From Pseudooceanicola nitratireducens (GTDB lineage: Bacteria > Pseudomonadota > Alphaproteobacteria > Rhodobacterales > Rhodobacteraceae), in NCBI RefSeq assembly GCF_900109195.1, contig NZ_FNZG01000002.1:752191-816190 (forward strand): a DNA stretch of 64,000 nt. The letters are read 5' to 3'. Position 1 is the first letter of the stretch, and each line of letters begins with the position of its first letter. This document shows positions 1-64,000 of this stretch, piece by piece. The translations under genes and the position numbers were made by a program. A model generated the notes under the pieces. It was not told the DNA's origin and did not search any database. It saw nothing but the letters and a program-made list of their open reading frames with translations.

Positions 1-384
1 CCAGCGGTCTTTGATCTGGGCGGGGGTCATCCATTCGTAAGGCACCTCGGCGGTTTCCGCGGTCGAGGCATAGAGCATGTATTCGTCCATCCGCGCATCG
101 GTCTGGGCCATGCGCAAGTTGCCGACGATCGAGAAGCCGGCGTTCAGCCCGGTTTCAGCCTCGAGCGACTTGTAGAACTCGACTGAGTATTTGTGGATGT
201 GGGTCGTCGCGTAGGACATGTTGAACAGCGGCAACAGACCGGCGGCATGCCAGGTCGAGCCCGAGGTCAGTTCGTCCCGTTCCAGCAGCATGACATCGTC
301 CCAGCCGGCGCGGGCCAGGTGATAGGCGATCGAGGTGCCGATGGCACCGCCGCCGACGACCAGAGCTTTGACATGGGATTTCAT
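1..384 (-). CDS. FAD-dependent oxidoreductase, partial (dimethylglycine/sarcosine dehydrogenase-like)
   Basis: Only the first 128 codons are present; the gene runs off the left edge. The start is the ATG at 384-382. The N-terminus carries a dinucleotide-binding motif, VVGGGAIGTSIAYHLARAG, at about residues 9-27, followed by LLERDELTSGSTWHAAGL. The latter is the signature of the DAO/GlcD-type FAD domain seen in dimethylglycine and sarcosine dehydrogenases, where the Trp-His pair carries or contacts FAD. In that family a C-terminal GcvT-like folate domain usually follows, but it lies outside the window. The likely role is oxidative demethylation of a methylated amine or betaine derivative. The substrate cannot be told from this fragment. 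Confidence 0.85.
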   Translation of the reverse strand, partial: MKSHVKALVVGGGAIGTSIAYHLARAGWDDVMLLERDELTSGSTWHAAGLLPLFNMSYATTHIHKYSVEFYKSLEAETGLNAGFSIVGNLRMAQTDARMDEYMLYASTAETAEVPYEWMTPAQIKDRW

Positions 385-485
385 CTGCGGATTCCTTCGC
401 TTGGACCTTTCTTCCGGTTTAGCAGGCCGGGCGCGGGGCGCTGTGTCCAGCCGACACATGGAGGCCTGAAACCGACCTCTTGTCG

Positions 486-2327
486 CTATTCCCCATAGGC
501 GATGCCTTCGCGGCGCGGATCGGCCCCGCCTTCCAGCCCCTGTGGCGTCAGCGCGATGCCATGCAGGCCCGAGTTCAGGTCGCGAATCGAGGTCTTGAAC
601 CCGCGCTCCGTCAGCTGGGCGGCGAGGGCCTCGGCCTCGGGGGTGGCCTCGATGTCATAGGTGCCGAAGCGGTTCACGGCATGGGGCAGGGCGATGGCGG
701 TCTGGATGTCGTGGCCCTCGACCAGGTGTCGCCAGATGGTTTCCGCCACATAGCCGATGATCCGGCTGCCACCGGGCGATCCGATCACCAGAACCGGCGC
801 GCCGTCCTTCATCACGATAGTCGGGGCCATCGACGACCGGGGGCGTTTGCCCGGCTCGACCCGGTTGGCAATGGGCACGCCGTCGCTGTGGGACCGAAAC
901 GAGAAATCCGTCAGCTGGTTGTTCAGCAGGAAGCCCCCCGCCATGACACGCGAACCAAAGGCGTTTTCCACCGACGAGGTCATCGACAGCGCGTTGCCGT
1001 ATTGATCGACGATCGACATATGCGTGGTCGAGGGCAAGGCGCGGCCCACGTGATCGGCCCAGTTCAGCGCATGGTCGAACTCTGGCGTGCCGGGGGCGGC
1101 GTCTTCGATGGCGCGGTCGGCGCTGGCGGCCCCGGCGCGATCCTTCATGTAGTCGGGGGCCAGGAGGCCGGGCAGCGGGACGGGCACGAAATCGCTGTCG
1201 GCCAGGTACCGGCCGCGGTCGGCAAAGGCCAGGCGCGCGGCATTGCCCAGAAGCGTCAGGTCATCCAGATGCGCTTTGCTGCCGAAGGCCAGTTGCGGGT
1301 CCGAGGAGATGGCCGAGCCCGACAGGTCCCCGCCGCGATAGGCCTGCGCCGTGCCCAGGATCTGTGCCACGGTCACCCCGCCGGACGAGGGCGGGCCCAT
1401 GCCGCAGACCTCATACCCCTGGAAGGGCAGGCAGACCGGGTCGCGTTCCTTCACGGTGTAGTTCCGCATGTCCCATGGCGTCAGCAGCCCGGGCTGGATC
1501 GCCTGGTTGACGGCTGCGGTGATGGTTTCGGCCAGGGGACCTTCGTAGAAGACCTGCGCGCCGCCGGTGGCGAACTGGCGCAGGGTTTCGGCATAGGCCG
1601 GGTTTGTCAGCGTGTCGCCCGCCGCCAGCGGGGTGCCGCCGGGCAGGAAATATCCGGCGGTGGCGGGGTGCAGCATCAGCCTGTCGCGGTCAAAGCCGAT
1701 CATGGCCGCAAGCCGCGCCGAGACGGGAAACCCCTGATCGGCGGCGGTGATGGCGGGGGCCAGCAGGTCGGGCCAGGCCGAGCGTCCCCATCTTTGGTGC
1801 GCCGCGTCCATCAGGGCGGGGGTGCCCGGCACGCCAACCGACAGCCCGCCGATCACGGCGTCGAAAAAGCCCATGGGCGTGCCGTCGTCCTTCTGGAACA
1901 GGCGCGGTGTGGCCTCGGCCGGGGCGGTTTCGCGGCCGTCCAGCGTGGTCAGCATGCCGCTTTCGGCGTCGAAATAGACCAGGAACCCGCCCCCGCCCAG
2001 GCCCGAGGACTGCGGCTCTACCAGGCCCAGCATGGCCTGCGCCGCGACCATGGCATCGGCGGCGGTGCCGCCTGCGCGCAGCACATCCGCCCCGGCGGCA
2101 ACGGCCATCGGATGGGCGGCGGCGATCATCCAGTGCTCGGCCCGGACGGGGGCACCGCTGCGCTTGGCCTCCTGCGCAGCGCGCAGGGCAGGATCGTCGA
2201 TCGGCGCGGCCAGGTCGGTGGTCATCTCTGGCGGGATCGCATCGGTCGCCTGCTGGGCGATGCCGGGCAGGGACCCCGCGAAAGTGAACGTTAGGGAAAG
2301 CAGCAGAGAGGGCAGGGAGCGCAGCAT
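486..2327 (-). CDS. ggt: Gamma-glutamyltransferase precursor
   Basis: A 613-residue N-terminal-nucleophile hydrolase that removes or transfers the gamma-glutamyl group of glutathione, probably in the periplasm. The first 25 residues form a signal peptide (hydrophobic LLLSLTFTFAG, then an Ala-containing cleavage site). Self-processing should occur before Thr434, the first Thr of STTHMSIVD, creating the catalytic N-terminal Thr of the small subunit. Other family marks are PPSSGG, GFLLNNQLTDFSF, PGKRPRSSMAPTIV and GSPGGSRII near the C-terminus. Length is normal for the family. It is divergent from etfB across a 228-bp gap that holds a dyad (2392-2412). ChaC and PxpABC, other enzymes of glutathione/5-oxoproline turnover, are also in this window. 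Confidence 0.95.
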   Translation of the reverse strand: MLRSLPSLLLSLTFTFAGSLPGIAQQATDAIPPEMTTDLAAPIDDPALRAAQEAKRSGAPVRAEHWMIAAAHPMAVAAGADVLRAGGTAADAMVAAQAMLGLVEPQSSGLGGGGFLVYFDAESGMLTTLDGRETAPAEATPRLFQKDDGTPMGFFDAVIGGLSVGVPGTPALMDAAHQRWGRSAWPDLLAPAITAADQGFPVSARLAAMIGFDRDRLMLHPATAGYFLPGGTPLAAGDTLTNPAYAETLRQFATGGAQVFYEGPLAETITAAVNQAIQPGLLTPWDMRNYTVKERDPVCLPFQGYEVCGMGPPSSGGVTVAQILGTAQAYRGGDLSGSAISSDPQLAFGSKAHLDDLTLLGNAARLAFADRGRYLADSDFVPVPLPGLLAPDYMKDRAGAASADRAIEDAAPGTPEFDHALNWADHVGRALPSTTHMSIVDQYGNALSMTSSVENAFGSRVMAGGFLLNNQLTDFSFRSHSDGVPIANRVEPGKRPRSSMAPTIVMKDGAPVLVIGSPGGSRIIGYVAETIWRHLVEGHDIQTAIALPHAVNRFGTYDIEATPEAEALAAQLTERGFKTSIRDLNSGLHGIALTPQGLEGGADPRREGIAYGE

Positions 2328-2391
2328 CGGAGTCGTCTTTCAGCGTCAGGTGATTCTTCGACCATCTTAGCGGAGGATTGTGATCGCTCAC

Positions 2392-2412
2392 ATTTTCCGA
2401 ATTGCGGAATAT
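2392..2412. promoter_or_regulatory. Imperfect 21-bp palindrome in the ggt/etfB divergent region
   Basis: The AT-rich stretch contains TTCCG, a five-base centre and CGGAA (2395-2409), with extra pairing at 2392-2393/2411-2412. A partial second copy of the right arm, TTGCGGAAA, follows at 2422-2430. It lies 65-85 bp upstream of the ggt start, so it could be an operator for a dimeric regulator. No specific regulator family was identified. Confidence 0.3.
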
Positions 2413-2555
2413 CATGCTGTTTTGCGGAAAAAAGCGGCGCTGCGTCGCGGCGTCACGTCGCTTTTCCACTGTCCTGCCCGAAGCAGAGCCTATATCAAAC
2501 GCCAGAGCCGCCCCCGCCCGGGGGTGCAGGAATGCAATCTAGGGAGTGACCGCAG

Positions 2556-3314
2556 ATGAAGGTGTTGGTGCCTGTCAAACGCGTGATCGACTACAACGTG
2601 AAAGTCCGTGTCAAAGCGGACGGCAGCGGTGTCGATCTTGCCAATGTGAAAATGTCGATGAACCCGTTCGACGAAATCGCCGTCGAAGAGGCGATCCGCC
2701 TGAAAGAGGCCGGGAAGGCCGAAGAGGTTGTCGTCGTCTCCATCGGTGTGAAACAGGCGCAGGAAACGCTGCGGACCGCGCTGGCCATGGGTGCCGATCG
2801 CGCGATCCTGGTGGTTGCCGCCGACGACGTGCACACCGACATCGAACCGCTGGCCGTTGCGAAGATCCTGAAAGGGGTCATCGACGAGGAACAGCCTGGT
2901 CTGGTCATCGCCGGCAAGCAGGCGATCGACAACGACATGAACGCCACCGGTCAGATGCTGTCGGCGCTGCTGGGCTGGTCCCAGGCGACCTTCGCAAACG
3001 AGCTGGACATCGACGGCGACAGCGCCGTTGTGAAGCGTGAAGTGGACGGCGGCCTGCAGACCATCAAGGTCAAGCTGCCCGCCATCATCACCGCCGACCT
3101 GCGCCTGAACGAGCCGCGCTATGCCTCGCTGCCGAACATCATGAAGGCGAAGAAGAAGCCGCTGGATGAGAAGACTGCCGATGACTACGGCGTCGATGTC
3201 TCCCCGCGTCTGGAAATCGTCAAGACGTCCGAGCCCGAAGCGCGCAGCGCCGGCGAAATGGTGGCGGATGTCGATACGCTTGTGGCGAAACTCAAAGAGA
3301 AGGGGATCGTGTAA
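2556..3314 (+). CDS. etfB: Electron transfer flavoprotein beta subunit
   Basis: A 252-residue small subunit of ETF, the soluble FAD/AMP heterodimer that takes electrons from acyl-CoA dehydrogenases and dimethylglycine/sarcosine dehydrogenases and passes them to ETF-ubiquinone oxidoreductase. The N-terminus [17 protein letters not shown] and the internal ETF-beta signature region ([42 protein letters not shown]) are typical. The ATG follows a good ribosome-binding site (AGGGAG). The stop overlaps the etfA start by one base, so the two are translationally coupled. Confidence 0.97.
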
Positions 3315-4240
3315 TGGCCGTTCTTCTGCTTGCTGAAATCAACGACGGTGAACTGGCGCTGGACGCCACCGCCAAGGCCGTTTCCGGTGCAAAAGCCCTG
3401 GGCGACGTGACGGTTCTGGCCGTTGGCGCGACCGCAAAGGCCGCTGCCGAAGCCGCTGCCAAGATCGACGGTGTGGCATCGGTGCTGGTCGCCGAAGACG
3501 CGCTGTACGGTCACCGCCTGGCGGAACCCGTTGCCGCGCTGATCGTGTCGCTGGCCGGTGATTATTCGCACATCGTGGCCCCCGCCACGACCGATGCGAA
3601 GAACATCATGCCCCGCGTCGCAGCCCTGCTGGACGTCATGGTCCTGACCGATGTGACCGCCGTGGTCGACGCCGACACGTTCGAACGTCCGATCTATGCC
3701 GGTAACGCGATCCAGACCGTGAAGTCGAAAGACGCCACCAAGGTCATCACCTTCCGGACGTCGACCTTCGACGCCGCCGGTGAAGGTGGGTCGGCTGGTG
3801 TGTCTGACGTCGCAGCCGCCGACAACCCCGGCCTGTCCGAGTGGGTCGAGGACGCGATGGCCGAAAGCGATCGCCCCGAGCTGACCTCGGCCGGTGTCGT
3901 GGTCTCTGGTGGTCGCGGTGTCGGGTCGAAGGAAGACTTCGCCATCATCGAGAAATTGGCCGACAAGCTGGGTGCCGCCGTTGGTGCATCCCGTGCCGCC
4001 GTCGACTCGGGCTATGCTCCGAATGACTGGCAGGTTGGTCAGACCGGCAAGGTCGTCGCACCCGAGCTTTATGTCGCCGTCGGTATCTCCGGCGCGATCC
4101 AGCACCTTGCTGGCATGAAGGACTCCAAGGTCATCGTCGCGATCAACAAGGACGAAGAAGCCCCGATCTTCCAGGTCGCGGACTACGGCCTGGTTGCCGA
4201 CCTCTTCGAAGCCGTGCCCGAGCTGACCGAGAAACTGTAA
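3314..4240 (+). CDS. etfA: Electron transfer flavoprotein alpha subunit
   Basis: A 308-residue FAD-binding large subunit of ETF. The C-terminal FAD domain is clear: [11 protein letters not shown] at about residues 196-206, [36 protein letters not shown], and the terminal [17 protein letters not shown]. Codon use is biased to GGT/CGT and GTC, as expected for a strongly expressed gene. It is coupled to etfB and followed by a clear intrinsic terminator. Confidence 0.97.
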
Positions 4241-4267
4241 GCCACCGCGCTTTCAGAGCTTAAGGAA

Positions 4268-4296
4268 AGGCCCGCTGATCTGGCGGGCCTTTTTCT
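4268..4296 (+). terminator. Rho-independent terminator after etfA
   Basis: The stem AGGCCCGC (4268-4275) pairs perfectly with GCGGGCCT (4283-4290) around a 7-nt loop, followed by TTTTCTTT. It lies between the convergent etfA and DUF6473 genes. Confidence 0.9.
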
Positions 4297-4337
4297 TTGG
4301 CCATGGTCCCAATGCCCGGCCTGGACCACGCGGGCGG

Positions 4338-5222
4338 TTAGCGACCGGTCTGAGGCGTATTCTGTGGCATGGTCTGGCGCGACGGGATCCCCGGCACCCG
4401 ATCGCGCAGCGCCGAAGACAGGATCCGGGCCAGGTCGATATGCGCCTGAAGGCCCAGCATCTGCCGGGCGGCGCTAGCCTCCATCGGGGAAAAGATCATG
4501 CCGTCGGTGTGATCGCCCTTGGCCGTGCCCATGGCAGGGGCGGGGACATAAAGGATGTCCTGCACTTTCGGGCGCAAAGCCTCGATCATCTCGTGCGTGA
4601 CCTTCAGCGGGTCGGGGCCGTCGTCGTTCCGGCAGTCGTGCGCGTCGAACCAGATCAGGATGACCGGGCCCGCCAGCCGGTCGATCACATCCTCCATTCG
4701 CGCGACCCAGGCCTTGCGAAGTTCGACCAGCAGGACAAGGAACATCTCGTCGTCCTGGTGCTGAAGGTGCCGCATCAGATGGCCGGTAAAGTGGAATTCG
4801 GAAAAATCCACGTCGCGGAAGATCGTGCGCAGCACCGGGCTGGCCCTCAGGAACCGGTCATTGCGGCGGGGGTGCACGGAATAATAGCGGTTCGACAGGT
4901 TCTGCACCGTGGGCACCTGCATCACCGTCGCCTGGGCCTTCAGGCTGAGGTTCGTGGCGGTGCGGTCGTGCAGGTAGACATCCGGCCCGCCGTTCACCAG
5001 GCCAAGATTGACGCTGGTCACGCCTAACCTTTCCTGAACCAATGCCGGGTAGGGTGTGCGCAGGAACTTGCCATAGGTCTCTGTCCCGCCAAGGAACAGG
5101 GTGTAGGGTCCGCGCAGATCGGCGCGCGGCCCGCGATATAGCGTGCGCGATGTGCCGTACCGGCACGGCAGGTAGTCGATCGGACGCGGTCCGAATTTTT
5201 CGCAAGTCATCTTGCCCACCAC
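4338..5222 (-). CDS. DUF6473-family protein
   Basis: A 294-residue protein of unknown function (a start at the second Met, 5210, is equally possible). The N-terminal half has the family pattern: RPIDYLPCRYGTSRTLYRGPR, then FLGGTETYGKF and a VNLGLVNGGPDVYLHD stretch. The last resembles the Gly/Asn blocks of SGNH-type hydrolases, although no complete Ser-Asp-His set can be assigned with confidence. A later segment, VILIWFDAHD, looks like a buried strand with acidic residues. No signal peptide is evident. The gene is convergent with etfA and divergent from the hydroxybutyryl-CoA dehydrogenase gene. The family is, to my knowledge, mainly found in Rhodobacterales. The function is not known to me. 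Confidence 0.7.
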   Translation of the reverse strand: MVGKMTCEKFGPRPIDYLPCRYGTSRTLYRGPRADLRGPYTLFLGGTETYGKFLRTPYPALVQERLGVTSVNLGLVNGGPDVYLHDRTATNLSLKAQATVMQVPTVQNLSNRYYSVHPRRNDRFLRASPVLRTIFRDVDFSEFHFTGHLMRHLQHQDDEMFLVLLVELRKAWVARMEDVIDRLAGPVILIWFDAHDCRNDDGPDPLKVTHEMIEALRPKVQDILYVPAPAMGTAKGDHTDGMIFSPMEASAARQMLGLQAHIDLARILSSALRDRVPGIPSRQTMPQNTPQTGR

Positions 5223-5357
5223 TTGTTAACCCGCCCTCCTTTTGCCCGTGATTCACTTCCAAAGTCTTAAATTCCGCATTCAATCCAAATGGTGGGTACT
5301 TGCAGCCAGTGCGCGGATCGGGTCAGTGTGTCCGCGACCAGTAAAGGGAGACCGGGG

Positions 5358-6233
5358 ATGGACATCCGTACGATTGGCGTGATCGGCGCAGGCCAGATGG
5401 GCAACGGCATCGCACATGTCTGTGCGCTTGCGGGCTATGACGTTCTGCTGAACGACATCAACCAGGAAGCCCTGGACCGCGCGATGACGCAGATCGATCG
5501 CAACATGGCCCGTCAGGTTAGCCGCGGTCACGTGTCGGAAGACGACGCGCAGGCGGCGAAGGGGCGGATCAAGTCGACCCTGGCGCTGACCGACCTGGGC
5601 CAGATGGACCTGGTGATCGAGGCCGCGACCGAACGCGAAACGGTCAAGGACGCGATCTTCAAGGAGCTGGTGCCGCACCTCAAGGACGACACGATCCTGA
5701 CCTCCAACACCTCGTCCATCTCGATCACCCGTCTGGCCAGCCGCACGGACCGGCCCGAAAAGTTCATGGGGTTCCACTTCATGAACCCGGTGCCGGTGAT
5801 GCAGCTGGTGGAACTGATCCGCGGCATCGCCACGGATGAACCGACTTACAAGGCCTGTCTGGCCGTGGTGGAACGCCTGGGCAAGACTGCCTCCTCGGCC
5901 GAGGATTTCCCGGCCTTCATCGTGAACCGCGTTCTGGTGCCGATGATCAACGAGGCGGTTTATGTCCTGTACGAAGGCGTCGGCAACGTGCGGTCCATCG
6001 ATGAGGCGATGAAACTGGGCGCGAACCACCCCATGGGTCCGCTCGAGCTGGCGGATTTCATCGGGCTGGACACCTGTCTGGCGATCATGAACGTGCTGCA
6101 CGACGGGCTGGCGGATACCAAGTATCGCCCCTGTCCGCTGCTGACCAAATATGTCGAGGCCGGGTGGCTGGGTCGCAAGACGGGCCGGGGCTTCTATGAC
6201 TACCGGGGCGATGTGCCTGTCCCGACGCGCTGA
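5358..6233 (+). CDS. hbd: 3-hydroxybutyryl-CoA dehydrogenase
   Basis: A 291-residue short, monofunctional NAD-dependent 3-hydroxyacyl-CoA dehydrogenase. It interconverts (S)-3-hydroxybutyryl-CoA and acetoacetyl-CoA in beta-oxidation or PHB/butyrate-type metabolism. The N-terminal Rossmann motif GVIGAGQMGNGIAHVCA and the family signature GFHFMNPVPVMQLVELI are present, as are the C-terminal dimer-domain motifs PMGPLELADFIGLDTC and GRKTGRGFYDY. The start is the ATG at 5358, preceded by AAAGGGAG (5343-5350); an upstream in-frame extension is not needed. etfBA nearby fits an acyl-CoA oxidation context. Confidence 0.93.
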   Translation: MDIRTIGVIGAGQMGNGIAHVCALAGYDVLLNDINQEALDRAMTQIDRNMARQVSRGHVSEDDAQAAKGRIKSTLALTDLGQMDLVIEAATERETVKDAIFKELVPHLKDDTILTSNTSSISITRLASRTDRPEKFMGFHFMNPVPVMQLVELIRGIATDEPTYKACLAVVERLGKTASSAEDFPAFIVNRVLVPMINEAVYVLYEGVGNVRSIDEAMKLGANHPMGPLELADFIGLDTCLAIMNVLHDGLADTKYRPCPLLTKYVEAGWLGRKTGRGFYDYRGDVPVPTR

Positions 6234-6273
6234 TTAGGCCGGGGGCTGATTGGCCTCCGATCATACGCGCCGC

Positions 6274-6927
6274 TTAGTTCCGCTGTGCGATGAAGGCAAG
6301 GTTGTTGGCCGGCATGTCCACCATGTCGGCCAATGTCATGTCCGCCGCAATGATCCAGTCGGCCACGTCGAAATCGTCCTTGTAGCCGATCTCGGGGTCG
6401 GCGGCGCGCAGTTCGGCGTGGAAGCGGGCGTCGCCTTCGGATGTCAGTTCGCCGCCGCGCATGAATGGCCCATAGAGCATGAAGATCCCGCCGGGGCGCA
6501 GGGCCTGACCGACCTCGGCGATCAGGGTCTGCACCTCGGGTTCGGAAATCAGGTGGGTCAGGTTGACCAGCAGGATCAGGTCCTGCGGCGGCAGGGTCGC
6601 GGACCAGCCGGGCCGGGTGGCATCCAGCATCAGCGCGGGGCGGATGTTCGTCGCCTCGGTCGCATAGGCGTTGATCGAGGCCAGTCGGCCCGCGTCCACG
6701 TCACTGGGCTGCCAGGTGATCTGCGGATGGCGCAGGGCGTGGCGCAGGATGTGCTGGCCGGTGCCGGATGCGATTTCCAAAGCGTTGCGGATGTCGTTGC
6801 CGCCGATGGTGCGGGCGACCAGATCCTCGATCGGCTGGCCGTTGCGGTCTGCGGCAGGCATCACCTGGCGGTCGCCGTTCGCAGGCTGCGTGACAGAGGC
6901 CGAAGGGGGCAGGCTGCGTTTGGTCAT
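6274..6927 (-). CDS. DUF938-family SAM-dependent methyltransferase
   Basis: A 217-residue class I SAM methyltransferase of the DUF938/METTL26-like family, whose substrate is unknown. Motif I is EIASGTGQHI (residues 51-60). The acidic motif II is SDVDAGRLASINAY, and the post-motif strand is DLILLVNLTHLISEP. The N-terminal SVTQPANG and AADRNGQPI segments match this family. It is convergent with hbd (40-bp gap). Confidence 0.85.
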   Translation of the reverse strand: MTKRSLPPSASVTQPANGDRQVMPAADRNGQPIEDLVARTIGGNDIRNALEIASGTGQHILRHALRHPQITWQPSDVDAGRLASINAYATEATNIRPALMLDATRPGWSATLPPQDLILLVNLTHLISEPEVQTLIAEVGQALRPGGIFMLYGPFMRGGELTSEGDARFHAELRAADPEIGYKDDFDVADWIIAADMTLADMVDMPANNLAFIAQRN

Positions 6928-7000
6928 CTGGTCCTCGGGCTTCGGGGGGCTTCTGGTCTGGGGTGGAGACAGACTTGGACACCGGGCCAGCTGGGGTCAA

Positions 7001-7027
7001 GGAAAAGGGCGCGGAAGATCCGCGCCC
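7001..7027 (-). terminator. Terminator of the VPLPA-protein gene
   Basis: Read on the minus strand, a perfect 9-bp stem (GGGCGCGGA with TCCGCGCCC, 7007-7027) closes a 3-nt loop and is followed by TTTTCC. A further GC-rich dyad at 7047-7071 sits between it and the stop codon. Confidence 0.85.
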
Positions 7028-7084
7028 TCAACCGGCTTTTCGTATCGGCCCCTCGTGTGGGGCGAGGGGCCTGTTCCCTCAGGC

Positions 7085-7780
7085 TCAGCCGCGCTTGCGA
7101 CGCAGGCCAAGGAAGCCCAGGCCACCGGCCAGCATCAGGGCCGACGCCGGCAGTGGCACGGCGGGCGTGGTGTCCAGCGTGCGGAAGTTGTCCAGCGTGG
7201 TGTCAGCCGCGAAATCGGTCTGGATGTCGACCAGCGACAGGATCACCGAATCCACCGAAGTCAGATCGACGCCGGTGAATTCCGAGAAGGACACCAGCGC
7301 GGTCTTGTTGGTGACGAAAGACCCGGTGTAACCGATCGAAGAGGTGGACGAGATGCCCAGGATATCGGTGACCGAGATCGTGTAGCCGACGTTCACGTCC
7401 GCCGCGACGATGTCGAAGGCAAAGGCGTCGGACACGCCGCCGTCGGTCAGGTCAACGCCGCCAAGGCCGCTGTCGCCCAGGCCGTTGTAGACCACGGACA
7501 TCTGCCCCTGCACGCCGGCGTCGTTCGAAAACGTCAGCTGGCCCTGGTTGGCCGCGCCGGTGGTCGCATCCGGAGAGATGCCGTCGCCTTCGACCATGAT
7601 CTCGCGAAAGCCGCCCAGTGCGCTCGGTGCGGCGTCCTCGATCGAGGCGCTGGCCCCGGCATAGGCGCTGACGGGCCCGGAGTCGGTGGTGTAGAGGTCG
7701 ATGGTCGCGGCGCTGGCCGTGCCGGCAAAGGCGATCAGGCCAAGCGCGGCGGCGGATGTGGTTGTGAAAATGCGGGTCAA
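7085..7780 (-). CDS. Secreted protein with VPLPA-CTERM sorting signal
   Basis: A 231-residue exported protein. The C-terminus has the tripartite sorting signal of exosortase substrates: VPLPASA, a hydrophobic helix (LMLAGGLGFLGL) and a basic tail (RRKRG). In Rhodobacterales this VPLPA variant is handled by a dedicated exosortase, which is not in the window. The start is chosen as the TTG at 7780-7778. It has GAGGGG at 7795-7790 with a 9-nt spacer, and it places a clean signal peptide (TRIFTTTSAAALGLIAFAGTASA) at the very N-terminus. The ATG 75 bases upstream would add a non-signal-like extension. The middle is a beta-rich, Asp/Ser/Gly-rich domain I do not recognise, perhaps a surface or biofilm component. 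Confidence 0.82.
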   Translation of the reverse strand: MTRIFTTTSAAALGLIAFAGTASAATIDLYTTDSGPVSAYAGASASIEDAAPSALGGFREIMVEGDGISPDATTGAANQGQLTFSNDAGVQGQMSVVYNGLGDSGLGGVDLTDGGVSDAFAFDIVAADVNVGYTISVTDILGISSTSSIGYTGSFVTNKTALVSFSEFTGVDLTSVDSVILSLVDIQTDFAADTTLDNFRTLDTTPAVPLPASALMLAGGLGFLGLRRKRG

Positions 7781-8070
7781 GTTTGAATACCCCTCGTTAA
7801 GTGTGTCGGTTTGGCAGGCGCTGAATGCGGCCATGCCCTTGGAGAACTGGGGCAATGCGCTGCAGGAAAAGGGGCGAAATCATGTCTTGTTCTCGTGGTT
7901 TACCTTCTGGGTTAATAAATATTCCGATGGTGGAATTTCTTGGAACCATCCCGAGGGCGCGGCGTTGTGCGGGATATTTTTAGGGGATGAGGCAGGGACA
8001 GGTTCGCGCGGCTTCGGCCCGGCCCCGAGACAAGCGAACCCAGCAAATCGACGCGAAGCGACAGCCGCAA
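7781..8070. other. Intergenic region upstream of the VPLPA gene
   Basis: No convincing gene. It contains an AT-rich island (7911-7945) with the inverted repeat ATTCC-N6-GGAAT (7921-7936), then TTCTTGGAA, itself a 9-base dyad. This could be the promoter/operator of the VPLPA gene. The stretch GCGGGATATTTTTAGGGGAT (7970-7989) weakly resembles the core of the dispersed repeat described elsewhere, but is too diverged to call. Confidence 0.4.
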
Positions 8071-8103
8071 AGAAAATGGCCGCGCCCCGGGGGGCACGGC
8101 CAT
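8071..8103 (-). terminator. Terminator of the BMP transporter operon
   Basis: On the minus strand ATGGCCGTGCC and GGCGCGGCCAT pair with one mismatch around a C/G-rich apex, followed by TTTTCTTT. It lies 25 bp downstream of the BMP-protein stop. Confidence 0.8.
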
Positions 8104-8127
8104 CGTGATGCTTGAAAAGGCGCGCGC

Positions 8128-9213
8128 TTACTGCGGGATGTCGCCTTCGATGCCTTCGACGTAGAAGTTCATGCCGGCCAGGGTGCCGTCATCCGCCGTC
8201 TCGCCTTCGGCCAGCCAGTCGGAGCCGTCCTGCTTTTTCAGCGGGCCGGTGAAGGCGTGGTATTCGCCCGAGGCCAGCGCGTCCTTCAGGGCCAGGGCTT
8301 CGGCTTTCACCTCGGCCGGAACCGCGTCGGAAATCTCACCGATGCCGACCATGCCCGGGCCGATGCCGTCCCAGGTGTTGGTCGAGGTCCAGGTGCCGTC
8401 CATCACGGCCTGGGTGCGCGCGATGTAGTAGGGGGCCCAGTTGTCGATGATCGAGGAAACACGCGGTTTCGGCCCGTATTCCGCCATGTCCGAGGCCTGG
8501 CCGAAGGTGATCACGTTCCCGGCTTCCTGCGCGGCGGCCTGCGGCGCGGTGGAATCGGTGTGCTGCAGGATCACGTCGGCACCCTGTTCGATCAGCACCT
8601 TGGCGGCATCGGCCTCTTTCGCCGGGTCGAACCAGGTAAAGGCCCAGACGATCTTGAACTGGACGTCGGGGTTGACCTTCTTGGCGTGGATATAGGCCGA
8701 GTTGATGCCACGGATGACTTCCGGGATCGGATAGGACCCGATGTAGCCGATCACGTTGCTTTCGGTCATGTGGCCCGCGATGGTGCCCTGAACGGCGCGG
8801 CCTTCGTAGAAGCGGGCCGAGTAGACGGACACGTTGTCGGCGGTCTTGTAGCCGGTGGCGTGTTCGAACTTCACGTCGGGGAATTTCTTCGCGACGTTGA
8901 TGGTCGGGTCCATGTAGCCGAACGAGGTGGTGAAGATCAGGTCAGCGCCGTCCAGCGCCATCTGGGTCATCACGCGTTCGCTGTCCGGGCCTTCGGGCAC
9001 GGATTCGACAAAGACGGTTTCGACCTTGTCGCCGAAATGCTCTTCGACGGCCTGGCGGCCCTTGTCGTGTTCATAGGTCCAGCCGCCGTCGCCGACGGGG
9101 CCGACATAGACAAAGCCGACCTTGGTCTTGTCCTGCGCCAGGGCAGGGCCGGTGGCGGCGAGGCCAAGGGCCATGGCGGCCCCGGTCATCAATGCGCGTT
9201 TGGTAAGTTTCAT
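8128..9213 (-). CDS. BMP-family ABC transporter substrate-binding protein
   Basis: A 361-residue periplasmic binding protein of the BMP/PnrA class, which usually binds purine or other nucleosides and nucleobases. A Sec signal peptide (MKLTKRALMTGAAMALGLAATGPALAQ) is followed by the mature start DKTKVGFVYVGPVGDGGWTYEHD, whose Gly-Trp segment is typical of the ligand pocket. Further landmarks are GADLIFTTSFGYMD, GYIGSYPIPEVIRGINSAYIHAKKVNP and WAFTWFDPAKEADAAKVLIEQGAD. It is the last gene of an importer operon (ATPase, two permeases, binding protein) directly after xdhABC. A purine such as hypoxanthine or xanthine is therefore the most likely ligand; that is inference from context. Confidence 0.9.
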   Translation of the reverse strand: MKLTKRALMTGAAMALGLAATGPALAQDKTKVGFVYVGPVGDGGWTYEHDKGRQAVEEHFGDKVETVFVESVPEGPDSERVMTQMALDGADLIFTTSFGYMDPTINVAKKFPDVKFEHATGYKTADNVSVYSARFYEGRAVQGTIAGHMTESNVIGYIGSYPIPEVIRGINSAYIHAKKVNPDVQFKIVWAFTWFDPAKEADAAKVLIEQGADVILQHTDSTAPQAAAQEAGNVITFGQASDMAEYGPKPRVSSIIDNWAPYYIARTQAVMDGTWTSTNTWDGIGPGMVGIGEISDAVPAEVKAEALALKDALASGEYHAFTGPLKKQDGSDWLAEGETADDGTLAGMNFYVEGIEGDIPQ

Positions 9214-9267
9214 GGATCTCCCTTTCAGATCTTTCTTCTTGGAGTTTGGCTTGGAAAATGTGCGGCC

Positions 9268-10191
9268 TCAATGCGTCGCATGGAAGATGCGACCCAGGGA
9301 AGCCGGGGCACGGGATTTGTCGGCGGACATGATGACCAGCACGACGATGGTGATGATGTAGGGCGACATCGACAGGTACTCGACCGGGATGGCGATGCCT
9401 GCGGCCTGCAAGTTCAGCTGCAGCACGGTGACGCCGCCGAACAGATAGGCCCCCAGCAGAACGCGCCAGGGTTTCCAGCTGGCAAAGACGACCAGAGCCA
9501 GGGCAATCCAGCCGATGCCTGCGGTCATGCCTTCGGTCCATTGCGGCACGCGGACAAGGCTGATGTAGGCCCCGCCCAGCCCGGCCATGGCCCCGCCAAA
9601 GGCGATGGCCAGGACGCGGATGCGCACGACCTTGTAGCCAAGCGCATGGGCGGCATCGTGGTTTTCCCCGACCGCGCGCAGGACCAGCCCGGCGCGGGCG
9701 TATTTCAGGAAGGCCCAGGTCGCGGCCACAAGCGCCAGGCCGAAATAGACCATCAGGTCATGGCCAAAGACGATCCGCCCGACCCAGGGCAGATCCGACA
9801 GAACGGGGATGTCCAGGCGCGGGGTCGAGGGCGGCTTGATCCCCTGGTACCCCTGACCCAGCAGGGCCGAAAGGCCCAGCCCGAACAGCGTCAGCGCCAG
9901 GCCCGACGCCACCTGGTTGGCTAGGGCAAACTGCGTCAGGAAGGCAAAGAGCATCGACAAAGCCGCGCCCCCGGCGGCGGCGGCAATGAACCCGGCGGTC
10001 GGTGACCCGGTCTGCACGGCCACGGCAAAGCCGCAGATCGCGCCGGTGATCATCATGCCCTCGACGCCCAGGTTCAGCACGCCCGCGCGTTCGACGATCA
10101 GCTCTCCGATGGCGGCGATCATCACGGCCGTTGCGGCCACCATGAGCGAGGCGATCAGCAGGACGGGATTGATAGCGGACAGATCCATCAC
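9268..10191 (-). CDS. ABC transporter permease (BMP-type importer, second subunit)
   Basis: A 307-residue inner-membrane permease of the BPD_transp_2 family with about eight to ten hydrophobic segments, starting PVLLIASLMVAATAVMIAAI. The conserved ERAGVLNLGVEGMMITGA and VGENHDAAHALGYKV motifs are those of nucleoside-type importers. It overlaps the upstream permease gene by four bases (ATGA), so the two are translated together as the heterodimeric channel. Confidence 0.92.
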   Translation of the reverse strand: MMDLSAINPVLLIASLMVAATAVMIAAIGELIVERAGVLNLGVEGMMITGAICGFAVAVQTGSPTAGFIAAAAGGAALSMLFAFLTQFALANQVASGLALTLFGLGLSALLGQGYQGIKPPSTPRLDIPVLSDLPWVGRIVFGHDLMVYFGLALVAATWAFLKYARAGLVLRAVGENHDAAHALGYKVVRIRVLAIAFGGAMAGLGGAYISLVRVPQWTEGMTAGIGWIALALVVFASWKPWRVLLGAYLFGGVTVLQLNLQAAGIAIPVEYLSMSPYIITIVVLVIMSADKSRAPASLGRIFHATH

Positions 10192-11282
10192 GCGGCCTCC
10201 CCTTCCTTTGTGGCCCCGCCAAGGCGCAGGCGGTATCCGGTCAGAACGTCGACGGCCAGCAGGAAGAACAGCAGCATCCCCTGGAACATCTGGATGGCGG
10301 CGGCCGGCAGGCCCAGACCCGATTGCGCGATCTCGCCGCCGATATAGGTCAGCGCCATCAACAGCCCTGCCAGAAGGATCCCCACGGGATGCAGCCGGCC
10401 CAGGAAGGCCACGATGATCGCGGTGAACCCGTACCCGGTGTTGAAATCAATCGTCACCTGGCCCGCGGGGCCAGAGACTTCGAACATCCCCGCCAGCCCG
10501 GCGCAGGCCCCCGAGATGCCGAGGCAGAACAGCACCAGCCGCGTCGGCGACACCCCCGCAAACCGGGCGGCGCGCGGGGCTTCCCCGGTCAGGCGGATGT
10601 GATAGCCCAGCTGGTGCCGGGTCAGCAGGATATAGGCGAAGATCACAGCAATAAACGCCGCTGCCACGCCCCAATGCATGCCGGTGCCGGCGATCAGTTC
10701 GGCGTTATGGGCGCTGTCGTATTGCTGCAGGTTGCGCGATCCCGGAAAGCCGAAGCCCTGCGGGTTCTTCAACAGCCCAAGCGAGACCGAGGCCAGCAAT
10801 TGCTCGGCTACGTAGACCAGCATCAGCGACACGAGGATCTCGTTGGTGCCGAATTTCACCTTCAACAGCCCCGGGATCATCGCCCAGACCAGGCCGCCAA
10901 GGGCGCCGGCGATCACCATCAGCGGAAAGATGAACCAGCCTTCCATCGGATAGAAGGCCAGGCCCACGCCCGCGCCGCAGATCGCGCCCAGGATGTACTG
11001 CCCCTCGGCCCCGATGTTCCAGATACCGGCGCGGAAACCCAGGCTCAGCCCGATGGCGATCAGGATCAACGGCCCCCCCTTCACCAGAAGCTGCGGCCGG
11101 TAGTAAAACGCATGCTGCCCGAACAGCGGATCCCAGAAAATCGTGCGGATCGCCACCAAGGGATCCTTGCCAAGCGCGGCAAACAGCAGCCCGCCAAAGA
11201 TCATCGTCGCCACGACGGCCAGAACCGGGGTCGCCCAGGCAAAGGCCCGGCTTGGCTGGCGCCGCTTCTCAAGTCTCAGCAT
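10188..11282 (-). CDS. ABC transporter permease (BMP-type importer, first subunit)
   Basis: A 364-residue permease of the BPD_transp_2 family. The start is taken as the ATG at 11282 (MLRLEKRRQPSRAF, a basic leader before the first membrane helix). The upstream frame continues to 11405 but runs through repeat DNA and gives an implausible Gly/Arg-rich leader. Family motifs include FRAGIWNIGAEGQYILGA and TGEAPRAARFAGVSP. It pairs with the downstream permease. The gap to the ATPase gene (138 bp) holds a copy of the dispersed repeat. Confidence 0.9.
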   Translation of the reverse strand: MLRLEKRRQPSRAFAWATPVLAVVATMIFGGLLFAALGKDPLVAIRTIFWDPLFGQHAFYYRPQLLVKGGPLILIAIGLSLGFRAGIWNIGAEGQYILGAICGAGVGLAFYPMEGWFIFPLMVIAGALGGLVWAMIPGLLKVKFGTNEILVSLMLVYVAEQLLASVSLGLLKNPQGFGFPGSRNLQQYDSAHNAELIAGTGMHWGVAAAFIAVIFAYILLTRHQLGYHIRLTGEAPRAARFAGVSPTRLVLFCLGISGACAGLAGMFEVSGPAGQVTIDFNTGYGFTAIIVAFLGRLHPVGILLAGLLMALTYIGGEIAQSGLGLPAAAIQMFQGMLLFFLLAVDVLTGYRLRLGGATKEGEAA

Positions 11283-11330
11283 GCCAATGCCCCCCCGTGG
11301 ACCACCGGGCAGACGCGCCGCGCCCCCCCG

Positions 11331-11362
11331 ATCATCTTGCCAAAAATACTCCCGCCGGAGGC
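11331..11362 (-). repeat. Dispersed repeat, copy A
   Basis: On the minus strand: GCCTCCGGCGGGAG, then TATTTTT, then GGCAAGATGAT. It is nearly identical to copies at 28807-28839 and 38764-38796 in otherwise unrelated intergenic gaps. It sits between the ATPase and permease genes of the BMP importer. Confidence 0.8.
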
Positions 11363-11420
11363 GTCCCCACGCCCCCGCCAGCACTGCCCCGGAAGTACCG
11401 CACAACGTCCGATCGCCGGA

Positions 11421-12935
11421 TCACACATGCGCCACCTCCATGCCGTGGGACCCGCCCATCATCAGGCCGATCTCCTCGACGCTCAGCCCCTGTGCGGGGC
11501 GGATGTCGCTCAACCGGCCCTCGTTCAGGGCGGCGAACCGGTCCGAGACCTCCATCAGCTCGTCCAGGTCCTGGCTGATCACCACCACGGCCGCGCCGCC
11601 GGTGGCAAGATCCAGGATCGCCTGGCGGATGGTCGCGGCGGCGGCGGCGTCGACACCCCAGGTCGGCTGGTTCACCACCAGGACCTGCGGGTCCTGCAGG
11701 ACCTCGCGGCCGATGACGAATTTCTGCAGGTTACCGCCCGACAGCGATCGTGCGGCGTTCTCGGTGCCCGGCGTGCGGACGTCGAACCGGTCGATGATCT
11801 CGCGGGCAAAGCTGCGGGCGCGGCCCCAGTTCAGGAACCCGGCGCTGGCGATGCCCCTGCGCTCGGCCCCGGTCAGGGCGGCGTTCTCGGTCAGGGACAT
11901 GTCGGGGGCTGCGGCATGGCCCAGCCGTTCCTCGGGCGCGGTCAAAAGCCCCATCCGGCGGCGTATGGCGGGGCCGGTCGCGCCGACGGGGGTGCCATCC
12001 AGCACCACCATGCCGGCCCCGGCGCGGATCTCTCCCGAGAGCACGCCCAGAAGCTCGTCCTGCCCGTTGCCGGCAACACCGGCCAGGCCCAGCACCTCTC
12101 CGGCGCGGACCTCGAAGGATATGCCCTTCAGGGCGGTGCCGAACTGGCTGGGCGAGGGCACGGAAAGATCCTTCAGCGCCAGCCGCACCGCGCCGGGCGC
12201 GCGGGTGTCGCGCGTGGGCACATGCAGCTCGGCGCCGACCATCAGCTCGGCCATCTCGCGGGCGGTGGTGTCGCGGGGCGTGCAGGTGGCCACCTTGCGG
12301 CCCAGCCGCAGGATGGTCGCCTCATCACACAGCGCGCGGATCTCCTCCAGCTTGTGCGAAATATAAAGGATCGAGGTGCCTTCCGCCTTCAGCTTGCGCA
12401 GCGTCTCGAACAGGATCTCGACCTCCTGCGGCGTCAAGACGCTGGTCGGTTCATCCATGATCAGCAGTTTGGGGTCCTGCAGCAGGCAGCGGATGATCTC
12501 GACCCGCTGGCGTTCGCCCGCGGACAGGTCGCCCACCACACGCCAAGGATCCAGTGGCAGCCCGTATTGGTCGGACACCTCGCGGATCCGCGCCGCCAGG
12601 TCGCGCATGGCCGGCGGTTCCGCCATGCCAAGGGCAATGTTCTCGGCCACGTTCAGCGCGTCGAACAGCGAAAAATGCTGGAAGACCATCGCCACCCCGG
12701 CGGCCCGCGCCGCCTTGGGCTCGCCCGGGGCAAAGGGCTGGCCGGTCATGGTCATCTCACCGCTGTCGGGCTTCACCAGGCCATAGATCATCTTGACCAG
12801 GGTCGATTTGCCCGCGCCGTTTTCGCCCAGAAGGGCGTGGACCTCACCGGGCTGGATGTCGAAGGACACGTCGTCATTGGCCACGACGCCCGGATAGGCC
12901 TTGGTCAGGCCCCGTATCGAAAGAAGTGCTGTCAC
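11421..12935 (-). CDS. ABC transporter ATP-binding protein (BMP-type importer, tandem ATPase)
   Basis: A 504-residue double ABC ATPase energising the nucleoside/purine importer. The first half has Walker A LLGENGAGKSTLVKMIYG, signature LSAGERQRVEIIRCL and Walker B LLIMDEPTSVL. The second half has a degenerate P-loop (GLAGVAGNGQDELLGVLSG) and a second signature, SGGNLQKFVIGRE, as usual for RbsA/NupO-like proteins. The start is the GTG at 12935, which overlaps the xdhC stop (GTGA) and has AAAGGGA upstream. This ties the transporter to the xdh genes in one transcript. Confidence 0.93.
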   Translation of the reverse strand: MTALLSIRGLTKAYPGVVANDDVSFDIQPGEVHALLGENGAGKSTLVKMIYGLVKPDSGEMTMTGQPFAPGEPKAARAAGVAMVFQHFSLFDALNVAENIALGMAEPPAMRDLAARIREVSDQYGLPLDPWRVVGDLSAGERQRVEIIRCLLQDPKLLIMDEPTSVLTPQEVEILFETLRKLKAEGTSILYISHKLEEIRALCDEATILRLGRKVATCTPRDTTAREMAELMVGAELHVPTRDTRAPGAVRLALKDLSVPSPSQFGTALKGISFEVRAGEVLGLAGVAGNGQDELLGVLSGEIRAGAGMVVLDGTPVGATGPAIRRRMGLLTAPEERLGHAAAPDMSLTENAALTGAERRGIASAGFLNWGRARSFAREIIDRFDVRTPGTENAARSLSGGNLQKFVIGREVLQDPQVLVVNQPTWGVDAAAAATIRQAILDLATGGAAVVVISQDLDELMEVSDRFAALNEGRLSDIRPAQGLSVEEIGLMMGGSHGMEVAHV

Positions 12936-13882
12936 CCTGTCATGTCCCTTTCGGCGTCTTGCTGCGCCGTCATCCCTGATAGCGTCCCTAATAGCGAATG
13001 CACGACGCCGACGGCAATCTGTTGCGGATGTTTCCCGAAACGCGGGGTGCCGATCGGGCAGGAAATGCCGTGGATGCGGGCATCCGCATGGCCCATGGCC
13101 CCCAGCCTGCGCCGGAATCGCGCCCATTTGCTGGCCGATCCGATCAGCCCGGCGCTGGCAAAGCCGTGGCGCAGCAGCGCGTCGCACAGCGCCAGGTCCA
13201 GCGTATGGGAATAGGTCAGCACCAGGTGATGCGCCTCGCGCGGCGCATGGGGGATCAGCTGTTCGGGCCGCGCGGCGGGGACCATGGTCACGCCCTGCGG
13301 GATCTCCTGCGGAAAGCGGTCGGCGGCGACGTCGATCCAGGTGACCTCCACCTCGGGCAGGGGGGCGGCCATGGTGACGATCGCGCGCCCCACGTGCCCC
13401 GCGCCCCAGACCCAGAGCGCTGCGTGGCGGCGCGCCACAGGTTCGATCAGCCAGCCTTCGATCAGCTGGATCGCGGGGGGCTGCCCCCCGTTGCGGATCT
13501 GCGCCATCGCCCTTTGCACCGACAGGGGCACGGTCGGGGGCAGTGGGCCGCCCACAAGCCGCCTCAGGATCACACCGTCTGTCGCTTCAGGCAGGGCCTC
13601 GATCTGGTCATAGGCCAGGGTCACCGCCCCGCCGCAGCATTGCCCCAGGTCGGGCCCAAGCGCGCGTGTCTCCACCCTCGGGCCGGTCAGCCCGCGCGCC
13701 TTTTCGATTGCCTCAAATTCCAGCGCCCCGCCGCCGATGGTGCCCGCGATGCGGCCCTCGGGCCCGACCAGCATCGCGGCCCCGGCATCGCGCGGGGCCG
13801 ACCCGCGCGCCTCGGCCACGACGACGCGGACCAGCGGCCCATGGGCCTCCAGCGCATCCGTTAGGGCGTCCAGATCAACCAT
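12932..13882 (-). CDS. xdhC: Xanthine dehydrogenase accessory protein XdhC
   Basis: A 316-residue XdhC, which binds molybdenum cofactor, promotes its sulfuration and inserts it into XdhB. The N-terminal XdhC/CoxI domain shows EARGSAPRDAGAAMLVGPEG and GTIGGGALEFEAI, and the cysteine motif LGQCCGG. The C-terminal Rossmann domain begins LWVWGAGHVGRAIV and ends with ISCPIGTPRFGKHPQQIAVG. The start at 13882 overlaps the xdhB stop by eight bases; the open frame upstream is read-through of xdhB. The stop overlaps the start of the importer ATPase. Confidence 0.95.
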   Translation of the reverse strand: MVDLDALTDALEAHGPLVRVVVAEARGSAPRDAGAAMLVGPEGRIAGTIGGGALEFEAIEKARGLTGPRVETRALGPDLGQCCGGAVTLAYDQIEALPEATDGVILRRLVGGPLPPTVPLSVQRAMAQIRNGGQPPAIQLIEGWLIEPVARRHAALWVWGAGHVGRAIVTMAAPLPEVEVTWIDVAADRFPQEIPQGVTMVPAARPEQLIPHAPREAHHLVLTYSHTLDLALCDALLRHGFASAGLIGSASKWARFRRRLGAMGHADARIHGISCPIGTPRFGKHPQQIAVGVVHSLLGTLSGMTAQQDAERDMTG

Positions 13883-16310
13883 GGCGCACCCTCCGCACCG
13901 CAGCCAGCACCTGTTCCGGCGTCGCGGGCGCATCCAGTGCCGGATAGGCCGCGCCACAGGCCCCGACCGCATCCGACAGCGCCATGAGCGCCGAAATTCC
14001 CAGCATGAACGGCGGCTCACCCACGGCTTTTGACCGATAGATCGTCTCCGCCGCATTTTCCCCGTCCCAAAGCGCCACGTTGAAGACCTCTGGCCGGTCG
14101 CCACAGGCCGGGATCTTGTAGGTCGAGGGCGCGTGGGTCCGCAGCCGGCCCTTGTCATCCCAGACCAGTTCCTCCGTGGTCAGCCAGCCCGCGCCCTGCA
14201 CATAGCCGCCCTCGATCTGGCCGATGTCCAGCGCCGGGTTCAGCGAGCGTCCCACGTCATGAAGGATATCCGTCCTCAGGATGCGGTATTCGCCGGTCAG
14301 CGTGTCGATCACCACCTCGGTGCAGGCGGCACCATGGGCAAAATAGAAGAAAGGCCGCCCGGTTCCCGCCTTGCGGTCCCAGGCCAGGTCGGGCGTCTTA
14401 TAGAACCCGGTGGCCGACAGGCTGACGCGGTTCTCATAGGCCAGCTGCGCGGCGCGGGGGAATGAGATCTCCTCGGCCCCGATCCGCACCCGGTTCTCGG
14501 CAAAGACGACATCCTCGACCGGCACCTGGTACAGACCGGCCAGACAGTCCGCCATACGCTCCCGAATGGCATCGCAGGCGCGTTTCACCGCCATCCCGTT
14601 CAGGTCGGACCCCGATGACGCCGCCGTGGCCGAGGTGTTGGGCACCTTGCCGGTGTCCGTGGCGGTGACCTTGATCGCCTCCAGACCCAGGCCAAAGCTC
14701 TCGCCCGCCACCTGCGCCATCTTCTGATACAGCCCCTGGCCCATCTCGGTGCCGCCGTGGTTCACCTGCACCGACCCGTCCTGGTAGACATGCACCAGGG
14801 CGCCGGCCTGGTTCAGATGCGTCAGCGTGAACGAGATCCCGAACTTCACCGGCGTCAGCGCAATCCCACGCTTCAGCAGCGGATTTCCGGCATTCCACTC
14901 CGCCACCCGCGCCCGCCGCGCGTCATACTCGCAGCGCGCCGCCAGATCGTCGGTCATCCGGTTCAAGATGAAATCCGTCACCGCCATGCCATAGGGCGTC
15001 GTTTGCCCCTCAGCCTCGCCCACCACATGCGGTTCCGGCACATCCAGCGCCCCCCGGCTGGCCAGATCCCCGCTCTCTTTGGTTTTAGAAATATCCTCGG
15101 GGGGGGCGACATTCCCTTGGGAATGTTGCGGGGGGGCAGAGGGCCCCCCCTCCGCGCCCGCCGCAGGCGCATCGGCATAATAGTTCACCCGCCGCACGGT
15201 CAGCGGATCCAGACCCAGATCATGGGCGATGTGATCCATCACCCGCTCGATCCCGACCATGCCCTGCGGCCCGCCAAAGCCGCGAAAGGCGGTGGCGGAA
15301 CAGGTGTTGGTCTTCAGCCGGTGGCTCTCGATCCGGACGTGGTCCAGCAGATAGGCATTGTCCGCATGCAGCATGGCGCGGTCGGCCACGGGCAGGGACA
15401 GATCCTGCGCCCAGCCACAGCGTATCAGGTGGCGAAATTCGACCCCCAGCAGGCGACCCGTCTCATCAAACCCTGCGCGGTATTCGATCCGCAGATCATG
15501 GCGCTTGCCGGTGATGACCATGTCGTCGTCGCGGTCATAGCGCATCTTGCAGGGCCGACCGGTGGCGCGGGCGGCGACAGCACAGGCGACGGCCAGCGCA
15601 TTGCCCTGGCTTTCCTTGCCGCCAAAGCCTCCGCCCATGCGCCGGGTCTCGACCCGCACGTCGCGCATCGGCAGGCCAAGCGCCTCGGCGACCTTGTGCT
15701 GGATCTCGGTCGGATGCTGGGTCGAGCTGTGCACGACCATCTCTCCGCCGTCCTGCGGCAGGGCCAGGGCGGCCTGGCCTTCCAGGTAGAAATGCTCCTG
15801 CCCGCCGACTTCTATCTGCCCCTGCACGACGCGGGGGGCGGTGGTAATGGCGACCTCTGCCTGACCCTTGGTCCAGATCACCGGGCCGTCCTCGAACCGG
15901 CTGTCGGCGGCCAGGGCCTCGTCCACCGTCAGGATCGGGGTTTCTTCGGCGATCTCGGGGGTTCCGAGACGCGCGGCCGTGCGCGCGGCGAGGTGGCTGG
16001 TGGCCACCACAAGAAACAGCGGCTGACCGACGTAGTGCACCCGGTCGGTGGCCAGCAAGGGCTCATCATGGACTGAAGGCGAGACATCATTGGCAAAGGG
16101 CAGGTCATCCGCCGTCAGCACGGTGACGACCCCCGGTGCGGCGCGTACCGCCGACAGGTCCATCGCCGTCAAAGCCCCGCGCGCCACGGGCGACAGGCCA
16201 AAGGCCAGGTGCAGCGTGCCGGCAGGCGTGGGGATGTCATCGACATAGCGTGCGGCCCCGGTCACATGCAGGGCGGCGGTGTCATGGGGAAGCGGTTTTC
16301 CGACGCTCAT
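13875..16310 (-). CDS. xdhB: Xanthine dehydrogenase molybdopterin-binding subunit
   Basis: An 811-residue large subunit that binds the Mo cofactor and oxidises hypoxanthine and xanthine. Typical features are [32 protein letters not shown], the motif [23 protein letters not shown], and [12 protein letters not shown], whose Glu is the catalytic base. An oddity lies at about residues 379-434. Between VRRVNYYA and TTPYGMAV, where homologues generally have a short loop, there is a Pro/Gly/Ala/Ser-rich segment of about 55 residues. It is encoded by G/C homopolymer-rich DNA with strong inverted repeats and a GAGGATATTT core like the dispersed repeat (see 15079-15150). The reading frame is intact, so the enzyme may tolerate it as a surface loop. 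Confidence 0.94.
15079..15150 (-). repeat. Repeat-like insert inside xdhB (copy D)
   Basis: On the minus strand: GCCCCCCC-type hairpin arms (15130-15137 with 15143-15150), a perfect palindrome ACATTCCC-AA-GGGAATGT (15109-15126), then a C-run and GAGGATATTTCTAAAACC. The architecture (GC hairpin, then GATATTT core) parallels copy C at 38745-38796, but the sequence after the core differs. It stays in frame within xdhB. Confidence 0.6.
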
Positions 16311-17677
16311 GCCCGCACCTCCCGCACGTTGGTCTGCCGGCCCTGGCTGTCTTCCCAGTAGCGTTGCAGCATGTTGCGCGCGGCCTCCTGCCGGTAGGCG
16401 GCGCTGGCGCGCATGTCGGACAGGGGCGTGAAGTCGCGGTCCCAGACCTCGGCCAGGCGGGCGGCGATATCACCATCCCAGGGCTGACCGATCAGTGCGG
16501 TCTCGACGTGTTTGGCGCGTTTCGGGGTGCCGGCCATGCCGCCAAATGCGATGCGTGCGGCGCTGACCTTGCCGCCTTCGATGGTCACGTTGAAGGCCCC
16601 CAGCACCGCCGAGATATCCTGATCAAACCGTTTCGACAGCTTGTAGCAGCGCAGCGCGGGGGCGGATTTCGGTATGCTGACCGCCTCGACGAATTCGCCG
16701 GGGGCGCGGTCCTGCTTGCCATAGTCGATGAAGAAATCCTCGATCGGGATCGACCGGCGGGTGTCGCCGTGGCGCAGGTGCAGGGTGGCATCCAGGGCGA
16801 TCAGCGCGGGCGGGTTGTCCCCGATGGGCGATCCGTTGGCGATATTGCCGCCGATGGTGGCGGTCTGGCGCACCTGTTCCGACCCGTAGCGCCGCACCAT
16901 GGCGGCATAGCCGGGGTGGTGGGCTTCGAGCACGGGCAAAAGCTCGGCCATGGTGACTGCGGCCCCGATGCGCAGGCTGTCGCCCTCATCCTCGATCCGT
17001 TTCAGATCGGCGCAGCGGTTCAGGAAGATCACCCGCCCCAGGTCGCGCAGCTGCTTCGTGACCCAAAGCCCCACATCCGTCGCCCCGCCGATCAGCATGG
17101 CGTCGGGCTGGGCGGCATAGATCGCGGCCAGCTCGTCCGAGGTCTCGGGCGCGATGTCCAGCGGATCGACCGCGGGCGCGGGATCGCTGACCCATGTGGG
17201 CACGGGGGCCTCCTGCGCGGCCTGGGCGGCGCGGACGATCGGCGCATAGCCCGTGCAGCGGCATAGGTTCCCGGCCAGCAGGGTGTCGTGATCCGTCTTC
17301 CCGGCGGTATGGGCCGTGACCATCGAGGCGATGAAGCCCGGCGTGCAGAACCCGCACTGGCTGCCGTGGTGGTCGACCATGGCCTGTTGCACCGGATGCA
17401 GCGTGCCATCGGGCGCGGCCATGCCTTCGACGGTGCGCACGGATTTGCCGTGCAGCTGCGGCAGGAACAGGATGCAGGCGTTCAGCGCCTTCACGGCCTG
17501 ATCGCTGTCGGGATCGGTGACCATCACCGTGCAGGCCCCGCAATCGCCTTCGTTGCAGCCCTCCTTGGTTCCGGTCAGCCCGCACGCCTCGCGCAGGTAA
17601 TCAAGCAAAGTGGTGGTCGGCGGCACCTCGGGGGAGAGGTCCACGCGGTCTCCGTTCAGGTGAAAGGAGATGGTCAT
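16307..17677 (-). CDS. xdhA: Xanthine dehydrogenase small subunit (Fe-S/FAD)
   Basis: A 456-residue electron-transfer subunit. An N-terminal plant-type [2Fe-2S] domain has Cys41, Cys46, Cys49 and Cys68. A second [2Fe-2S] domain has Cys108, Cys111, Cys139 and Cys141 (CGFCTPGF and LCRCTGY). An FAD domain from about residue 185 includes [15 protein letters not shown] and the [14 protein letters not shown] motif. The start is the ATG at 17677; the longer open frame upstream runs into non-coding sequence. The stop overlaps the xdhB start (ATGA). The 208-bp gap upstream holds two copies of an 11-base motif that may regulate the xdh/transporter operon. Confidence 0.95.
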
Positions 17678-17793
17678 ATCATTAGTCCGCCGCCTTACCC
17701 CATTGGCCGAATGTCCCAGGTTCGATGCGGCGTAGAACCCGGGCGAGCTTACCGGCACACAGGAAAGCCAATGACGGGCCACTTGGCAAGCTT

Positions 17794-17859
17794 TTGCTGA
17801 AAATTCAGGCGTTGCCCTTGGGAAAGTCCCGCCGGATTTTGTCGGAAATTGCTGAAAAT
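17794..17859 (-). promoter_or_regulatory. Two direct copies of ATTTTCAGCAA upstream of xdhA
   Basis: Identical 11-mers on the minus strand at 17804-17794 and 17859-17849, 55 bp apart (close to five helical turns). Both are in the only sizeable gap between pxpA and xdhA. Each is in an AT-richer pocket of an otherwise GC-rich gap. This is a plausible pair of operator half-sites for a purine-responsive regulator, but no regulator gene is in the window. Confidence 0.35.
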
Positions 17860-17885
17860 GCGGGCATTCGCCTGGATTTCGCGGG

Positions 17886-18659
17886 TCAGAGTGGGGCCAG
17901 CGTGATCCCCGACCCCGACAGCGCATCCCGGACCGACCGGGCGATCTCCAGCGCCTCGGGCGTGTCGCCATGCAGGCAGATCGTGTCGATGCGGGTGCGG
18001 ATCCGCTTGCCGCTGGCGGTGATGATCGCGCCTTCGCGCACCATCTCGGCGATGCGGGGCCCGGCGAGGGCGGCGTCATGGATCACTGCACCGGGCAGGG
18101 ACCGGTCGACCAGCGTGGCGTCGTCGTTATAGGCGCGGTCGGCAAAGATTTCGCCGGCGCGGTTCAGGCCCAGTTCCTCAGCGGCGGCTTCCTGCGCGGT
18201 GCCGGCGAGGGTCATGATGACGATGCCCGGCTGCACGGCCTCGGCCGCGGCATAGCAGATGCGCGCCATTTCCTTGTCTTCCGACGCCATGTTGGACATG
18301 GCCCCGTGCAGCTTGAGATGCCGCAGGCTGCCCCCGGCGGCCCGCGCCATCGCCTGGGCCGCGCCCAGTTGATAGGTCACCAGATTGGTCAGCTCCTCGC
18401 CCGAGAGCGACAGGCGGCGGCGGCCAAAGCCCTGAAGATCGGCAAAACCGGGATGCGCGCCAATGCCTACGCCCTTGTCGATCGCGGTGCGGAAGGTGCG
18501 CGCCATGACGTTCGGATCACCGGCGTGAAAGCCGCAGGCGATATTGGCCGAGGTCACGATATCCAGGATCGCGGCGTCCTGGCCCATGACCCAGGGGCCA
18601 AAGCTTTCGCCCATGTCGGCGTTCAGATCGACCTTGGGTTGGGTGCCATTCTGGGTCAT
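17886..18659 (-). CDS. pxpA: 5-oxoprolinase subunit PxpA (LamB/YcsF)
   Basis: A 257-residue LamB/YcsF family protein, one of three subunits of the ATP-dependent prokaryotic 5-oxoprolinase that opens pyroglutamate to glutamate. Landmarks are [14 protein letters not shown] at the N-terminus, [15 protein letters not shown] and [17 protein letters not shown]. Two ATGs are possible (18665 and 18659). The second is preferred: it gives AAGGA a 9-nt spacer and an ATGA overlap with the pxpC stop, as at the other junctions of this operon. Confidence 0.94.
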
Positions 18660-19687
18660 CTGCATGGGTCCTTTTCGTCGTGTTCATCGCCACGGATCAT
18701 GCCGCTGATCAGTTGATAGGACAGCAGGTCGGGGATGTCATGGGGATCGCGCCGCAGCGGCGTGACCGCCTTGCGCAGCGCCTTCAGCTGCGCGGCCTCG
18801 TTCGTCCACAGCGCGTCGGCCTCATCGACCGTGACGGGGATGAAACGCAGGTCCGTGCCGGGGGCGGCCTGGGCCACGCGGGGCAGATCGGCGGGGATCA
18901 CCGTGCCGATCCGGGGATAGCCGCCCATGGTCTGGCATTCGGACAGCAGCACATAGGGCACGCCGTCGCCGGTCATCTGCACGTCGCCCGGCTGGATGAT
19001 GTCCGAGGCCAGCGATCCGCCCGTGGTTCCGAAGGCCGCTCCGGGCTGGTCCAAGCGCACCCCCTGGCGGTTGCCGGTTGGGGCGCGGGTGAAGGCGGTG
19101 GCGTGGAAACGGTCGCGGGTGGTGGCGTCGAACAGCCCCGTCTGCGGCCCGGGCATGATCCGCAGCGTGCCGCCGGTCAGGCGGTCTGTGGGGTTCAGCG
19201 CCATGGGCGGGGTGTCGGGCGCAGGATCCTCGCCCAGGGGCAGGCTGTCGCCCGCCGCCAGGGGCCTGCCGATGCCGGCGGTCAGATGGGTGGCGCGGGC
19301 CCCCATGACGGGCGGGGTGGCGATGCCGCCCGCAGGGGTCAGATAGCCATAGACGCCCGCCTTCACGGCCCCGATCCGCAGCCGGTCCCCGGGCGTAAGC
19401 AGAAGCGTGGTGTTCCAGGGCACCGGCGTGCCGTTCAGGCTGGCCTGCATCAAGGCCCCGGTCAGGGCGATGCGCATGGGCGCGGTGACCGAGACCTCGG
19501 CCCCCATCAAAGCCATCTCCACCCCCGCGACGGGGGCGGGCTGGGTCAGCAGGGCGGCGGCCTCGATCAGGGCCAGCCGGTCGGCGGCCCCGCCGCGCGA
19601 CAACCCCTGTGCCAGCGCGCCTGGGCGGCCCATGTCCTGAACCGTGACGCCGGCCCCTGCGCTGTGAAGGGTCAGGCGCGCGCTCAT
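18656..19687 (-). CDS. pxpC: 5-oxoprolinase subunit PxpC (KipA-like)
   Basis: A 343-residue member of the biotin-dependent carboxyltransferase-like/KipA family. Landmarks are GAGVTVQDMGRPGALAQGLSRGGAADR at the N-terminus, YLTPAGGI in the middle, and LSECQTMGGYPRIGTVIPADLPRVAQ near the C-terminus. It acts with PxpA and PxpB in the 5-oxoprolinase complex. Both ends overlap neighbours by four bases (ATGA), a strict coupling expected for subunits of one enzyme. Confidence 0.93.
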   Translation of the reverse strand: MSARLTLHSAGAGVTVQDMGRPGALAQGLSRGGAADRLALIEAAALLTQPAPVAGVEMALMGAEVSVTAPMRIALTGALMQASLNGTPVPWNTTLLLTPGDRLRIGAVKAGVYGYLTPAGGIATPPVMGARATHLTAGIGRPLAAGDSLPLGEDPAPDTPPMALNPTDRLTGGTLRIMPGPQTGLFDATTRDRFHATAFTRAPTGNRQGVRLDQPGAAFGTTGGSLASDIIQPGDVQMTGDGVPYVLLSECQTMGGYPRIGTVIPADLPRVAQAAPGTDLRFIPVTVDEADALWTNEAAQLKALRKAVTPLRRDPHDIPDLLSYQLISGMIRGDEHDEKDPCR

Positions 19688-20457
19688 GCCAGATCCTCCT
19701 GCCGGGCCCCGCCAAGGCCCCCGGGGTTGTCGGCCAGCAGGGCCTCGATCTCGGACGGGAAGGCGGGGGCAAAGCGGATCTCGTCCCCGGCGCGTAGGGG
19801 CATGGCCGGGCTGCGGTCAGGATCGAAGCCCAGGAACGCCGTCTGCCCGATCTGTAGCCAGCCGGTCGGCGTGGGATTGGTAAAGACGATCAGCTGCCGC
19901 ACGGCGGTGACCAGCGCGCCACGCGGCACGTTCGGCGTGATCTGCGACAGGCGGGGGATGTCCCAGTCTGGCGGCAGCAGACCCATATAGGGCAGGCCGG
20001 GCGCAAAGCCGATGGTCAGCACCCGGAGCGGCGTCGACAGGATCACGTCGCGCGCGGCGCTTTCGGTCAGCCCGGCGGCCCGGGCGGCGTCGGTGAATTG
20101 CGGGCCATGGTCCCCGCCTAGCGAAACGGGGATGGTCCAGCGCCGCGCGGGCGCAGGCAGTGTCGCGCGCGCAAGGTCCGTCTGATCGGCGATCTGTCGG
20201 GCCAGATCCACTAGTGCCGCGCGCGTCGTCCGGCCCGGATCAAAACGCAGAAAGACCGAGGTCAGCGATCCGGCGATTTCGGTAACGCCTTGCAGGGCCT
20301 TGGTTTCCAGCGCCTGCCGCAGAACGCCGACCGCCGCCAGCGTTGCGGCATCGGGCGTCAGCCCAAGACGCAGGACGATGCCGTCCGGGCCATGGGGCAG
20401 GATCTCGACCTGCGGTGTCGTTTCGGGTGTGTCTGGGGGCGTCTGGGTCGGCGTCAT
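19684..20457 (-). CDS. pxpB: 5-oxoprolinase subunit PxpB (KipI-like)
   Basis: A 257-residue KipI-family subunit. The C-terminal half has the family core IGFAPGLPYMGLLPP, PRGALVTAVRQLIVFTNPTPTGWLQIGQT and the AGDEIRFAP tail. The start is the ATG at 20457 (MTPTQTPPDTPETTP, then the beta-rich domain). The frame extends further upstream into dnaE DNA and is not believable there. It is the first gene of the pxpBCA block and is divergent from dnaE by 79 bp. Confidence 0.92.
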   Translation of the reverse strand: MTPTQTPPDTPETTPQVEILPHGPDGIVLRLGLTPDAATLAAVGVLRQALETKALQGVTEIAGSLTSVFLRFDPGRTTRAALVDLARQIADQTDLARATLPAPARRWTIPVSLGGDHGPQFTDAARAAGLTESAARDVILSTPLRVLTIGFAPGLPYMGLLPPDWDIPRLSQITPNVPRGALVTAVRQLIVFTNPTPTGWLQIGQTAFLGFDPDRSPAMPLRAGDEIRFAPAFPSEIEALLADNPGGLGGARQEDLA

Positions 20458-20536
20458 CTTGGCCCGACCATCCCGTGATTTCGCCGCCAGCGCAACAGCA
20501 GTTCCGCCCGCCGGAAATCCGCGATAGCCTGCGCCC

Positions 20537-23500
20537 ATGAGCAGTGATCCCCGATTCATCCATCTCCGCGTGCACACCGAGTATTCCCTTCTGGAAGGGG
20601 CGGTGCGTCTGAAGAAACTGCCCGGCCTGTGCAAGGCCTCTGGCATGCCCGCCGTGGCGGTGACCGACACGAACAACATGTTCTCGGCGCTGGAATTTTC
20701 CGTGACCGCCAGCGGGGAAGGGCTGCAACCGATCATCGGCTGTCAGGTCGATCTGAAATATCTGGAGCTTCAGCCCGGAGAGAAACCCAAAGCCCCCGCG
20801 CCGCTGGTCCTGCTGGCGCAGAGCGAGGCCGGGTATGAAAACCTGATGCGGCTGAACTCTTGCCTCTATCTGACGAAGCCGGGGGAATTGCCGCAGGTCA
20901 CGCTGGATGAGCTTGAGGAATTTTCGGCAGACGTGATCTGTCTGTCGGGCGGTCCGGATGGCCCTGTGGGGATGCTGTTGCAGGCCGGCCAGCGCCCGGC
21001 GGCGCAGGCCATGATGGACCGGCTCAAGGGCATGTTCGGCGACCGGCTTTACGTGGAACTTCAACGGCATCCGGGCGAAAGCGGGCTGCCGCAGAACGAA
21101 CGCGCCACGGAACGCGGCTTTGTCGAAATGGCCTATGCGATGGAGCTGCCCCTGGTGGCGACCAACGATGTCTATTTCCCCAAGACCGACATGTACGAGG
21201 CGCATGATGCGCTGATCTGTATCTCCGAAGGGGCCTATGTCGATCAGCAGCAGGACCGCCGCCGCCTGACGCCGCAGCATTACTTCAAGACGCCCGAAGA
21301 GATGGCGACACTTTTTGCTGATCTTCCTGAAGCGCTTGAAAATACGGTCGAGATCGCAAAGCGCTGTGCCTTCATGGCCTATCGCCGCGACCCGATCCTG
21401 CCGAAATTCGCCGATGACGAGGTCGCGGAACTGCGGCGCATGGCGAATGACGGGCTGCAGGCGCGTCTGGCGGTGATCCCCCATGCGGTCAGCCCCGAGA
21501 AATACCAGGAACGGCTGGATTTCGAACTGGGCATCATCGAGGGTATGGGCTTTCCCGGCTACTTCCTGATCGTTGCTGACTTTATCCAATGGGCCAAGGA
21601 TCACGACATTCCGGTCGGGCCGGGGCGGGGGTCTGGTGCGGGCTCACTCGTCGCCTATGCGCTGACGATCACCGACCTTGACCCGCTGCGCTATTCGCTT
21701 CTGTTCGAACGGTTCCTGAACCCCGAACGGGTTTCGATGCCCGACTTCGACATCGACTTCTGCATGGACCGCCGGGAAGAGGTGATCCGCTACGTGCAAG
21801 AGAAATACGGCCGCGACAAGGTGGGGCAAATCATCACCTTCGGCGCGCTTCTGTCCAAGGCCGCCGTGCGCGATATCGGCCGTGTCCTGCAGATGCCCTA
21901 TGGCCAGGTCGACCGGCTGTCCAAGATGATCCCGGTCGAAGGGGTCAAGCCCGTGTCGATCGAACAGGCGCTGATCCAGGAAGACCGGCTGCGCGAAGAG
22001 GCCCGCAACGAAGAGGTCGTGGACCGGCTGTTGAACTACGGCATGCAGGTCGAAGGGCTGCTCCGCAATGCCTCGACCCACGCGGCAGGGGTGGTGATCG
22101 GCGACCGGCCCCTGGACCGGCTGGTGCCGCTGTATCAGGATCCCCGGTCCGACATGCCCGCGACCCAGTTCAACATGAAATGGGTGGAACAGGCCGGGCT
22201 GGTGAAATTCGACTTCCTCGGGCTGAAGACGCTGACGGTGATCCAAAACGCGATCAACCAGATCCACGCGGGCGGGCGGCCGCTGCATGTCGCTGCAGAC
22301 GGGACTGAAATCTATGAACCGGCCGAGGGGGCCGAGAACCAGATCAACGCTATCCCGCTGGATGATGCCAAGACCTATGAGCTGTATTCCGCGGCCAAGA
22401 CAGTTGCGGTGTTCCAGGTCGAAAGCTCGGGCATGATGGATGCGCTCAAGCGCATGAAGCCGACCTGTATCGAGGACATCGTGGCGCTTGTGGCGCTCTA
22501 TCGTCCCGGCCCGATGGAGAACATCCCGACCTATTGCGAGGTCAAGAACGGGCTGCGCGAAATCGAATCCGTGCACCCGCTGATCGACCATATTCTTGAG
22601 GAAACTCAGGGTATTATCGTCTATCAGGAACAGGTGATGCAGATCGCCCAGGTCATGGCGGGCTATTCGCTTGGCGGCGCGGACCTGCTGCGCCGCGCCA
22701 TGGGCAAGAAGATCAAAGAGGCGATGGACGCCGAACGCCCGAAGTTTGAAAAGGGCGCGGGCGAAAACGGGGTGGATGCCAAGAAGGCGTCCGAGGTCTT
22801 CGACCTTTTGGAAAAGTTCGCCAACTACGGTTTCAACAAATCCCACGCGGCGGCCTATGCGGTGGTGTCCTACCAAACCGCTTGGCTGAAGGCGAACCAC
22901 CCGGTCGAATTCATGGCCGGCGTGATGAACTGCGATATCCACCTGACCGAAAAGCTGGCCGTCTACTTCGAAGAGGTGAAGAAAGCGCTGAAGCTGCCCT
23001 ATGTGCCTCCCTGCGTGAACCGCTCGGACGCGTCGTTCAAGGTGGTCGATGGCGCGTTGGTCTATGCGCTTGGCGCGTTGAAGAACGTTGGTCTGGACGC
23101 GATGCGGCTGGTGGTCGAAGGCCGGGACGGCAAGGATTTCGTCAACCTTTTCGACTTTGCCCGCCGGGTCGAGCTGAAGCGTGTCGGCAAGCGACCGCTT
23201 GAGATGATGGCCCGCGCCGGGGCCTTCGATCAGTTGGACGGCAACCGCCGCCGGGTCTTCGACAGCCTGGACGGGCTGGTGCAATATTCCGCCGCGATCT
23301 GGGAACAGAAGCAATCGAACCAGGTGTCGCTGTTCGGCGACGCGGGCGAGGATCTGCCCGAACCGCGTCTGTCCCCGGTGCAGGACTGGCTGCCCGCCGA
23401 ACGCCTGGCCGAGGAATTCCGCGCCATCGGCTTCTACCTGTCCGGCCACCCGCTGGACGATTACGCCGGGGCGCTGAAGCGCAAGGACGTCAAGACCTTG

Positions 23501-24037
23501 GACGAACTCACCCATCTGGCGCAGGGTGGTCCGCTGGTGGCGAAACTGGCGGGGATCGTGTCTGGCCGGCAGGAACGCAAGTCGCTCAAGGGGAACCGGT
23601 TTGCCTTTGTCCAGGCCTCGGACATGACGGGCGCTTATGAATGTACAGTCTTTTCTGACACGCTTGAAGCCTCCCGCGATTACCTGGATGCCGGGTCGAT
23701 GATCGTCGCCACGGTCGAGGCCACGATGGAAAGCGACCAGCTGAAACTGCTCGCCCGGGGGATCGCGCCGCTGGACACGGTGGTGGCCGATGTGGGCGGT
23801 GTCGGGCTGAAGATCTTCGTCGACGCGGCCGAGGCGATCCCGGCGGTGGCCGAGGTTCTTGCAAACGCCCAGGCCTCGGCGGCGAAGGTGGCCAAGGGGC
23901 CGATCAGCTTCTGCCTGATGGACCTGGGTCTGCCGGGCGAGGTCGAGATCGACGCCGGGCAGGACTTCCCCGTGACGCCACAGATCAAGGGCGCGATCAA
24001 AAGCCTGAACGGCGTGATGGAAGTCGAAGAGATCTGA
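20537..24037 (+). CDS. dnaE: DNA polymerase III subunit alpha
   Basis: A 1166-residue replicative C-family polymerase. The N-terminal PHP domain starts FIHLRVHTEYSLLEGAV. The palm carries GPGRGSGAGSLVAYAL and PDFDIDFCMDRR (from residue 402), with two of the catalytic Asp residues. ASTHAAGVVIGDR, PGPMENIPTYCEVKNG and the fingers motif YGFNKSHAAAYA follow, with an OB-fold domain near the C-terminus. Length and order match the housekeeping DnaE1, not the shorter SOS-type DnaE2. No imuA/imuB genes are adjacent. Confidence 0.98.
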   Translation: MSSDPRFIHLRVHTEYSLLEGAVRLKKLPGLCKASGMPAVAVTDTNNMFSALEFSVTASGEGLQPIIGCQVDLKYLELQPGEKPKAPAPLVLLAQSEAGYENLMRLNSCLYLTKPGELPQVTLDELEEFSADVICLSGGPDGPVGMLLQAGQRPAAQAMMDRLKGMFGDRLYVELQRHPGESGLPQNERATERGFVEMAYAMELPLVATNDVYFPKTDMYEAHDALICISEGAYVDQQQDRRRLTPQHYFKTPEEMATLFADLPEALENTVEIAKRCAFMAYRRDPILPKFADDEVAELRRMANDGLQARLAVIPHAVSPEKYQERLDFELGIIEGMGFPGYFLIVADFIQWAKDHDIPVGPGRGSGAGSLVAYALTITDLDPLRYSLLFERFLNPERVSMPDFDIDFCMDRREEVIRYVQEKYGRDKVGQIITFGALLSKAAVRDIGRVLQMPYGQVDRLSKMIPVEGVKPVSIEQALIQEDRLREEARNEEVVDRLLNYGMQVEGLLRNASTHAAGVVIGDRPLDRLVPLYQDPRSDMPATQFNMKWVEQAGLVKFDFLGLKTLTVIQNAINQIHAGGRPLHVAADGTEIYEPAEGAENQINAIPLDDAKTYELYSAAKTVAVFQVESSGMMDALKRMKPTCIEDIVALVALYRPGPMENIPTYCEVKNGLREIESVHPLIDHILEETQGIIVYQEQVMQIAQVMAGYSLGGADLLRRAMGKKIKEAMDAERPKFEKGAGENGVDAKKASEVFDLLEKFANYGFNKSHAAAYAVVSYQTAWLKANHPVEFMAGVMNCDIHLTEKLAVYFEEVKKALKLPYVPPCVNRSDASFKVVDGALVYALGALKNVGLDAMRLVVEGRDGKDFVNLFDFARRVELKRVGKRPLEMMARAGAFDQLDGNRRRVFDSLDGLVQYSAAIWEQKQSNQVSLFGDAGEDLPEPRLSPVQDWLPAERLAEEFRAIGFYLSGHPLDDYAGALKRKDVKTLDELTHLAQGGPLVAKLAGIVSGRQERKSLKGNRFAFVQASDMTGAYECTVFSDTLEASRDYLDAGSMIVATVEATMESDQLKLLARGIAPLDTVVADVGGVGLKIFVDAAEAIPAVAEVLANAQASAAKVAKGPISFCLMDLGLPGEVEIDAGQDFPVTPQIKGAIKSLNGVMEVEEI

Positions 24038-24068
24038 GCAGGGCCCGATTCGGAAGACTGGACACAGC

Positions 24069-24084
24069 GAATCAAATTTGATTC
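24069..24084. promoter_or_regulatory. Perfect 16-bp palindrome GAATCAAATTTGATTC
   Basis: A perfect dyad with no mismatches in a 40-bp AT-rich island between dnaE and the lipoprotein gene. It is 31 bp upstream of the GTG start and immediately before a second hairpin. The half-site order (ATCAA then TTGAT) is the reverse of the FNR/CRP-type TTGAT-N4-ATCAA. A dimeric repressor site is likely, but its identity is unknown. Confidence 0.55.
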
Positions 24085-24085
24085 A

Positions 24086-24104
24086 CTCTATACAAAATAT
24101 AGAG
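24086..24104 (+). promoter_or_regulatory. Hairpin CTCTATA-CAAAA-TATAGAG over the ribosome-binding site
   Basis: A perfect 7-bp stem with a 5-nt loop. The 3' arm (24098-24104) includes AGAG of the Shine-Dalgarno AGAGGA (24101-24106) of the gene starting at 24115. In RNA it would mask the ribosome-binding site. As DNA it may instead be a second operator or overlap a -10 element (TATACA, 24089-24094). Confidence 0.5.
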
Positions 24105-24114
24105 GAAACGAGCT

Positions 24115-25044
24115 GTGGCCCGCCAACTTCTGCCCCTGGCCCTGGTCAGCCTATGTGCCTGTCAGGGTCCCTGGGGTGATATGGAAACGCTGTCCGATCA
24201 GACCCTTGCCCCCGGTTCGGGCCAGGTCGAGGCGGTGGCGGGCACTGAAGGCACGGACCGGGTCGGATCCTCGGAAGACCTGGCGGCGCGGGCCGCTGTT
24301 GCGCAGATCGAAGCCGGCGAACGCAAGGGGTTTCTGTCTGTACTGAAAAGCCTGATGCCCGAGAAATCAGCCGAAACCCAGGCCGCCGAAGTCGCGCTTG
24401 CCGGTCTGGTGATCGAAGATGAGCTTCCCCAAGAAAGCCCCGCCGCACCGGAAGACGACAGCGCCCGGATGCCCGGCCTCTTCGGTCTGTTCAGCCAAGG
24501 GGCTGGGGTAACTCCCGACAAGGCTGCCGAGGTACGCAAGGGGCCGGAAAAGGACGTCGTGCCGGGCACGGTCATGGCCTTTGGCAATATCGGTCGCGTC
24601 TGTGAGCTGAAGGTCGAGGATCTGGGCGAAAAGGTCGCGTCCTATCCCGAGGAGGCTGCGAAATACACGCTGTACGACCCCGATCCCGAAAGCACCCGGA
24701 TGCGCAGCCTGTACCTGACTGGCTTCGAAGACGGTTGTGTGCGCCAGATCTCGGGCGCGATGGCGATGTTCGGTGATGTCGAAATGCACGAGGTTCTGCG
24801 CTTTGGCACCGCCGGCAGCATCGGGCCGGAGACCGAGGTCGCGAAGGCCTATAACAAGGTCAAGCGGCAGGTCTGCAAGGTTCGCGCCAGCAAACCCTGC
24901 GGCGATCGGATGTCCGAGCTGCAGAAGGACACGGTGTTTCTAAGCGTCTATGAAACCTTCGGGGCGGGCGGGCGCTGGAACAATGTCCTGCTGCACGGCG
25001 GTTATGTGGAAGCAGCGAGCCTTAATCTTCGCGAAGATCAGTAA
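24115..25044 (+). CDS. Putative lipoprotein of unknown function
   Basis: A 309-residue protein starting at GTG 24115 behind AGAGGA with an 8-nt spacer. The N-terminus, ARQLLPLALVSLCAC, is a short lipoprotein-type signal with LCAC as a possible lipobox. Residues 17-150 are acidic, Pro/Glu/Ala-rich and probably disordered. The C-terminal half (about 155-300) is better conserved in appearance, with paired cysteines (GRVCELKVEDLGEKV, EDGCVRQISGAMAMFGD, KRQVCKVRASKPCGDRM) that could form disulfides in the periplasm. I do not recognise a named family. It is convergent with slyX. Two palindromes upstream suggest dedicated regulation. Confidence 0.65.
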   Translation: MARQLLPLALVSLCACQGPWGDMETLSDQTLAPGSGQVEAVAGTEGTDRVGSSEDLAARAAVAQIEAGERKGFLSVLKSLMPEKSAETQAAEVALAGLVIEDELPQESPAAPEDDSARMPGLFGLFSQGAGVTPDKAAEVRKGPEKDVVPGTVMAFGNIGRVCELKVEDLGEKVASYPEEAAKYTLYDPDPESTRMRSLYLTGFEDGCVRQISGAMAMFGDVEMHEVLRFGTAGSIGPETEVAKAYNKVKRQVCKVRASKPCGDRMSELQKDTVFLSVYETFGAGGRWNNVLLHGGYVEAASLNLREDQ

Positions 25045-25089
25045 TTCCTGAAAACCCTGCCAGCGGTGAAAGCGCTCGGAAACGGGGCG

Positions 25090-25284
25090 TCAGTAATGCG
25101 GCGGGCGTTCGTCGCCTATGATCACCGCATCGCCTTGGGATGCCTCGCGCTCGGCCTCGCGTTCCAGAAGCATCTGAACCCGGCGGGTCAGCTGGGCGAT
25201 CTCACGCTCTTGCCGGGCGATGATGGTCGACAGATCCTCGACCGTGCGGTCCAGGTGGGCCAGGCGTTCTTCGATTTCGATCAT
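25090..25284 (-). CDS. slyX: SlyX family protein
   Basis: A 64-residue protein matching SlyX in length and layout: an N-terminal amphipathic coiled coil (IEERLAHLDRTVEDLSTII then AQLTRRVQMLLERE) and a short Pro-containing end, ERPPHY, the usual SlyX C-terminal pattern. The molecular role is unknown. It is convergent with the lipoprotein gene and divergent from hisS. Confidence 0.85.
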   Translation of the reverse strand: MIEIEERLAHLDRTVEDLSTIIARQEREIAQLTRRVQMLLEREAEREASQGDAVIIGDERPPHY

Positions 25285-25448
25285 ATCTGGGTGCTCGTAT
25301 CAGGGGCAGGGCTTTGGCCCCGAGTCTGACCGCCCTGCGCATCCTGCGCAAGGGGGCTTCGGGGGGCAGCGACGGGGGCACCTGCACCCTTGCCGCGCGG
25401 GGGGGCATAGGCTAGACCCCGCCGCGAGCCAATGCGCAGAGGGTCCAG

Positions 25449-26933
25449 ATGGCGAAACAGAAAAAAGCCCCGCGCCCCAAGGCCGAGACGCCGAAGGGGT
25501 TCCGCGATTATTTCGGCACCGAGGTGACCGAACGCACCGAGATGCTGCAAGGCATCGAAGCGGTCTATCATCGCTATGGCTTTGATGCGCTTGAATCTTC
25601 CGGCGTTGAAACGGTGCAGGCCTTGGGCAAGTTTCTGCCCGACGTGGACCGTCCGAACGAAGGTGTTTTCGCCTGGCAAGAGGCCGATGACGACGGCAAT
25701 GGCGACTGGCTGGCGCTGCGCTATGACCTGACCGCGCCGCTGGCGCGCGTCTATGCGCAGCACCGCAACGACCTGCCGACGCCCTATCGCCGCTATGCCA
25801 TGGGCCCCGTCTGGCGCAACGAAAAGCCGGGGCCGGGGCGGTATCGCCAGTTTTATCAATGCGATGCGGATACGGTTGGCACGGGTAGCGTCGCGGCGGA
25901 TGCGGAAATCTGCGCCATGCTGTCGGATTGTCTGGAAGAGGTCGGCATCCCGCGCGGCGATTACCTTGTGCGGGTCAACAACCGCAAGGTTCTGAACGGC
26001 GTGCTCGAGGCCATGGGCGTCGCGGATGAAGGCCAGCAGGCCGACGTTCTGCGCACCATCGACAAGTTCGACAAGGTCGGCGAAGCGGGCGTGCGCGAGC
26101 TGCTGGGTAAGGGGCGCCTGGATGCCTCGGGGGCCTATATCGACGGTGTGGGGCTGGCGGCGGAACAGGCCGAGCCGGTCATCGCTTTCCTGACCTCCAA
26201 GGGTGCAACGGCGGCTGACACGCTGGCCAACCTGCGCGCGGCCATCGGCGACAGCGCCGTGGGGGCCGAGGGCGTGGACGAGCTGGAACAGATCGCGGCG
26301 CTGCTTGAGGCCGGCGACTATGGCAGCGACCGGATCGAGATTGATCCGTCGGTTGTGCGTGGCCTGGGCTATTACACCGGCCCCGTGTTCGAGGCCGAAC
26401 TGACCTTTGAAATCCTTGATGAAAAGGGCCGCAAGCGGCAGTTCGGGTCGGTCGCGGGCGGCGGACGCTACGACGACCTTGTTGCGCGGTTCACCGGGCA
26501 GAAGGTGCCGGCGGTCGGTGTCTCGATCGGGGTGGACCGCCTGCTGGCGGCGCTGCGCGAAAAGGGTCGGATGAGCGGCGAAAGCGAAGGTCCCGTGGTG
26601 GTCACCGTAATGGACCGCGACCGCATGGCCGACTATCAGGCCATGGTGGCCGAGCTGCGCCAGGCCGGGATCCGGGCCGAGGTCTACCTGGGCAACCCCA
26701 AGAACTTCGGCAATCAGTTGAAATACGCGGACAAGCGGAATTCTCCGGCTGCCGTGATCGAGGGCGCGGACGAAAAAGACCGCGGCGTGGTGCAGGTCAA
26801 GGACCTGATCCTTGGCAAGAAAATCGCGGAAAACGCGACGCTCGAGGAATGGAAGGAACGCCCGTCACAGGCTGAAATTCCGCGCGATCAGTTGGTTCAG
26901 CATATTCAGAAACTCCTGAAAGGGGACAGCTGA
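25449..26933 (+). CDS. hisS: Histidine--tRNA ligase
   Basis: A 494-residue class II aminoacyl-tRNA synthetase. Motif 2 is [21 protein letters not shown]. The histidine-specific motifs appear as [14 protein letters not shown] and [13 protein letters not shown], and motif 3 as [19 protein letters not shown]-terminal anticodon-binding domain starts at about residue 380 ([17 protein letters not shown]). It is longer than gammaproteobacterial HisRS and of the alphaproteobacterial type, a clade known for atypical tRNA-His recognition. It is followed directly by its paralogue hisZ, whose start overlaps the hisS stop by one base. Confidence 0.97.
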
Positions 26934-28054
26934 TGCCTTTGTGGCAGGGGCACACCCCCGAGCTTCGCGCGCGTGTCCGCAGCTGTGCCGCACGGCTGCG
27001 CGACGGGTTCGAGGCCGCCGGGGCCGTTCCGGTGGAATGCCCGATCCTGCTGCCCGCAGCGACGCTTCTGGACCTGTACGGCGAAGACATCCGGGCGCGG
27101 GCCTATGTGACCTCGGACGCGCTGCGCGGGGAACAGATGATGCGCCCCGACTTCACCGTTCCGGTGGTGGAAATGCACATGGCCGACGGGGCAGAGCCTG
27201 CACGCTATACCTATTCCGGAGAGGTTTTCCGCCGTCAGGAGGAAGACGAGGCGCGGGCCAACGAATACCTGCAGGTCGGGGTCGAGATCTTTGACGGATC
27301 CAACCCGGCGGCGGCCGATGCCGAGGTCTTTGCTCTGACGCGCAAGGCCGTCGAAGGGCTGAACCTGCGTGCGGCGACCGGTGACATCGGCATCCTGATG
27401 GCGGCGGTGAACGGGCTGAACACATCCGCCCCGCGCAAGGCCGCGCTGTTGCGCCATATCTGGCGGCCGCGCCGGTTCCGGGCGCTGTTGGATCGCTACG
27501 CTGGCCGCGCGCCGGTGCCCGCCGCACGTGCGGCGCTGCTGAAGGCCGAGGATCCCTTTGCCAAGGCGGGCATGCAGATCGGTCTGCGCAGCCGGGCCGA
27601 GGTTGAAGAACGCATTGCGACGCTGCGCGAAGATGCGGGCACGGATCCGATTTCTGACCGTGAGGTCGGGTTGATCGACGCCATCCTGTCGGTGCGCGAA
27701 ACGCTGCCCTTCGCGCTGGAACGGCTGCGCGATATCGCCGTGGACATGCCGTCGATTTCCGATGCGGTCGAAGGGCTTGCCGCCCGCGCCGCAGCGCTGG
27801 ACGCACGCGGCATCGACATTGCTGCGCTGGATTTCGAGGCCGCCTATGGCCGCACCCACATGGAATACTACGACGGGTTCGTCTTTGGCCTCTATGCCGG
27901 GTCGCGGCCCGATCTGCCTCCGGTGGCCAGCGGCGGGCGCTATGACACGCTGACCCGGCTTCTGGGCCGCGCCAACGGCCGCCCCGAGGGCATGCCGGCG
28001 GTCGGGGCCGTTGTGCGTCCCGGACTGGTCGTCGAGCTGGAGGAAAACGCATGA
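26933..28054 (+). CDS. hisZ: ATP phosphoribosyltransferase regulatory subunit
   Basis: A 373-residue HisRS-like protein lacking the anticodon-binding domain. It has the synthetase-like blocks MMRPDFTVPVVEMHM and SGEVFRRQEEDEARANEYLQVGVEIF, and ends with the pocket motif VASGGRYDTLTRLLG. HisZ activates the short HisG and mediates histidine feedback, without aminoacylation activity. The gene lies between hisS and hisG with 1-base and 4-base overlaps, so the three are translated as one unit. Confidence 0.96.
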   Translation: MPLWQGHTPELRARVRSCAARLRDGFEAAGAVPVECPILLPAATLLDLYGEDIRARAYVTSDALRGEQMMRPDFTVPVVEMHMADGAEPARYTYSGEVFRRQEEDEARANEYLQVGVEIFDGSNPAAADAEVFALTRKAVEGLNLRAATGDIGILMAAVNGLNTSAPRKAALLRHIWRPRRFRALLDRYAGRAPVPAARAALLKAEDPFAKAGMQIGLRSRAEVEERIATLREDAGTDPISDREVGLIDAILSVRETLPFALERLRDIAVDMPSISDAVEGLAARAAALDARGIDIAALDFEAAYGRTHMEYYDGFVFGLYAGSRPDLPPVASGGRYDTLTRLLGRANGRPEGMPAVGAVVRPGLVVELEENA

Positions 28055-28746
28055 GCATCAAGCTGGGCGTGCCCTCCAAGGGGCGGCTGATGGAGAAGAC
28101 CTTTGACTGGTTCGGCGAGAGGGGGATCACCTTGGGCCGCGCCGGGTCGGACCGGGAATACGCCGGCCGGGTCGAGGGGATCGAAGGCGTTGAACTGGTG
28201 CTTCTTTCCGCCGGAGAGATCCCGCGTGAACTGGCCGCGGGGCGGATCCATCTGGGCGTGACCGGCACCGACCTGGTGCAGGAGAAGCTGGCGAACTGGG
28301 ATCAGCAGGTCGAGAGCCTGGCCGAGATGGGCTTTGGCCACGCGGATCTGATCATCGCGGTGCCGGCCTGCTGGGCAGACGTGGACGGGTTGGACGACCT
28401 GGACGCGGCGGCGGCGCTGTTCCGGGCGCGGCACGGCTTCCGGCTGCGGATCGCGACGAAGTATCACCGGCTGGTGCGGGATTTCCTGCGCGACAACGGC
28501 GTGGCGGATTACCAGCTGGTCGACAGCCAGGGCGCGACCGAAGGCACCGTGGCGAATGAAACGGCAGAGGCGATTGCCGACATCACCTCGACCGGGGATA
28601 CGCTGCGGGCGAACCACCTGAAGATCCTGAGCGACGGGCTGATCCTGCGGTCCCAGGCGACGCTGTTCCGGTCGCGCAAGGCGCAGCTGTCGGATGACGA
28701 CCGCCGGGTGCTGGGCGCGCTGGTCGAGCGGCTGAAGATCGACTGA
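28051..28746 (+). CDS. hisG: ATP phosphoribosyltransferase, short form
   Basis: A 231-residue catalytic subunit for the first step of histidine synthesis (ATP plus PRPP to phosphoribosyl-ATP). It has KLGVPSKGRLMEKTFDWF at the N-terminus, RPRE-like ELAAGRIHLGVTGTDLVQE, and the PRPP-loop region DSQGATEGTVANETAEAIADI. The C-terminal regulatory domain of long HisG is missing, so it needs HisZ, encoded just upstream. It overlaps hisZ by ATGA. Confidence 0.97.
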   Translation: MSIKLGVPSKGRLMEKTFDWFGERGITLGRAGSDREYAGRVEGIEGVELVLLSAGEIPRELAAGRIHLGVTGTDLVQEKLANWDQQVESLAEMGFGHADLIIAVPACWADVDGLDDLDAAAALFRARHGFRLRIATKYHRLVRDFLRDNGVADYQLVDSQGATEGTVANETAEAIADITSTGDTLRANHLKILSDGLILRSQATLFRSRKAQLSDDDRRVLGALVERLKID

Positions 28747-28806
28747 GCTTTGCCGGGTGGCGGTGCCGCGATCCTGTTCGGGGCAGGGGCGCTGATGGGT
28801 CTGTTT

Positions 28807-28839
28807 GCCTTCGGCGAGAGTATTTTGGGCAAGATGATG
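28807..28839 (+). repeat. Dispersed repeat, copy B
   Basis: GCCTTCGGCGAGAG, then TATTTT, then GGGCAAGATGATG, 60 bp downstream of the hisG stop in the gap before the convergent DUF1489 gene. It differs from copies A and C at only a few positions. No U-run follows the short GC arm, so it is not a conventional terminator. Confidence 0.75.
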
Positions 28840-28871
28840 GGGATCGGGCGCGCGTCCGGTCCCCTTTGTAT

Positions 28872-29303
28872 TTAAAGCACGCCGATGTCCGCCAGGGCCT
28901 GGGACAGGTCGGCGGGCAGCGCATCGTCATTGGCGCGTTTGGTCGAGAGGTCGGGGGGCGTATCCTCGGGTTTGAGGTAGCGCCAGCCCTGGAAGGGGCG
29001 GCGCGGCGAGGCGGCGGTGTGGTGCAGTTCCGGGTCCAGAACAATGGCGCAGCGGCGGATGCCGTCACCGCGGTCGACCTCGTCCAGGGAGAGAATCCGC
29101 TGGCGGCACTGGATGATCCCTTTGATGACCCAGTAGATCGAGCCACCGTCCAGGATCTCATCGACGCGCTTGGGGAACATCCGGGTGACGTGGCGCGGGT
29201 TGCCGTCCGCGGCCAGCGCCTGGCGGGTCTTCTGCCAGGCGGCGAGGTCCGCGACGCTTTCGGTGCCGACGGAGAGTTTGATCAGGTTCACGTGTTTTGC
29301 CAT
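28872..29303 (-). CDS. DUF1489 family protein
   Basis: A 143-residue alphaproteobacterial protein of unknown function. The family pattern is clear: KHVNLIKLSVGTESVADLAAWQ at the N-terminus, HVTRMFPKRVDEILDGGSIYWVIKG, IQCRQRILSLDEV, then LDPELHHTAASPRRPFQGWRYL. It appears soluble and has no signal peptide. It is divergent from nrdJ (157 bp). Confidence 0.9.
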   Translation of the reverse strand: MAKHVNLIKLSVGTESVADLAAWQKTRQALAADGNPRHVTRMFPKRVDEILDGGSIYWVIKGIIQCRQRILSLDEVDRGDGIRRCAIVLDPELHHTAASPRRPFQGWRYLKPEDTPPDLSTKRANDDALPADLSQALADIGVL

Positions 29304-29460
29304 GATCCCCCCAGATCTGGTAAGCTGTCGTTAAGGATAAACCATCCGTTGATGTCCGCAAGGGCGGGGACTCGTCCGCGTGGGGCATTTCTGATGGCAC
29401 TCGGCTCAAGATAGTGTAGGAAGGCCGCCCGTACACCCAGCTGCTGATAAGGTGATTCCC

Positions 29461-31731
29461 ATGACCCGCTTTGCCGCGCCCATTGCCGAACAGGTATGGG
29501 ATATGAAGTACCGTTTGAAAGAGGCCGATGGTACGGCCATTGATCGCACGGTCGAAGACAGCTGGCGACGGATCGCGCGCGCCCTGGCGGCGGTGGAAAA
29601 GGACAGCGACACCTGGGAAGAGCGGTTCTATGGCGCGCTGGAGGATTTCCAGTTCCTGCCCGCCGGCCGGATCACCGCAGGGGCCGGCACCGCGCGCAAG
29701 GTGACGCTGTTCAACTGTTTCGTCATGGGCACGATCCCCGACAACATGGGCGGCATTTTCGACATGCTGAAAGAGGCCGCGCTGACCATGCAGCAGGGCG
29801 GCGGCATCGGCTATGATTTCTCGACCATCCGGCCCAAGGGCGCGGATGTGAAGGGCGTGGCGGCGGATGCATCCGGCCCGCTGTCCTTCATGGATGTCTG
29901 GGATGCGATGTGCCGCACGATCATGTCCGCAGGCTCGCGCCGGGGTGCCATGATGGCGACCATGCGCTGCGATCACCCGGACGTGGAGCAATTCATCGCC
30001 GCCAAGTCCGATCCGGCCCGGCTGCGCATGTTCAACATGTCCGTGCTGGTCACCGATCCCTTCATGGAGGCCGTGAAGGCCGACGGGTCCTGGGATCTGG
30101 TCTTTGACGGCAAGGTCTATCACACGCTTCAGGCGCGCGATCTGTGGAACCGCATCATGCAGGCGACCTATGATTACGCCGAGCCGGGCGTGATCTTCAT
30201 CGACCGCATCAACCAGGCCAACAACCTGAGCTATTGCGAAACCATCGCCGCGACCAACCCCTGCGGGGAACAGCCGCTGCCGCCCTATGGGGCCTGCCTT
30301 CTGGGCTCGGTCAACCTGGCGCGGATGGTGGTGAGCCCGTTTGAGGACGCCGCACAGCTGGACGAGGCCAAGCTCGCCAATCTGGTGCGCATGGCCGTGC
30401 GGATGATGGACAATACCGTCGATGCCTCGAACTTCCCGCTTGAGGCGCAGGCCCGCGAGGCCGAGGCCAAGCGCCGCATCGGTCTGGGCGTTACCGGGCT
30501 GGCGGATGCGCTGCTGATGGTCGGACTGCGCTATGGCTCGGACGACGCGGCGGCGCAGACCGAAGCCTGGATGCGCCTGATCGCGCGCGAGGCCTATCTG
30601 GCCTCGGTCGATCTGGCGAAGGAAAAGGGCGCGTTTCCGCTGTTCGATGCGGAGGCCTACCTGGCCTCGGGCACGATGCAGGCGATGGACGAGGATGTGC
30701 GCGCAGCGGTGGCCGAACACGGCATCCGCAATGCGCTGCTGACGTCCGTTGCGCCGACGGGGACGATTTCGCTTTATGCCGGGAACGTCAGTTCCGGGAT
30801 CGAGCCGGTCTTTGCCTATGAATACACCCGCAAGGTGCTTCAGAAGGACGGGTCGCGCACCGAAGAGAAGGTCACCGACTACGCCGTGCAGATGTGGCGC
30901 GACGTGAAGGGCGACGCCCCGCTGCCCGACTATTTCGTAAACGCCCAGACGCTGGCCCCGCTGGAGCATGTCAAGATGCAGGCAGCGGCGCAGAAATGGG
31001 TCGACAGCTCGATCTCGAAGACGATCAACTGCCCCGAGGACATTTCCTTTGACGACTTCAAGGACGTCTACATGGAAGCCTGGGACACCGGCTGCAAGGG
31101 CTGCACGACCTACCGTCCGAACGATGTGACCGGGTCCGTCCTGTCGGTGGAATCCTCGAAAGAGGAAGATCCCGCGCCGATGCCCACGGAAGGCGGCGAC
31201 GTCATCCACCTGCAGGATCCGCTGGACCGCCCGCAGACGCTGGAAGGCAATACCTACAAGCTGAAGTGGCCCGACAGCGAACACGCGATCTATCTGACGA
31301 TCAACGACATCATCGTCGGTGGCCGCCGCCGTCCCTTCGAGGTCTTCATCAATTCCAAGAACATGGAGCATTTCGCCTGGACCGTGGCGCTGACGCGGAT
31401 GATCAGTGCCGTGTTCCGGCGCGGGGGCGATGTGTCCTTTGTGGTCGAAGAGTTGAAGGCCGTCTTCGACCCGCGCGGCGGGGCCTGGATCAAGGGCAAG
31501 TACATCCCCTCGATCCTGGCGGCCATCGGCGGCGTGATCGAAACGCACCTGGTTGCCACCGGCTTTATCGAAAGCGAAGGGGCCGGGCTGAAGACCGACC
31601 CGACCGCCCGTGTCGTCGGGCTGGAAGGCGCGAACCGCGGCAAGGCCTGCCCGTCCTGCGGTCAGTATTCCATGGTGATGATCGAGGGCTGCATGACCTG
31701 TTCTTCCTGCGGTCATTCCAAGTGCGGCTGA
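29461..31731 (+). CDS. nrdJ: Adenosylcobalamin-dependent ribonucleotide reductase (class II)
   Basis: A 756-residue class II RNR that makes deoxynucleotides using a thiyl radical generated from B12 coenzyme, with no need for oxygen or a separate radical subunit. Marks include TLFNCFVMG (Cys86), GGGIGYDFSTIRPKG, the active-site segment NPCGEQPLPPYGACLLGSVN (from residue 266), VAPTGTISLYAGNVSSGIEP, and a C-terminal cysteine cluster (CPSCG, CMTCSSCG, HSKCG) that rereduces the active site or binds zinc. The start is the ATG at 29461; the GTG three codons upstream lies inside the AAGGTGA ribosome-binding site. No cobalamin riboswitch or NrdR box was found upstream. Confidence 0.96.
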   Translation: MTRFAAPIAEQVWDMKYRLKEADGTAIDRTVEDSWRRIARALAAVEKDSDTWEERFYGALEDFQFLPAGRITAGAGTARKVTLFNCFVMGTIPDNMGGIFDMLKEAALTMQQGGGIGYDFSTIRPKGADVKGVAADASGPLSFMDVWDAMCRTIMSAGSRRGAMMATMRCDHPDVEQFIAAKSDPARLRMFNMSVLVTDPFMEAVKADGSWDLVFDGKVYHTLQARDLWNRIMQATYDYAEPGVIFIDRINQANNLSYCETIAATNPCGEQPLPPYGACLLGSVNLARMVVSPFEDAAQLDEAKLANLVRMAVRMMDNTVDASNFPLEAQAREAEAKRRIGLGVTGLADALLMVGLRYGSDDAAAQTEAWMRLIAREAYLASVDLAKEKGAFPLFDAEAYLASGTMQAMDEDVRAAVAEHGIRNALLTSVAPTGTISLYAGNVSSGIEPVFAYEYTRKVLQKDGSRTEEKVTDYAVQMWRDVKGDAPLPDYFVNAQTLAPLEHVKMQAAAQKWVDSSISKTINCPEDISFDDFKDVYMEAWDTGCKGCTTYRPNDVTGSVLSVESSKEEDPAPMPTEGGDVIHLQDPLDRPQTLEGNTYKLKWPDSEHAIYLTINDIIVGGRRRPFEVFINSKNMEHFAWTVALTRMISAVFRRGGDVSFVVEELKAVFDPRGGAWIKGKYIPSILAAIGGVIETHLVATGFIESEGAGLKTDPTARVVGLEGANRGKACPSCGQYSMVMIEGCMTCSSCGHSKCG

Positions 31732-31751
31732 TCGCGGTCTGACGTGACATG

Positions 31752-31790
31752 AAAAGGCCCCCGCAGAGCGATCTGAGGGGGCCTTTTGTT
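31752..31790. terminator. Bidirectional terminator between nrdJ and the DUF808 gene
   Basis: AAAAGGCCCCC (31752-31762) pairs with GGGGGCCTTTT (31777-31787) around a 14-nt loop. T-rich sequence follows on the plus strand and the A-run gives U-residues on the minus strand, serving both convergent genes. Confidence 0.9.
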
Positions 31791-31847
31791 TGGTGCGGGG
31801 CCATTGTTTTGGTGAGGGGGGCGGCGGCGTGGCCCGCCGCTTCCGGA

Positions 31848-32807
31848 TCAATGGGCGGGTTTCTTGCCGAACAGGCCCGACACCGCGCCGACCACGGGGA
31901 TCAGGATCGCGCCGGTGATCAGCCCGATCACCCCGTCCAGGAAGGCGGTCACGGTCCATTCGACCGCTCCGGCCAGGTCGGCTGCCCCGCTGGCCAGGTC
32001 GACAGCAATGTGGTGGATCGTGTCATAGGGCAGGTGCCAGCCCAGTTCGTTCAGGCCATGCACAAGGATCGACCCGCCGACCCAGATCATCGCGGCGGTG
32101 CCGACGATGATCAGCAGCTGCATGAAGACGGGCATGGCGCGCACGATAAAGGCGCCCAGCCGCCGGGTGATCCCCAGACGGCCATGATCGGCCATGGCCA
32201 GCCCAAGGTCATCGGCCTTCACGATCAGCGCCACCGCGCCATAGACCGCAAGGGTGATCAGGATACCGGCCACGCCCAAGGCGGCGGCCTGTAGCCAGAA
32301 GGGCTGACCCTCGGGCAGGGCGGAAAGCACGATGGTCATGATCTCGGCCGAGAGGATGAAATCCGTCTTGATCGCGCCCTTGACCTTCTGTTCCTCAAGA
32401 TGCGCGCCGGTCTTTTCCATCTTGGCCACCGCATCGGCCTGATCGTGGTGCTTGGGACTAAGCGCGTGCCAGACCTTCTCTGCGCCTTCATAACATAGGT
32501 ATCCGCCACCCAGCATCAGCAGCGGATAGATCAGCATCGGCAGGAAGGCCGATAGCAGCAGCGCAATGGGCAGCAGGATGACGATCTTGTTGAACAGCGA
32601 TCCGCGGGCGATCTTCCAGACGATGGGCAATTCGCGCTCGGCGCTGAAGCCGTGCAGGTATTTCGGCGTCACGGCGGCGTCGTCGATCACCGCCCCCGCC
32701 GCCTTGGTCGAGGCCTTGACCGCCTGGCCCATCACGTCATCGACCGAAGCGGCCGCGATCTTTGCGATGGCCGCCACGTCATCCAGAAGGGCTAGAAGTC
32801 CGCTCAT
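31848..32807 (-). CDS. DUF808 (YedI-like) inner-membrane protein
   Basis: A 319-residue integral membrane protein. The start is the ATG at 32807 (MSGLLALLDDVAAIAKIAAAS). The family signature DDVAAIAK and TPKYLHGFSAERELPIVWKIARGSL is present. About six to eight hydrophobic segments follow, for example FNKIVILLPIALLLSAFLP, YPLLMLGGGYLCYEG, AAALGVAGILITLAVYGAV and MQLLIIVGTAAMIWVGGSI. The function of YedI/DUF808 is unknown; transport is sometimes assumed. It is convergent with nrdJ and divergent from the agmatinase-like gene. Confidence 0.88.
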   Translation of the reverse strand: MSGLLALLDDVAAIAKIAAASVDDVMGQAVKASTKAAGAVIDDAAVTPKYLHGFSAERELPIVWKIARGSLFNKIVILLPIALLLSAFLPMLIYPLLMLGGGYLCYEGAEKVWHALSPKHHDQADAVAKMEKTGAHLEEQKVKGAIKTDFILSAEIMTIVLSALPEGQPFWLQAAALGVAGILITLAVYGAVALIVKADDLGLAMADHGRLGITRRLGAFIVRAMPVFMQLLIIVGTAAMIWVGGSILVHGLNELGWHLPYDTIHHIAVDLASGAADLAGAVEWTVTAFLDGVIGLITGAILIPVVGAVSGLFGKKPAH

Positions 32808-32918
32808 GTCACTCGTCCCGTGTTCGCGTTTGTCACAACATAGCCTCTGATGCGGATCGGAAAAGGGTGCAATTGCCGGATCTTGCTGCGGGACAGCAGG
32901 CGCGAAATATGCCCTAAT

Positions 32919-32957
32919 GGGGGCAAAGGCCCCCGCTGTGGCATCAATTTGGATGCC
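32919..32957 (+). promoter_or_regulatory. Two adjacent hairpins upstream of the agmatinase-like gene
   Basis: GGGGGC-AAAG-GCCCCC (32919-32934) and GGCATC-N6-GATGCC (32940-32957) are perfect 6-bp stems in tandem, about 75 bp before the start codon. Neither is followed by a U-run. They could form part of a 5' leader. Their loops do not match the ACGR loops of guanidine-II riboswitches. Confidence 0.35.
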
Positions 32958-33031
32958 GGTGTTGCGCGGGGTAAGGGCAGGGTCAGGACGGGGACCGGAC
33001 CCGCAGAAGACGGGGACAGAACGGGGACAAG

Positions 33032-33988
33032 ATGAAACACGGCTATGACAACGGGCGGCTGAACCTGCCATTCGTCGGGATCTGCACCTTCGGGAAATAC
33101 CCATATGTCGAGGATTGGGACACGATCGACGCCGATGTCGCGGTGATGGGCGCGCCCTTTGACGGGGGCACCCAGTGGCGCACCGGCGCGCGGATGGGGC
33201 CGCGCGCGATCCGCGAGGCCTCGACCCTGTTTTCCTTCGGGCACGCCGGGGCCTATGACCACGAAGACGACATCACCTATCTTGAACCGCACCGCGTTTC
33301 GATCGTTGATATCGGTGACGCGGACATCGTGCATACAGATACCGCGCAAAGCCATCGCAACATCGAATACGGCGTGCGCAAGATGCTGGCGGCGGGGGCG
33401 CTGCCGGTGGTGATCGGCGGCGATCATTCGGTCAATATTCCCTGCATCAACGCCTTCGACGGGGAAGAGCCCTTTCATCTGGTGCAGATCGACGCCCATC
33501 TGGATTTCGTCGACGAACGCCACGGTGTGCGCAACGGCCATGGCAATGCGATGCGGCGGGCGGCGGAAAAGCCCTGGGTCTCGGGGCTGACCCAGATCGG
33601 CATCCGCAACGTGTCCTCGACCGCGAAGGACGGCTATGACGCGGCGCGGGGCATGGGGTCCGACATCATCTCGGTCCGGCAGGCGCGCAAGATGGGCGGC
33701 GAGGCGCTGATCGCCCGCATCCCCGAGGGCGAGCGCTATTACCTGAGCATCGACATCGACGCCTTCGACCCCTCGATCGCGCCGGGCACGGGCACGCCGA
33801 GCCACGGCGGGTTCCTTTATTACGAGGTGCTGGAGCTGATCGACGCCCTGTCGCAGCGGGGCGAGATCGTGGGCCTGGATCTGGTCGAGGTCTCGCCGGA
33901 TCACGACCCGGCGGGCGTGACCTCGATCCTGGCGGCGCAGCTGCTGATGAACGTGCTGGGGCGGGTGTTGCATCACCGGGACGGCTAG
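33032..33988 (+). CDS. speB: Agmatinase-family ureohydrolase
   Basis: A 318-residue binuclear-manganese hydrolase of the arginase/agmatinase family. The metal ligands are all present: GGDHS (129-133), DAHLD (154-158) and SIDIDAFDPS (239-248). The family position usually DAHTD is DAHLD, and an HGVRNGHGNAMRR segment follows. The substrate could therefore be agmatine, 4-guanidinobutyrate or another guanidino compound. The gene symbol is given by family only. No partner genes of polyamine metabolism flank it, so context does not settle the substrate. Confidence 0.82.
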   Translation: MKHGYDNGRLNLPFVGICTFGKYPYVEDWDTIDADVAVMGAPFDGGTQWRTGARMGPRAIREASTLFSFGHAGAYDHEDDITYLEPHRVSIVDIGDADIVHTDTAQSHRNIEYGVRKMLAAGALPVVIGGDHSVNIPCINAFDGEEPFHLVQIDAHLDFVDERHGVRNGHGNAMRRAAEKPWVSGLTQIGIRNVSSTAKDGYDAARGMGSDIISVRQARKMGGEALIARIPEGERYYLSIDIDAFDPSIAPGTGTPSHGGFLYYEVLELIDALSQRGEIVGLDLVEVSPDHDPAGVTSILAAQLLMNVLGRVLHHRDG

Positions 33989-34075
33989 GGCGAATACACG
34001 CGGAACGGGTGCGGCTTTGCTTGGCGCGTGGCGCGCGGCGGGCTATTCAGGATCCGTCCAGTAGGAGCCCGCGCC

Positions 34076-35062
34076 ATGCGCCAGATGTCCCCCAATTTTG
34101 GCCCCATTTCCCGTCTTGTTTCCGCGCTGGCCATTTGCCTGACGGTCGCCCTGATACCTGCGGTCACCCTGGCCCAGGGCACGCGGGACAAGGATGCGCC
34201 GCGCCGGATCTTTGGGCTGCCTTTCCTGGGGCATGAACGCCTGGTGGTGAACGATGTCTTCGGGGATCGCTATGACCGCTGGCGCACCGGGTCCGTCGCG
34301 TCGTCCTATATCTTCGGATCGGAGTGGACCGGCGCGCTGCCCACACGCCCCGGCGCGCTGGTGGAATTCCGCGTGCTGGGCGAAGTCATCGCCCCCGCCC
34401 GGCTGGATCTGAACTGGACCGGCGACCGGCCCTATTCCCAGGCGCTGTCCTTCGGGCTGCACAGCCATTTCGCCCGGGGCGGATGGGACATCGCGGCCGG
34501 GGCCGATGCCGTCATCACCGGCCCGCAGGTGCATCTGATCGACTTTCAGCACTGGCTGCACCGGGTGACACGCTTTGATCACACGGCCTCGGCTTTGGTG
34601 CGGGCGTCGCAGATCCCCAATGGCGTGCACGGGTCTGCGGTGATCGAGGCCGGGCGCAGCTATACCCTGGCCGACGGCGCGCGGCTGCGCCCCTTTGTCG
34701 AGCTTCGCGGCGGGGTTGAGGATATGGTCCGCGTCGGGTTCGACTTTGCCCTCGGCCCCGCCGGAGAAGGAGAGCTGATGGTGCGCGATCCGGTCACCGG
34801 CTTCCGCTATCGCGCGGTGCGCCGTGCGCCCGACGGCATCACCTTTGTCGCCGGGGCGGATGTGGCCCATGTGGGGCAAAGCCTCTACCTGCCGGCCGCG
34901 CGCAACCAGATTACCGATGCCCGCACGCGGGTGCGGCTGGGCATGCACTGGCAGAAGGACCGCTGGCGCGGGTTCTACGGGCTGACCTGGCTGGGGCCTG
35001 AATTCAAGGGCCAGTACGAAGGCCAGCTGATCGGCGGGCTGCGGATCTCGTACCAGTATTAA
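34076..35062 (+). CDS. LpxR-family outer-membrane lipid A deacylase-like protein
   Basis: A 328-residue predicted outer-membrane beta-barrel. The start is the ATG at 34076 with AGGAG and an 8-nt spacer, giving a signal peptide (LVSALAICLTVALIPAVTLAQ). The LpxR/DUF2219 pattern is visible: VNDVFGDRYDRWRTGSVASSY near the mature N-terminus (the Asn-Asp pair corresponds to catalytic residues of LpxR), IDFQHWLH, and the typical end LTWLGPEFKGQYEGQLIGGL. Known LpxR removes the 3'-acyloxyacyl group of lipid A in a calcium-dependent way. The same activity here is inference. The protein ends in the aromatic-terminated strand ISYQY usual for barrels. Confidence 0.78.
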   Translation: MRQMSPNFGPISRLVSALAICLTVALIPAVTLAQGTRDKDAPRRIFGLPFLGHERLVVNDVFGDRYDRWRTGSVASSYIFGSEWTGALPTRPGALVEFRVLGEVIAPARLDLNWTGDRPYSQALSFGLHSHFARGGWDIAAGADAVITGPQVHLIDFQHWLHRVTRFDHTASALVRASQIPNGVHGSAVIEAGRSYTLADGARLRPFVELRGGVEDMVRVGFDFALGPAGEGELMVRDPVTGFRYRAVRRAPDGITFVAGADVAHVGQSLYLPAARNQITDARTRVRLGMHWQKDRWRGFYGLTWLGPEFKGQYEGQLIGGLRISYQY

Positions 35063-35082
35063 GGATGCGGCCGGGGCGCGGG

Positions 35083-35099
35083 AGGGGCGAAACGCCCCT
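35083..35099 (+). terminator. Possible terminator after the LpxR-like gene
   Basis: A perfect 7-bp hairpin, AGGGGCG-AAA-CGCCCCT, lies 20 bp after the stop. The U-run is delayed (CTCTTTT starts about 10 bases later), so the call is tentative. Confidence 0.4.
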
Positions 35100-35211
35100 G
35101 TGCTTGTGGACTCTTTTCGCGCCATGCGAAGTTTGCTAACCTGATCTCAATCTGATCGGTCGAAAAAGACCGGCGTGAGCAGAACCCAAGAATGGGAAGG
35201 CGGATACAGGC

Positions 35212-36276
35212 ATGGCAACGGGCTATAAGGGCACGTTCGTCATCGCATGGGACCAGACGGCGCTTGACGGTCTGCGCGGTGCGGGTGTGCACGCACTGCG
35301 GATCGGGGCCAGCTGGTCATGGCGGGGCGAGGCAACCCGGGTCGACGGACCGGGCGATCTTCTACATCTGGACATGGGCGATGACGGGCGCGACCTGCGC
35401 CGGCGGGCGGCGCGATCGGTGCGGCGTCTGGTCGGGCAGGTGCTGGCGGACGGCACCGCGGACGAACCGGGGTACGAAGACGATCCCCTGATGGACGGCG
35501 GCTTTGCGGTCACCGACGGGCGGTTTTCCTATGCGGCGACGCTGATCGAACTGGGCAATGGGCTGGCCCCTTTGGTGATGTTCGTCGATGGGGTGCCGCC
35601 GCAGCGCCGCGACCTCTGGGTCGTGTCCTACCGTGCCGCGACGCGCCGCCGGGCCCGAATGGGGCAGGGCGGTGGCGGGGTGATCTGTTTCACCCCCGGC
35701 ACGCGGATCGCCACCCCTTACGGCGCGGTCCCGGTCGAGGATCTGCGCGAAGGCGACAAGGTGCTGACCAAGGACAATGGCGCGCAAGAGGTGCTCTGGG
35801 CCGGGGCCCGCCGCATGTCCGGCGCGCGGCTATACACCATGCCCGAACTGCGCCCGATCCGCATCCGTGCCGGGGCCTTCGGTATCGACCGGCCGGACGA
35901 CGAATTCCTTGTCTCGCCGGAACACCGGATGCTGGTGACAGGCCGGGTGGCGCAGGCGCTGTTCAACACCCCCGAGGTGCTGGTGCGGGCCCGCGATCTG
36001 GTCAACGGGTCTTCGGTCGTGCAGGACCTGCGTCTGCGCGAGGTCACATATGTCCACCTGCTGCTGCCCGCGCATCAGGTGATTTGGGCCAATGGCGTCG
36101 AAACCGAAAGCTTCCACCCCGCCAGCGCCGCCCTGTCGGCCCTGTCGCAGTCGGACCGCGATCGTCTGCTGACCGGCATGCCCGACGTGGCCGAGGATCC
36201 GATGACCTATGGCGGCTATGCCCGGCGCAACCTGACCCGGGCCGAGGCGGCGATCATGATGCACGACGCCGCCTGA
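35212..36276 (+). CDS. Hint-domain (hedgehog/intein-like) protein
   Basis: A 354-residue protein with an N-terminal domain of unknown type (about 1-150) and a C-terminal Hint_2 domain beginning at Cys159 (ICFTPGTRIATPYGAVPVEDLREGDKVLT). The Hint core continues through PIRIRAGAFGIDRPDDEFLVSPEHRMLVTG, VHLLLPAHQVIWANGVETESFHPAS. The leading Cys and the block B-like SPEHR motif are present. A C-terminal His-Asn plus nucleophile needed for protein splicing is not obvious, so cleavage rather than splicing would be expected, if it is active at all. Such proteins are frequent in Roseobacter genomes; their substrates are unknown. A hairpin CGGTC-N6-GACCG lies in the leader at 35157-35172. Confidence 0.8.
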   Translation: MATGYKGTFVIAWDQTALDGLRGAGVHALRIGASWSWRGEATRVDGPGDLLHLDMGDDGRDLRRRAARSVRRLVGQVLADGTADEPGYEDDPLMDGGFAVTDGRFSYAATLIELGNGLAPLVMFVDGVPPQRRDLWVVSYRAATRRRARMGQGGGGVICFTPGTRIATPYGAVPVEDLREGDKVLTKDNGAQEVLWAGARRMSGARLYTMPELRPIRIRAGAFGIDRPDDEFLVSPEHRMLVTGRVAQALFNTPEVLVRARDLVNGSSVVQDLRLREVTYVHLLLPAHQVIWANGVETESFHPASAALSALSQSDRDRLLTGMPDVAEDPMTYGGYARRNLTRAEAAIMMHDAA

Positions 36277-36342
36277 CGCGGGCGTTCTGGCGAACGGCCG
36301 GACCCTGCACGGCGGGGCGGGCGGTTTTCCCGATCACAGCTG

Positions 36343-36370
36343 TTGACTCCCTCCAATCAGCCCGTATAAG
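36343..36370 (+). promoter_or_regulatory. Strong sigma-70-type promoter of rpsD
   Basis: TTGACT (36343-36348), a 16-nt spacer and TATAAG (36365-36370) form the best consensus promoter in the window. Transcription would begin near 36377 and give a leader of about 150 nt before rpsD. Confidence 0.8.
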
Positions 36371-36376
36371 CGCGGC

Positions 36377-36530
36377 TTCATTGGTGTTGGTGGCCCCCGC
36401 AAGGGGAATCCTGTCGGCCAAGGCAACTTCCCCACGGGGACAGGCGCTGCGGCAAAGGACAACGCCCTTCACACATCGGTGCGAAAAGGCCCGCAAGGGC
36501 GGATGAGCACCCCAAGAAGGAGATCAGACC
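36377..36530 (+). promoter_or_regulatory. Structured 5' leader of rpsD
   Basis: The leader contains two hairpins capped by GCAA tetraloops: CCCC-GCAA-GGGG (36395-36406) and GCCC-GCAA-GGGC (36489-36500). Between them is a longer stem, CCTGTC (36410-36415) with GACAGG (36439-36444). An alternative pairing GGCG/CGCC (36443-36446 with 36463-36466) competes with the long stem. A good ribosome-binding site AAGGAG (36517-36522) precedes the GTG start. S4 is a classic autoregulator that binds its own mRNA leader, so a feedback element is plausible. This is inference; I do not match it to a named RNA family. Confidence 0.5.
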
Positions 36531-37151
36531 GTGACCAAGCGTACGTCTGCCAAGTACAAAATCGACCGCCGGATGGGCGAAAACATCTGGGGTCGTCCGA
36601 AATCCCCGGTCAACCGTCGTGAATACGGCCCCGGCCAGCACGGCCAGCGCCGCAAGGGCAAGATGTCCGACTTCGGCCTGCAGCTGCGCGCAAAGCAGAA
36701 GCTGAAAGGCTACTACGGCGACCTGACCGAAAAGCAGTTCAAGCGCATCTACGGTGACGCAGCCCGGACCAAGGGTGACACCGGCGAGAACCTGATCGGC
36801 CTGCTCGAGCGCCGCCTGGACGCCGTCGTCTACCGCGCCAAGTTCGTGCCGACCGTCTTCGCAGCCCGTCAGTTCGTCAACCACGGCCACGTGACCGTGA
36901 ACGGCAAGCGCGTCAACATCCCCTCCTACCGTGTGAAGGAAGGCGACGTGATCGAGGTTCGCGAGAAGTCCAAGCAGCTGGCCGTCGTTCTGGAAGCCGT
37001 GCAGCTGCCCGAGCGTGACGTTCCCGACTACATGGAAGTCGACCACTCCAAGCTGACCGCGACCTTCGTGCGCACCCCCGGCCTGTCGGATGTGCCCTAC
37101 CCGGTCATCATGGAACCGAACCTGGTTATCGAATACTACGCACAGAACTAA
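36531..37151 (+). CDS. rpsD: 30S ribosomal protein S4
   Basis: A 206-residue S4, a primary 16S rRNA binding protein that starts 30S assembly. Landmarks are [68 protein letters not shown] and the S4 RNA-binding domain with [22 protein letters not shown]. The start codon is GTG. It is monocistronic here, not in the alpha operon as in enteric bacteria. Codons are strongly biased to those of highly expressed genes. Confidence 0.98.
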
Positions 37152-37197
37152 TTGCTGAACTGATCCGACATTTCGGACAACAGTTTGCGAGGGACAG

Positions 37198-37226
37198 GGG
37201 CCGCACCGGATGGTGCGGCCCTTTTT
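37198..37226 (+). terminator. Terminator of rpsD
   Basis: GGGCCGCACC (37198-37207) pairs perfectly with GGTGCGGCCC (37212-37221) around a GGAT tetraloop, followed by TTTTT. Confidence 0.95.
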
Positions 37227-37281
37227 CGTTGTCCGGTCGGTTTGTGGTGTCTGGATCGGTCGCGCTGTTCAGGGCTGCAAT

Positions 37282-38730
37282 TTATGCCCGGCCCTGCGCC
37301 CGCAGGGGCAGGGCCAGCCCCGTCATATGCGCCGCCTTGGCCAGGTCCTGGGTATAGGCGTCCAGCGCCTCGGCCCGTGCGGTCGCGTCCGCCAGGCGCA
37401 GGATATAGGCCGGGTGCAGGGTCAGCAGAACCGGGCCATGGGCGGTTTCCTCGACCCCGCCGCGCCGTGCCAGAAGGCCGTCTTTCCGGCCGGTCAGGGT
37501 CAGCGCCGCCGTGCCACCCATGGCCAGGATCAGCCGCGGGCGGGTCAGGGCGATCTCATGCTCCAGCCACCATTTGCCATGCGCGATGTCGCCCCTATCG
37601 GGCGGGTGGTGCAGCCGCCGCTTGCCGCGCAGGGTATAGCGGAAGCGCTTGACCGCATTGGTCACGAAGCAGGCCTTGCGCGGCAGGCCGGCGGTCTGGG
37701 CGGCGCTGTCGAACATCTGGCCGGCGGGGCCGACAAAAGGGCGGCCCTGCTGGTCTTCGACATCGCCGGGCTGTTCACCGATCACCATCAGCGGCGCGGG
37801 CTGCGGCCCTTCGCCCAGAATGATGCGGCCATAGCCATTGTCTTGCGTTTCATTGGCCGCAGCGGCGCGGGCGCGCAGGGCATCCATGGTCTGAACGGGC
37901 GCTTCGGGCAGGCTGCGGCGGATGGCAGCGGCACGGACCGGAGGGAGCGAGGGCGCACGGTCGGCCATCTCGCGGGTGCGGGCCTCGGCCTCGGCGATCA
38001 GCCGGGGGATGTGTTTCGCCTCGGGCATGTTGTGCCAGTACTTGCGCGGCATCTCGGATGTCATGGCGCTGATCTTCACCCGCGCGGGGTTGAAGATGTT
38101 GCAGAAATAGGTGCCCCACAGCTCTTCCGTCGCATCCTCGGGCAGGTCGGGACGGGGGGAGCCGGGGGAGAAACGCAGCACACCGTCCTCGAACCGGGCG
38201 GTGACATCAGGGGTGACGATCATCCAGTCCATGTCGGCAAAGCGGCGGGCGAAGAAGGGGGCCGTGGGTTCGACCGTGTGGTGCGTCGGTTCGAACCAGG
38301 CGGCAAAGCGGCGGCGGCCGTCCGTCCCAGGGGCGATGTCGCGAAAGCGCACGAAGGCCTTCATCTTGTGGGCGCAGCGGCGGGTGTTTTTCTCCATCTG
38401 GCGCAGCTGGATCAGGTCGGGATCGGCGGTGTCGCGGATCAGCCCGGGCTGTGATTTCAGCCGCCAGAAGAAGGCATAAAGCCGGGCGAAGCGCTGCGGA
38501 TCGGCGTGCCAGACGACGCGGTCGGCCAGGTCCAGCGCGGCGCGCGGCATGGTCAGCGCGGGGGATGGTGTGGGGGCGGGTGCCTCGGGACTGCCGAACA
38601 GGTCGGTCTGCGCCGGGGCGTCGAAGGCCCACAGCAGATCCTCGGGCGGGGTGCCGAGGCCAAGGTGCCGACGCGCGGCATCACGCCAGGCATGATCCGT
38701 TCCGATCCGGGGCAGGGCGATGGTCTGCAT
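37282..38730 (-). CDS. DUF4130 - UdgX fusion (uracil-DNA glycosylase superfamily)
   Basis: A 482-residue two-domain protein. Residues 1 to about 260 match the DUF4130 'putative DNA metabolism' domain (VWHADPQRFARLYAFFWRL, MEKNTRRCAHKMKAFVRFR, FEPTHHTVEPTAPFF). Residues 290-482 are a uracil-DNA glycosylase of the UdgX type: GEQPGDVED (318-326), GRPFVGPAGQMFD, VTNAVKRFRY, then the R-loop RGKRRLHH with His374, and TLHPAYIL at 437. In UdgX the corresponding His attacks the abasic sugar and traps DNA covalently. Translation starts at ATG 38730 behind AGGAG with a 6-nt gap. It lies 66 bp downstream of the radical-SAM gene, to which this domain pair is commonly linked, and should be SOS-induced with it. 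Confidence 0.9.
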   Translation of the reverse strand: MQTIALPRIGTDHAWRDAARRHLGLGTPPEDLLWAFDAPAQTDLFGSPEAPAPTPSPALTMPRAALDLADRVVWHADPQRFARLYAFFWRLKSQPGLIRDTADPDLIQLRQMEKNTRRCAHKMKAFVRFRDIAPGTDGRRRFAAWFEPTHHTVEPTAPFFARRFADMDWMIVTPDVTARFEDGVLRFSPGSPRPDLPEDATEELWGTYFCNIFNPARVKISAMTSEMPRKYWHNMPEAKHIPRLIAEAEARTREMADRAPSLPPVRAAAIRRSLPEAPVQTMDALRARAAAANETQDNGYGRIILGEGPQPAPLMVIGEQPGDVEDQQGRPFVGPAGQMFDSAAQTAGLPRKACFVTNAVKRFRYTLRGKRRLHHPPDRGDIAHGKWWLEHEIALTRPRLILAMGGTAALTLTGRKDGLLARRGGVEETAHGPVLLTLHPAYILRLADATARAEALDAYTQDLAKAAHMTGLALPLRAQGRA

Positions 38731-38744
38731 GGAAAGCTCCTGAT

Positions 38745-38796
38745 CTGCCCCCGAGGGGGCAGAGCCTCCGGCGGGGATATTTTCGGCAAGAGGATG
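38745..38796 (+). repeat. Dispersed repeat, copy C (with hairpin)
   Basis: It begins with a perfect 8-bp inverted repeat, CTGCCCCC-GA-GGGGGCAG (38745-38762). Then come GCCTCCGGCGGGGA, TATTTTC and GGCAAGAGGATG, ending at the base before the stop codon of the radical-SAM gene on the other strand. It is the most complete copy in the window. Confidence 0.8.
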
Positions 38797-40026
38797 TCAG
38801 AAGAGCGAGAGCTGTTCCGGCGGAGGCGCGAAGCGGGCACGCAGGTCGGCGCTGTCGGTGAGGGCCCCGGGCGACCAGTGGCGCAGGGTGATGAAGGGGT
38901 GGGCGTTCTTCAGGTTGGCCCCGGTGCGTTTCAGGTCGTCATAGGCCAGGGTTCGGTGACGGCGCGCGGTCAGGATGCGCTGCACGGTGCGGGTGCCGAA
39001 CCCCGGCACGCGCAGCAGCAGGTCGCGGTCGGCGGTCTGGACCTGAACCGGGAAAAGGTGGCGGTTTGCCAGTGCCCAGGCCAGTTTCGGGTCCAGCTGC
39101 AGGTCGAGGTTGCCATCGGCGCGGGCGGCGGTGATTTCGCCCACGTCGAAGCCGTAGAACCGCATCAGCCAGTCGGCCTGATAAAGCCGGTGTTCACGGA
39201 TCAGCGGCGGCTTGATCAGGGGCAGCATGGCGCTGCTGTCGGGGATCGGAGAGAAGGCCGAGTAATAGACGCGGCGCAGGCCGAAATCACCGTAAAGCCG
39301 GGTGGATTGCGACAGGATCGTGCGGTCGGTCGAGGCATCGGCCCCGACGATCATCTGCGTCGATTGACCCGCAGGTGCGAATTTCGGCGGCCGCTTACCC
39401 GTGTGGGTGCGGTCCTTGCTGGCGGTGCGGCGGGTTTTCACCCGCTGCATGGCGTCGCGGATCGTGGCCGGGGATTTCTCGGGCGCATAGGCGCGCACGG
39501 ATTGTTCGGTCGGCAGTTCGACGTTGATCGACAGCCGGTCGGCATAGAGGCCGGCCTGGTCGATCAGCTCCTGCGCGGCGTCGGGGATGGTCTTGAGGTG
39601 GATGTAGCCCTTGAAGCCATGCTCCTGCCGCAGTTTGCGGGCGATGGTGACCATGTCCTCCATCGTCGCATCCGGAGAGCGGATGATCCCCGAGGAGAGA
39701 AACAGCCCTTCGATATAGTTGCGCCGGTAGAATTCCAGCGTCAGATCGATGACCTCCTGCGGGGTGAAGCGGGCGCGCGGCGTGTTGGAGGATGCGCGGT
39801 TGATGCAATAGGCGCAGTCGTAGATGCAGAAGTTCGTCATCAGGATCTTCAGCAGGGAAATGCAGCGTCCGTCCGGCGCATAGGCATGGCAGATGCCCGA
39901 GCCTTCGGTCGATCCCAGCCCGCCCGAGCGGCTGTCGCGCCGGCTCGTGCCGGAGGACGCGCAGGAGGCATCGTAGCGCGCGGCGTCGGAGAGGATGGCG
40001 AGTTTTTCATCAAGCGTTCTGGGCAT
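38797..40026 (-). CDS. UDG-linked radical SAM protein (putative DNA modification/repair)
   Basis: A 409-residue radical-SAM protein of the family that co-occurs with DUF4130-UDG proteins. The [4Fe-4S] motif CX3CX2C is FCIYDCAYC (Cys67, Cys71, Cys74). The N-terminal SGICHAYAPDGRCISLLKILMTN and FLSSGIIRSPDATMEDMV blocks are family-typical. The C-terminal region carries a helix-hairpin-helix DNA-binding motif (LLLRVPGFGTRTVQRILTARR), supporting action on DNA. The reaction is unknown. A LexA-type box ends three bases upstream of the ATG, and no Shine-Dalgarno sequence is visible, so the mRNA may be leaderless. It is the first gene of a two-gene operon with the DUF4130-UdgX fusion. Confidence 0.9.
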   Translation of the reverse strand: MPRTLDEKLAILSDAARYDASCASSGTSRRDSRSGGLGSTEGSGICHAYAPDGRCISLLKILMTNFCIYDCAYCINRASSNTPRARFTPQEVIDLTLEFYRRNYIEGLFLSSGIIRSPDATMEDMVTIARKLRQEHGFKGYIHLKTIPDAAQELIDQAGLYADRLSINVELPTEQSVRAYAPEKSPATIRDAMQRVKTRRTASKDRTHTGKRPPKFAPAGQSTQMIVGADASTDRTILSQSTRLYGDFGLRRVYYSAFSPIPDSSAMLPLIKPPLIREHRLYQADWLMRFYGFDVGEITAARADGNLDLQLDPKLAWALANRHLFPVQVQTADRDLLLRVPGFGTRTVQRILTARRHRTLAYDDLKRTGANLKNAHPFITLRHWSPGALTDSADLRARFAPPPEQLSLF

Positions 40027-40028
40027 GT

Positions 40029-40043
40029 GTTCATGATATGTTC
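40029..40043 (-). promoter_or_regulatory. LexA (SOS) box upstream of the radical-SAM/UdgX operon
   Basis: GTTC-ATGATAT-GTTC on the plus strand, that is GAAC-N7-GAAC toward the gene. It is a perfect match to the direct-repeat LexA site of alphaproteobacteria (GTTC-N7-GTTC). It lies directly upstream of the start codon at 40026, and a CATATC-like -10 element falls inside it, so LexA binding should block transcription. Confidence 0.85.
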
Positions 40044-40061
40044 ACATGGGCGCAGGCGCAA

Positions 40062-40092
40062 GAAAAGCCCGGGCAAGGCAGTATACCCGGGC
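40062..40092 (-). terminator. Terminator of the MAPEG gene
   Basis: On the minus strand GCCCGGG (40092-40086) pairs with CCCGGGC (40073-40067) around a 12-nt loop, followed by TTTTCTT. It separates the MAPEG gene from the downstream SOS promoter. Confidence 0.85.
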
Positions 40093-40115
40093 GTCAAAAT
40101 TTTCGTGAGGAGGGG

Positions 40116-40508
40116 TCAGCCCGCAGTCGCCGCCCAGCCGATCAGCGCGATGCCGAGGATCGAGACCAGCCAGATCAGCGACCGGATGCCCGGCGTACCC
40201 TTGGCGTAGATCGGAAGATAGGCCGCGCGGGCCGCAAGGTAGATCCAGCCGCCGGTGGTAACGCGCCAGTCCTCGGTGCCCGAGACCAGGCAGATCAGCA
40301 TCAGGGTGGCGAAGAAGGGGAAGGTTTCCAGGAAGTTGGCCTGTGCCCGGCGCAGGCGGCCGACGATCACCGGCACGTCCTCGGGGTCGGTATGGTCGCG
40401 CGGACCGGCGTTCCAGGCCGACCCGCGGATCCGGGTTTCAACCAAGATGGCCGCGAAGATATGCACAAAGCCCAGAACAGAGGCGAGGATGAGAAGCGTG
40501 ACGGTCAT
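40116..40508 (-). CDS. MAPEG family protein
   Basis: A 130-residue four-helix membrane protein of the MAPEG family (membrane-associated eicosanoid/glutathione metabolism). TM1 is TVTLLILASVLGFVHIFAAIL. The loop motif GRLRRAQANFLETFPFFATLML carries the conserved Arg/Asn/Glu of the family. A WIYLAARAAYLPIYAKGTP segment and a last helix follow. Bacterial members may be glutathione transferases or peroxidases, but the substrate is unknown. Confidence 0.85.
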   Translation of the reverse strand: MTVTLLILASVLGFVHIFAAILVETRIRGSAWNAGPRDHTDPEDVPVIVGRLRRAQANFLETFPFFATLMLICLVSGTEDWRVTTGGWIYLAARAAYLPIYAKGTPGIRSLIWLVSILGIALIGWAATAG

Positions 40509-40676
40509 GGCGGTCCCCCGGGGTCGCGTTAATGGACTGGATCCTAACCCGGGCGCGTCACAGGTCCAGTGTGCCGCAGCGGAACATTGTGGTGTGAAAG
40601 CCTCAGCTTGACGCGGGGTGCTGGCCTTGCGCGGGATCGCCCGCTAAGACGGTCGGGAACAGAAAGCGGTGTCGTG

Positions 40677-41765
40677 ATGAGCGAACAGATCAAACCCCAG
40701 CCGGGGATCCTTGAGATCGAACTTTACAAGAGTGGCGCGTCCAAGATCGAGGGCGTCACCGACGTGGTCAAACTGTCTTCGAACGAAAACCCCTATGGGG
40801 CCGGAGAGGCGGCGCGCGATGCCTATATGCGCGCGGGCCATGATCTGCATCGCTATCCCAACACCGATCACGCGTCGCTGCGCGGGGCGATCGGCGATCA
40901 ATACGGGCTGAACCCCGAGCAGATCATCTGCGGTGTCGGCTCGGACGAGATCCTGACCCTGCTGGCCCAGGCCTATGCCGGTCCGGGGGACGAGGTGATC
41001 TATACCGAACACGGGTTCTCGATGTATCCGATCTTCGCCAACATGGTGGGGGCGACGCCGGTGAAGGTGCCGGAACGCGACCGCGTGGTTGACGTCGATG
41101 CGATCCTGAACGCCTGCACCGACCGGACGCGGCTGGTCTATCTGGCGAACCCCGCCAACCCGACCGGCACGATGATCGGTGGCAATGCGGTGGCGCGTCT
41201 GGCCGCCGGCCTGCCCGAACAGTGCCTGCTGGTGCTGGACGGGGCCTATGCGGAATATGTCGAAGGCTATGACGGCGGCGTGCGGCTGGTCGATGGCCGG
41301 TCGAACGTGGTGATGACGCGGACCTTTTCGAAGATCTACGGGCTGGGCGGGCTGCGCATCGGCTGGGGTTATGGCCCGCAAGAGATCATCGACGTGCTGA
41401 ACCGTCTGCGGCAGCCCTTCAACCTGTCGAACACGCAGCTGGCCGTGGCCGAAGCAGCGGTGCGCGACCAGGCGCATGTCGAGAAGTCGCGCGACAACAA
41501 CACCCGGCTGCGTGCCTGGATGGCCGAGGCGCTGGCCGAACACGGCGTGCCCTCGGACACCTCTTGCGCGAACTTCATCCTGGCGCGCTTCGCCAGCGCG
41601 GAAGAGGCCGAGGGGGCGGATGCCTACCTGCGGTCGCAGGGGCTTCTGGTGCGCCAGACCGGCGGCTACGGGCTGCCGCAGTGCCTGCGGATCACCGTGG
41701 GCGACGAAAGCTCGTGCCGGCGGGTGGCCCATGCCATCGGCCAGTTCAAGGGCGGCGCGCGATGA
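40677..41765 (+). CDS. hisC: Histidinol-phosphate aminotransferase
   Basis: A 362-residue PLP enzyme, aminotransferase class I/II. The PLP Lys is K219 in [27 protein letters not shown] at the N-terminus and [11 protein letters not shown] are family-typical. It interconverts imidazole-acetol phosphate and histidinol phosphate. Homologues next to tyrC often also transaminate aromatic keto acids, so a role in tyrosine or phenylalanine formation is likely too. The start is the ATG at 40677; the frame open further upstream has no start support. It overlaps tyrC by ATGA. Confidence 0.93.
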
Positions 41766-42682
41766 GCGTGATCTACAACAAGGTCGCGCTGATCGGTCTT
41801 GGTCTGATTGCCTCGTCCATGTTCTGGGCGATGAAGCGCGGTGGCGTCGCGGGTGAGGTCACGGGCTATGCCCGGTCCGAGGCCACGCGCGACACGGCGC
41901 GGCGGATCGGGCTGTGCGACAGGGTCTGCGACAGCGCGGCCGAGGCAGCGCGGGATGCGGACCTGGTGGTACTGTGCGTGCCCGTCGGGGCCATGGCGCA
42001 GGTCGCGCAGGATATCGCGCCGGTGCTGAAGCCGGGCGCGACGGTGACGGACGTGGGATCGGTCAAACAGTCGGTGATCGACGCGGTGGCCCCCCATATC
42101 CCCGAGGGCGTGCATTTCGTGCCCGCGCACCCGATGGCAGGGACCGAACATTCCGGCCCCGAGTCCGGCTTTGCCGAGCTTTTCGACAACCGCTGGTGCC
42201 TGATCGTGCCCCATGGCGCGGAAGCCGAAGCCACCACCCGGCTGGAGCAGTTCTGGCAGGCGCTTGGCGCCCAGACCGAACAGATGGACGTGGGCCACCA
42301 CGATCAGGTCTGTGCCGTGGTCAGCCATATCCCCCACCTTATCGCCTATACGATGGTGGGCGTGGCGGATGACCTGAACCGGGTGTCCGATCAGGAGGTC
42401 ATCAAGTTCTCGGCCGCGGGTTTCCGGGATTTCACCCGGATCGCGGCCTCGGACCCGACCATGTGGCGCGACGTCTTCCTGACCAACAAGGATGCCACGC
42501 TGGAAATCCTTGGCCGCTTCACGGAAGAGCTTTTTGCGCTGCAACGGGCGATCCGCACCGGCGATGGCGACCAGCTGTTCGATTACTTCACCCGCACACG
42601 CGCGGTGCGGCGCGGCATCATTGATGCCGGGCAGGACACCGCGGCCCCGGACTTTGGCCGCGGCGGGCCGAAGAAGGCATGA
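41762..42682 (+). CDS. tyrC: Prephenate/arogenate dehydrogenase family protein
   Basis: A 306-residue NAD(P)-dependent dehydrogenase of the TyrA family without a chorismate mutase domain. The Rossmann motif is [19 protein letters not shown] (the last Gly of GxGxxG replaced by Ala). The catalytic-site block [15 protein letters not shown] contains the conserved His and Ser/Glu. [14 protein letters not shown] and [16 protein letters not shown] complete the signature. It makes 4-hydroxyphenylpyruvate or tyrosine from prephenate/arogenate. It is coupled to hisC upstream and to the extensin-like gene downstream (ATGA overlaps on both sides). Confidence 0.92.
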
Positions 42683-43470
42683 AACGGGGCCTCGCCCTTG
42701 TGCTTGTGGGCCTGATGGCCGGGCAGGCCTGGGCCGAGGTTCCGCAATCGTCGCTGCGTCCGCAGCTGCGCGCCGATGGTTCGGTTTCCGCCCGCGCCTT
42801 GCCACGGATCCCGGACCGGCCCGAAACGCTTGGCGTGGCCCGGCAGGTTCAGCCCAAGGTGGCACCATCCCTGACGCGCGTTCTGCGCCCCCGCAAGCGC
42901 AGCGATGAAGTCGAAGAGGCCGGCCGCCGCAAGCAGGCCGCCCGGCGGCGCGGGGCGGTCTGTGGCGATCTGGACATCCAGGGGGTCGAAGTCGGTGCCG
43001 TCGGCGGCCCCGGGGCCTGCGGGATTTCCCAGGCGGTGCGGGTCAGCGCGGTTTCGGGCGTGGCGCTGTCGACCCATGCGCTGATGGACTGCAAAACGGC
43101 GAAAAGCCTGAAGACCTGGGTGGATCGCGGCATGAAGCCGGCGGTGCGTCAACGCGGCGGCGGGGTGTCCCAGATCCGGGTCGTGGCGCATTACGCCTGC
43201 CGGACGCGCAACAACCAGAAGGGCGCGAAACTGTCCGAACATGGCAAGGGGCGGGCGGTGGATGTGGCGGGCTTCACACTTGTCGACGGCACCAAGATTT
43301 CCGTCCTTGAAGGCTGGGGCACGCGGCGTGACGGCAAGGTGCTGAAGCGAATGCACAGCGCGGCCTGCGGCCCCTTTGGCACGGTGCTTGGCCCCGATGC
43401 CAACCGCTTTCACCGCGACCACTTCCACTTTGACACGGCGCGCTACCGGTCGGGCAGTTACTGCCGCTAG
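42679..43470 (+). CDS. Extensin-like C-terminal domain protein (secreted)
   Basis: A 263-residue exported protein: a signal peptide (GLALVLVGLMAGQAWA), then a basic disordered linker (about 25-90) and the extensin-like C-terminal domain (PF06904 type). Conserved elements are GVALSTHALMDC, HYACRTRN, LSEHGKGRAVDVAGF and the final HRDHFHFD. The His/Asp arrangement (HGxxxAVD and HFHFD) is like that of M15/LAS-type zinc peptidases, so a role in cell-wall cleavage is possible, though unproven. Four cysteines may pair in the periplasm. It overlaps the tyrC stop by four bases. Confidence 0.87.
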   Translation: MKRGLALVLVGLMAGQAWAEVPQSSLRPQLRADGSVSARALPRIPDRPETLGVARQVQPKVAPSLTRVLRPRKRSDEVEEAGRRKQAARRRGAVCGDLDIQGVEVGAVGGPGACGISQAVRVSAVSGVALSTHALMDCKTAKSLKTWVDRGMKPAVRQRGGGVSQIRVVAHYACRTRNNQKGAKLSEHGKGRAVDVAGFTLVDGTKISVLEGWGTRRDGKVLKRMHSAACGPFGTVLGPDANRFHRDHFHFDTARYRSGSYCR

Positions 43471-43495
43471 GCCGCGCGGAAGATCAGCGCAAAGT

Positions 43496-44488
43496 TTAAC
43501 GCAGACGCAGCGGCGGCACGGGACCAAGCGGGATGAACCCCAGGTAGGCCTGGCCGTCGCGCAGCGTGATCTCGGCGTCCAGCCGGTCGGGGTTGCCCGA
43601 GGCCTGGGCGGCCATGGACAAGACCCCCTCGGCCATGCGGGCGGCGGTGTCAGTCAGCGCACCAGACTGGCGCGCAATGGTCAGCATGTCCTGCCAGCGC
43701 GTCGCCTGAAGGTTCACCGTGCCCGTGGCCCGACCCTGGGCGTCGGCCTCGATCCGGCCCTTGGCCTGGATCTTCATCACGCCCCATTGCGCATCCAACG
43801 TCGTCAGGTCGATGATCTGGGGCTGCGGGCGGGCGGTTTCGATCGCAGTGATGTCCCAGGGGCGGTCGAAGGTGACGGTGGCGTCCAGCGTCAGGCTTTC
43901 CATCCGGTCGGGCAGGGCGTCGGTGCCCAAGACCTCTTGCAGCAGGGCCATGGGCGGGGTGAGCCCCTTGGCATTGATGCCGGTGCGATAGGTGGCGTCG
44001 TCTCCCAGACGTTCGGCGGCCAGGTTCAGATGCGACAGCCCGGCGCTTTCGGCCCCAGAAAGCAGCAGGTTGTCGCCTTCCAAAACCGCGCGTTCCAGTT
44101 CCAGCGCCGCGTCCGGCGTCAGGCGAAGCGAGGCGCGCAGCTGATCGCTAGCCAGGGTGAATTTCTGGGCCGGCGTGGCGATGCCGATGGCATGGGGGCC
44201 GACGGCAATCACATGGGTCGGACGATAGGACAGCGCCAGAAGCTGGAAGATCGGCAGATCGAAGGCCAGGCCGCTGTCGGGGTCGGCCAGGCTCAGCCCT
44301 TCCCAGGTGGCGTCGAAGCGATTGGGAAAGCCGCGCAGGGCAAAATCGTCATACTCGGCCACCCAGCCTTCGGCCCGGCGGTCCTCGAACCAGGTGGTGA
44401 AGGCGGATCGGCTGCTTTGCGCCCCGACCAGCCAATAGGCAGACCACAGGGCGGCGGCGGCAAGGACGACAATCAACAGGCGTTTCAA
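43496..44488 (-). CDS. DUF2125 domain-containing protein
   Basis: A 330-residue protein with an N-terminal membrane anchor or signal (LLIVVLAAAALWSAYWLVG), then the alphaproteobacterial DUF2125 domain. Markers are FEDRRAEGWVAEYDDFALRGFPNRFDATWEGL, YRPTHVIAVGPHAIG, and a C-terminal repeat of amphipathic beta segments ending in YLGFIPLGPVPPLRLR. It is presumably periplasmic with an AsmA-like or lipid-binding beta fold; the function is unknown. It is convergent with the extensin-like gene (25 bp) and divergent from chaC. Confidence 0.88.
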   Translation of the reverse strand: MKRLLIVVLAAAALWSAYWLVGAQSSRSAFTTWFEDRRAEGWVAEYDDFALRGFPNRFDATWEGLSLADPDSGLAFDLPIFQLLALSYRPTHVIAVGPHAIGIATPAQKFTLASDQLRASLRLTPDAALELERAVLEGDNLLLSGAESAGLSHLNLAAERLGDDATYRTGINAKGLTPPMALLQEVLGTDALPDRMESLTLDATVTFDRPWDITAIETARPQPQIIDLTTLDAQWGVMKIQAKGRIEADAQGRATGTVNLQATRWQDMLTIARQSGALTDTAARMAEGVLSMAAQASGNPDRLDAEITLRDGQAYLGFIPLGPVPPLRLR

Positions 44489-44553
44489 CGGGCGGCCCCT
44501 TTTGCTGGATCGGTGATGCCGTTATAGGCCGGAGGAAGGAAAGGACCAGTGCC

Positions 44554-45096
44554 ATGACGACTTGGGTTTTCGGCTACGGATCGCTCATTTGGAACCCGGA
44601 GTTCACTCCGGCCGACCGCGGGATCGCCACGTTGACGGGCTATCACCGCAGTTTCTGCTTGTCCTCGATTCACCACCGCGGAAGCGAGGAAAAGCCGGGC
44701 CTGGTTCTGGCGCTGGACGAAGCCGCGGGCGCGATCTGCCGGGGCGTGGCCTTTGCCATCCCCCAGGCGGACGAAGCCGCGATCCTGGCGGCGCTGCGGG
44801 AACGGGAGCTCGTCTCCTCGGCCTACCGCGAAGAGGTGCTGCCGGTGGTGTTGGACGATGGCCGCCGGGTGCAGGCGCTGTCCTATGTGGTGGACCGTGC
44901 GCACCGGCAATACTGCGGGGCGCTGACGCTGGAAGACCAGGCGCAGATCATCGCCCGCGCACATGGGCGCAGGGGGCCGAACAGCGAATACCTGTGGCAG
45001 ACCGCAGGCCATCTGACCCAACTTGGGATTGCAGACCCGGATTTGGATCATTTGTCGGTCAGAGTACGAGATATAGTGGATAATGGCTTGGCTTAA
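44554..45096 (+). CDS. chaC: Gamma-glutamylcyclotransferase (ChaC family)
   Basis: A 180-residue ChaC-type enzyme that cleaves glutathione to 5-oxoproline and Cys-Gly in the cytoplasm. The substrate-binding motif VFGYGSLIW is at residues 4-12; RSFCLSSIHHRGSEEKPGLVLAL and GVAFAI follow, as does the ERELVSSAYREEVLPV region that includes the catalytic acid. The 5-oxoproline it forms is the substrate of PxpABC, encoded at 17.9-20.5 kb. Confidence 0.9.
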   Translation: MTTWVFGYGSLIWNPEFTPADRGIATLTGYHRSFCLSSIHHRGSEEKPGLVLALDEAAGAICRGVAFAIPQADEAAILAALRERELVSSAYREEVLPVVLDDGRRVQALSYVVDRAHRQYCGALTLEDQAQIIARAHGRRGPNSEYLWQTAGHLTQLGIADPDLDHLSVRVRDIVDNGLA

Positions 45097-45148
45097 CGCT
45101 TGATACCCCTTAGCCTGAGCCAAATTTCCAGTGTCAGGAGCTGTCCGC

Positions 45149-46381
45149 ATGGACCAGCCGGACCGCGAGGCCGATCCGCAATTCTCTCAACCCGTGCGTC
45201 AGATCGTGATGATGCTGATCGCGCTTGGACTGGCCGTGACGGCGGGTGTCTTTGCCGGCCCGTCCGTTCTTCCGATCTTTGAAGCCAACCCCTATCTGAA
45301 CGGCGTCATCTTCTTCGTCTTCGTGATCGGCGTGGTGGCCTGTTTCTGGCAGGCCGGGCAGCTGGTGTCGTCGGTCCGCTGGATCGAGGCCTTCGCCCGT
45401 GGCGGTGCCGAAGGCGTCCGGGTGCCGCGTCTGCTGGCCCCGCTGGCAACGCTGCTGCGGTCGCGCAACAAGCGAATGCAGCTGTCCTCCAGTTCCACCG
45501 CCTCGATCCTGGATTCTGTGGCGACGCGGATCGACGAGGCGCGGGAAATCACGCGCTATCTGACCAACCTTCTGATCTTCCTGGGTCTTCTGGGGACGTT
45601 CTATGGCCTGGCCACCACCGTTCCGGCCGTGGTCGACACGATCCGCAGCCTGGCCCCCCAGGACGGAGAGGCCAGTCTGGATGTCTTCAACCGCCTGATG
45701 AAGGGGCTGGAAAGCCAGCTGGGCGGCATGGGCGTGGCCTTCGGGTCGTCGCTTCTGGGTCTTACCGGATCGCTGATCGTCGGCCTGCTGGAACTGTTCG
45801 CCGGGCATGGTCAGAACCGGTTCTACCGCGAGCTCGAGGAATGGCTGTCGGGCATCACCCGCATCGGCCTGTCCAGCGCCGAGGGCGAAGGTGGTGCCGA
45901 TACGCAGGTGCTGTCGGCGGTCATCGACACGATGAACGAACAGATCGACATGTTGCAGCAGACGTTCAGCAATTCTGAACTTTCCCGCAATATGGTCGAC
46001 GAAAAGATCGCCCATCTGGCCGATACCATCGAACGCCTGCTGCATCGCACCGGCGATCAGGGGCCGCTGAACGACACCATGCGCCGCGTGGCCGAGGGGC
46101 AGGAGGCGCTGTTGCGCCACCTGGAAAAGGCCGAACCTGCCGCGGGCGACGGGCTGGACGCGGAAAGCCGCATGCGCCTGCGGTCGATTGATGTGCAGAT
46201 GCTGCGCATCCTCGAAGAGATCTCGGGCGGGCGCGAAGAAACCATGGCCGAGCTGCGGGCCGATATCACCGCGCTTGGCCGCACCCTTACGGGCGCACGG
46301 TCTGCGCCCACGCCGCAGCAGACCCGCCCGCTGTCGGCCTTTACCGACGCGCCCAAGAAGCCCTCGGGCGGGGGGGAGTGA
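45149..46381 (+). CDS. ExbB/MotA/TolQ-like membrane protein
   Basis: A 410-residue inner-membrane protein related to proton-channel proteins of the ExbB/TolQ/MotA type. The start is the ATG at 45149 (CAGGAG, 8-nt spacer). Four membrane helices are expected at about 17-37, 50-72, 137-160 and 194-217. The third has the family motif LLIFLGLLGTFYGLATT, and the fourth GMGVAFGSSLLGLTGSLIVGLL. From about residue 220 there is a long, charged, mostly helical cytoplasmic tail (DTMNEQIDMLQQTF, EKIAHLADTIERLLH). It is followed after 3 bp by a MotB-like partner, so the pair probably forms an ion-driven stator or energiser. The system is uncharacterised as far as I know. Confidence 0.8.
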   Translation: MDQPDREADPQFSQPVRQIVMMLIALGLAVTAGVFAGPSVLPIFEANPYLNGVIFFVFVIGVVACFWQAGQLVSSVRWIEAFARGGAEGVRVPRLLAPLATLLRSRNKRMQLSSSSTASILDSVATRIDEAREITRYLTNLLIFLGLLGTFYGLATTVPAVVDTIRSLAPQDGEASLDVFNRLMKGLESQLGGMGVAFGSSLLGLTGSLIVGLLELFAGHGQNRFYRELEEWLSGITRIGLSSAEGEGGADTQVLSAVIDTMNEQIDMLQQTFSNSELSRNMVDEKIAHLADTIERLLHRTGDQGPLNDTMRRVAEGQEALLRHLEKAEPAAGDGLDAESRMRLRSIDVQMLRILEEISGGREETMAELRADITALGRTLTGARSAPTPQQTRPLSAFTDAPKKPSGGGE

Positions 46382-46384
46382 TCC

Positions 46385-48508
46385 ATGGCCCTGTCGCGGC
46401 GCTCGGGGAACCGGTTCCAGGGGGCGATCTGGCCTGGCTACGTGGATGCTGTCACCGGGCTTCTGATGGTGCTGACCTTCGTGCTGACCATCTTCATGGT
46501 GGTGCAGTTCGTGCTGCGCGAAACCATCACCGGCCAGGAGACCGAGCTGGATCAGCTCTCTTCCGAGGTGACGCTGCTTAGCCGGGCACTTGGGCTTGAA
46601 CGCGACCGTGCCAACCAGTTGGAGCAATCGCTGGACCGGACCTCGGGCGCGCTGGACCAGGCGCGGGAAGAGCTTGCGACGCAGTCTGCGCTGATCGCAT
46701 CTCTGACCCAGCAGCGGGCCGATCAGGATCGCGCCCTGGCTCAGGCCCGCGCGGATATCACCAATTTCGAAGCCCAGGTTGCCACGCTTCTGTCGGAACG
46801 CGATGCGGCCCGGGGGACGGTCGCCGATCTTACGGCGGAACGTGAAACCCTGCTGTCCGACAAAGAGGCGCTGGAACTGGCGCTGGCCACCGCGCGTGAG
46901 GAAATCGACGCCGGGCAGGAGGCCGCCCGCCTGGCTGCCGCCCGGCGCGAGGCGCTGGAGGCGTTGATCGCGGATCTGGAACGCCAGGCCGCCGAGGGCG
47001 AGGATGCGCGCGGGGTGCTGTCTGACCGCGTGGCCGATCTGGAAACCGCGCTGAGCGACGAGGAAAAGGCCCGCCTGGCCGAAGCCGCCGCCGCCGAGGC
47101 GCTGCGCGAAAAGCTGGCCAATGCGGATGCGGAACTGACCGCAATGACGCTGGCGCTGGAAGAAGAACGCCGCAAGGCCGAGGAAACGCTGACCCTTCTG
47201 GCCGCCGCCGAAGAAGCGCAGGAGGACCTGGACCTGCGGCTGGCGGCAGCATTGCTGAACCTGAACGAAAGCACTGGCCAGGTGTCAGAGATCGAGGCGC
47301 AGTTGCAGGCGGCCCGGGATCAGCTGGCGCTGGCCGAACAGGGCGCGTCGGACCGCGATGCCGCCGTGGCGCAGCTTCAGGCGGATCTGGCGGCTGCGCA
47401 GGCCCGGGCCTCGACCCTGCAGGCGCAGCTGTCCGATACCGAGGAAACCCGTGGCGGGCTGGCCGCACAGCTGGCCCAGGCCGAGGCCGGGCAGGCGGAG
47501 TTGCAGGCGCGTCTGGATGCGGCCCTCGCCGCCTCGGACGGGGCAGAGGCGCTGCGCCAGGACAAGGCTGCGCTGGAAGCCTCGATGGCGGATCTGCGCG
47601 CGCGACTGACAGCGGCGCTGGCTGCGCAGAACGCGGCCCAGGCGGATCAGGTGGATCGCGACGACCTGCGCGATCAGCTGGCGGCGGCGCTTGCGGCCAA
47701 GTTGAAGGCCGAACAGGCGGCGGAAACCACGCTAAGCGAGGCCGAACAACGCGCCGCCCTTCTGGCCCAGGCGCGCAGCAATCTGGCCGAGGAACAGGAA
47801 CAATCCGCCGAAGCCGCCCGGCGCACGGCGCTGTTGAACCAGCAGGTGGCGCAGCTGCGCACCCAGCTGGGCAGCCTGCAATCGCTGCTGGACGACTACA
47901 AGGCGCGGGACGCGGCGAACCAGGTGCAAATTCAGTCGCTTGGCACCGACCTGAACGCCGCGCTGGCGCAGAAGGCGGCCGAGGAAAGACGCCGCCGCGA
48001 GCTGGAGGAAGCCGAGCGCAAGCGGTTGGAAGCCGAGCGCGATCAGCTGGAGAAATACCGGTCGGAATTCTTCGGCCAGCTGCGCGATGTCTTTGCCGGG
48101 CAGGCCGGTGTGCAGATCGTCGGCGACCGGTTCGTGTTCTCGTCAGAGGTGCTGTTTGCCCCGGGCAGCGCGGATCTGTCCCAGGCCGGGCAACAGCAGA
48201 TCGCCGGGATCGCCGCGACCCTGCGGTCGCTGGCAGCCGAGATCCCGCAGGGCATCGACTGGATGCTGCGGGTCGACGGGCACACCGATGACGTGCCGCT
48301 ATCCGGTCTGGGCGAATTCCGCGACAACTGGGAACTGAGCCAGGCGCGCGCCCTGTCGGTCGTGCGTTACATGGTTGATTTCCTGGACTTCCCGCCGGAT
48401 CGTCTGTCGGCCAATGGCTTTGCCGAGTTCCAGCCGATTGCCCAAGGTACGTCCGAGGAAGCACGGGCCGCAAACCGCCGGATCGAGCTGAAGTTTACCG
48501 AACGCTAA
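46385..48508 (+). CDS. MotB-like/OmpA-domain protein with giant coiled coil
   Basis: A 707-residue protein in three parts. A short cytoplasmic start is followed by a single helix, GYVDAVTGLLMVLTFVLTIF, with Asp21 at the position of the proton-carrying Asp of MotB (Y-x-D then M/T/L-rich helix). A heptad-rich Ala/Glu/Gln/Arg coiled coil runs from about 48 to 560, long enough to cross the periplasm. The C-terminal OmpA-like peptidoglycan-binding domain (about 575-707) has EVLFAPGSADLSQAGQQQI, VDGHTDDVPLSG and NWELSQARALSVVRYM. Together with the upstream ExbB/MotA-like protein it resembles a MotAB/TolQR-type unit with a much extended spacer. The function (envelope integrity, gliding, other) is unknown. 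Confidence 0.85.
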   Translation: MALSRRSGNRFQGAIWPGYVDAVTGLLMVLTFVLTIFMVVQFVLRETITGQETELDQLSSEVTLLSRALGLERDRANQLEQSLDRTSGALDQAREELATQSALIASLTQQRADQDRALAQARADITNFEAQVATLLSERDAARGTVADLTAERETLLSDKEALELALATAREEIDAGQEAARLAAARREALEALIADLERQAAEGEDARGVLSDRVADLETALSDEEKARLAEAAAAEALREKLANADAELTAMTLALEEERRKAEETLTLLAAAEEAQEDLDLRLAAALLNLNESTGQVSEIEAQLQAARDQLALAEQGASDRDAAVAQLQADLAAAQARASTLQAQLSDTEETRGGLAAQLAQAEAGQAELQARLDAALAASDGAEALRQDKAALEASMADLRARLTAALAAQNAAQADQVDRDDLRDQLAAALAAKLKAEQAAETTLSEAEQRAALLAQARSNLAEEQEQSAEAARRTALLNQQVAQLRTQLGSLQSLLDDYKARDAANQVQIQSLGTDLNAALAQKAAEERRRRELEEAERKRLEAERDQLEKYRSEFFGQLRDVFAGQAGVQIVGDRFVFSSEVLFAPGSADLSQAGQQQIAGIAATLRSLAAEIPQGIDWMLRVDGHTDDVPLSGLGEFRDNWELSQARALSVVRYMVDFLDFPPDRLSANGFAEFQPIAQGTSEEARAANRRIELKFTER

Positions 48509-48518
48509 GCTTCGGGGG

Positions 48519-49517
48519 CTAGTCTACCCGCGTCGTGACCTGCCGCTGCGACACGATCTGCTTGTTGCGGATCAGGGTGATGGTGCCGGTGTAGTTCCCG
48601 ACGGGCAGGGGGGCTTTCAGACGCTTGCCGCCGGCACGGAAGAACTGGGCCTGGTCCTTCTTGATCAGCTGGCGGGTGTTGAAAACGCGCCCCTCGGGGC
48701 CGGTGATCGTCAGTTGCAGCACATCGGCCCGACGGCCGCCAAAGGCGTATCCCCACAGCACGATGGCCGGGGCGTCGCCGGGCAGGGGCGATACATTGGG
48801 CGTACCGGCCTTGATGGCGTCATAGCTGGGCACATCGACCGAGAAGCCCGCAGCGACCACGCCGCCGGGCTGGTAGGCGATGTCGTCAATCCAGAGCGTG
48901 CGGGCATCGCCGCCGCGACATGTCCCCGGATCGCCATCGGGGGTAAAGGGATCCACCGGCGCGCCATCGCGCCGGACCGAGATATGCAGATGCGGGAACT
49001 GGGTGCGCCCGGACAGGCCGATCTGGCCAAGTGCGTCGCCTGATCTGACCATCTGGCCGTTGCGCACCTGGACCGAGCCCTGTTTCAGGTGGCAGTACTG
49101 GGTTTCCCAGCCATCCGCATGCAGCAACACGACGCCATTGCCGCAGTCGCGTCCGTCGATGCGCGCATCCTCGGCCTCGGTGTAGCGGCGGTCGATCATC
49201 CCGTCGCGCGCGCCTTTCACAACGCCGTCGGCGGCGGCGCGCACGGTGACGCCGCGGGCCATCTCCGACAGGGTCGGCAGGGCGAAATCGGTGCCCTTGT
49301 GGGTGTCATAACTCAGCCCGGCGCAGGTGAAATCCTGCGCGCCGGGGCCGGGATCGCGGTCCATGTAGTTCTGGATGAAACAGGTGTCGCCCAGGGTGCA
49401 GTCGACGGGCATGGCCAGGCGCGGTTCGGCCATGGCCGGGCCGGGCAGGGCCGACAGGCATAGCAAAAGGGCGGGGAAGATCCCCGCCCTCTGCCCCGCT
49501 AGACGCGGTGTCTTCAT
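48519..49517 (-). CDS. M23-family metallopeptidase (LytM domain)
   Basis: A 332-residue secreted protein with a signal peptide (FPALLLCLSALPGPAMA). The M23/LytM zinc site is HKGTDF in the N-terminal half and HLHIS after GLSGRTQFP, with the first His/Asp and the HxH pair intact, so it is probably an active endopeptidase or amidase-like wall enzyme. Several cysteines (CTLGDTC, FTCAG, DCGNG, YCH, TC) suggest disulfides. The last 120 residues form a beta-rich domain of unknown role. It is convergent with the coiled-coil OmpA gene, with 10 bp between stops. Confidence 0.9.
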   Translation of the reverse strand: MKTPRLAGQRAGIFPALLLCLSALPGPAMAEPRLAMPVDCTLGDTCFIQNYMDRDPGPGAQDFTCAGLSYDTHKGTDFALPTLSEMARGVTVRAAADGVVKGARDGMIDRRYTEAEDARIDGRDCGNGVVLLHADGWETQYCHLKQGSVQVRNGQMVRSGDALGQIGLSGRTQFPHLHISVRRDGAPVDPFTPDGDPGTCRGGDARTLWIDDIAYQPGGVVAAGFSVDVPSYDAIKAGTPNVSPLPGDAPAIVLWGYAFGGRRADVLQLTITGPEGRVFNTRQLIKKDQAQFFRAGGKRLKAPLPVGNYTGTITLIRNKQIVSQRQVTTRVD

Positions 49518-49519
49518 GA

Positions 49520-51850
49520 TCAGTCGGCCGTCAGCAGGGGCGGCTTGTCGCCCGAGAGACGCGGGCTTTCCGGCCCTTCGATGCGCAGGTCGATCTTGCC
49601 GTCCTTAACGCCGACCTGTACCAGCCCGCCCTTGGCAAGCTTGCCGAACAACAGTTCCTCGGCCAGGGGCTTCTTGATGTGTTCCTGGATCACGCGGCCC
49701 AGGGGACGGGCACCCATCTTGTCGTCATAACCCTTGTCGGCGAGCCATTCGGCAGCCGGGCGGGTCAGTTCGATCGACACGTTGCGGTCCATCAGCTGTG
49801 CTTCTAGCTGAAGCACGAACTTCTCGACCACCTGCAGGATCACCTCTTTGCCGAGCGGCGCGAAGGAGATAACCGCATCCAGACGGTTGCGGAATTCCGG
49901 CGTGAAGGTGCGTTCGATCGCGGCAGTGTCTTCGCCTTCGCGACGGTCGCGGCCAAATCCGATCGCCGCCTTCGCCTGTTCCGAGGCCCCGGCGTTCGAG
50001 GTCATGATCAGGATCACGTTGCGGAAGTTCACCGTGCGGCCGTTGTGGTCGGTCAGCTGACCGTTGTCCATCACCTGCAGCAGGATGTTGTAGACGTCCG
50101 GATGCGCCTTTTCGATTTCGTCCAGCAGCAGCACGCAATGCGGATGCTGGTCGACGCCGTCGGTCAGCAGGCCACCCTGGTCGAACCCGACATAGCCCGG
50201 AGGCGCGCCGATCAGACGGGAGACCGCGTGTTTCTCCATGTACTCGGACATGTCGAAGCGCAGCAGTTCCACGCCCAGGCTGTCGGCCAATTGCTTGGCG
50301 ACCTCGGTTTTGCCGACACCGGTCGGACCGGCGAACAGGTAGTTGCCGATGGGTTTTTCCGGTTCGCGCAGGCCCGCGCGGGCCAGTTTGATCGCGGACG
50401 ACAGGGCCTCGATCGCGTTGTCCTGACCGAACACGACGCGTTTCAGCGTGGTTTCCAGATCCTTCAGAACCTCGGCATCGTCCTTGGTGACGTTCTTCGG
50501 CGGGATGCGGGCGATCTTGGCCACGACGGCCTCGATCTCTTTGGTGCCGATGGTCTTGCGACGCTTGGATTCCGCGACCAGATGCTGGGCGGCGCCGGCC
50601 TCGTCAATGACGTCGATGGCCTTGTCCGGCAGCTTGCGGTCGTTGATGTAGCGGGCCGAGAGTTCGACCGCCGTCTTGATCGCGTCCGCGGTGTAGCGGA
50701 TGCCGTGATGCTCTTCGAAATAGGGCTTCAGGCCCTGCAGGATCTTGATCGAATCCTCGACCGAGGGTTCGTTCACGTCGATCTTCTGGAACCGGCGCGA
50801 CAGCGCGCGGTCCTTTTCGAAATGCTGGCGGAATTCCTTGTAGGTGGTCGATCCCATGCAGCGCAGCTTGCCGCCCTGAAGCGCGGGCTTCAGCAGGTTC
50901 GAGGCATCCATTGCACCACCAGAGGTCGCGCCGGCACCGATCACGGTGTGGATCTCGTCGATGAACAGGACCGCGTCGGGATGATCCTCAAGCTCGGTCA
51001 CGACGGCCTTCAGGCGTTCTTCGAAATCGCCGCGATAGCGGGTGCCGGCCAGCAGCGCCCCCATGTCGAGCGAATAGATCGTGGTTTCTGACAGCACCGC
51101 AGGGGTTTCGCCGGCGACGATCTTGCGCGCCAGACCTTCGGCGATGGCCGTCTTGCCGACGCCCGGATCGCCAACCAGCAGCGGGTTGTTCTTGCGGCGA
51201 CGGCAGAGCACCTGAATGCAGCGCTCAACCTCGTGGGCGCGGCCGATCAGCGGGTCCACGTCGCCTTCGCGGGACTTGGCGTTCAGGTCGACGCAATACT
51301 TGGCCAGGGCGGATTCCTTGCCATCGCCTTCTTCGACCTTGGTGGCCTGCGCGACGGCTTCTTCTTCATTCTCGGCACCGGTGACCGGGCGGCTTTCACC
51401 GAATGCCGGATCCTTGGCGACGCCGTGGGCGATGAAGTTGACCGCGTCGTAACGGGTCATGTCCTGTTCCTGCAGGAAATAGGCCGCGTTGCTTTCGCGT
51501 TCGGCAAAGATCGCGACCAGGACATTGGCGCCGGTCACCTCGGTCCGGCCCGACGACTGGACATGGATCGCGGCGCGCTGGATCACGCGTTGGAAGGCGG
51601 CCGTGGGCACGGCCTCTGACCCGTCGATGTCCGTGACAAGGTTGGAAAGATCGTCTTCGACGAATTCCAGCAGGGTCTTTCGCAGGTCTTCGATATCGAC
51701 CGAGCAGGCCATCATAACGCGGGCCGCGTCCGGTTCGTCGATCAGCGCCAGCAGCAGATGCTCCAGCGTTGCGAATTCATGACGCCGCGCATTGGCCAGG
51801 GCCAGGGCAGCGTGGATTGCCTGTTCGAGCGTATTCGAGAATGAGGGCAC
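49520..51850 (-). CDS. clpA: ATP-dependent Clp protease ATP-binding subunit ClpA
   Basis: A 776-residue AAA+ unfoldase that feeds ClpP. It has the Clp N-domain ([33 protein letters not shown]), D1 Walker [17 protein letters not shown]2 Walker [16 protein letters not shown] and the C-terminal D2-small domain. The start is set at the GTG 51850. AAGGAG lies 7 nt upstream of it but only 1 nt from the ATG at 51856, and ClpA homologues begin with (M)PSFSN. No clpS or clpP gene is adjacent. Confidence 0.95.
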
Positions 51851-52018
51851 TCGCATGCTCCTTTTGATCTGGGTTGGAGCGCGGGGGCGGGCCCCGGCGT
51901 CAACCATGGCCTCATAGTATTAAATTTTGGTCTATTGGCGGCCGTCTTCAAGGGTTTTCTGTCGCGTTCCGTTCACATTTATTCGCTTGACAGGGTTTCG
52001 GCCCTGCTTTGTGGCAAA

Positions 52019-52783
52019 TCAGAAGCTGTCCTTGCGTTTGCGGACCTCGGCAAAGACCTGTTCCGGGGTCGCATCGGGTAGTCCGACGGCCCGGGCCACG
52101 GCCGGAACGTGGCAGCGCAGGAAGGGATTGGTCGCCAGTTCCTCGGCCAGAGTGACGGGCACGGTCGGCTCCCCCCGGTCGCGCTGCGCCTTCACCTTTT
52201 CGGCACGGGCCAGCAGGTCGGGATTGTCCGGCTCGATCGACAGGGCGAATTTCATGTTGCCCAGGGTGTATTCGTGGCCGGAATAGATCAGCGTTTCGGG
52301 CGGCAGCGCGGCGAGCTTCTGCATCGTGGCGTGCATCATCTCCATCGTGCCTTCGAAGACGCGGCCGCAGCCCCAGGCCATAAGGCTGTCGGCGGTGAAA
52401 ATCACCCCGGCGTTCGGAAAGTGAAAGGCGATGTGTCCCAGGGTGTGGCCCGGCACGTCCAGAGGTACGGTATAGGCATCCCCGTTGCCACCGTTCATGC
52501 CTTCGGTCAGCGCCATGTCCAGGGGGGGCATCTTTGCCTCTTCCGTCTTGGGGCCCATGACCTTTAGGCCGGGGAAGGCGGCGCGCAGCTCGGCCGTGCC
52601 TTCGGTGTGGTCGCCGTGGTGGTGGGTGATCATCAGCGCGCCCGGGGTCCAGCCGCGCGCTTTCGCGGCGGCGATCAGGGGCGCGGCCTCGGGTGCGTCG
52701 ATGATGCAGACCCCGTCGTCGCCCTTCACCAGGTAGGCGTAATTGTCCGACCGGCAGGGCACCGTCACGATCTCGAGGGGCAT
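52019..52783 (-). CDS. gloB: Hydroxyacylglutathione hydrolase (glyoxalase II)
   Basis: A 254-residue metallo-beta-lactamase-fold thioesterase. It hydrolyses S-lactoylglutathione to lactate and glutathione in methylglyoxal detoxification. The metal motif [10 protein letters not shown] (53-62) matches THHHxDH. Further ligands lie in [25 protein letters not shown] (the metal-bridging Asp) and YSGHEYT. The C-terminal HAGH domain ends with NPFLRCHVP and [13 protein letters not shown]. The start is the ATG at 52783. It is divergent from the methyltransferase gene (61 bp). Confidence 0.95.
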
Positions 52784-52844
52784 GGCAAAACCTTTCGCGC
52801 TTGATATGGTCGGGCCATGGAAACCCAGACAGGGGCGAGTTGCA

Positions 52845-53600
52845 ATGCATCTGGACGTGCAGGATCTGCGCAATTTCTACTACCGCTCGACCCTGGGACG
52901 CGCGGCGCAGACCTTCGTGCGGGCCGAGATGGCGCGCTTCTGGCCCGAGGCGCAGGGGCTGACGGTGGCGGGCTTCGGCTTTGCCGCGCCCTTGCTGCGG
53001 CCCTACCTTTCGGATGCCAAACGGGTCATCGGGCTGATGCCGGGGCCGCAGGGGGTGATGCCCTGGCCGCAGGGCATGGCCAATGTGTCCGTGCTGTGCG
53101 ACGAAACGCGCTGGCCGATCGAGACCGGGCATGTGGACCGTCTGGTGGTTCTGCACGGGCTGGAGACGTCCGAGAACCCGTCAGATCTGCTTGAGGAATG
53201 TTTCCGCGTGTTGGGGCCGGGCGGCAAGGCCGTCTTTATCGTGCCGCATCGGTCGGGGCTGTGGTCGCGGTCCGATGGCACGCCCTTCGGCTATGGCCGG
53301 CCCTATAGCCAGGGCCAGCTTGAGGCGCAGCTGAAACGGCATTCTTTCTTGCCCGAACGTCACGCGCACACGCTTTATCAACCTCCGTCGCATAAACGGT
53401 TCTGGCGCAAGACCGGACCGTTCTGGGAAAAGCTGGGGCGCAGCTTTTCCATGGTGCTCTCCGGTGGCGTGCTGATGGTCGAGGCGTCCAAGCGCGTGCA
53501 TTCCCCAAGCGGGCCGGGGGAGCGCGTGCGCAAACCCTCGGGCCTGCGCGTGTTGGAGGGGCTGACCGCCCCCTCGGCCGAACCGGCGCGCAAGGTCTGA
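52845..53600 (+). CDS. SAM-dependent methyltransferase (type 11)
   Basis: A 251-residue methyltransferase-like protein often found next to gloB in Rhodobacterales. It starts [19 protein letters not shown]. The SAM fold is present, with a weak motif I ([15 protein letters not shown]), the acidic DETRWP, the strand [39 protein letters not shown] and a basic C-terminal tail. The degenerate glycine loop means activity is not certain, and the substrate is unknown. The start is the ATG at 52845. Confidence 0.8.
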
Positions 53601-53935
53601 GGCGGGTTTGGCGGGGGTCTGATGCGTGTTCGGGCGTCAGGGCCGGCGTAGTGGGCCCGTGAACGTAATGGGCCCGTGCACCCAATGGGCCTGAGAACGG
53701 AATGGGCCCGTGAACATAGCGGACCTGTGAACGCGGGGGCAGCGCCCCGCGATCCGGGTTTATTCGGTCAGAAGGCTGACCCTTTGCCGATCAACCTGCC
53801 CGGAACCGGCTGCCGGTTTCGACCCGTAGGCTGTGCGGATCAGAGTGCCCGTATTAGAGTGCCCGTGTCGGGGTGTGTGTCGGTCAGGCGGACCCGGACC
53901 GACACTATCAGGTGACGAGCCTCCGGCCGCCCCGA
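53601..53935. other. Intergenic region with repeats, no gene
   Basis: A 335-bp gap between convergent genes. Apart from the five 17-bp repeats it contains a two-copy direct repeat AGAGTGCCCGT (53842-53852 and 53856-53866). I see no intrinsic terminator with a U-run for either flanking gene and no plausible coding frame. Confidence 0.6.
53648..53732. repeat. 17-bp tandem repeat array, five copies
   Basis: Five head-to-tail units of 17 bp with consensus GTAATGGGCCCGTGAAC (53648-53664, 53665-53681, 53682-53698, 53699-53715, 53716-53732). Copies 1, 2 and 4 are nearly identical; copies 3 and 5 have three to five changes. Each unit holds a palindromic GGGCCC or its variant. It sits in the gap between the convergent methyltransferase and repeat-protein genes. 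Confidence 0.9.
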
Positions 53936-55465
53936 TCACACCGTAGCGGCCGCCGGTTGCACGACCATCAGGCTGTCGGCGTCAAAGGTGGTGACGCCCA
54001 GCAGACGGAAGGTGCGGGTCAGCTCGGGCTCTCCTGCCTCGGAAGAGGCGATCTTGACCGAGACATCCACCGCCGTCTGCCCGGCCACCGGGGTCGTGGT
54101 GACCGACGACAGGGCATAGCCCGTGCCGTCGTCGGGCAGTTCAAGGATGATCGTATCCTCGGCCGGGTTGTAATCGGTGATCGTGCCGATGTCGTCCGTG
54201 GCGGGGAAGGCGGTGGCCAGCAGATCGGCCTCGGCTGCGCTGCCGGGTTCCAGCACCGTGTCGTCCAGCGCGTAGATCCGGGGCACGAACATCTCGTTCG
54301 TCAGGATGAAGGTATCCGCGCCGGCCCCGCCCGTGGCGGTGATGTTCAGCTGACCGGGGTCGCCGGGTTCGACCGGGTCGATGGCCCCGTTTTCGTCGAA
54401 CAGGATGGTATGGGTGAAGCCCAGCAGATCATCGCCCGAACCTCCGTACAGCGTCGCATTGCCGTCGGCGTTGACGATGTCGTTGCCCGCGCCGCCGATC
54501 GCCGTGCCGCCCCGGCTGACGAAGATCGTGTCGTTGCCGAGGCCACCGTCGACCACGTCGGGGGCGATCAGCAGGCGCGCACTGTACAGATCATCGCCAG
54601 AGCCGCCGTAGTAATCCGCGTGGCCATAGCCCTCGATGCTGTCGTCGCCCGCGCCGCCATAGCCGGTGCCGCGCCCGGGGCCGTAGTAATTGCCGTTGTC
54701 GTTGAACGTGTCGTCACCCTGACCGCCATAGGCGGTGGCATTCGCGCCGATGGTGAAATCGTCGTTGCCGGTTTCGCCGTAACCGGTGGCGTTGTCGTAA
54801 AGGACAAAGCTGTCGGCACCCTTGCCGCCCCGGCCAAGCGCATCGCCGAACAGGTTCAGCGCATCGTCCCCGGATCCGCCGACAACCGTGCTGTCGCCAA
54901 AGGCCGACAGCGTGTCGTCGCCTTCGCCGCCCCAGCCACGCGCCTGATCGCGCACGGTGATCGTGTCATTGCCAAGCGAACCACCGGCCTTGGCGAAATT
55001 GGCCGCCGTCATCGTGTCATCGCCCGAACCGCCGGTGATCGTGGCATAGCGGTTGGCGAACATGGTGTCCTGACCCGCGCCACCATAGGCTGTGGACTGG
55101 TTGTAGGCGCTGATCACGTCGTCGCCCGCGTCGCCATGGCCGATCCCGGCATTGCGGGTCTCGATCGCGTCATCGCCCGCGCCGCCGTAACCCTTGGAGA
55201 CGTCGTTGACGAAGATCGTGTCGTTGCCGGCCCCGCCCTCGGCGCGGGAATAGCCGCCGACCTCGAGCGTGTCGTCACCGCCCAGCCCCGAGATCACGCC
55301 ACGGCCATCGTGTTCGAAACTGTCCGCGCCCTCGGTCCCGGTCCAGAACAGCAGATCATCGGGGGGAAGGGTGTCATCACCCGAGGTGGCGACGATCGGG
55401 TCGTCGTCCTGACCAAGCGATGTTCCAAGGAGGGAAGCAAAGAGAAGCAGAAAAAGAAAAGACAT
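53936..55465 (-). CDS. Secreted RTX-like repeat protein with 17-residue period
   Basis: A 509-residue protein with an N-terminal hydrophobic segment (SFLFLLLFASLLGTSLG) acting as signal or anchor. From residue 60 to about 345 there are some 17 tandem units of the form GGxGDDTixxxgxaxxy, nearly all exactly 17 residues long (exceptions: one of 23, one of 20). GGxGxD is the calcium-binding consensus of RTX beta-rolls, but classic RTX units are 9 residues (18 per turn); here only one GD motif occurs per turn. The C-terminal 150 residues (from about 360) form a different domain containing another GGAGADTF and a DYNPAEDTIILELPDD element typical of the ends of RTX proteins. It is probably secreted or surface-exposed, but no type I secretion genes are nearby. 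A CtrA-type box lies 140 bp upstream. Confidence 0.82.
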   Translation of the reverse strand: MSFLFLLLFASLLGTSLGQDDDPIVATSGDDTLPPDDLLFWTGTEGADSFEHDGRGVISGLGGDDTLEVGGYSRAEGGAGNDTIFVNDVSKGYGGAGDDAIETRNAGIGHGDAGDDVISAYNQSTAYGGAGQDTMFANRYATITGGSGDDTMTAANFAKAGGSLGNDTITVRDQARGWGGEGDDTLSAFGDSTVVGGSGDDALNLFGDALGRGGKGADSFVLYDNATGYGETGNDDFTIGANATAYGGQGDDTFNDNGNYYGPGRGTGYGGAGDDSIEGYGHADYYGGSGDDLYSARLLIAPDVVDGGLGNDTIFVSRGGTAIGGAGNDIVNADGNATLYGGSGDDLLGFTHTILFDENGAIDPVEPGDPGQLNITATGGAGADTFILTNEMFVPRIYALDDTVLEPGSAAEADLLATAFPATDDIGTITDYNPAEDTIILELPDDGTGYALSSVTTTPVAGQTAVDVSVKIASSEAGEPELTRTFRLLGVTTFDADSLMVVQPAAATV

Positions 55466-55603
55466 GTCAGCCCTGCGTAAACGCGTGAAGGACGGCCCCG
55501 CGTGGGCGGTGGTCCGGTCTTGTCCGGGCCCGATCCGATCGGGTCCCGGCGCGCGGAACGCCAGTGAAATGACTGGGTGTACGCCCGGCGTGGAGCCTGT
55601 CCG

Positions 55604-55618
55604 TTAAGCAATCGTTAA
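55604..55618. promoter_or_regulatory. CtrA-type binding site
   Basis: TTAA-GCAATCG-TTAA is a perfect TTAA-N7-TTAA, and both strands read TTAAC after the second half-site. It is in the gap upstream of the repeat-protein gene (about 140 bp from its start) and about 510 bp upstream of atpH. Confidence 0.5.
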
Positions 55619-56070
55619 CCATTGAGGCGAAACTGTGCCAGTGGTCTTCGATGGCGAAACTGATTGTTTCCACAGATTCGGATATCCCGTTTATCTGCTT
55701 GAATTTTTTGTGACGGGTGGCGCGAAATGACGCAGGCAAAATTGTGGCGCGATGCGTCGACGTATGGTGTTTGCGGTAACCTTGGTGCTTATCTGGCAGG
55801 GCAGGGCGCGCGTTCCGCAGGGCGGAATCACCCCCGCCGGATTCGTCTGGGGCCTGAAAGGTAAAGGAATCGGAAACCTTTAGCGGCTTTTCGGGGGCTT
55901 CCCGCGCTGTGACGCGGCGTCCCGAAACGGGGTGCAACCCGGGGCGGCACGGCTTTACGCCCGTAAAACAAGAAGCATCGAAAGCCGTTCCATAGCGGGT
56001 TGCTAGGTCGTGAGCGCTTTGCTAAACCCACGCCGATTTTACCGCTCTGGCTTCGGTCCGGGCATAACGC

Positions 56071-56103
56071 CCCCTGCCTGCGCGGAACGCGTGCGATCAG
56101 GGG
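56071..56103 (+). promoter_or_regulatory. Stem-loop in the atp operon leader
   Basis: CCCCTG (56071-56076) pairs with CAGGGG (56098-56103). Inside, TGCGCG pairs with CGCGTG (two G-U pairs) around a GAA triloop. It ends 10 nt before the atpH ribosome-binding site (GGAAGG, 56114-56119). It could protect or regulate the mRNA. Confidence 0.45.
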
Positions 56104-56125
56104 CCAAGTAATCGGAAGGGTGGAC

Positions 56126-56686
56126 GTGTCCGAACCAGCTTCGATCTCATCCGGCATCGCGCAGCGCTATGCCACCGCGATTTTCGAAATCTCTCGTGAC
56201 AACAAGGATCTTGGTTCGCTCGAAGCCGGCGTGGACGCGCTGGCTGCGGCACTGGATGACAGCGCCGATCTGCGCGACCTGATCCAATCCCCTGTCTACT
56301 CGCGCGATGCACAGGGCAAGGCCATGGCCGCACTGGCGGACAAGATGTCCCTGCCGGTCGTGCTGAAGAATTCGCTAGGTCTGATGGCCGAAAAGCGCCG
56401 TCTTTTCGTTCTGCCCCAGCTGATCGCGCAGCTGCGCGACCTGATCGCCGCCGAGAAGGGCGAGGTCACTGCCGAGGTCACCAGCGCGAAGGCGCTGACC
56501 AAGACCCAGGAAACCAAGCTGTCCAAGGTCCTGTCGGCCCAGGTCGGCAAGGACGTCAAACTGAATACTGCCGTCGATGAAAGCCTCATCGGTGGTCTTA
56601 TCGTCAAGGTGGGCTCCAAGATGATCGACACGTCGGTCAAATCGAAGCTCTCCGCACTCCAGAATGCCATGAAAGAGGTCGGATAA
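56126..56686 (+). CDS. atpH: F1F0 ATP synthase subunit delta
   Basis: A 186-residue delta (OSCP) subunit linking F1 to the peripheral stalk. The start is the GTG at 56126, which gives [22 protein letters not shown], the usual alphaproteobacterial N-terminus, behind GGAAGG. The C-terminal signature [21 protein letters not shown] is present. It is the first gene of atpHAGDC; F0 genes are elsewhere, as usual in this class. The stop overlaps the atpA start by one base. Confidence 0.96.
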
Positions 56687-58224
56687 TGGGAATCCAAGCA
56701 GCCGAAATCTCTGCCATCCTTAAGGAGCAGATTTCCAACTTCGGACAAGACGCCGAAGTTGCAGAAGTGGGCCGTGTGCTCAGCGTCGGTGACGGGATTG
56801 CCCGTGTGCACGGCCTGGACAGCGTACAGGCCGGTGAAATGGTCGAATTCCCCGGTGGTATCCGCGGGATGGCCCTGAACCTCGAAGCCGACAACGTCGG
56901 TATCGTTATCTTCGGTTCGGACCGCGACATCAAAGAAGGCGACACCGTCAAGCGCACGAACTCGATCGTGGACGTTCCCGCCGGCGAAGCGCTGCTGGGC
57001 CGCGTTGTCGACGGTCTGGGCAACCCGCTGGACGGCAAGGGCCCGATCGAAGCCTCTGAACGTCGCATCGCCGACGTGAAGGCACCGGGCATCATCCCGC
57101 GTAAATCGGTTCACGAACCGATGGCGACCGGCCTGAAGGCCATTGACGCCATGATCCCGATCGGCCGTGGCCAGCGGGAACTGATCATCGGTGACCGTCA
57201 GACCGGTAAAACGGCTGTGGCGCTCGACTCAATCCTGAACCAGAAGTCCTACAACGACGCCGCCGGCGACGACGAGTCCAAGAAACTGTACTGCGTCTAC
57301 GTGGCTGTCGGTCAGAAGCGTTCCACCGTGGCGCAGCTGGTGAAGAAACTGGAAGAGACCGGCGCGATCGAATACTCGATCGTCGTGGCCGCAACCGCGT
57401 CCGACCCGGCCCCGATGCAGTTCCTGGCACCCTATGCCGCAACCGCGATGGCCGAATACTTCCGTGACAACGGCAAGCACGCGCTGATCATCTATGATGA
57501 CCTGTCGAAGCAGGCCGTTGCCTATCGTCAGATGTCCCTGCTGCTGCGCCGCCCGCCGGGCCGCGAAGCCTACCCGGGCGACGTTTTCTACCTCCATTCG
57601 CGCCTGCTGGAGCGTTCGGCGAAGCTGAACGAAGACTTCGGTTCCGGTTCGCTGACGGCTCTGCCGGTCATCGAAACCCAGGGCGGCGACGTGTCCGCGT
57701 TTATTCCGACCAACGTGATCTCGATCACCGACGGTCAGATCTTCCTGGAAACCGAACTGTTCTACCAGGGTATCCGCCCGGCCGTGAACACCGGTCTGTC
57801 GGTGTCTCGTGTGGGTTCGTCCGCGCAGACCAAGGCGATGTCCTCGGTTGCGGGCCCGGTGAAACTGTCGCTGGCCCAGTACCGCGAAATGGCGGCCTTC
57901 GCCCAGTTTGGTTCGGACCTCGATGCCTCCACGCAGCGTCTGCTGGCCCGTGGTGCGCGTCTGACCGAGCTTATGAAGCAGCCGCAGTACGCGCCGCTGA
58001 CCAACGCTGAAATCGTCGTCGTCATCTTTGCCGGCACCAACGGTTTCCTCGACAAGGTCGCCGTGAACGATGTGGGTCGTTTCGAAGCTGAACTGCTGAA
58101 GTTCATGCGCACCCAGAAGCAGGATGTGCTGGACTGGATCACCAACGAAGATCCCAAGATCAAAGGTGAGCCCGCGGACAAGCTGAAGGCAGCGATCGAA
58201 GAGTTTGCCAAAGACTTCGCCTAA
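56686..58224 (+). CDS. atpA: F1F0 ATP synthase subunit alpha
   Basis: A 512-residue F1 alpha subunit (non-catalytic nucleotide sites). The P-loop is [13 protein letters not shown] at about residue 169. Also present are the arginine-finger region [17 protein letters not shown] and [18 protein letters not shown]. Codons are strongly biased (GGT, CGT, CTG), which marks high expression. Confidence 0.99.
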
Positions 58225-58236
58225 GGGAGAGAGCTT

Positions 58237-59115
58237 ATGCCTTCTCTGAAGGACCTAAAACTGCGGATCGAGTCGATCAAATCGACCCGCAAGATCACGA
58301 AGGCCATGCAGATGGTGGCCGCCGCAAAACTGCGGCGGGCACAGGATGCAGCCGAGTCGGCACGCCCCTACGCAGAACGTTTCAACGCCGTTCTGGGTCA
58401 GCTGGCGGCTTCGGTTGGCGGGTCTGACACTGCGCCCCTGCTGCTGCGCGGCACGGGCAAGGATGAAGTCCATCTGCTGGTCGTCATGACCGCGGAACGT
58501 GGTCTTTGCGGTGGTTTCAACACCAACATCGTCAAGCTGGCGCGCAAGAAGATCGAAGATCTGAAAGCCGCCGGTAAGACCGTCAAGATACTGACTGTCG
58601 GCAAGAAGGGCCGTGAACAGCTGAAGCGTGAGCACGCAGATCTGTTCGTCGGTCACGTGGACCTGAGCGAGGTCAAGCGCATCGGCTATGCCAATGCACA
58701 GGACATCGCGAAAGATCTGCTTGCCCGGTTCGACGGTGGCGAATTCGACGTCGCGACGATCTTCTTCGCGAAGTTCGAAAACGTCGTCAGCCAGGTGCCC
58801 ACGGCACAGCAGGTGATCCCGGCATCCTTCGACGCGCCCGAAGAGGGCGAAGCCGAAGCGACGCTGTACGATTACGAGCCGGACGAGGAATCGATCCTTG
58901 CCGATCTGCTGCCGCGCGGTGTCGCCACGCAGATCTTTGCGGCCCTGTTGGAAAACGGCGCATCCGAACAGGGTGCCCGGATGTCGGCAATGGACAACGC
59001 AACGCGCAACGCGGGCGAGATGATCGACAAGCTGACCATCGAATACAACCGTTCGCGTCAGGCCGTCATCACAAACGAACTGATCGAAATTATCTCGGGC
59101 GCGGAAGCGCTCTAA
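58237..59115 (+). CDS. atpG: F1F0 ATP synthase subunit gamma
   Basis: A 292-residue central rotor shaft. The N-terminal helix is [36 protein letters not shown], and the C-terminal helix is [44 protein letters not shown]. Both long helices form the coiled coil inside the alpha3-beta3 ring. It starts 12 bp after atpA with GGGAGAG upstream. Confidence 0.98.
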
Positions 59116-60558
<1,443 letters not shown>

Positions 60559-60569
60559 GGGTCTGACTG

Positions 60570-60989
60570 ATGGCAGAAACCCTCAACTTCAGCCTTGTTT
60601 CGCCGGAACGGAGCCTTGCTTCCGGTCCCGCGGCGCAGGTGCAGATCCCGGGCGCCGAAGGTGACCTGACGGCGATGGCAGGTCATGCCCCGCTGATCAC
60701 GACCCTGCGTCCCGGCGTGCTGCACGTCTCGGGCCCGGACGGTGAAGACGATTACGTCGTCACCGGCGGCTTCGCCGAAATCTCGGCCGAGGGCGTTACC
60801 GTGCTGGCCGAACGTGCGCTGCACCAGAAGGAGATGACGCAAGACATCTTCAACGACTGGGTGAAAGAAGCCCGTGAGGCGCGTGATGCGGCCACGGGCG
60901 AGGCCTCGGACTCTGCCGCCAAGCTGCTGGCAGACATGGTGGCCGTGGGAACGCACATCGGGCTGGACCCGAACCAGGCGAACCTCTGA
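60570..60989 (+). CDS. atpC: F1F0 ATP synthase subunit epsilon
   Basis: A 139-residue epsilon subunit, the rotor foot that can inhibit hydrolysis. The N-terminal beta-sandwich ([40 protein letters not shown]) is typical. [19 protein letters not shown] follows, then a short helical C-terminus. It is the last gene of the operon and is followed by a terminator. Confidence 0.97.
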
Positions 60990-61011
60990 TCCAGTCGTGA
61001 TCCGATCTTGG

Positions 61012-61047
61012 AAAGGCCCCGGAGATGATCCGGGGCCTTTTCCTTTT
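61012..61047 (+). terminator. Terminator of the atp operon
   Basis: AAAGGCCCCGG (61012-61022) pairs perfectly with CCGGGGCCTTT (61030-61040) around AGATGAT, followed by TCCTTTT. Confidence 0.95.
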
Positions 61048-61247
61048 GCGGCTTCCGGTTCCAAGGCGGGGGAGTGATCCAATAGCGCGACTGCGGCGCA
61101 CGCGATCCATGGCCTGTCCACAGGACAGGCGCCGGCGCGAGAGGCGATTGTTGCGCCTGCCCGGATATTTCCCCGATTTATGTCGAATTGTTGCCGCCTT
61201 TTGGCGTCACCCTGAACCTCGGATAGAAATTGTTCAGGTTTGGTGTG

Positions 61248-61595
61248 ATGCAGAAACTGATGAGCCATGCGGTCGGGATCGACCAGGGAGAGGCCGTATT
61301 GTTCCAGGATTTCCAGGACGGCGGGTCCATGTGGACCGGTGACGGCCACCGCGAACGGCGTCAGCGCATCCGCTTTTCCGAGAAATTCCGCAAGCGCCCC
61401 GTGGTGCATTGCTCCCTGACGCTCTGGGACGTGGACAGCAGCGCCAACGTCCGTGCCGATGTGCAAGCGGACCGGATCGGCGACGACGGGTTCGACATCG
61501 TCTTCCGCACCTGGGGCGACAGCCGGATCGCCCGCGCCCGTGTCGGCTGGATGGCCATCGGAGAGGTCGGCGCACCCGGCGACTGGGACGTGTAG
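61248..61595 (+). CDS. H-type lectin domain protein
   Basis: A 115-residue protein matching the small H-type lectin fold: [54 protein letters not shown] contains the conserved aromatic and Asp pattern and the final W-x-AIG. The start is taken as the ATG at 61248 ([22 protein letters not shown]); three more in-frame codons upstream are possible. There is no signal peptide. The N-terminal half, with [23 protein letters not shown], supports a carbohydrate-binding role by family only. It stands alone between the atp terminator and ychF. Confidence 0.78.
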
Positions 61596-61664
61596 CCCCC
61601 CATACTTGCGCCGCAGCCCCTTGCCGCGTATTGAGCGCGGGACACGCTAGATTTGGGGGGCCTC

Positions 61665-62762
61665 ATGGGCTTCAAGATGGGTATCGTGGGTCTGCCGAAC
61701 GTCGGCAAGTCGACCCTGTTCAACGCATTGACGAAAACCGCCGCAGCGCAGGCGGCGAACTTTCCGTTCTGCACGATCGAGCCGAACGTGGGCGAGGTCG
61801 CCGTGCCCGACGCGCGGCTGGACAAGCTGGCCGAGATCGCCAAGTCGAAAGAGGTGATCCCGACGCGGATGACCTTTGTCGACATCGCCGGGCTGGTGAA
61901 GGGCGCCTCCAAGGGGGAAGGGCTGGGCAACCAGTTCCTGGCCAACATCCGCGAGGTGGACGCCATCGCCCATGTGCTGCGCTGTTTCGAAGACGGTGAC
62001 GTGACCCACGTCGAAGGCCGAGTCGATCCCGTTGCGGATGCCGAGACAATCGAGACCGAGCTGATGCTGGCCGACCTGGAATCGATCGAGAAGCGCCGCG
62101 CCAATCTGGTGCGCAAGCTGAAGGGCAACGACAAGGAAGCCCAGCAGCAGGACCGCCTTCTGGCCGCCGCCCAGGCGGTGCTGGAAGACGGCAAGCCCGC
62201 CCGCGTGGTCGAGGTCGACGCCGAGGACGCCAAGGCCTGGAAGATGCTGCAACTTCTCAGCACGAAGCCCGTGCTCTACGTCTGTAACGTCGCCGAAGAG
62301 GAATCCGTCGAAGGCAACGCCCATTCCGCCGCCGTGGCCAAGATGGCCGCCGCGCAGGGCAATTCGCACGTCATCATCAGCGCCCGGATCGAGGAAGAGA
62401 TCAGCCAGCTGGACGCCGAAGAGGCCGAGATGTTCCTGGGCGAGATGGGGCTGGAAGAGCCGGGGCTGGATCGCCTGATCCGCGCCGGATACGAGCTTTT
62501 GCATCTTGAGACCTATTTCACCGTCGGCCCGAAAGAGGCCCGCGCCTGGACGATCCGCCAGGGCACCGCAGCCCCGCAGGCTGCCGGTGTGATCCATGGT
62601 GATTTCGAAAAGGGCTTCATCCGGGCCGAGACCGTGGCCTATGCCGATTTCATCGCCTGCAACGGCGAGGCGGGCGCGCGTGACGCGGGCAAGCTACGGG
62701 CGGAAGGTAAGGGCTACATCGTGCAGGACGGCGACGTCATGCACTTCCTTTTCAACGCTTGA
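61665..62762 (+). CDS. ychF: Redox-regulated ATPase YchF
   Basis: A 365-residue Obg-family P-loop protein that binds ribosomes and prefers ATP to GTP. The P-loop is [16 protein letters not shown]3 is [20 protein letters not shown], a coiled-coil insertion runs over about residues 130-175 ([19 protein letters not shown]), and the C-terminal TGS domain includes [19 protein letters not shown] and GDVMHFLFN. The start is the ATG at 61665 ([12 protein letters not shown]). A clear terminator lies 100 bp downstream. Confidence 0.97.
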
Positions 62763-62855
62763 TCCCAGTGCAATACCGGTGTGATCCCCGCATGATCCCG
62801 GTGTGATCCGGGGCCGCAGGTCCCGCGCACCGGAGGCCAAGACACAAGACACTAG

Positions 62856-62889
62856 AAAGGCCGGCCGGGTTGCCCCGCGCCGGCCTTTT
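62856..62889 (+). terminator. Terminator of ychF
   Basis: GGCCGGC (62859-62865) pairs with GCCGGCC (62879-62885), flanked by AAA before and TTTT after. With its A-run it could also serve the convergent gene ending at 62906. Confidence 0.85.
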
Positions 62890-62905
62890 GCGTGGCCCCA
62901 AGCGA

Positions 62906-63634
62906 TCAATAGCCCAGAAGCGCGTTCATGTCGGTGATGGAATAGCCGCGGCCGCCGACGTTCAGCGCATAGCGCTGTTGCAGCGCCTCGCGGTCGGGGT
63001 CGGCCAGCGCCTCGAGTCCCGCCTTGGACCGGTGCGAGGCGCGGTGTACCTGGTCGCCCTGAAAGTGGGGCAGGGGGGCGTCTTCGGGGACGGCAAAGGC
63101 CTCGCGGAAGGTGGCTTCGTCGGACAGCAACTGCTCCATCTTGCGGGTCGGAGCGCCGAGGCCGATGGCCAGGAAATTGAAGCTGAGCACATGGTGGCAG
63201 GCAAAGGCGTAAAGGCAGTTCGACAGGCTGCTGGGGACCTTCATCTGCACGACCTCGTTGAAGGATTGCTGCAGCACCTGCGAAAAATGCGCGGCATTGC
63301 CCGACAGCACGGATTTCGCGGCCCAGGCATAGCAGCTTTCGATCTGGGCACGGGGTTCGCGCACCAGCAGCCAATAGGTGACGCCCTGAGCATCGCAGAC
63401 GGGTTTCATCAGCTGGGGCGGCAGCAGCGTATGCACGGCGACAGGGCTGCGCCCGGCCTGGGCCGAGGCCTGCATCGCCGCAACAAAGTCTTCGGGCGTC
63501 TGAGAACCCTGGCCGATCGGGTGTTTGGCGATGAAATCCTGGGATCCATGGCTGACCTCGTAGCCCGGTATGCCGCCCAGAATCTCTGAAATACTGTGCG
63601 TTGCGGCAAAGCCGATGGATTCCGCGACGATCAT
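62906..63634 (-). CDS. Sulfotransferase-like hypothetical protein
   Basis: A 242-residue protein. The start is the ATG at 63634, with GGGGA about 8 nt upstream (MIVAESIGFAATHSISEIL). A strand-plus-loop VTYWLLVREPRAQIESCYAWA resembles the PAPS 3'-phosphate-binding RDPR region of sulfotransferases. LSDEATFREAFAVPED, HFQGDQVHRASH and the tail ALQQRYALNVGGRGYS fit loosely with that fold. The 5'-phosphosulfate loop at the N-terminus is not canonical, so the assignment is tentative and the protein may be a diverged relative. It is divergent from a heme oxygenase gene. Confidence 0.55.
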   Translation of the reverse strand: MIVAESIGFAATHSISEILGGIPGYEVSHGSQDFIAKHPIGQGSQTPEDFVAAMQASAQAGRSPVAVHTLLPPQLMKPVCDAQGVTYWLLVREPRAQIESCYAWAAKSVLSGNAAHFSQVLQQSFNEVVQMKVPSSLSNCLYAFACHHVLSFNFLAIGLGAPTRKMEQLLSDEATFREAFAVPEDAPLPHFQGDQVHRASHRSKAGLEALADPDREALQQRYALNVGGRGYSITDMNALLGY

Positions 63635-63828
63635 GCTGCCTGTCCCCTTTTTCTGCGGTTTCTTGCGGGCAATTGTGAAGAAATGGCCCCCGGAATGACA
63701 GGTCTTTTTGCGGAAGTTAAACTGGGTCATCCGCGGGTTCGAAAAAATCTGGAAATTTCGACTAAATGTGTTTTGACCTTAGGTGAGCGAAACCTAGGTA
63801 AACCAGACGTTTGTTGATTGAAGCCTGA

Positions 63829-64000
63829 ATGACACTGCCTTTTGTACCGCCCGCCGGGTCCAGCACCCCCGGTTTCCAGCCCGTGTCGCTAAGGGCACGT
63901 TTGCGTGCCGACACGCGGGCCGCCCATGATCGGCTGGACGCGCTTTTGTCCGGTGCGGACCTGTCGCACCGCTTGGGCCTGGCGCAGTTCCTGCATGCGC
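63829..64000 (+). CDS. Heme oxygenase-like protein, partial
   Basis: The first 57 codons of a gene cut by the right edge. The sequence LRARLRADTRAAHDRLDALLSGADLSHRLGLAQFLHA matches the first helix of biliverdin-producing heme oxygenases, where the His in AAHDRLD is the proximal heme ligand. It starts at ATG 63829 after an AT-richer 195-bp divergent region with an ACCTAGGT palindrome (63792-63799). In this group such enzymes supply biliverdin to bacteriophytochromes or recover iron; which applies cannot be seen here. Confidence 0.75.
   Translation, partial: MTLPFVPPAGSSTPGFQPVSLRARLRADTRAAHDRLDALLSGADLSHRLGLAQFLHA

Follow-up and report, generated by a model that had tools for sequence, protein, structure and literature searches.

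A conserved LexA-type box in front of a radical-SAM/DUF4130-UdgX-like operon of Pseudooceanicola nitratireducens as a candidate SOS operator

A short direct repeat found directly in front of two putative DNA repair genes of Pseudooceanicola nitratireducens raises two questions: whether it is a LexA operator and, if so, which proteins it places under SOS control. The DNA analysed, termed here the window, is a stretch of 64,000 nucleotides of contig NZ_FNZG01000002.1. The repeat, GTTCATGATATGTTC, is an exact GTTC-N7-GTTC box on the plus strand at positions 40029-40043, precisely the sequence and the place for which the initial annotation had claimed a LexA-type site. This candidate operator reads GAACATATCATGAAC in the sense of the genes, which lie on the minus strand, and exact boxes are present at related loci. 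Two bp separate it from the ATG (40026-40024, minus strand) of a gene coding a radical-SAM protein of 409 amino acids (38797-40026, minus strand; TIGR03916, 580.6 bits for a cut-off of 343.5). The CxxxCxxC motif of this protein (C67, C71, C74) is invariant in an alignment of 36 sequences. The adjacent gene on the same strand (37282-38730) codes a 482 amino acid protein in which profiles identify a DUF4130 domain (TIGR03915, 186.3 bits) fused to a UdgX-like domain of the UDG family (TIGR03914, 244.3 bits), both over their cut-offs. We take TIGR03916 to be equivalent to COG4277 and assign, as our assumption, the pair COG1573-COG4277 to the genes of this operon.

Two sets of loci provide the comparison. 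The 80 named loci hold the closest relatives of the radical-SAM gene and are not a random sample because they are the best 80 kept of at least 583 confirmed candidates. The second set derives from an even sample of the phylum, 398 genomes whose choice did not depend on similarity to the window. TIGR03916 matches are found in 99 of these genomes; the 84 with a match over the cut-off, including the window's own, were used and the 15 below it were left out. The 84 comprise 55 genomes of the same class (nine family labels), taken as Alphaproteobacteria as judged from the named relatives, and 29 genomes from other classes (eight family labels). In 161 of the 164 loci of the two sets the radical-SAM gene is followed, on the same strand, by a relative of the second gene.

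The gap of 66 bp between the two window genes carries an interspersed 18-mer repeat, CCTCCGGCGGGGATATTT (38765-38782, plus strand). The genome contains 21 exact copies of this repeat and no copy of the reversed pattern; the exact 18-mer is absent from the other 163 loci scanned. The presence in the gap of a repeat found at 21 places of the genome suggests that the box could drive the radical-SAM gene alone, with the DUF4130-UdgX gene expressed separately owing to the intervening sequence. This arrangement is improbable: the gap features no terminator-like or promoter-like pattern, its fold is unremarkable (z -1.35, 18/200 shuffles being as good), and the two genes overlap or are at most 10 nt apart in 126 of the 157 loci measured, a set that includes the window's own with its 66 nt. 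A two-gene operon behind the box remains the preferred reading.

Conservation of the box in relatives had been named beforehand as one part of the test of the LexA reading, and it is found both in the named loci and in the sampled genomes of the same class. The named loci were scanned from 250 bp upstream to 30 bp downstream of the start of the match, and an exact GTTC-N7-GTTC precedes the radical-SAM gene in 79 of the 80. The sole exception, L055, has a one-base variant that reads GAACATTACCTGAAT. The 60-bp upstream windows of the named loci hold 80 sites for 0.08 expected, the expectation being derived from the rest of those loci (11 sites in 565 kb). In the phylum sample, a fixed span of 150 bp contains the exact GTTC-N7-GTTC (alpha box) in 55/55 genomes of the same class and CTGT-N8-ACAG (gamma box) in 0/55.

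The inverse distribution is observed in the 29 genomes from other classes: the alpha box is found upstream of the radical-SAM gene in none of them and the exact gamma box in 19. Five more, all labelled g114, carry CTGT-N8-CCAG, a one-base variant read by eye, bringing to 24/29 the loci with the gamma box or such a variant at the corresponding place. The difference between the class and the others has Fisher values of 3e-23 for the alpha box and 6e-12 for the gamma box, not corrected for kinship; the counts are not independent because the genomes are related. The genes lexA and recA of G261 and G344, the two gamma-box genomes checked, all carry CTGT-N8-ACAG. These box types, together with those of lexA and recA, suggest that the operator tracks the clade's own LexA in most sampled groups, though not in all of them. 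The LexA match of G074 is weak and C-terminal (62.8 bits for a cut-off of 110.95), and that of G360 is just below the cut-off (99.6 against 110.95 bits); the upstream region of G360 has a site similar but not identical to the lexA box of that genome, according to a weak reading. In the three g129 genomes the box at lexA is of a different type, TTAGTAGTAATACTA, and the radical-SAM gene is preceded by nothing like it, nor by any LexA box. The link between LexA and the operon is thus not universal.

Two further observations concern these groups. The three g129 loci (L148, L149 and L153) share, in front of the radical-SAM gene, a conserved inverted repeat around TCTCATCCAATGAGA, perhaps the site of another regulator. 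The top-scoring TIGR03916 protein of the sample is coded at L111 in G074, a genome with no LexA over the cut-off, where neither a DUF4130-UdgX relative nearby nor any UdgX match over the cut-off genome-wide is found.

Genes of reference were scanned in 30 of the 55 same-class genomes, covering all nine families, up to 200 bp upstream of the match. The alpha box is found in front of lexA in 30/30, of recA in 22/30 and of rpsD in 0/30, and all 30 genomes are among the 55/55 that carry the box within the 150-bp span at the radical-SAM gene. Measured against these two SOS genes, the pair of radical-SAM and DUF4130 genes therefore has a box no less often than lexA and more often than recA. The genome of P. 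nitratireducens itself codes a LexA of 187.6 bits (cut-off 110.95), with the box GAACACGTATAGAAC at -53 of lexA and GAACAAGAGGCGAAC at -112 of recA. The introduction of PMC8565304, in its available text, gives the alphaproteobacterial LexA box as GTTC-N7-GTTC; half-sites and spacing are identical at the window box and at the lexA and recA boxes of the same genome. The evidence from sequence (an exact box, its position, its conservation, its replacement by the gamma type elsewhere, and boxed lexA and recA in the same genome) makes it very probable that the box serves LexA as the operator of an SOS operon. By this evidence it is a real operator, very strongly conserved, of a DNA repair operon of a known SOS kind.

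The upstream terminator proposed by the initial annotation is present as a pattern. A terminator-like hairpin, recognized by pattern and fold (40067-40092, minus strand), follows the upstream MAPEG gene (PF01124). Its stem extends from 40092 to 40067 on the minus strand, is followed by TTTTCTT, and folds with -20.9 kcal/mol (z -2.42; as good in 3/200 shuffles). The T tract extends into the predicted -35 element TTGCGC (40056-40061, minus strand), which is weak relative to the sigma-70 consensus and lies 17 bp from a predicted -10 element, TATCAT (40033-40038, minus strand), situated within the operator spacer. Since this -10 would lie within the box and the ATG is 2 nt past it, transcription is predicted from the -10 spacing to start at the A of the ATG (40026, minus strand), yielding a leaderless mRNA. 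A generic sigma-70 promoter scan detects nothing at the operon, and the proposed -10 and -35 elements thus rest on comparison across relatives.

For this purpose 134 boxes, from 79 named and 55 sampled loci, were compared, their half-sites being exact by construction of the search. The window orientation is found in 117 of them, in 116 distinct surroundings, and the opposite one in 17. The spacer is variable (56 distinct boxes among the 117) with a bias to ATATnnT. A TAnnnT at the -10 position is found in 57/116 operon boxes, differently from the lexA (1/28) and recA (0/15) boxes in the same orientation. Upstream of the box, CTTG or TTGM starts at -19, -18, -17 and -16 in 19, 38, 15 and 20 cases, respectively, and at most 7 times at any other position; note that one sequence may count at two neighbouring positions. 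The first in-frame start codon is 2 nt past the box in 31 of the 79 named loci. Of the 8 boxes of family f8, 7 point the other way and sit ~70 bp farther upstream, so the layout with the box on the -10 is common and not universal. Both the spacer bias and the -35-like signal 16-19 bp upstream could also mean that the conserved site is mainly a promoter, namely its -10 region, with the GTTC halves kept for another reason or by another regulator. Such a reading is very unlikely, for the halves are exact in 79/80 and 55/55 loci while the spacer varies, 17/134 boxes are oriented oppositely, and 24/29 sites of other classes are CTGT-N8-ACAG or its variant, the type carried by lexA and recA in both genomes checked. 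The site is best regarded as an operator superimposed on a promoter, in which LexA would block the -10 element and the start site of a presumably leaderless mRNA.

Judgement of the box from its pattern alone was dropped, as GTTC-N7-GTTC has a genome-wide frequency not far above background (136 copies, the reversed pattern having 78). The window has 3 copies for a shuffled mean of 1.69, with 3 or more in 24/100 shuffles, and the remaining two are both within long ORFs, which we take to be LamB/YcsF-like and dnaE-like. What sets the box beyond chance is its place, since ~0.0015 copies are expected by our arithmetic within 60 bp of one given start at the genome density, together with its conservation. 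Although the 136 genome copies against 78 and a window count within the shuffled range would suit a chance occurrence of an eight-base pattern, a box upstream of the gene in 79/80 and 55/55 related loci, against 0/30 for rpsD, leaves this explanation practically without credit.

The locus had been described as a radical-SAM/UdgX operon. The radical-SAM part of this description holds, while UdgX is not the core of the second protein: its constant domain is DUF4130, to which UdgX is often fused. The fusion is found in 49/55 same-class genomes, in 73/80 named loci (two of these, L040 and L061, are doubtful, with only gaps at the UdgX sites in a later alignment) and in 11/29 genomes of other classes. 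DUF4130 without a UdgX match is found in 2/55, 7/80 and 17/29, respectively. Of the other same-class cases, one is truncated by the end of its contig, one was scored as separate and two have no nearby partner; one of the 29 other-class genomes has no partner. In G229 and G241 the first scan gave no partner, and a UdgX match over the cut-off is located further downstream in both; in G241 an ORF that reads as a DUF4130-UdgX fusion lies ~2.8 kb downstream. A whole-genome search for UdgX covered the 19 sampled genomes with DUF4130 only and G074, the seven named ones being excluded: no match is over the cut-off in the 20 genomes, of which 11 have weaker UDG-family matches. All 20 invariant columns of a 34-sequence alignment are within DUF4130, a confinement due to some aligned rows having no UdgX. 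This domain survey indicates that the constant pair behind the LexA box appears to be radical-SAM and DUF4130, with UdgX an optional domain.

Two peculiarities of the partner gene were observed. At L304 (1900-4142, in G241) two ORFs, seemingly unrelated to repair, are intercalated between the radical-SAM and the DUF4130-UdgX-like genes. In L092 and L102 (Gluconacetobacter and Acetobacter) the UdgX loop is altered to TERIQ and GRRIP and the cross-linking His is absent; their UdgX part is possibly a decaying domain.

Modelled with a pLDDT of 88.9, the second protein matches the fold of Mycobacterium smegmatis UdgX. The PDB matches listed, the best 50 of 53 at E 0.001, are all UDG-type folds, and the viral matches of low E, among those listed, are UDG-type, polymerase or unnamed; DUF4130 is therefore left without a function based on fold. 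The M. smegmatis UdgX (PDB 6ajr, 6ail and others) is the best match in both fold and sequence, with 34-37% identity to the window domain over ~190 columns. The two have in common the GEQPG motif, at residue 318 of the window protein, and the KRRxH loop, KRRLH at residues 370-374. They differ in that the window domain is fused behind DUF4130 and has all four presumed Fe-S positions substituted.

The 4Fe-4S ligand columns of UdgX are presumed, also from conservation in the family, to be Cys, Cys, His and Cys, where the window protein has A, T, R and G. In 133 fused proteins aligned, the four ligands are kept in 118. All four are lost in six proteins (the window's and those of L126, L031, L032, L034 and L041), and another six have lost the three Cys and kept the His (L164, L166, L167, L173, L177 and L187). 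L033 lacks two, and two rows have gaps at these columns. The E, N, H and H positions engaged in catalysis and cross-linking are kept in all twelve proteins. In a midpoint-rooted FastTree tree both sets of six form clades of their own (support 1.0 each), and the ligands seem accordingly to have been lost at least twice. The substitution of the ligand positions is the reason for naming the domain UdgX-like; from its sequence it is apparently an Fe-S-free variant. Deprived of its presumed ligands, it might also be non-working. UdgX holds a 4Fe-4S cluster according to the available text of PMC10359453. The survey points to natural UdgX-like proteins seemingly without such a cluster, of possible use because UdgX serves as a uracil probe.

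The model of the radical-SAM protein (pLDDT 83.7) has its best fold matches among radical-SAM barrels, HydE being the first (TM 0.41 by query length). Profile searches against solved structures give weak matches, the best being helix-hairpin-helix proteins (ComEA-related, E 0.021; RuvA, E 0.025), and the enzyme has no convincing sequence relative among them. Identification as the spore photoproduct lyase SplB was rejected: SplB is absent from the family matches at E 0.001 and from the 50 fold matches listed. DUF4130 is placed in SOS gene neighbourhoods in PMC3765255; the radical-SAM protein of the window differs from that system, since it belongs to TIGR03916 and its listed folds are HydE-type. 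The available text of PMC3765255 does not mention a LexA box with DUF4130.

The assignment of the pair to the DNA damage response is supported by the conservation of the box and is right as read from the sequences, yet it is not new. PMC8565304, in its available text, infers the COG1573-COG4277 operon within the SOS network of Bacteroidetes and states that earlier reports had placed this glycosylase system under SOS regulation in Alphaproteobacteria and Verrucomicrobia. That operon resembles the one found here in joining a COG4277 radical-SAM gene with a UDG-type gene under LexA-type control. Beyond that account, the present analysis identifies the partner as DUF4130, joined to UdgX in some loci and not in others, and follows the box through a phylum sample, in which most genomes outside the class have a gamma-type box. 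Gamma-type boxes, a DUF4130 core and Fe-S loss are not mentioned in the accessible parts of the open-access literature searched. The operon is not named in the main text, as available, of an in silico LexA study of Rhodobacterales (Dinoroseobacter; PMC6473078). A Streptomyces study lists, in its accessible part, a LexA-bound "Radical SAM protein" (vnz_31145). The text available from the Caulobacter SOS literature mentions neither radical SAM nor uracil; a Caulobacter repair inventory lists four COG1573 glycosylase genes, with no LexA link for them in the part consulted. Term counts in two UdgX papers, PMC10359453 among them, give no occurrence of "SOS", "radical SAM" or "operon".

The following mode of control can be proposed. 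By occupying GAAC-N7-GAAC, LexA would mask both the -10 element and the start of transcription, excluding RNA polymerase. Upon DNA damage, RecA stimulates the self-cleavage of LexA; this would free the operon promoter, and a probably leaderless mRNA would be translated into the radical-SAM and the DUF4130-UdgX proteins. LexA binding, repression, leaderless start and co-transcription are what we infer for this locus. More speculatively, radical-SAM and DUF4130 would form a core repair or modification machine, and the UdgX add-on would excise uracil and cap the abasic site covalently, sparing chromosome breaks during the SOS response. A protective role of UdgX is proposed in the available text of PMC10359453.

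In its widest form, a proposal in which we place as much doubt as trust, the TIGR03916 radical-SAM protein and DUF4130 would be an ancient two-protein machine by which Proteobacteria deal with DNA damage, under LexA control and with no need of UdgX. The latter would have been fused to DUF4130 afterwards as an accessory and, in the window's clade, have become an Fe-S-free cross-linking uracil trap. The operator would have been rewritten when the LexA motif of a clade changed, and merged with the -10 element of a leaderless promoter in many Alphaproteobacteria. The survey separates the constant partner, DUF4130, from the optional one, UdgX, so that biochemistry can begin with the right pair.
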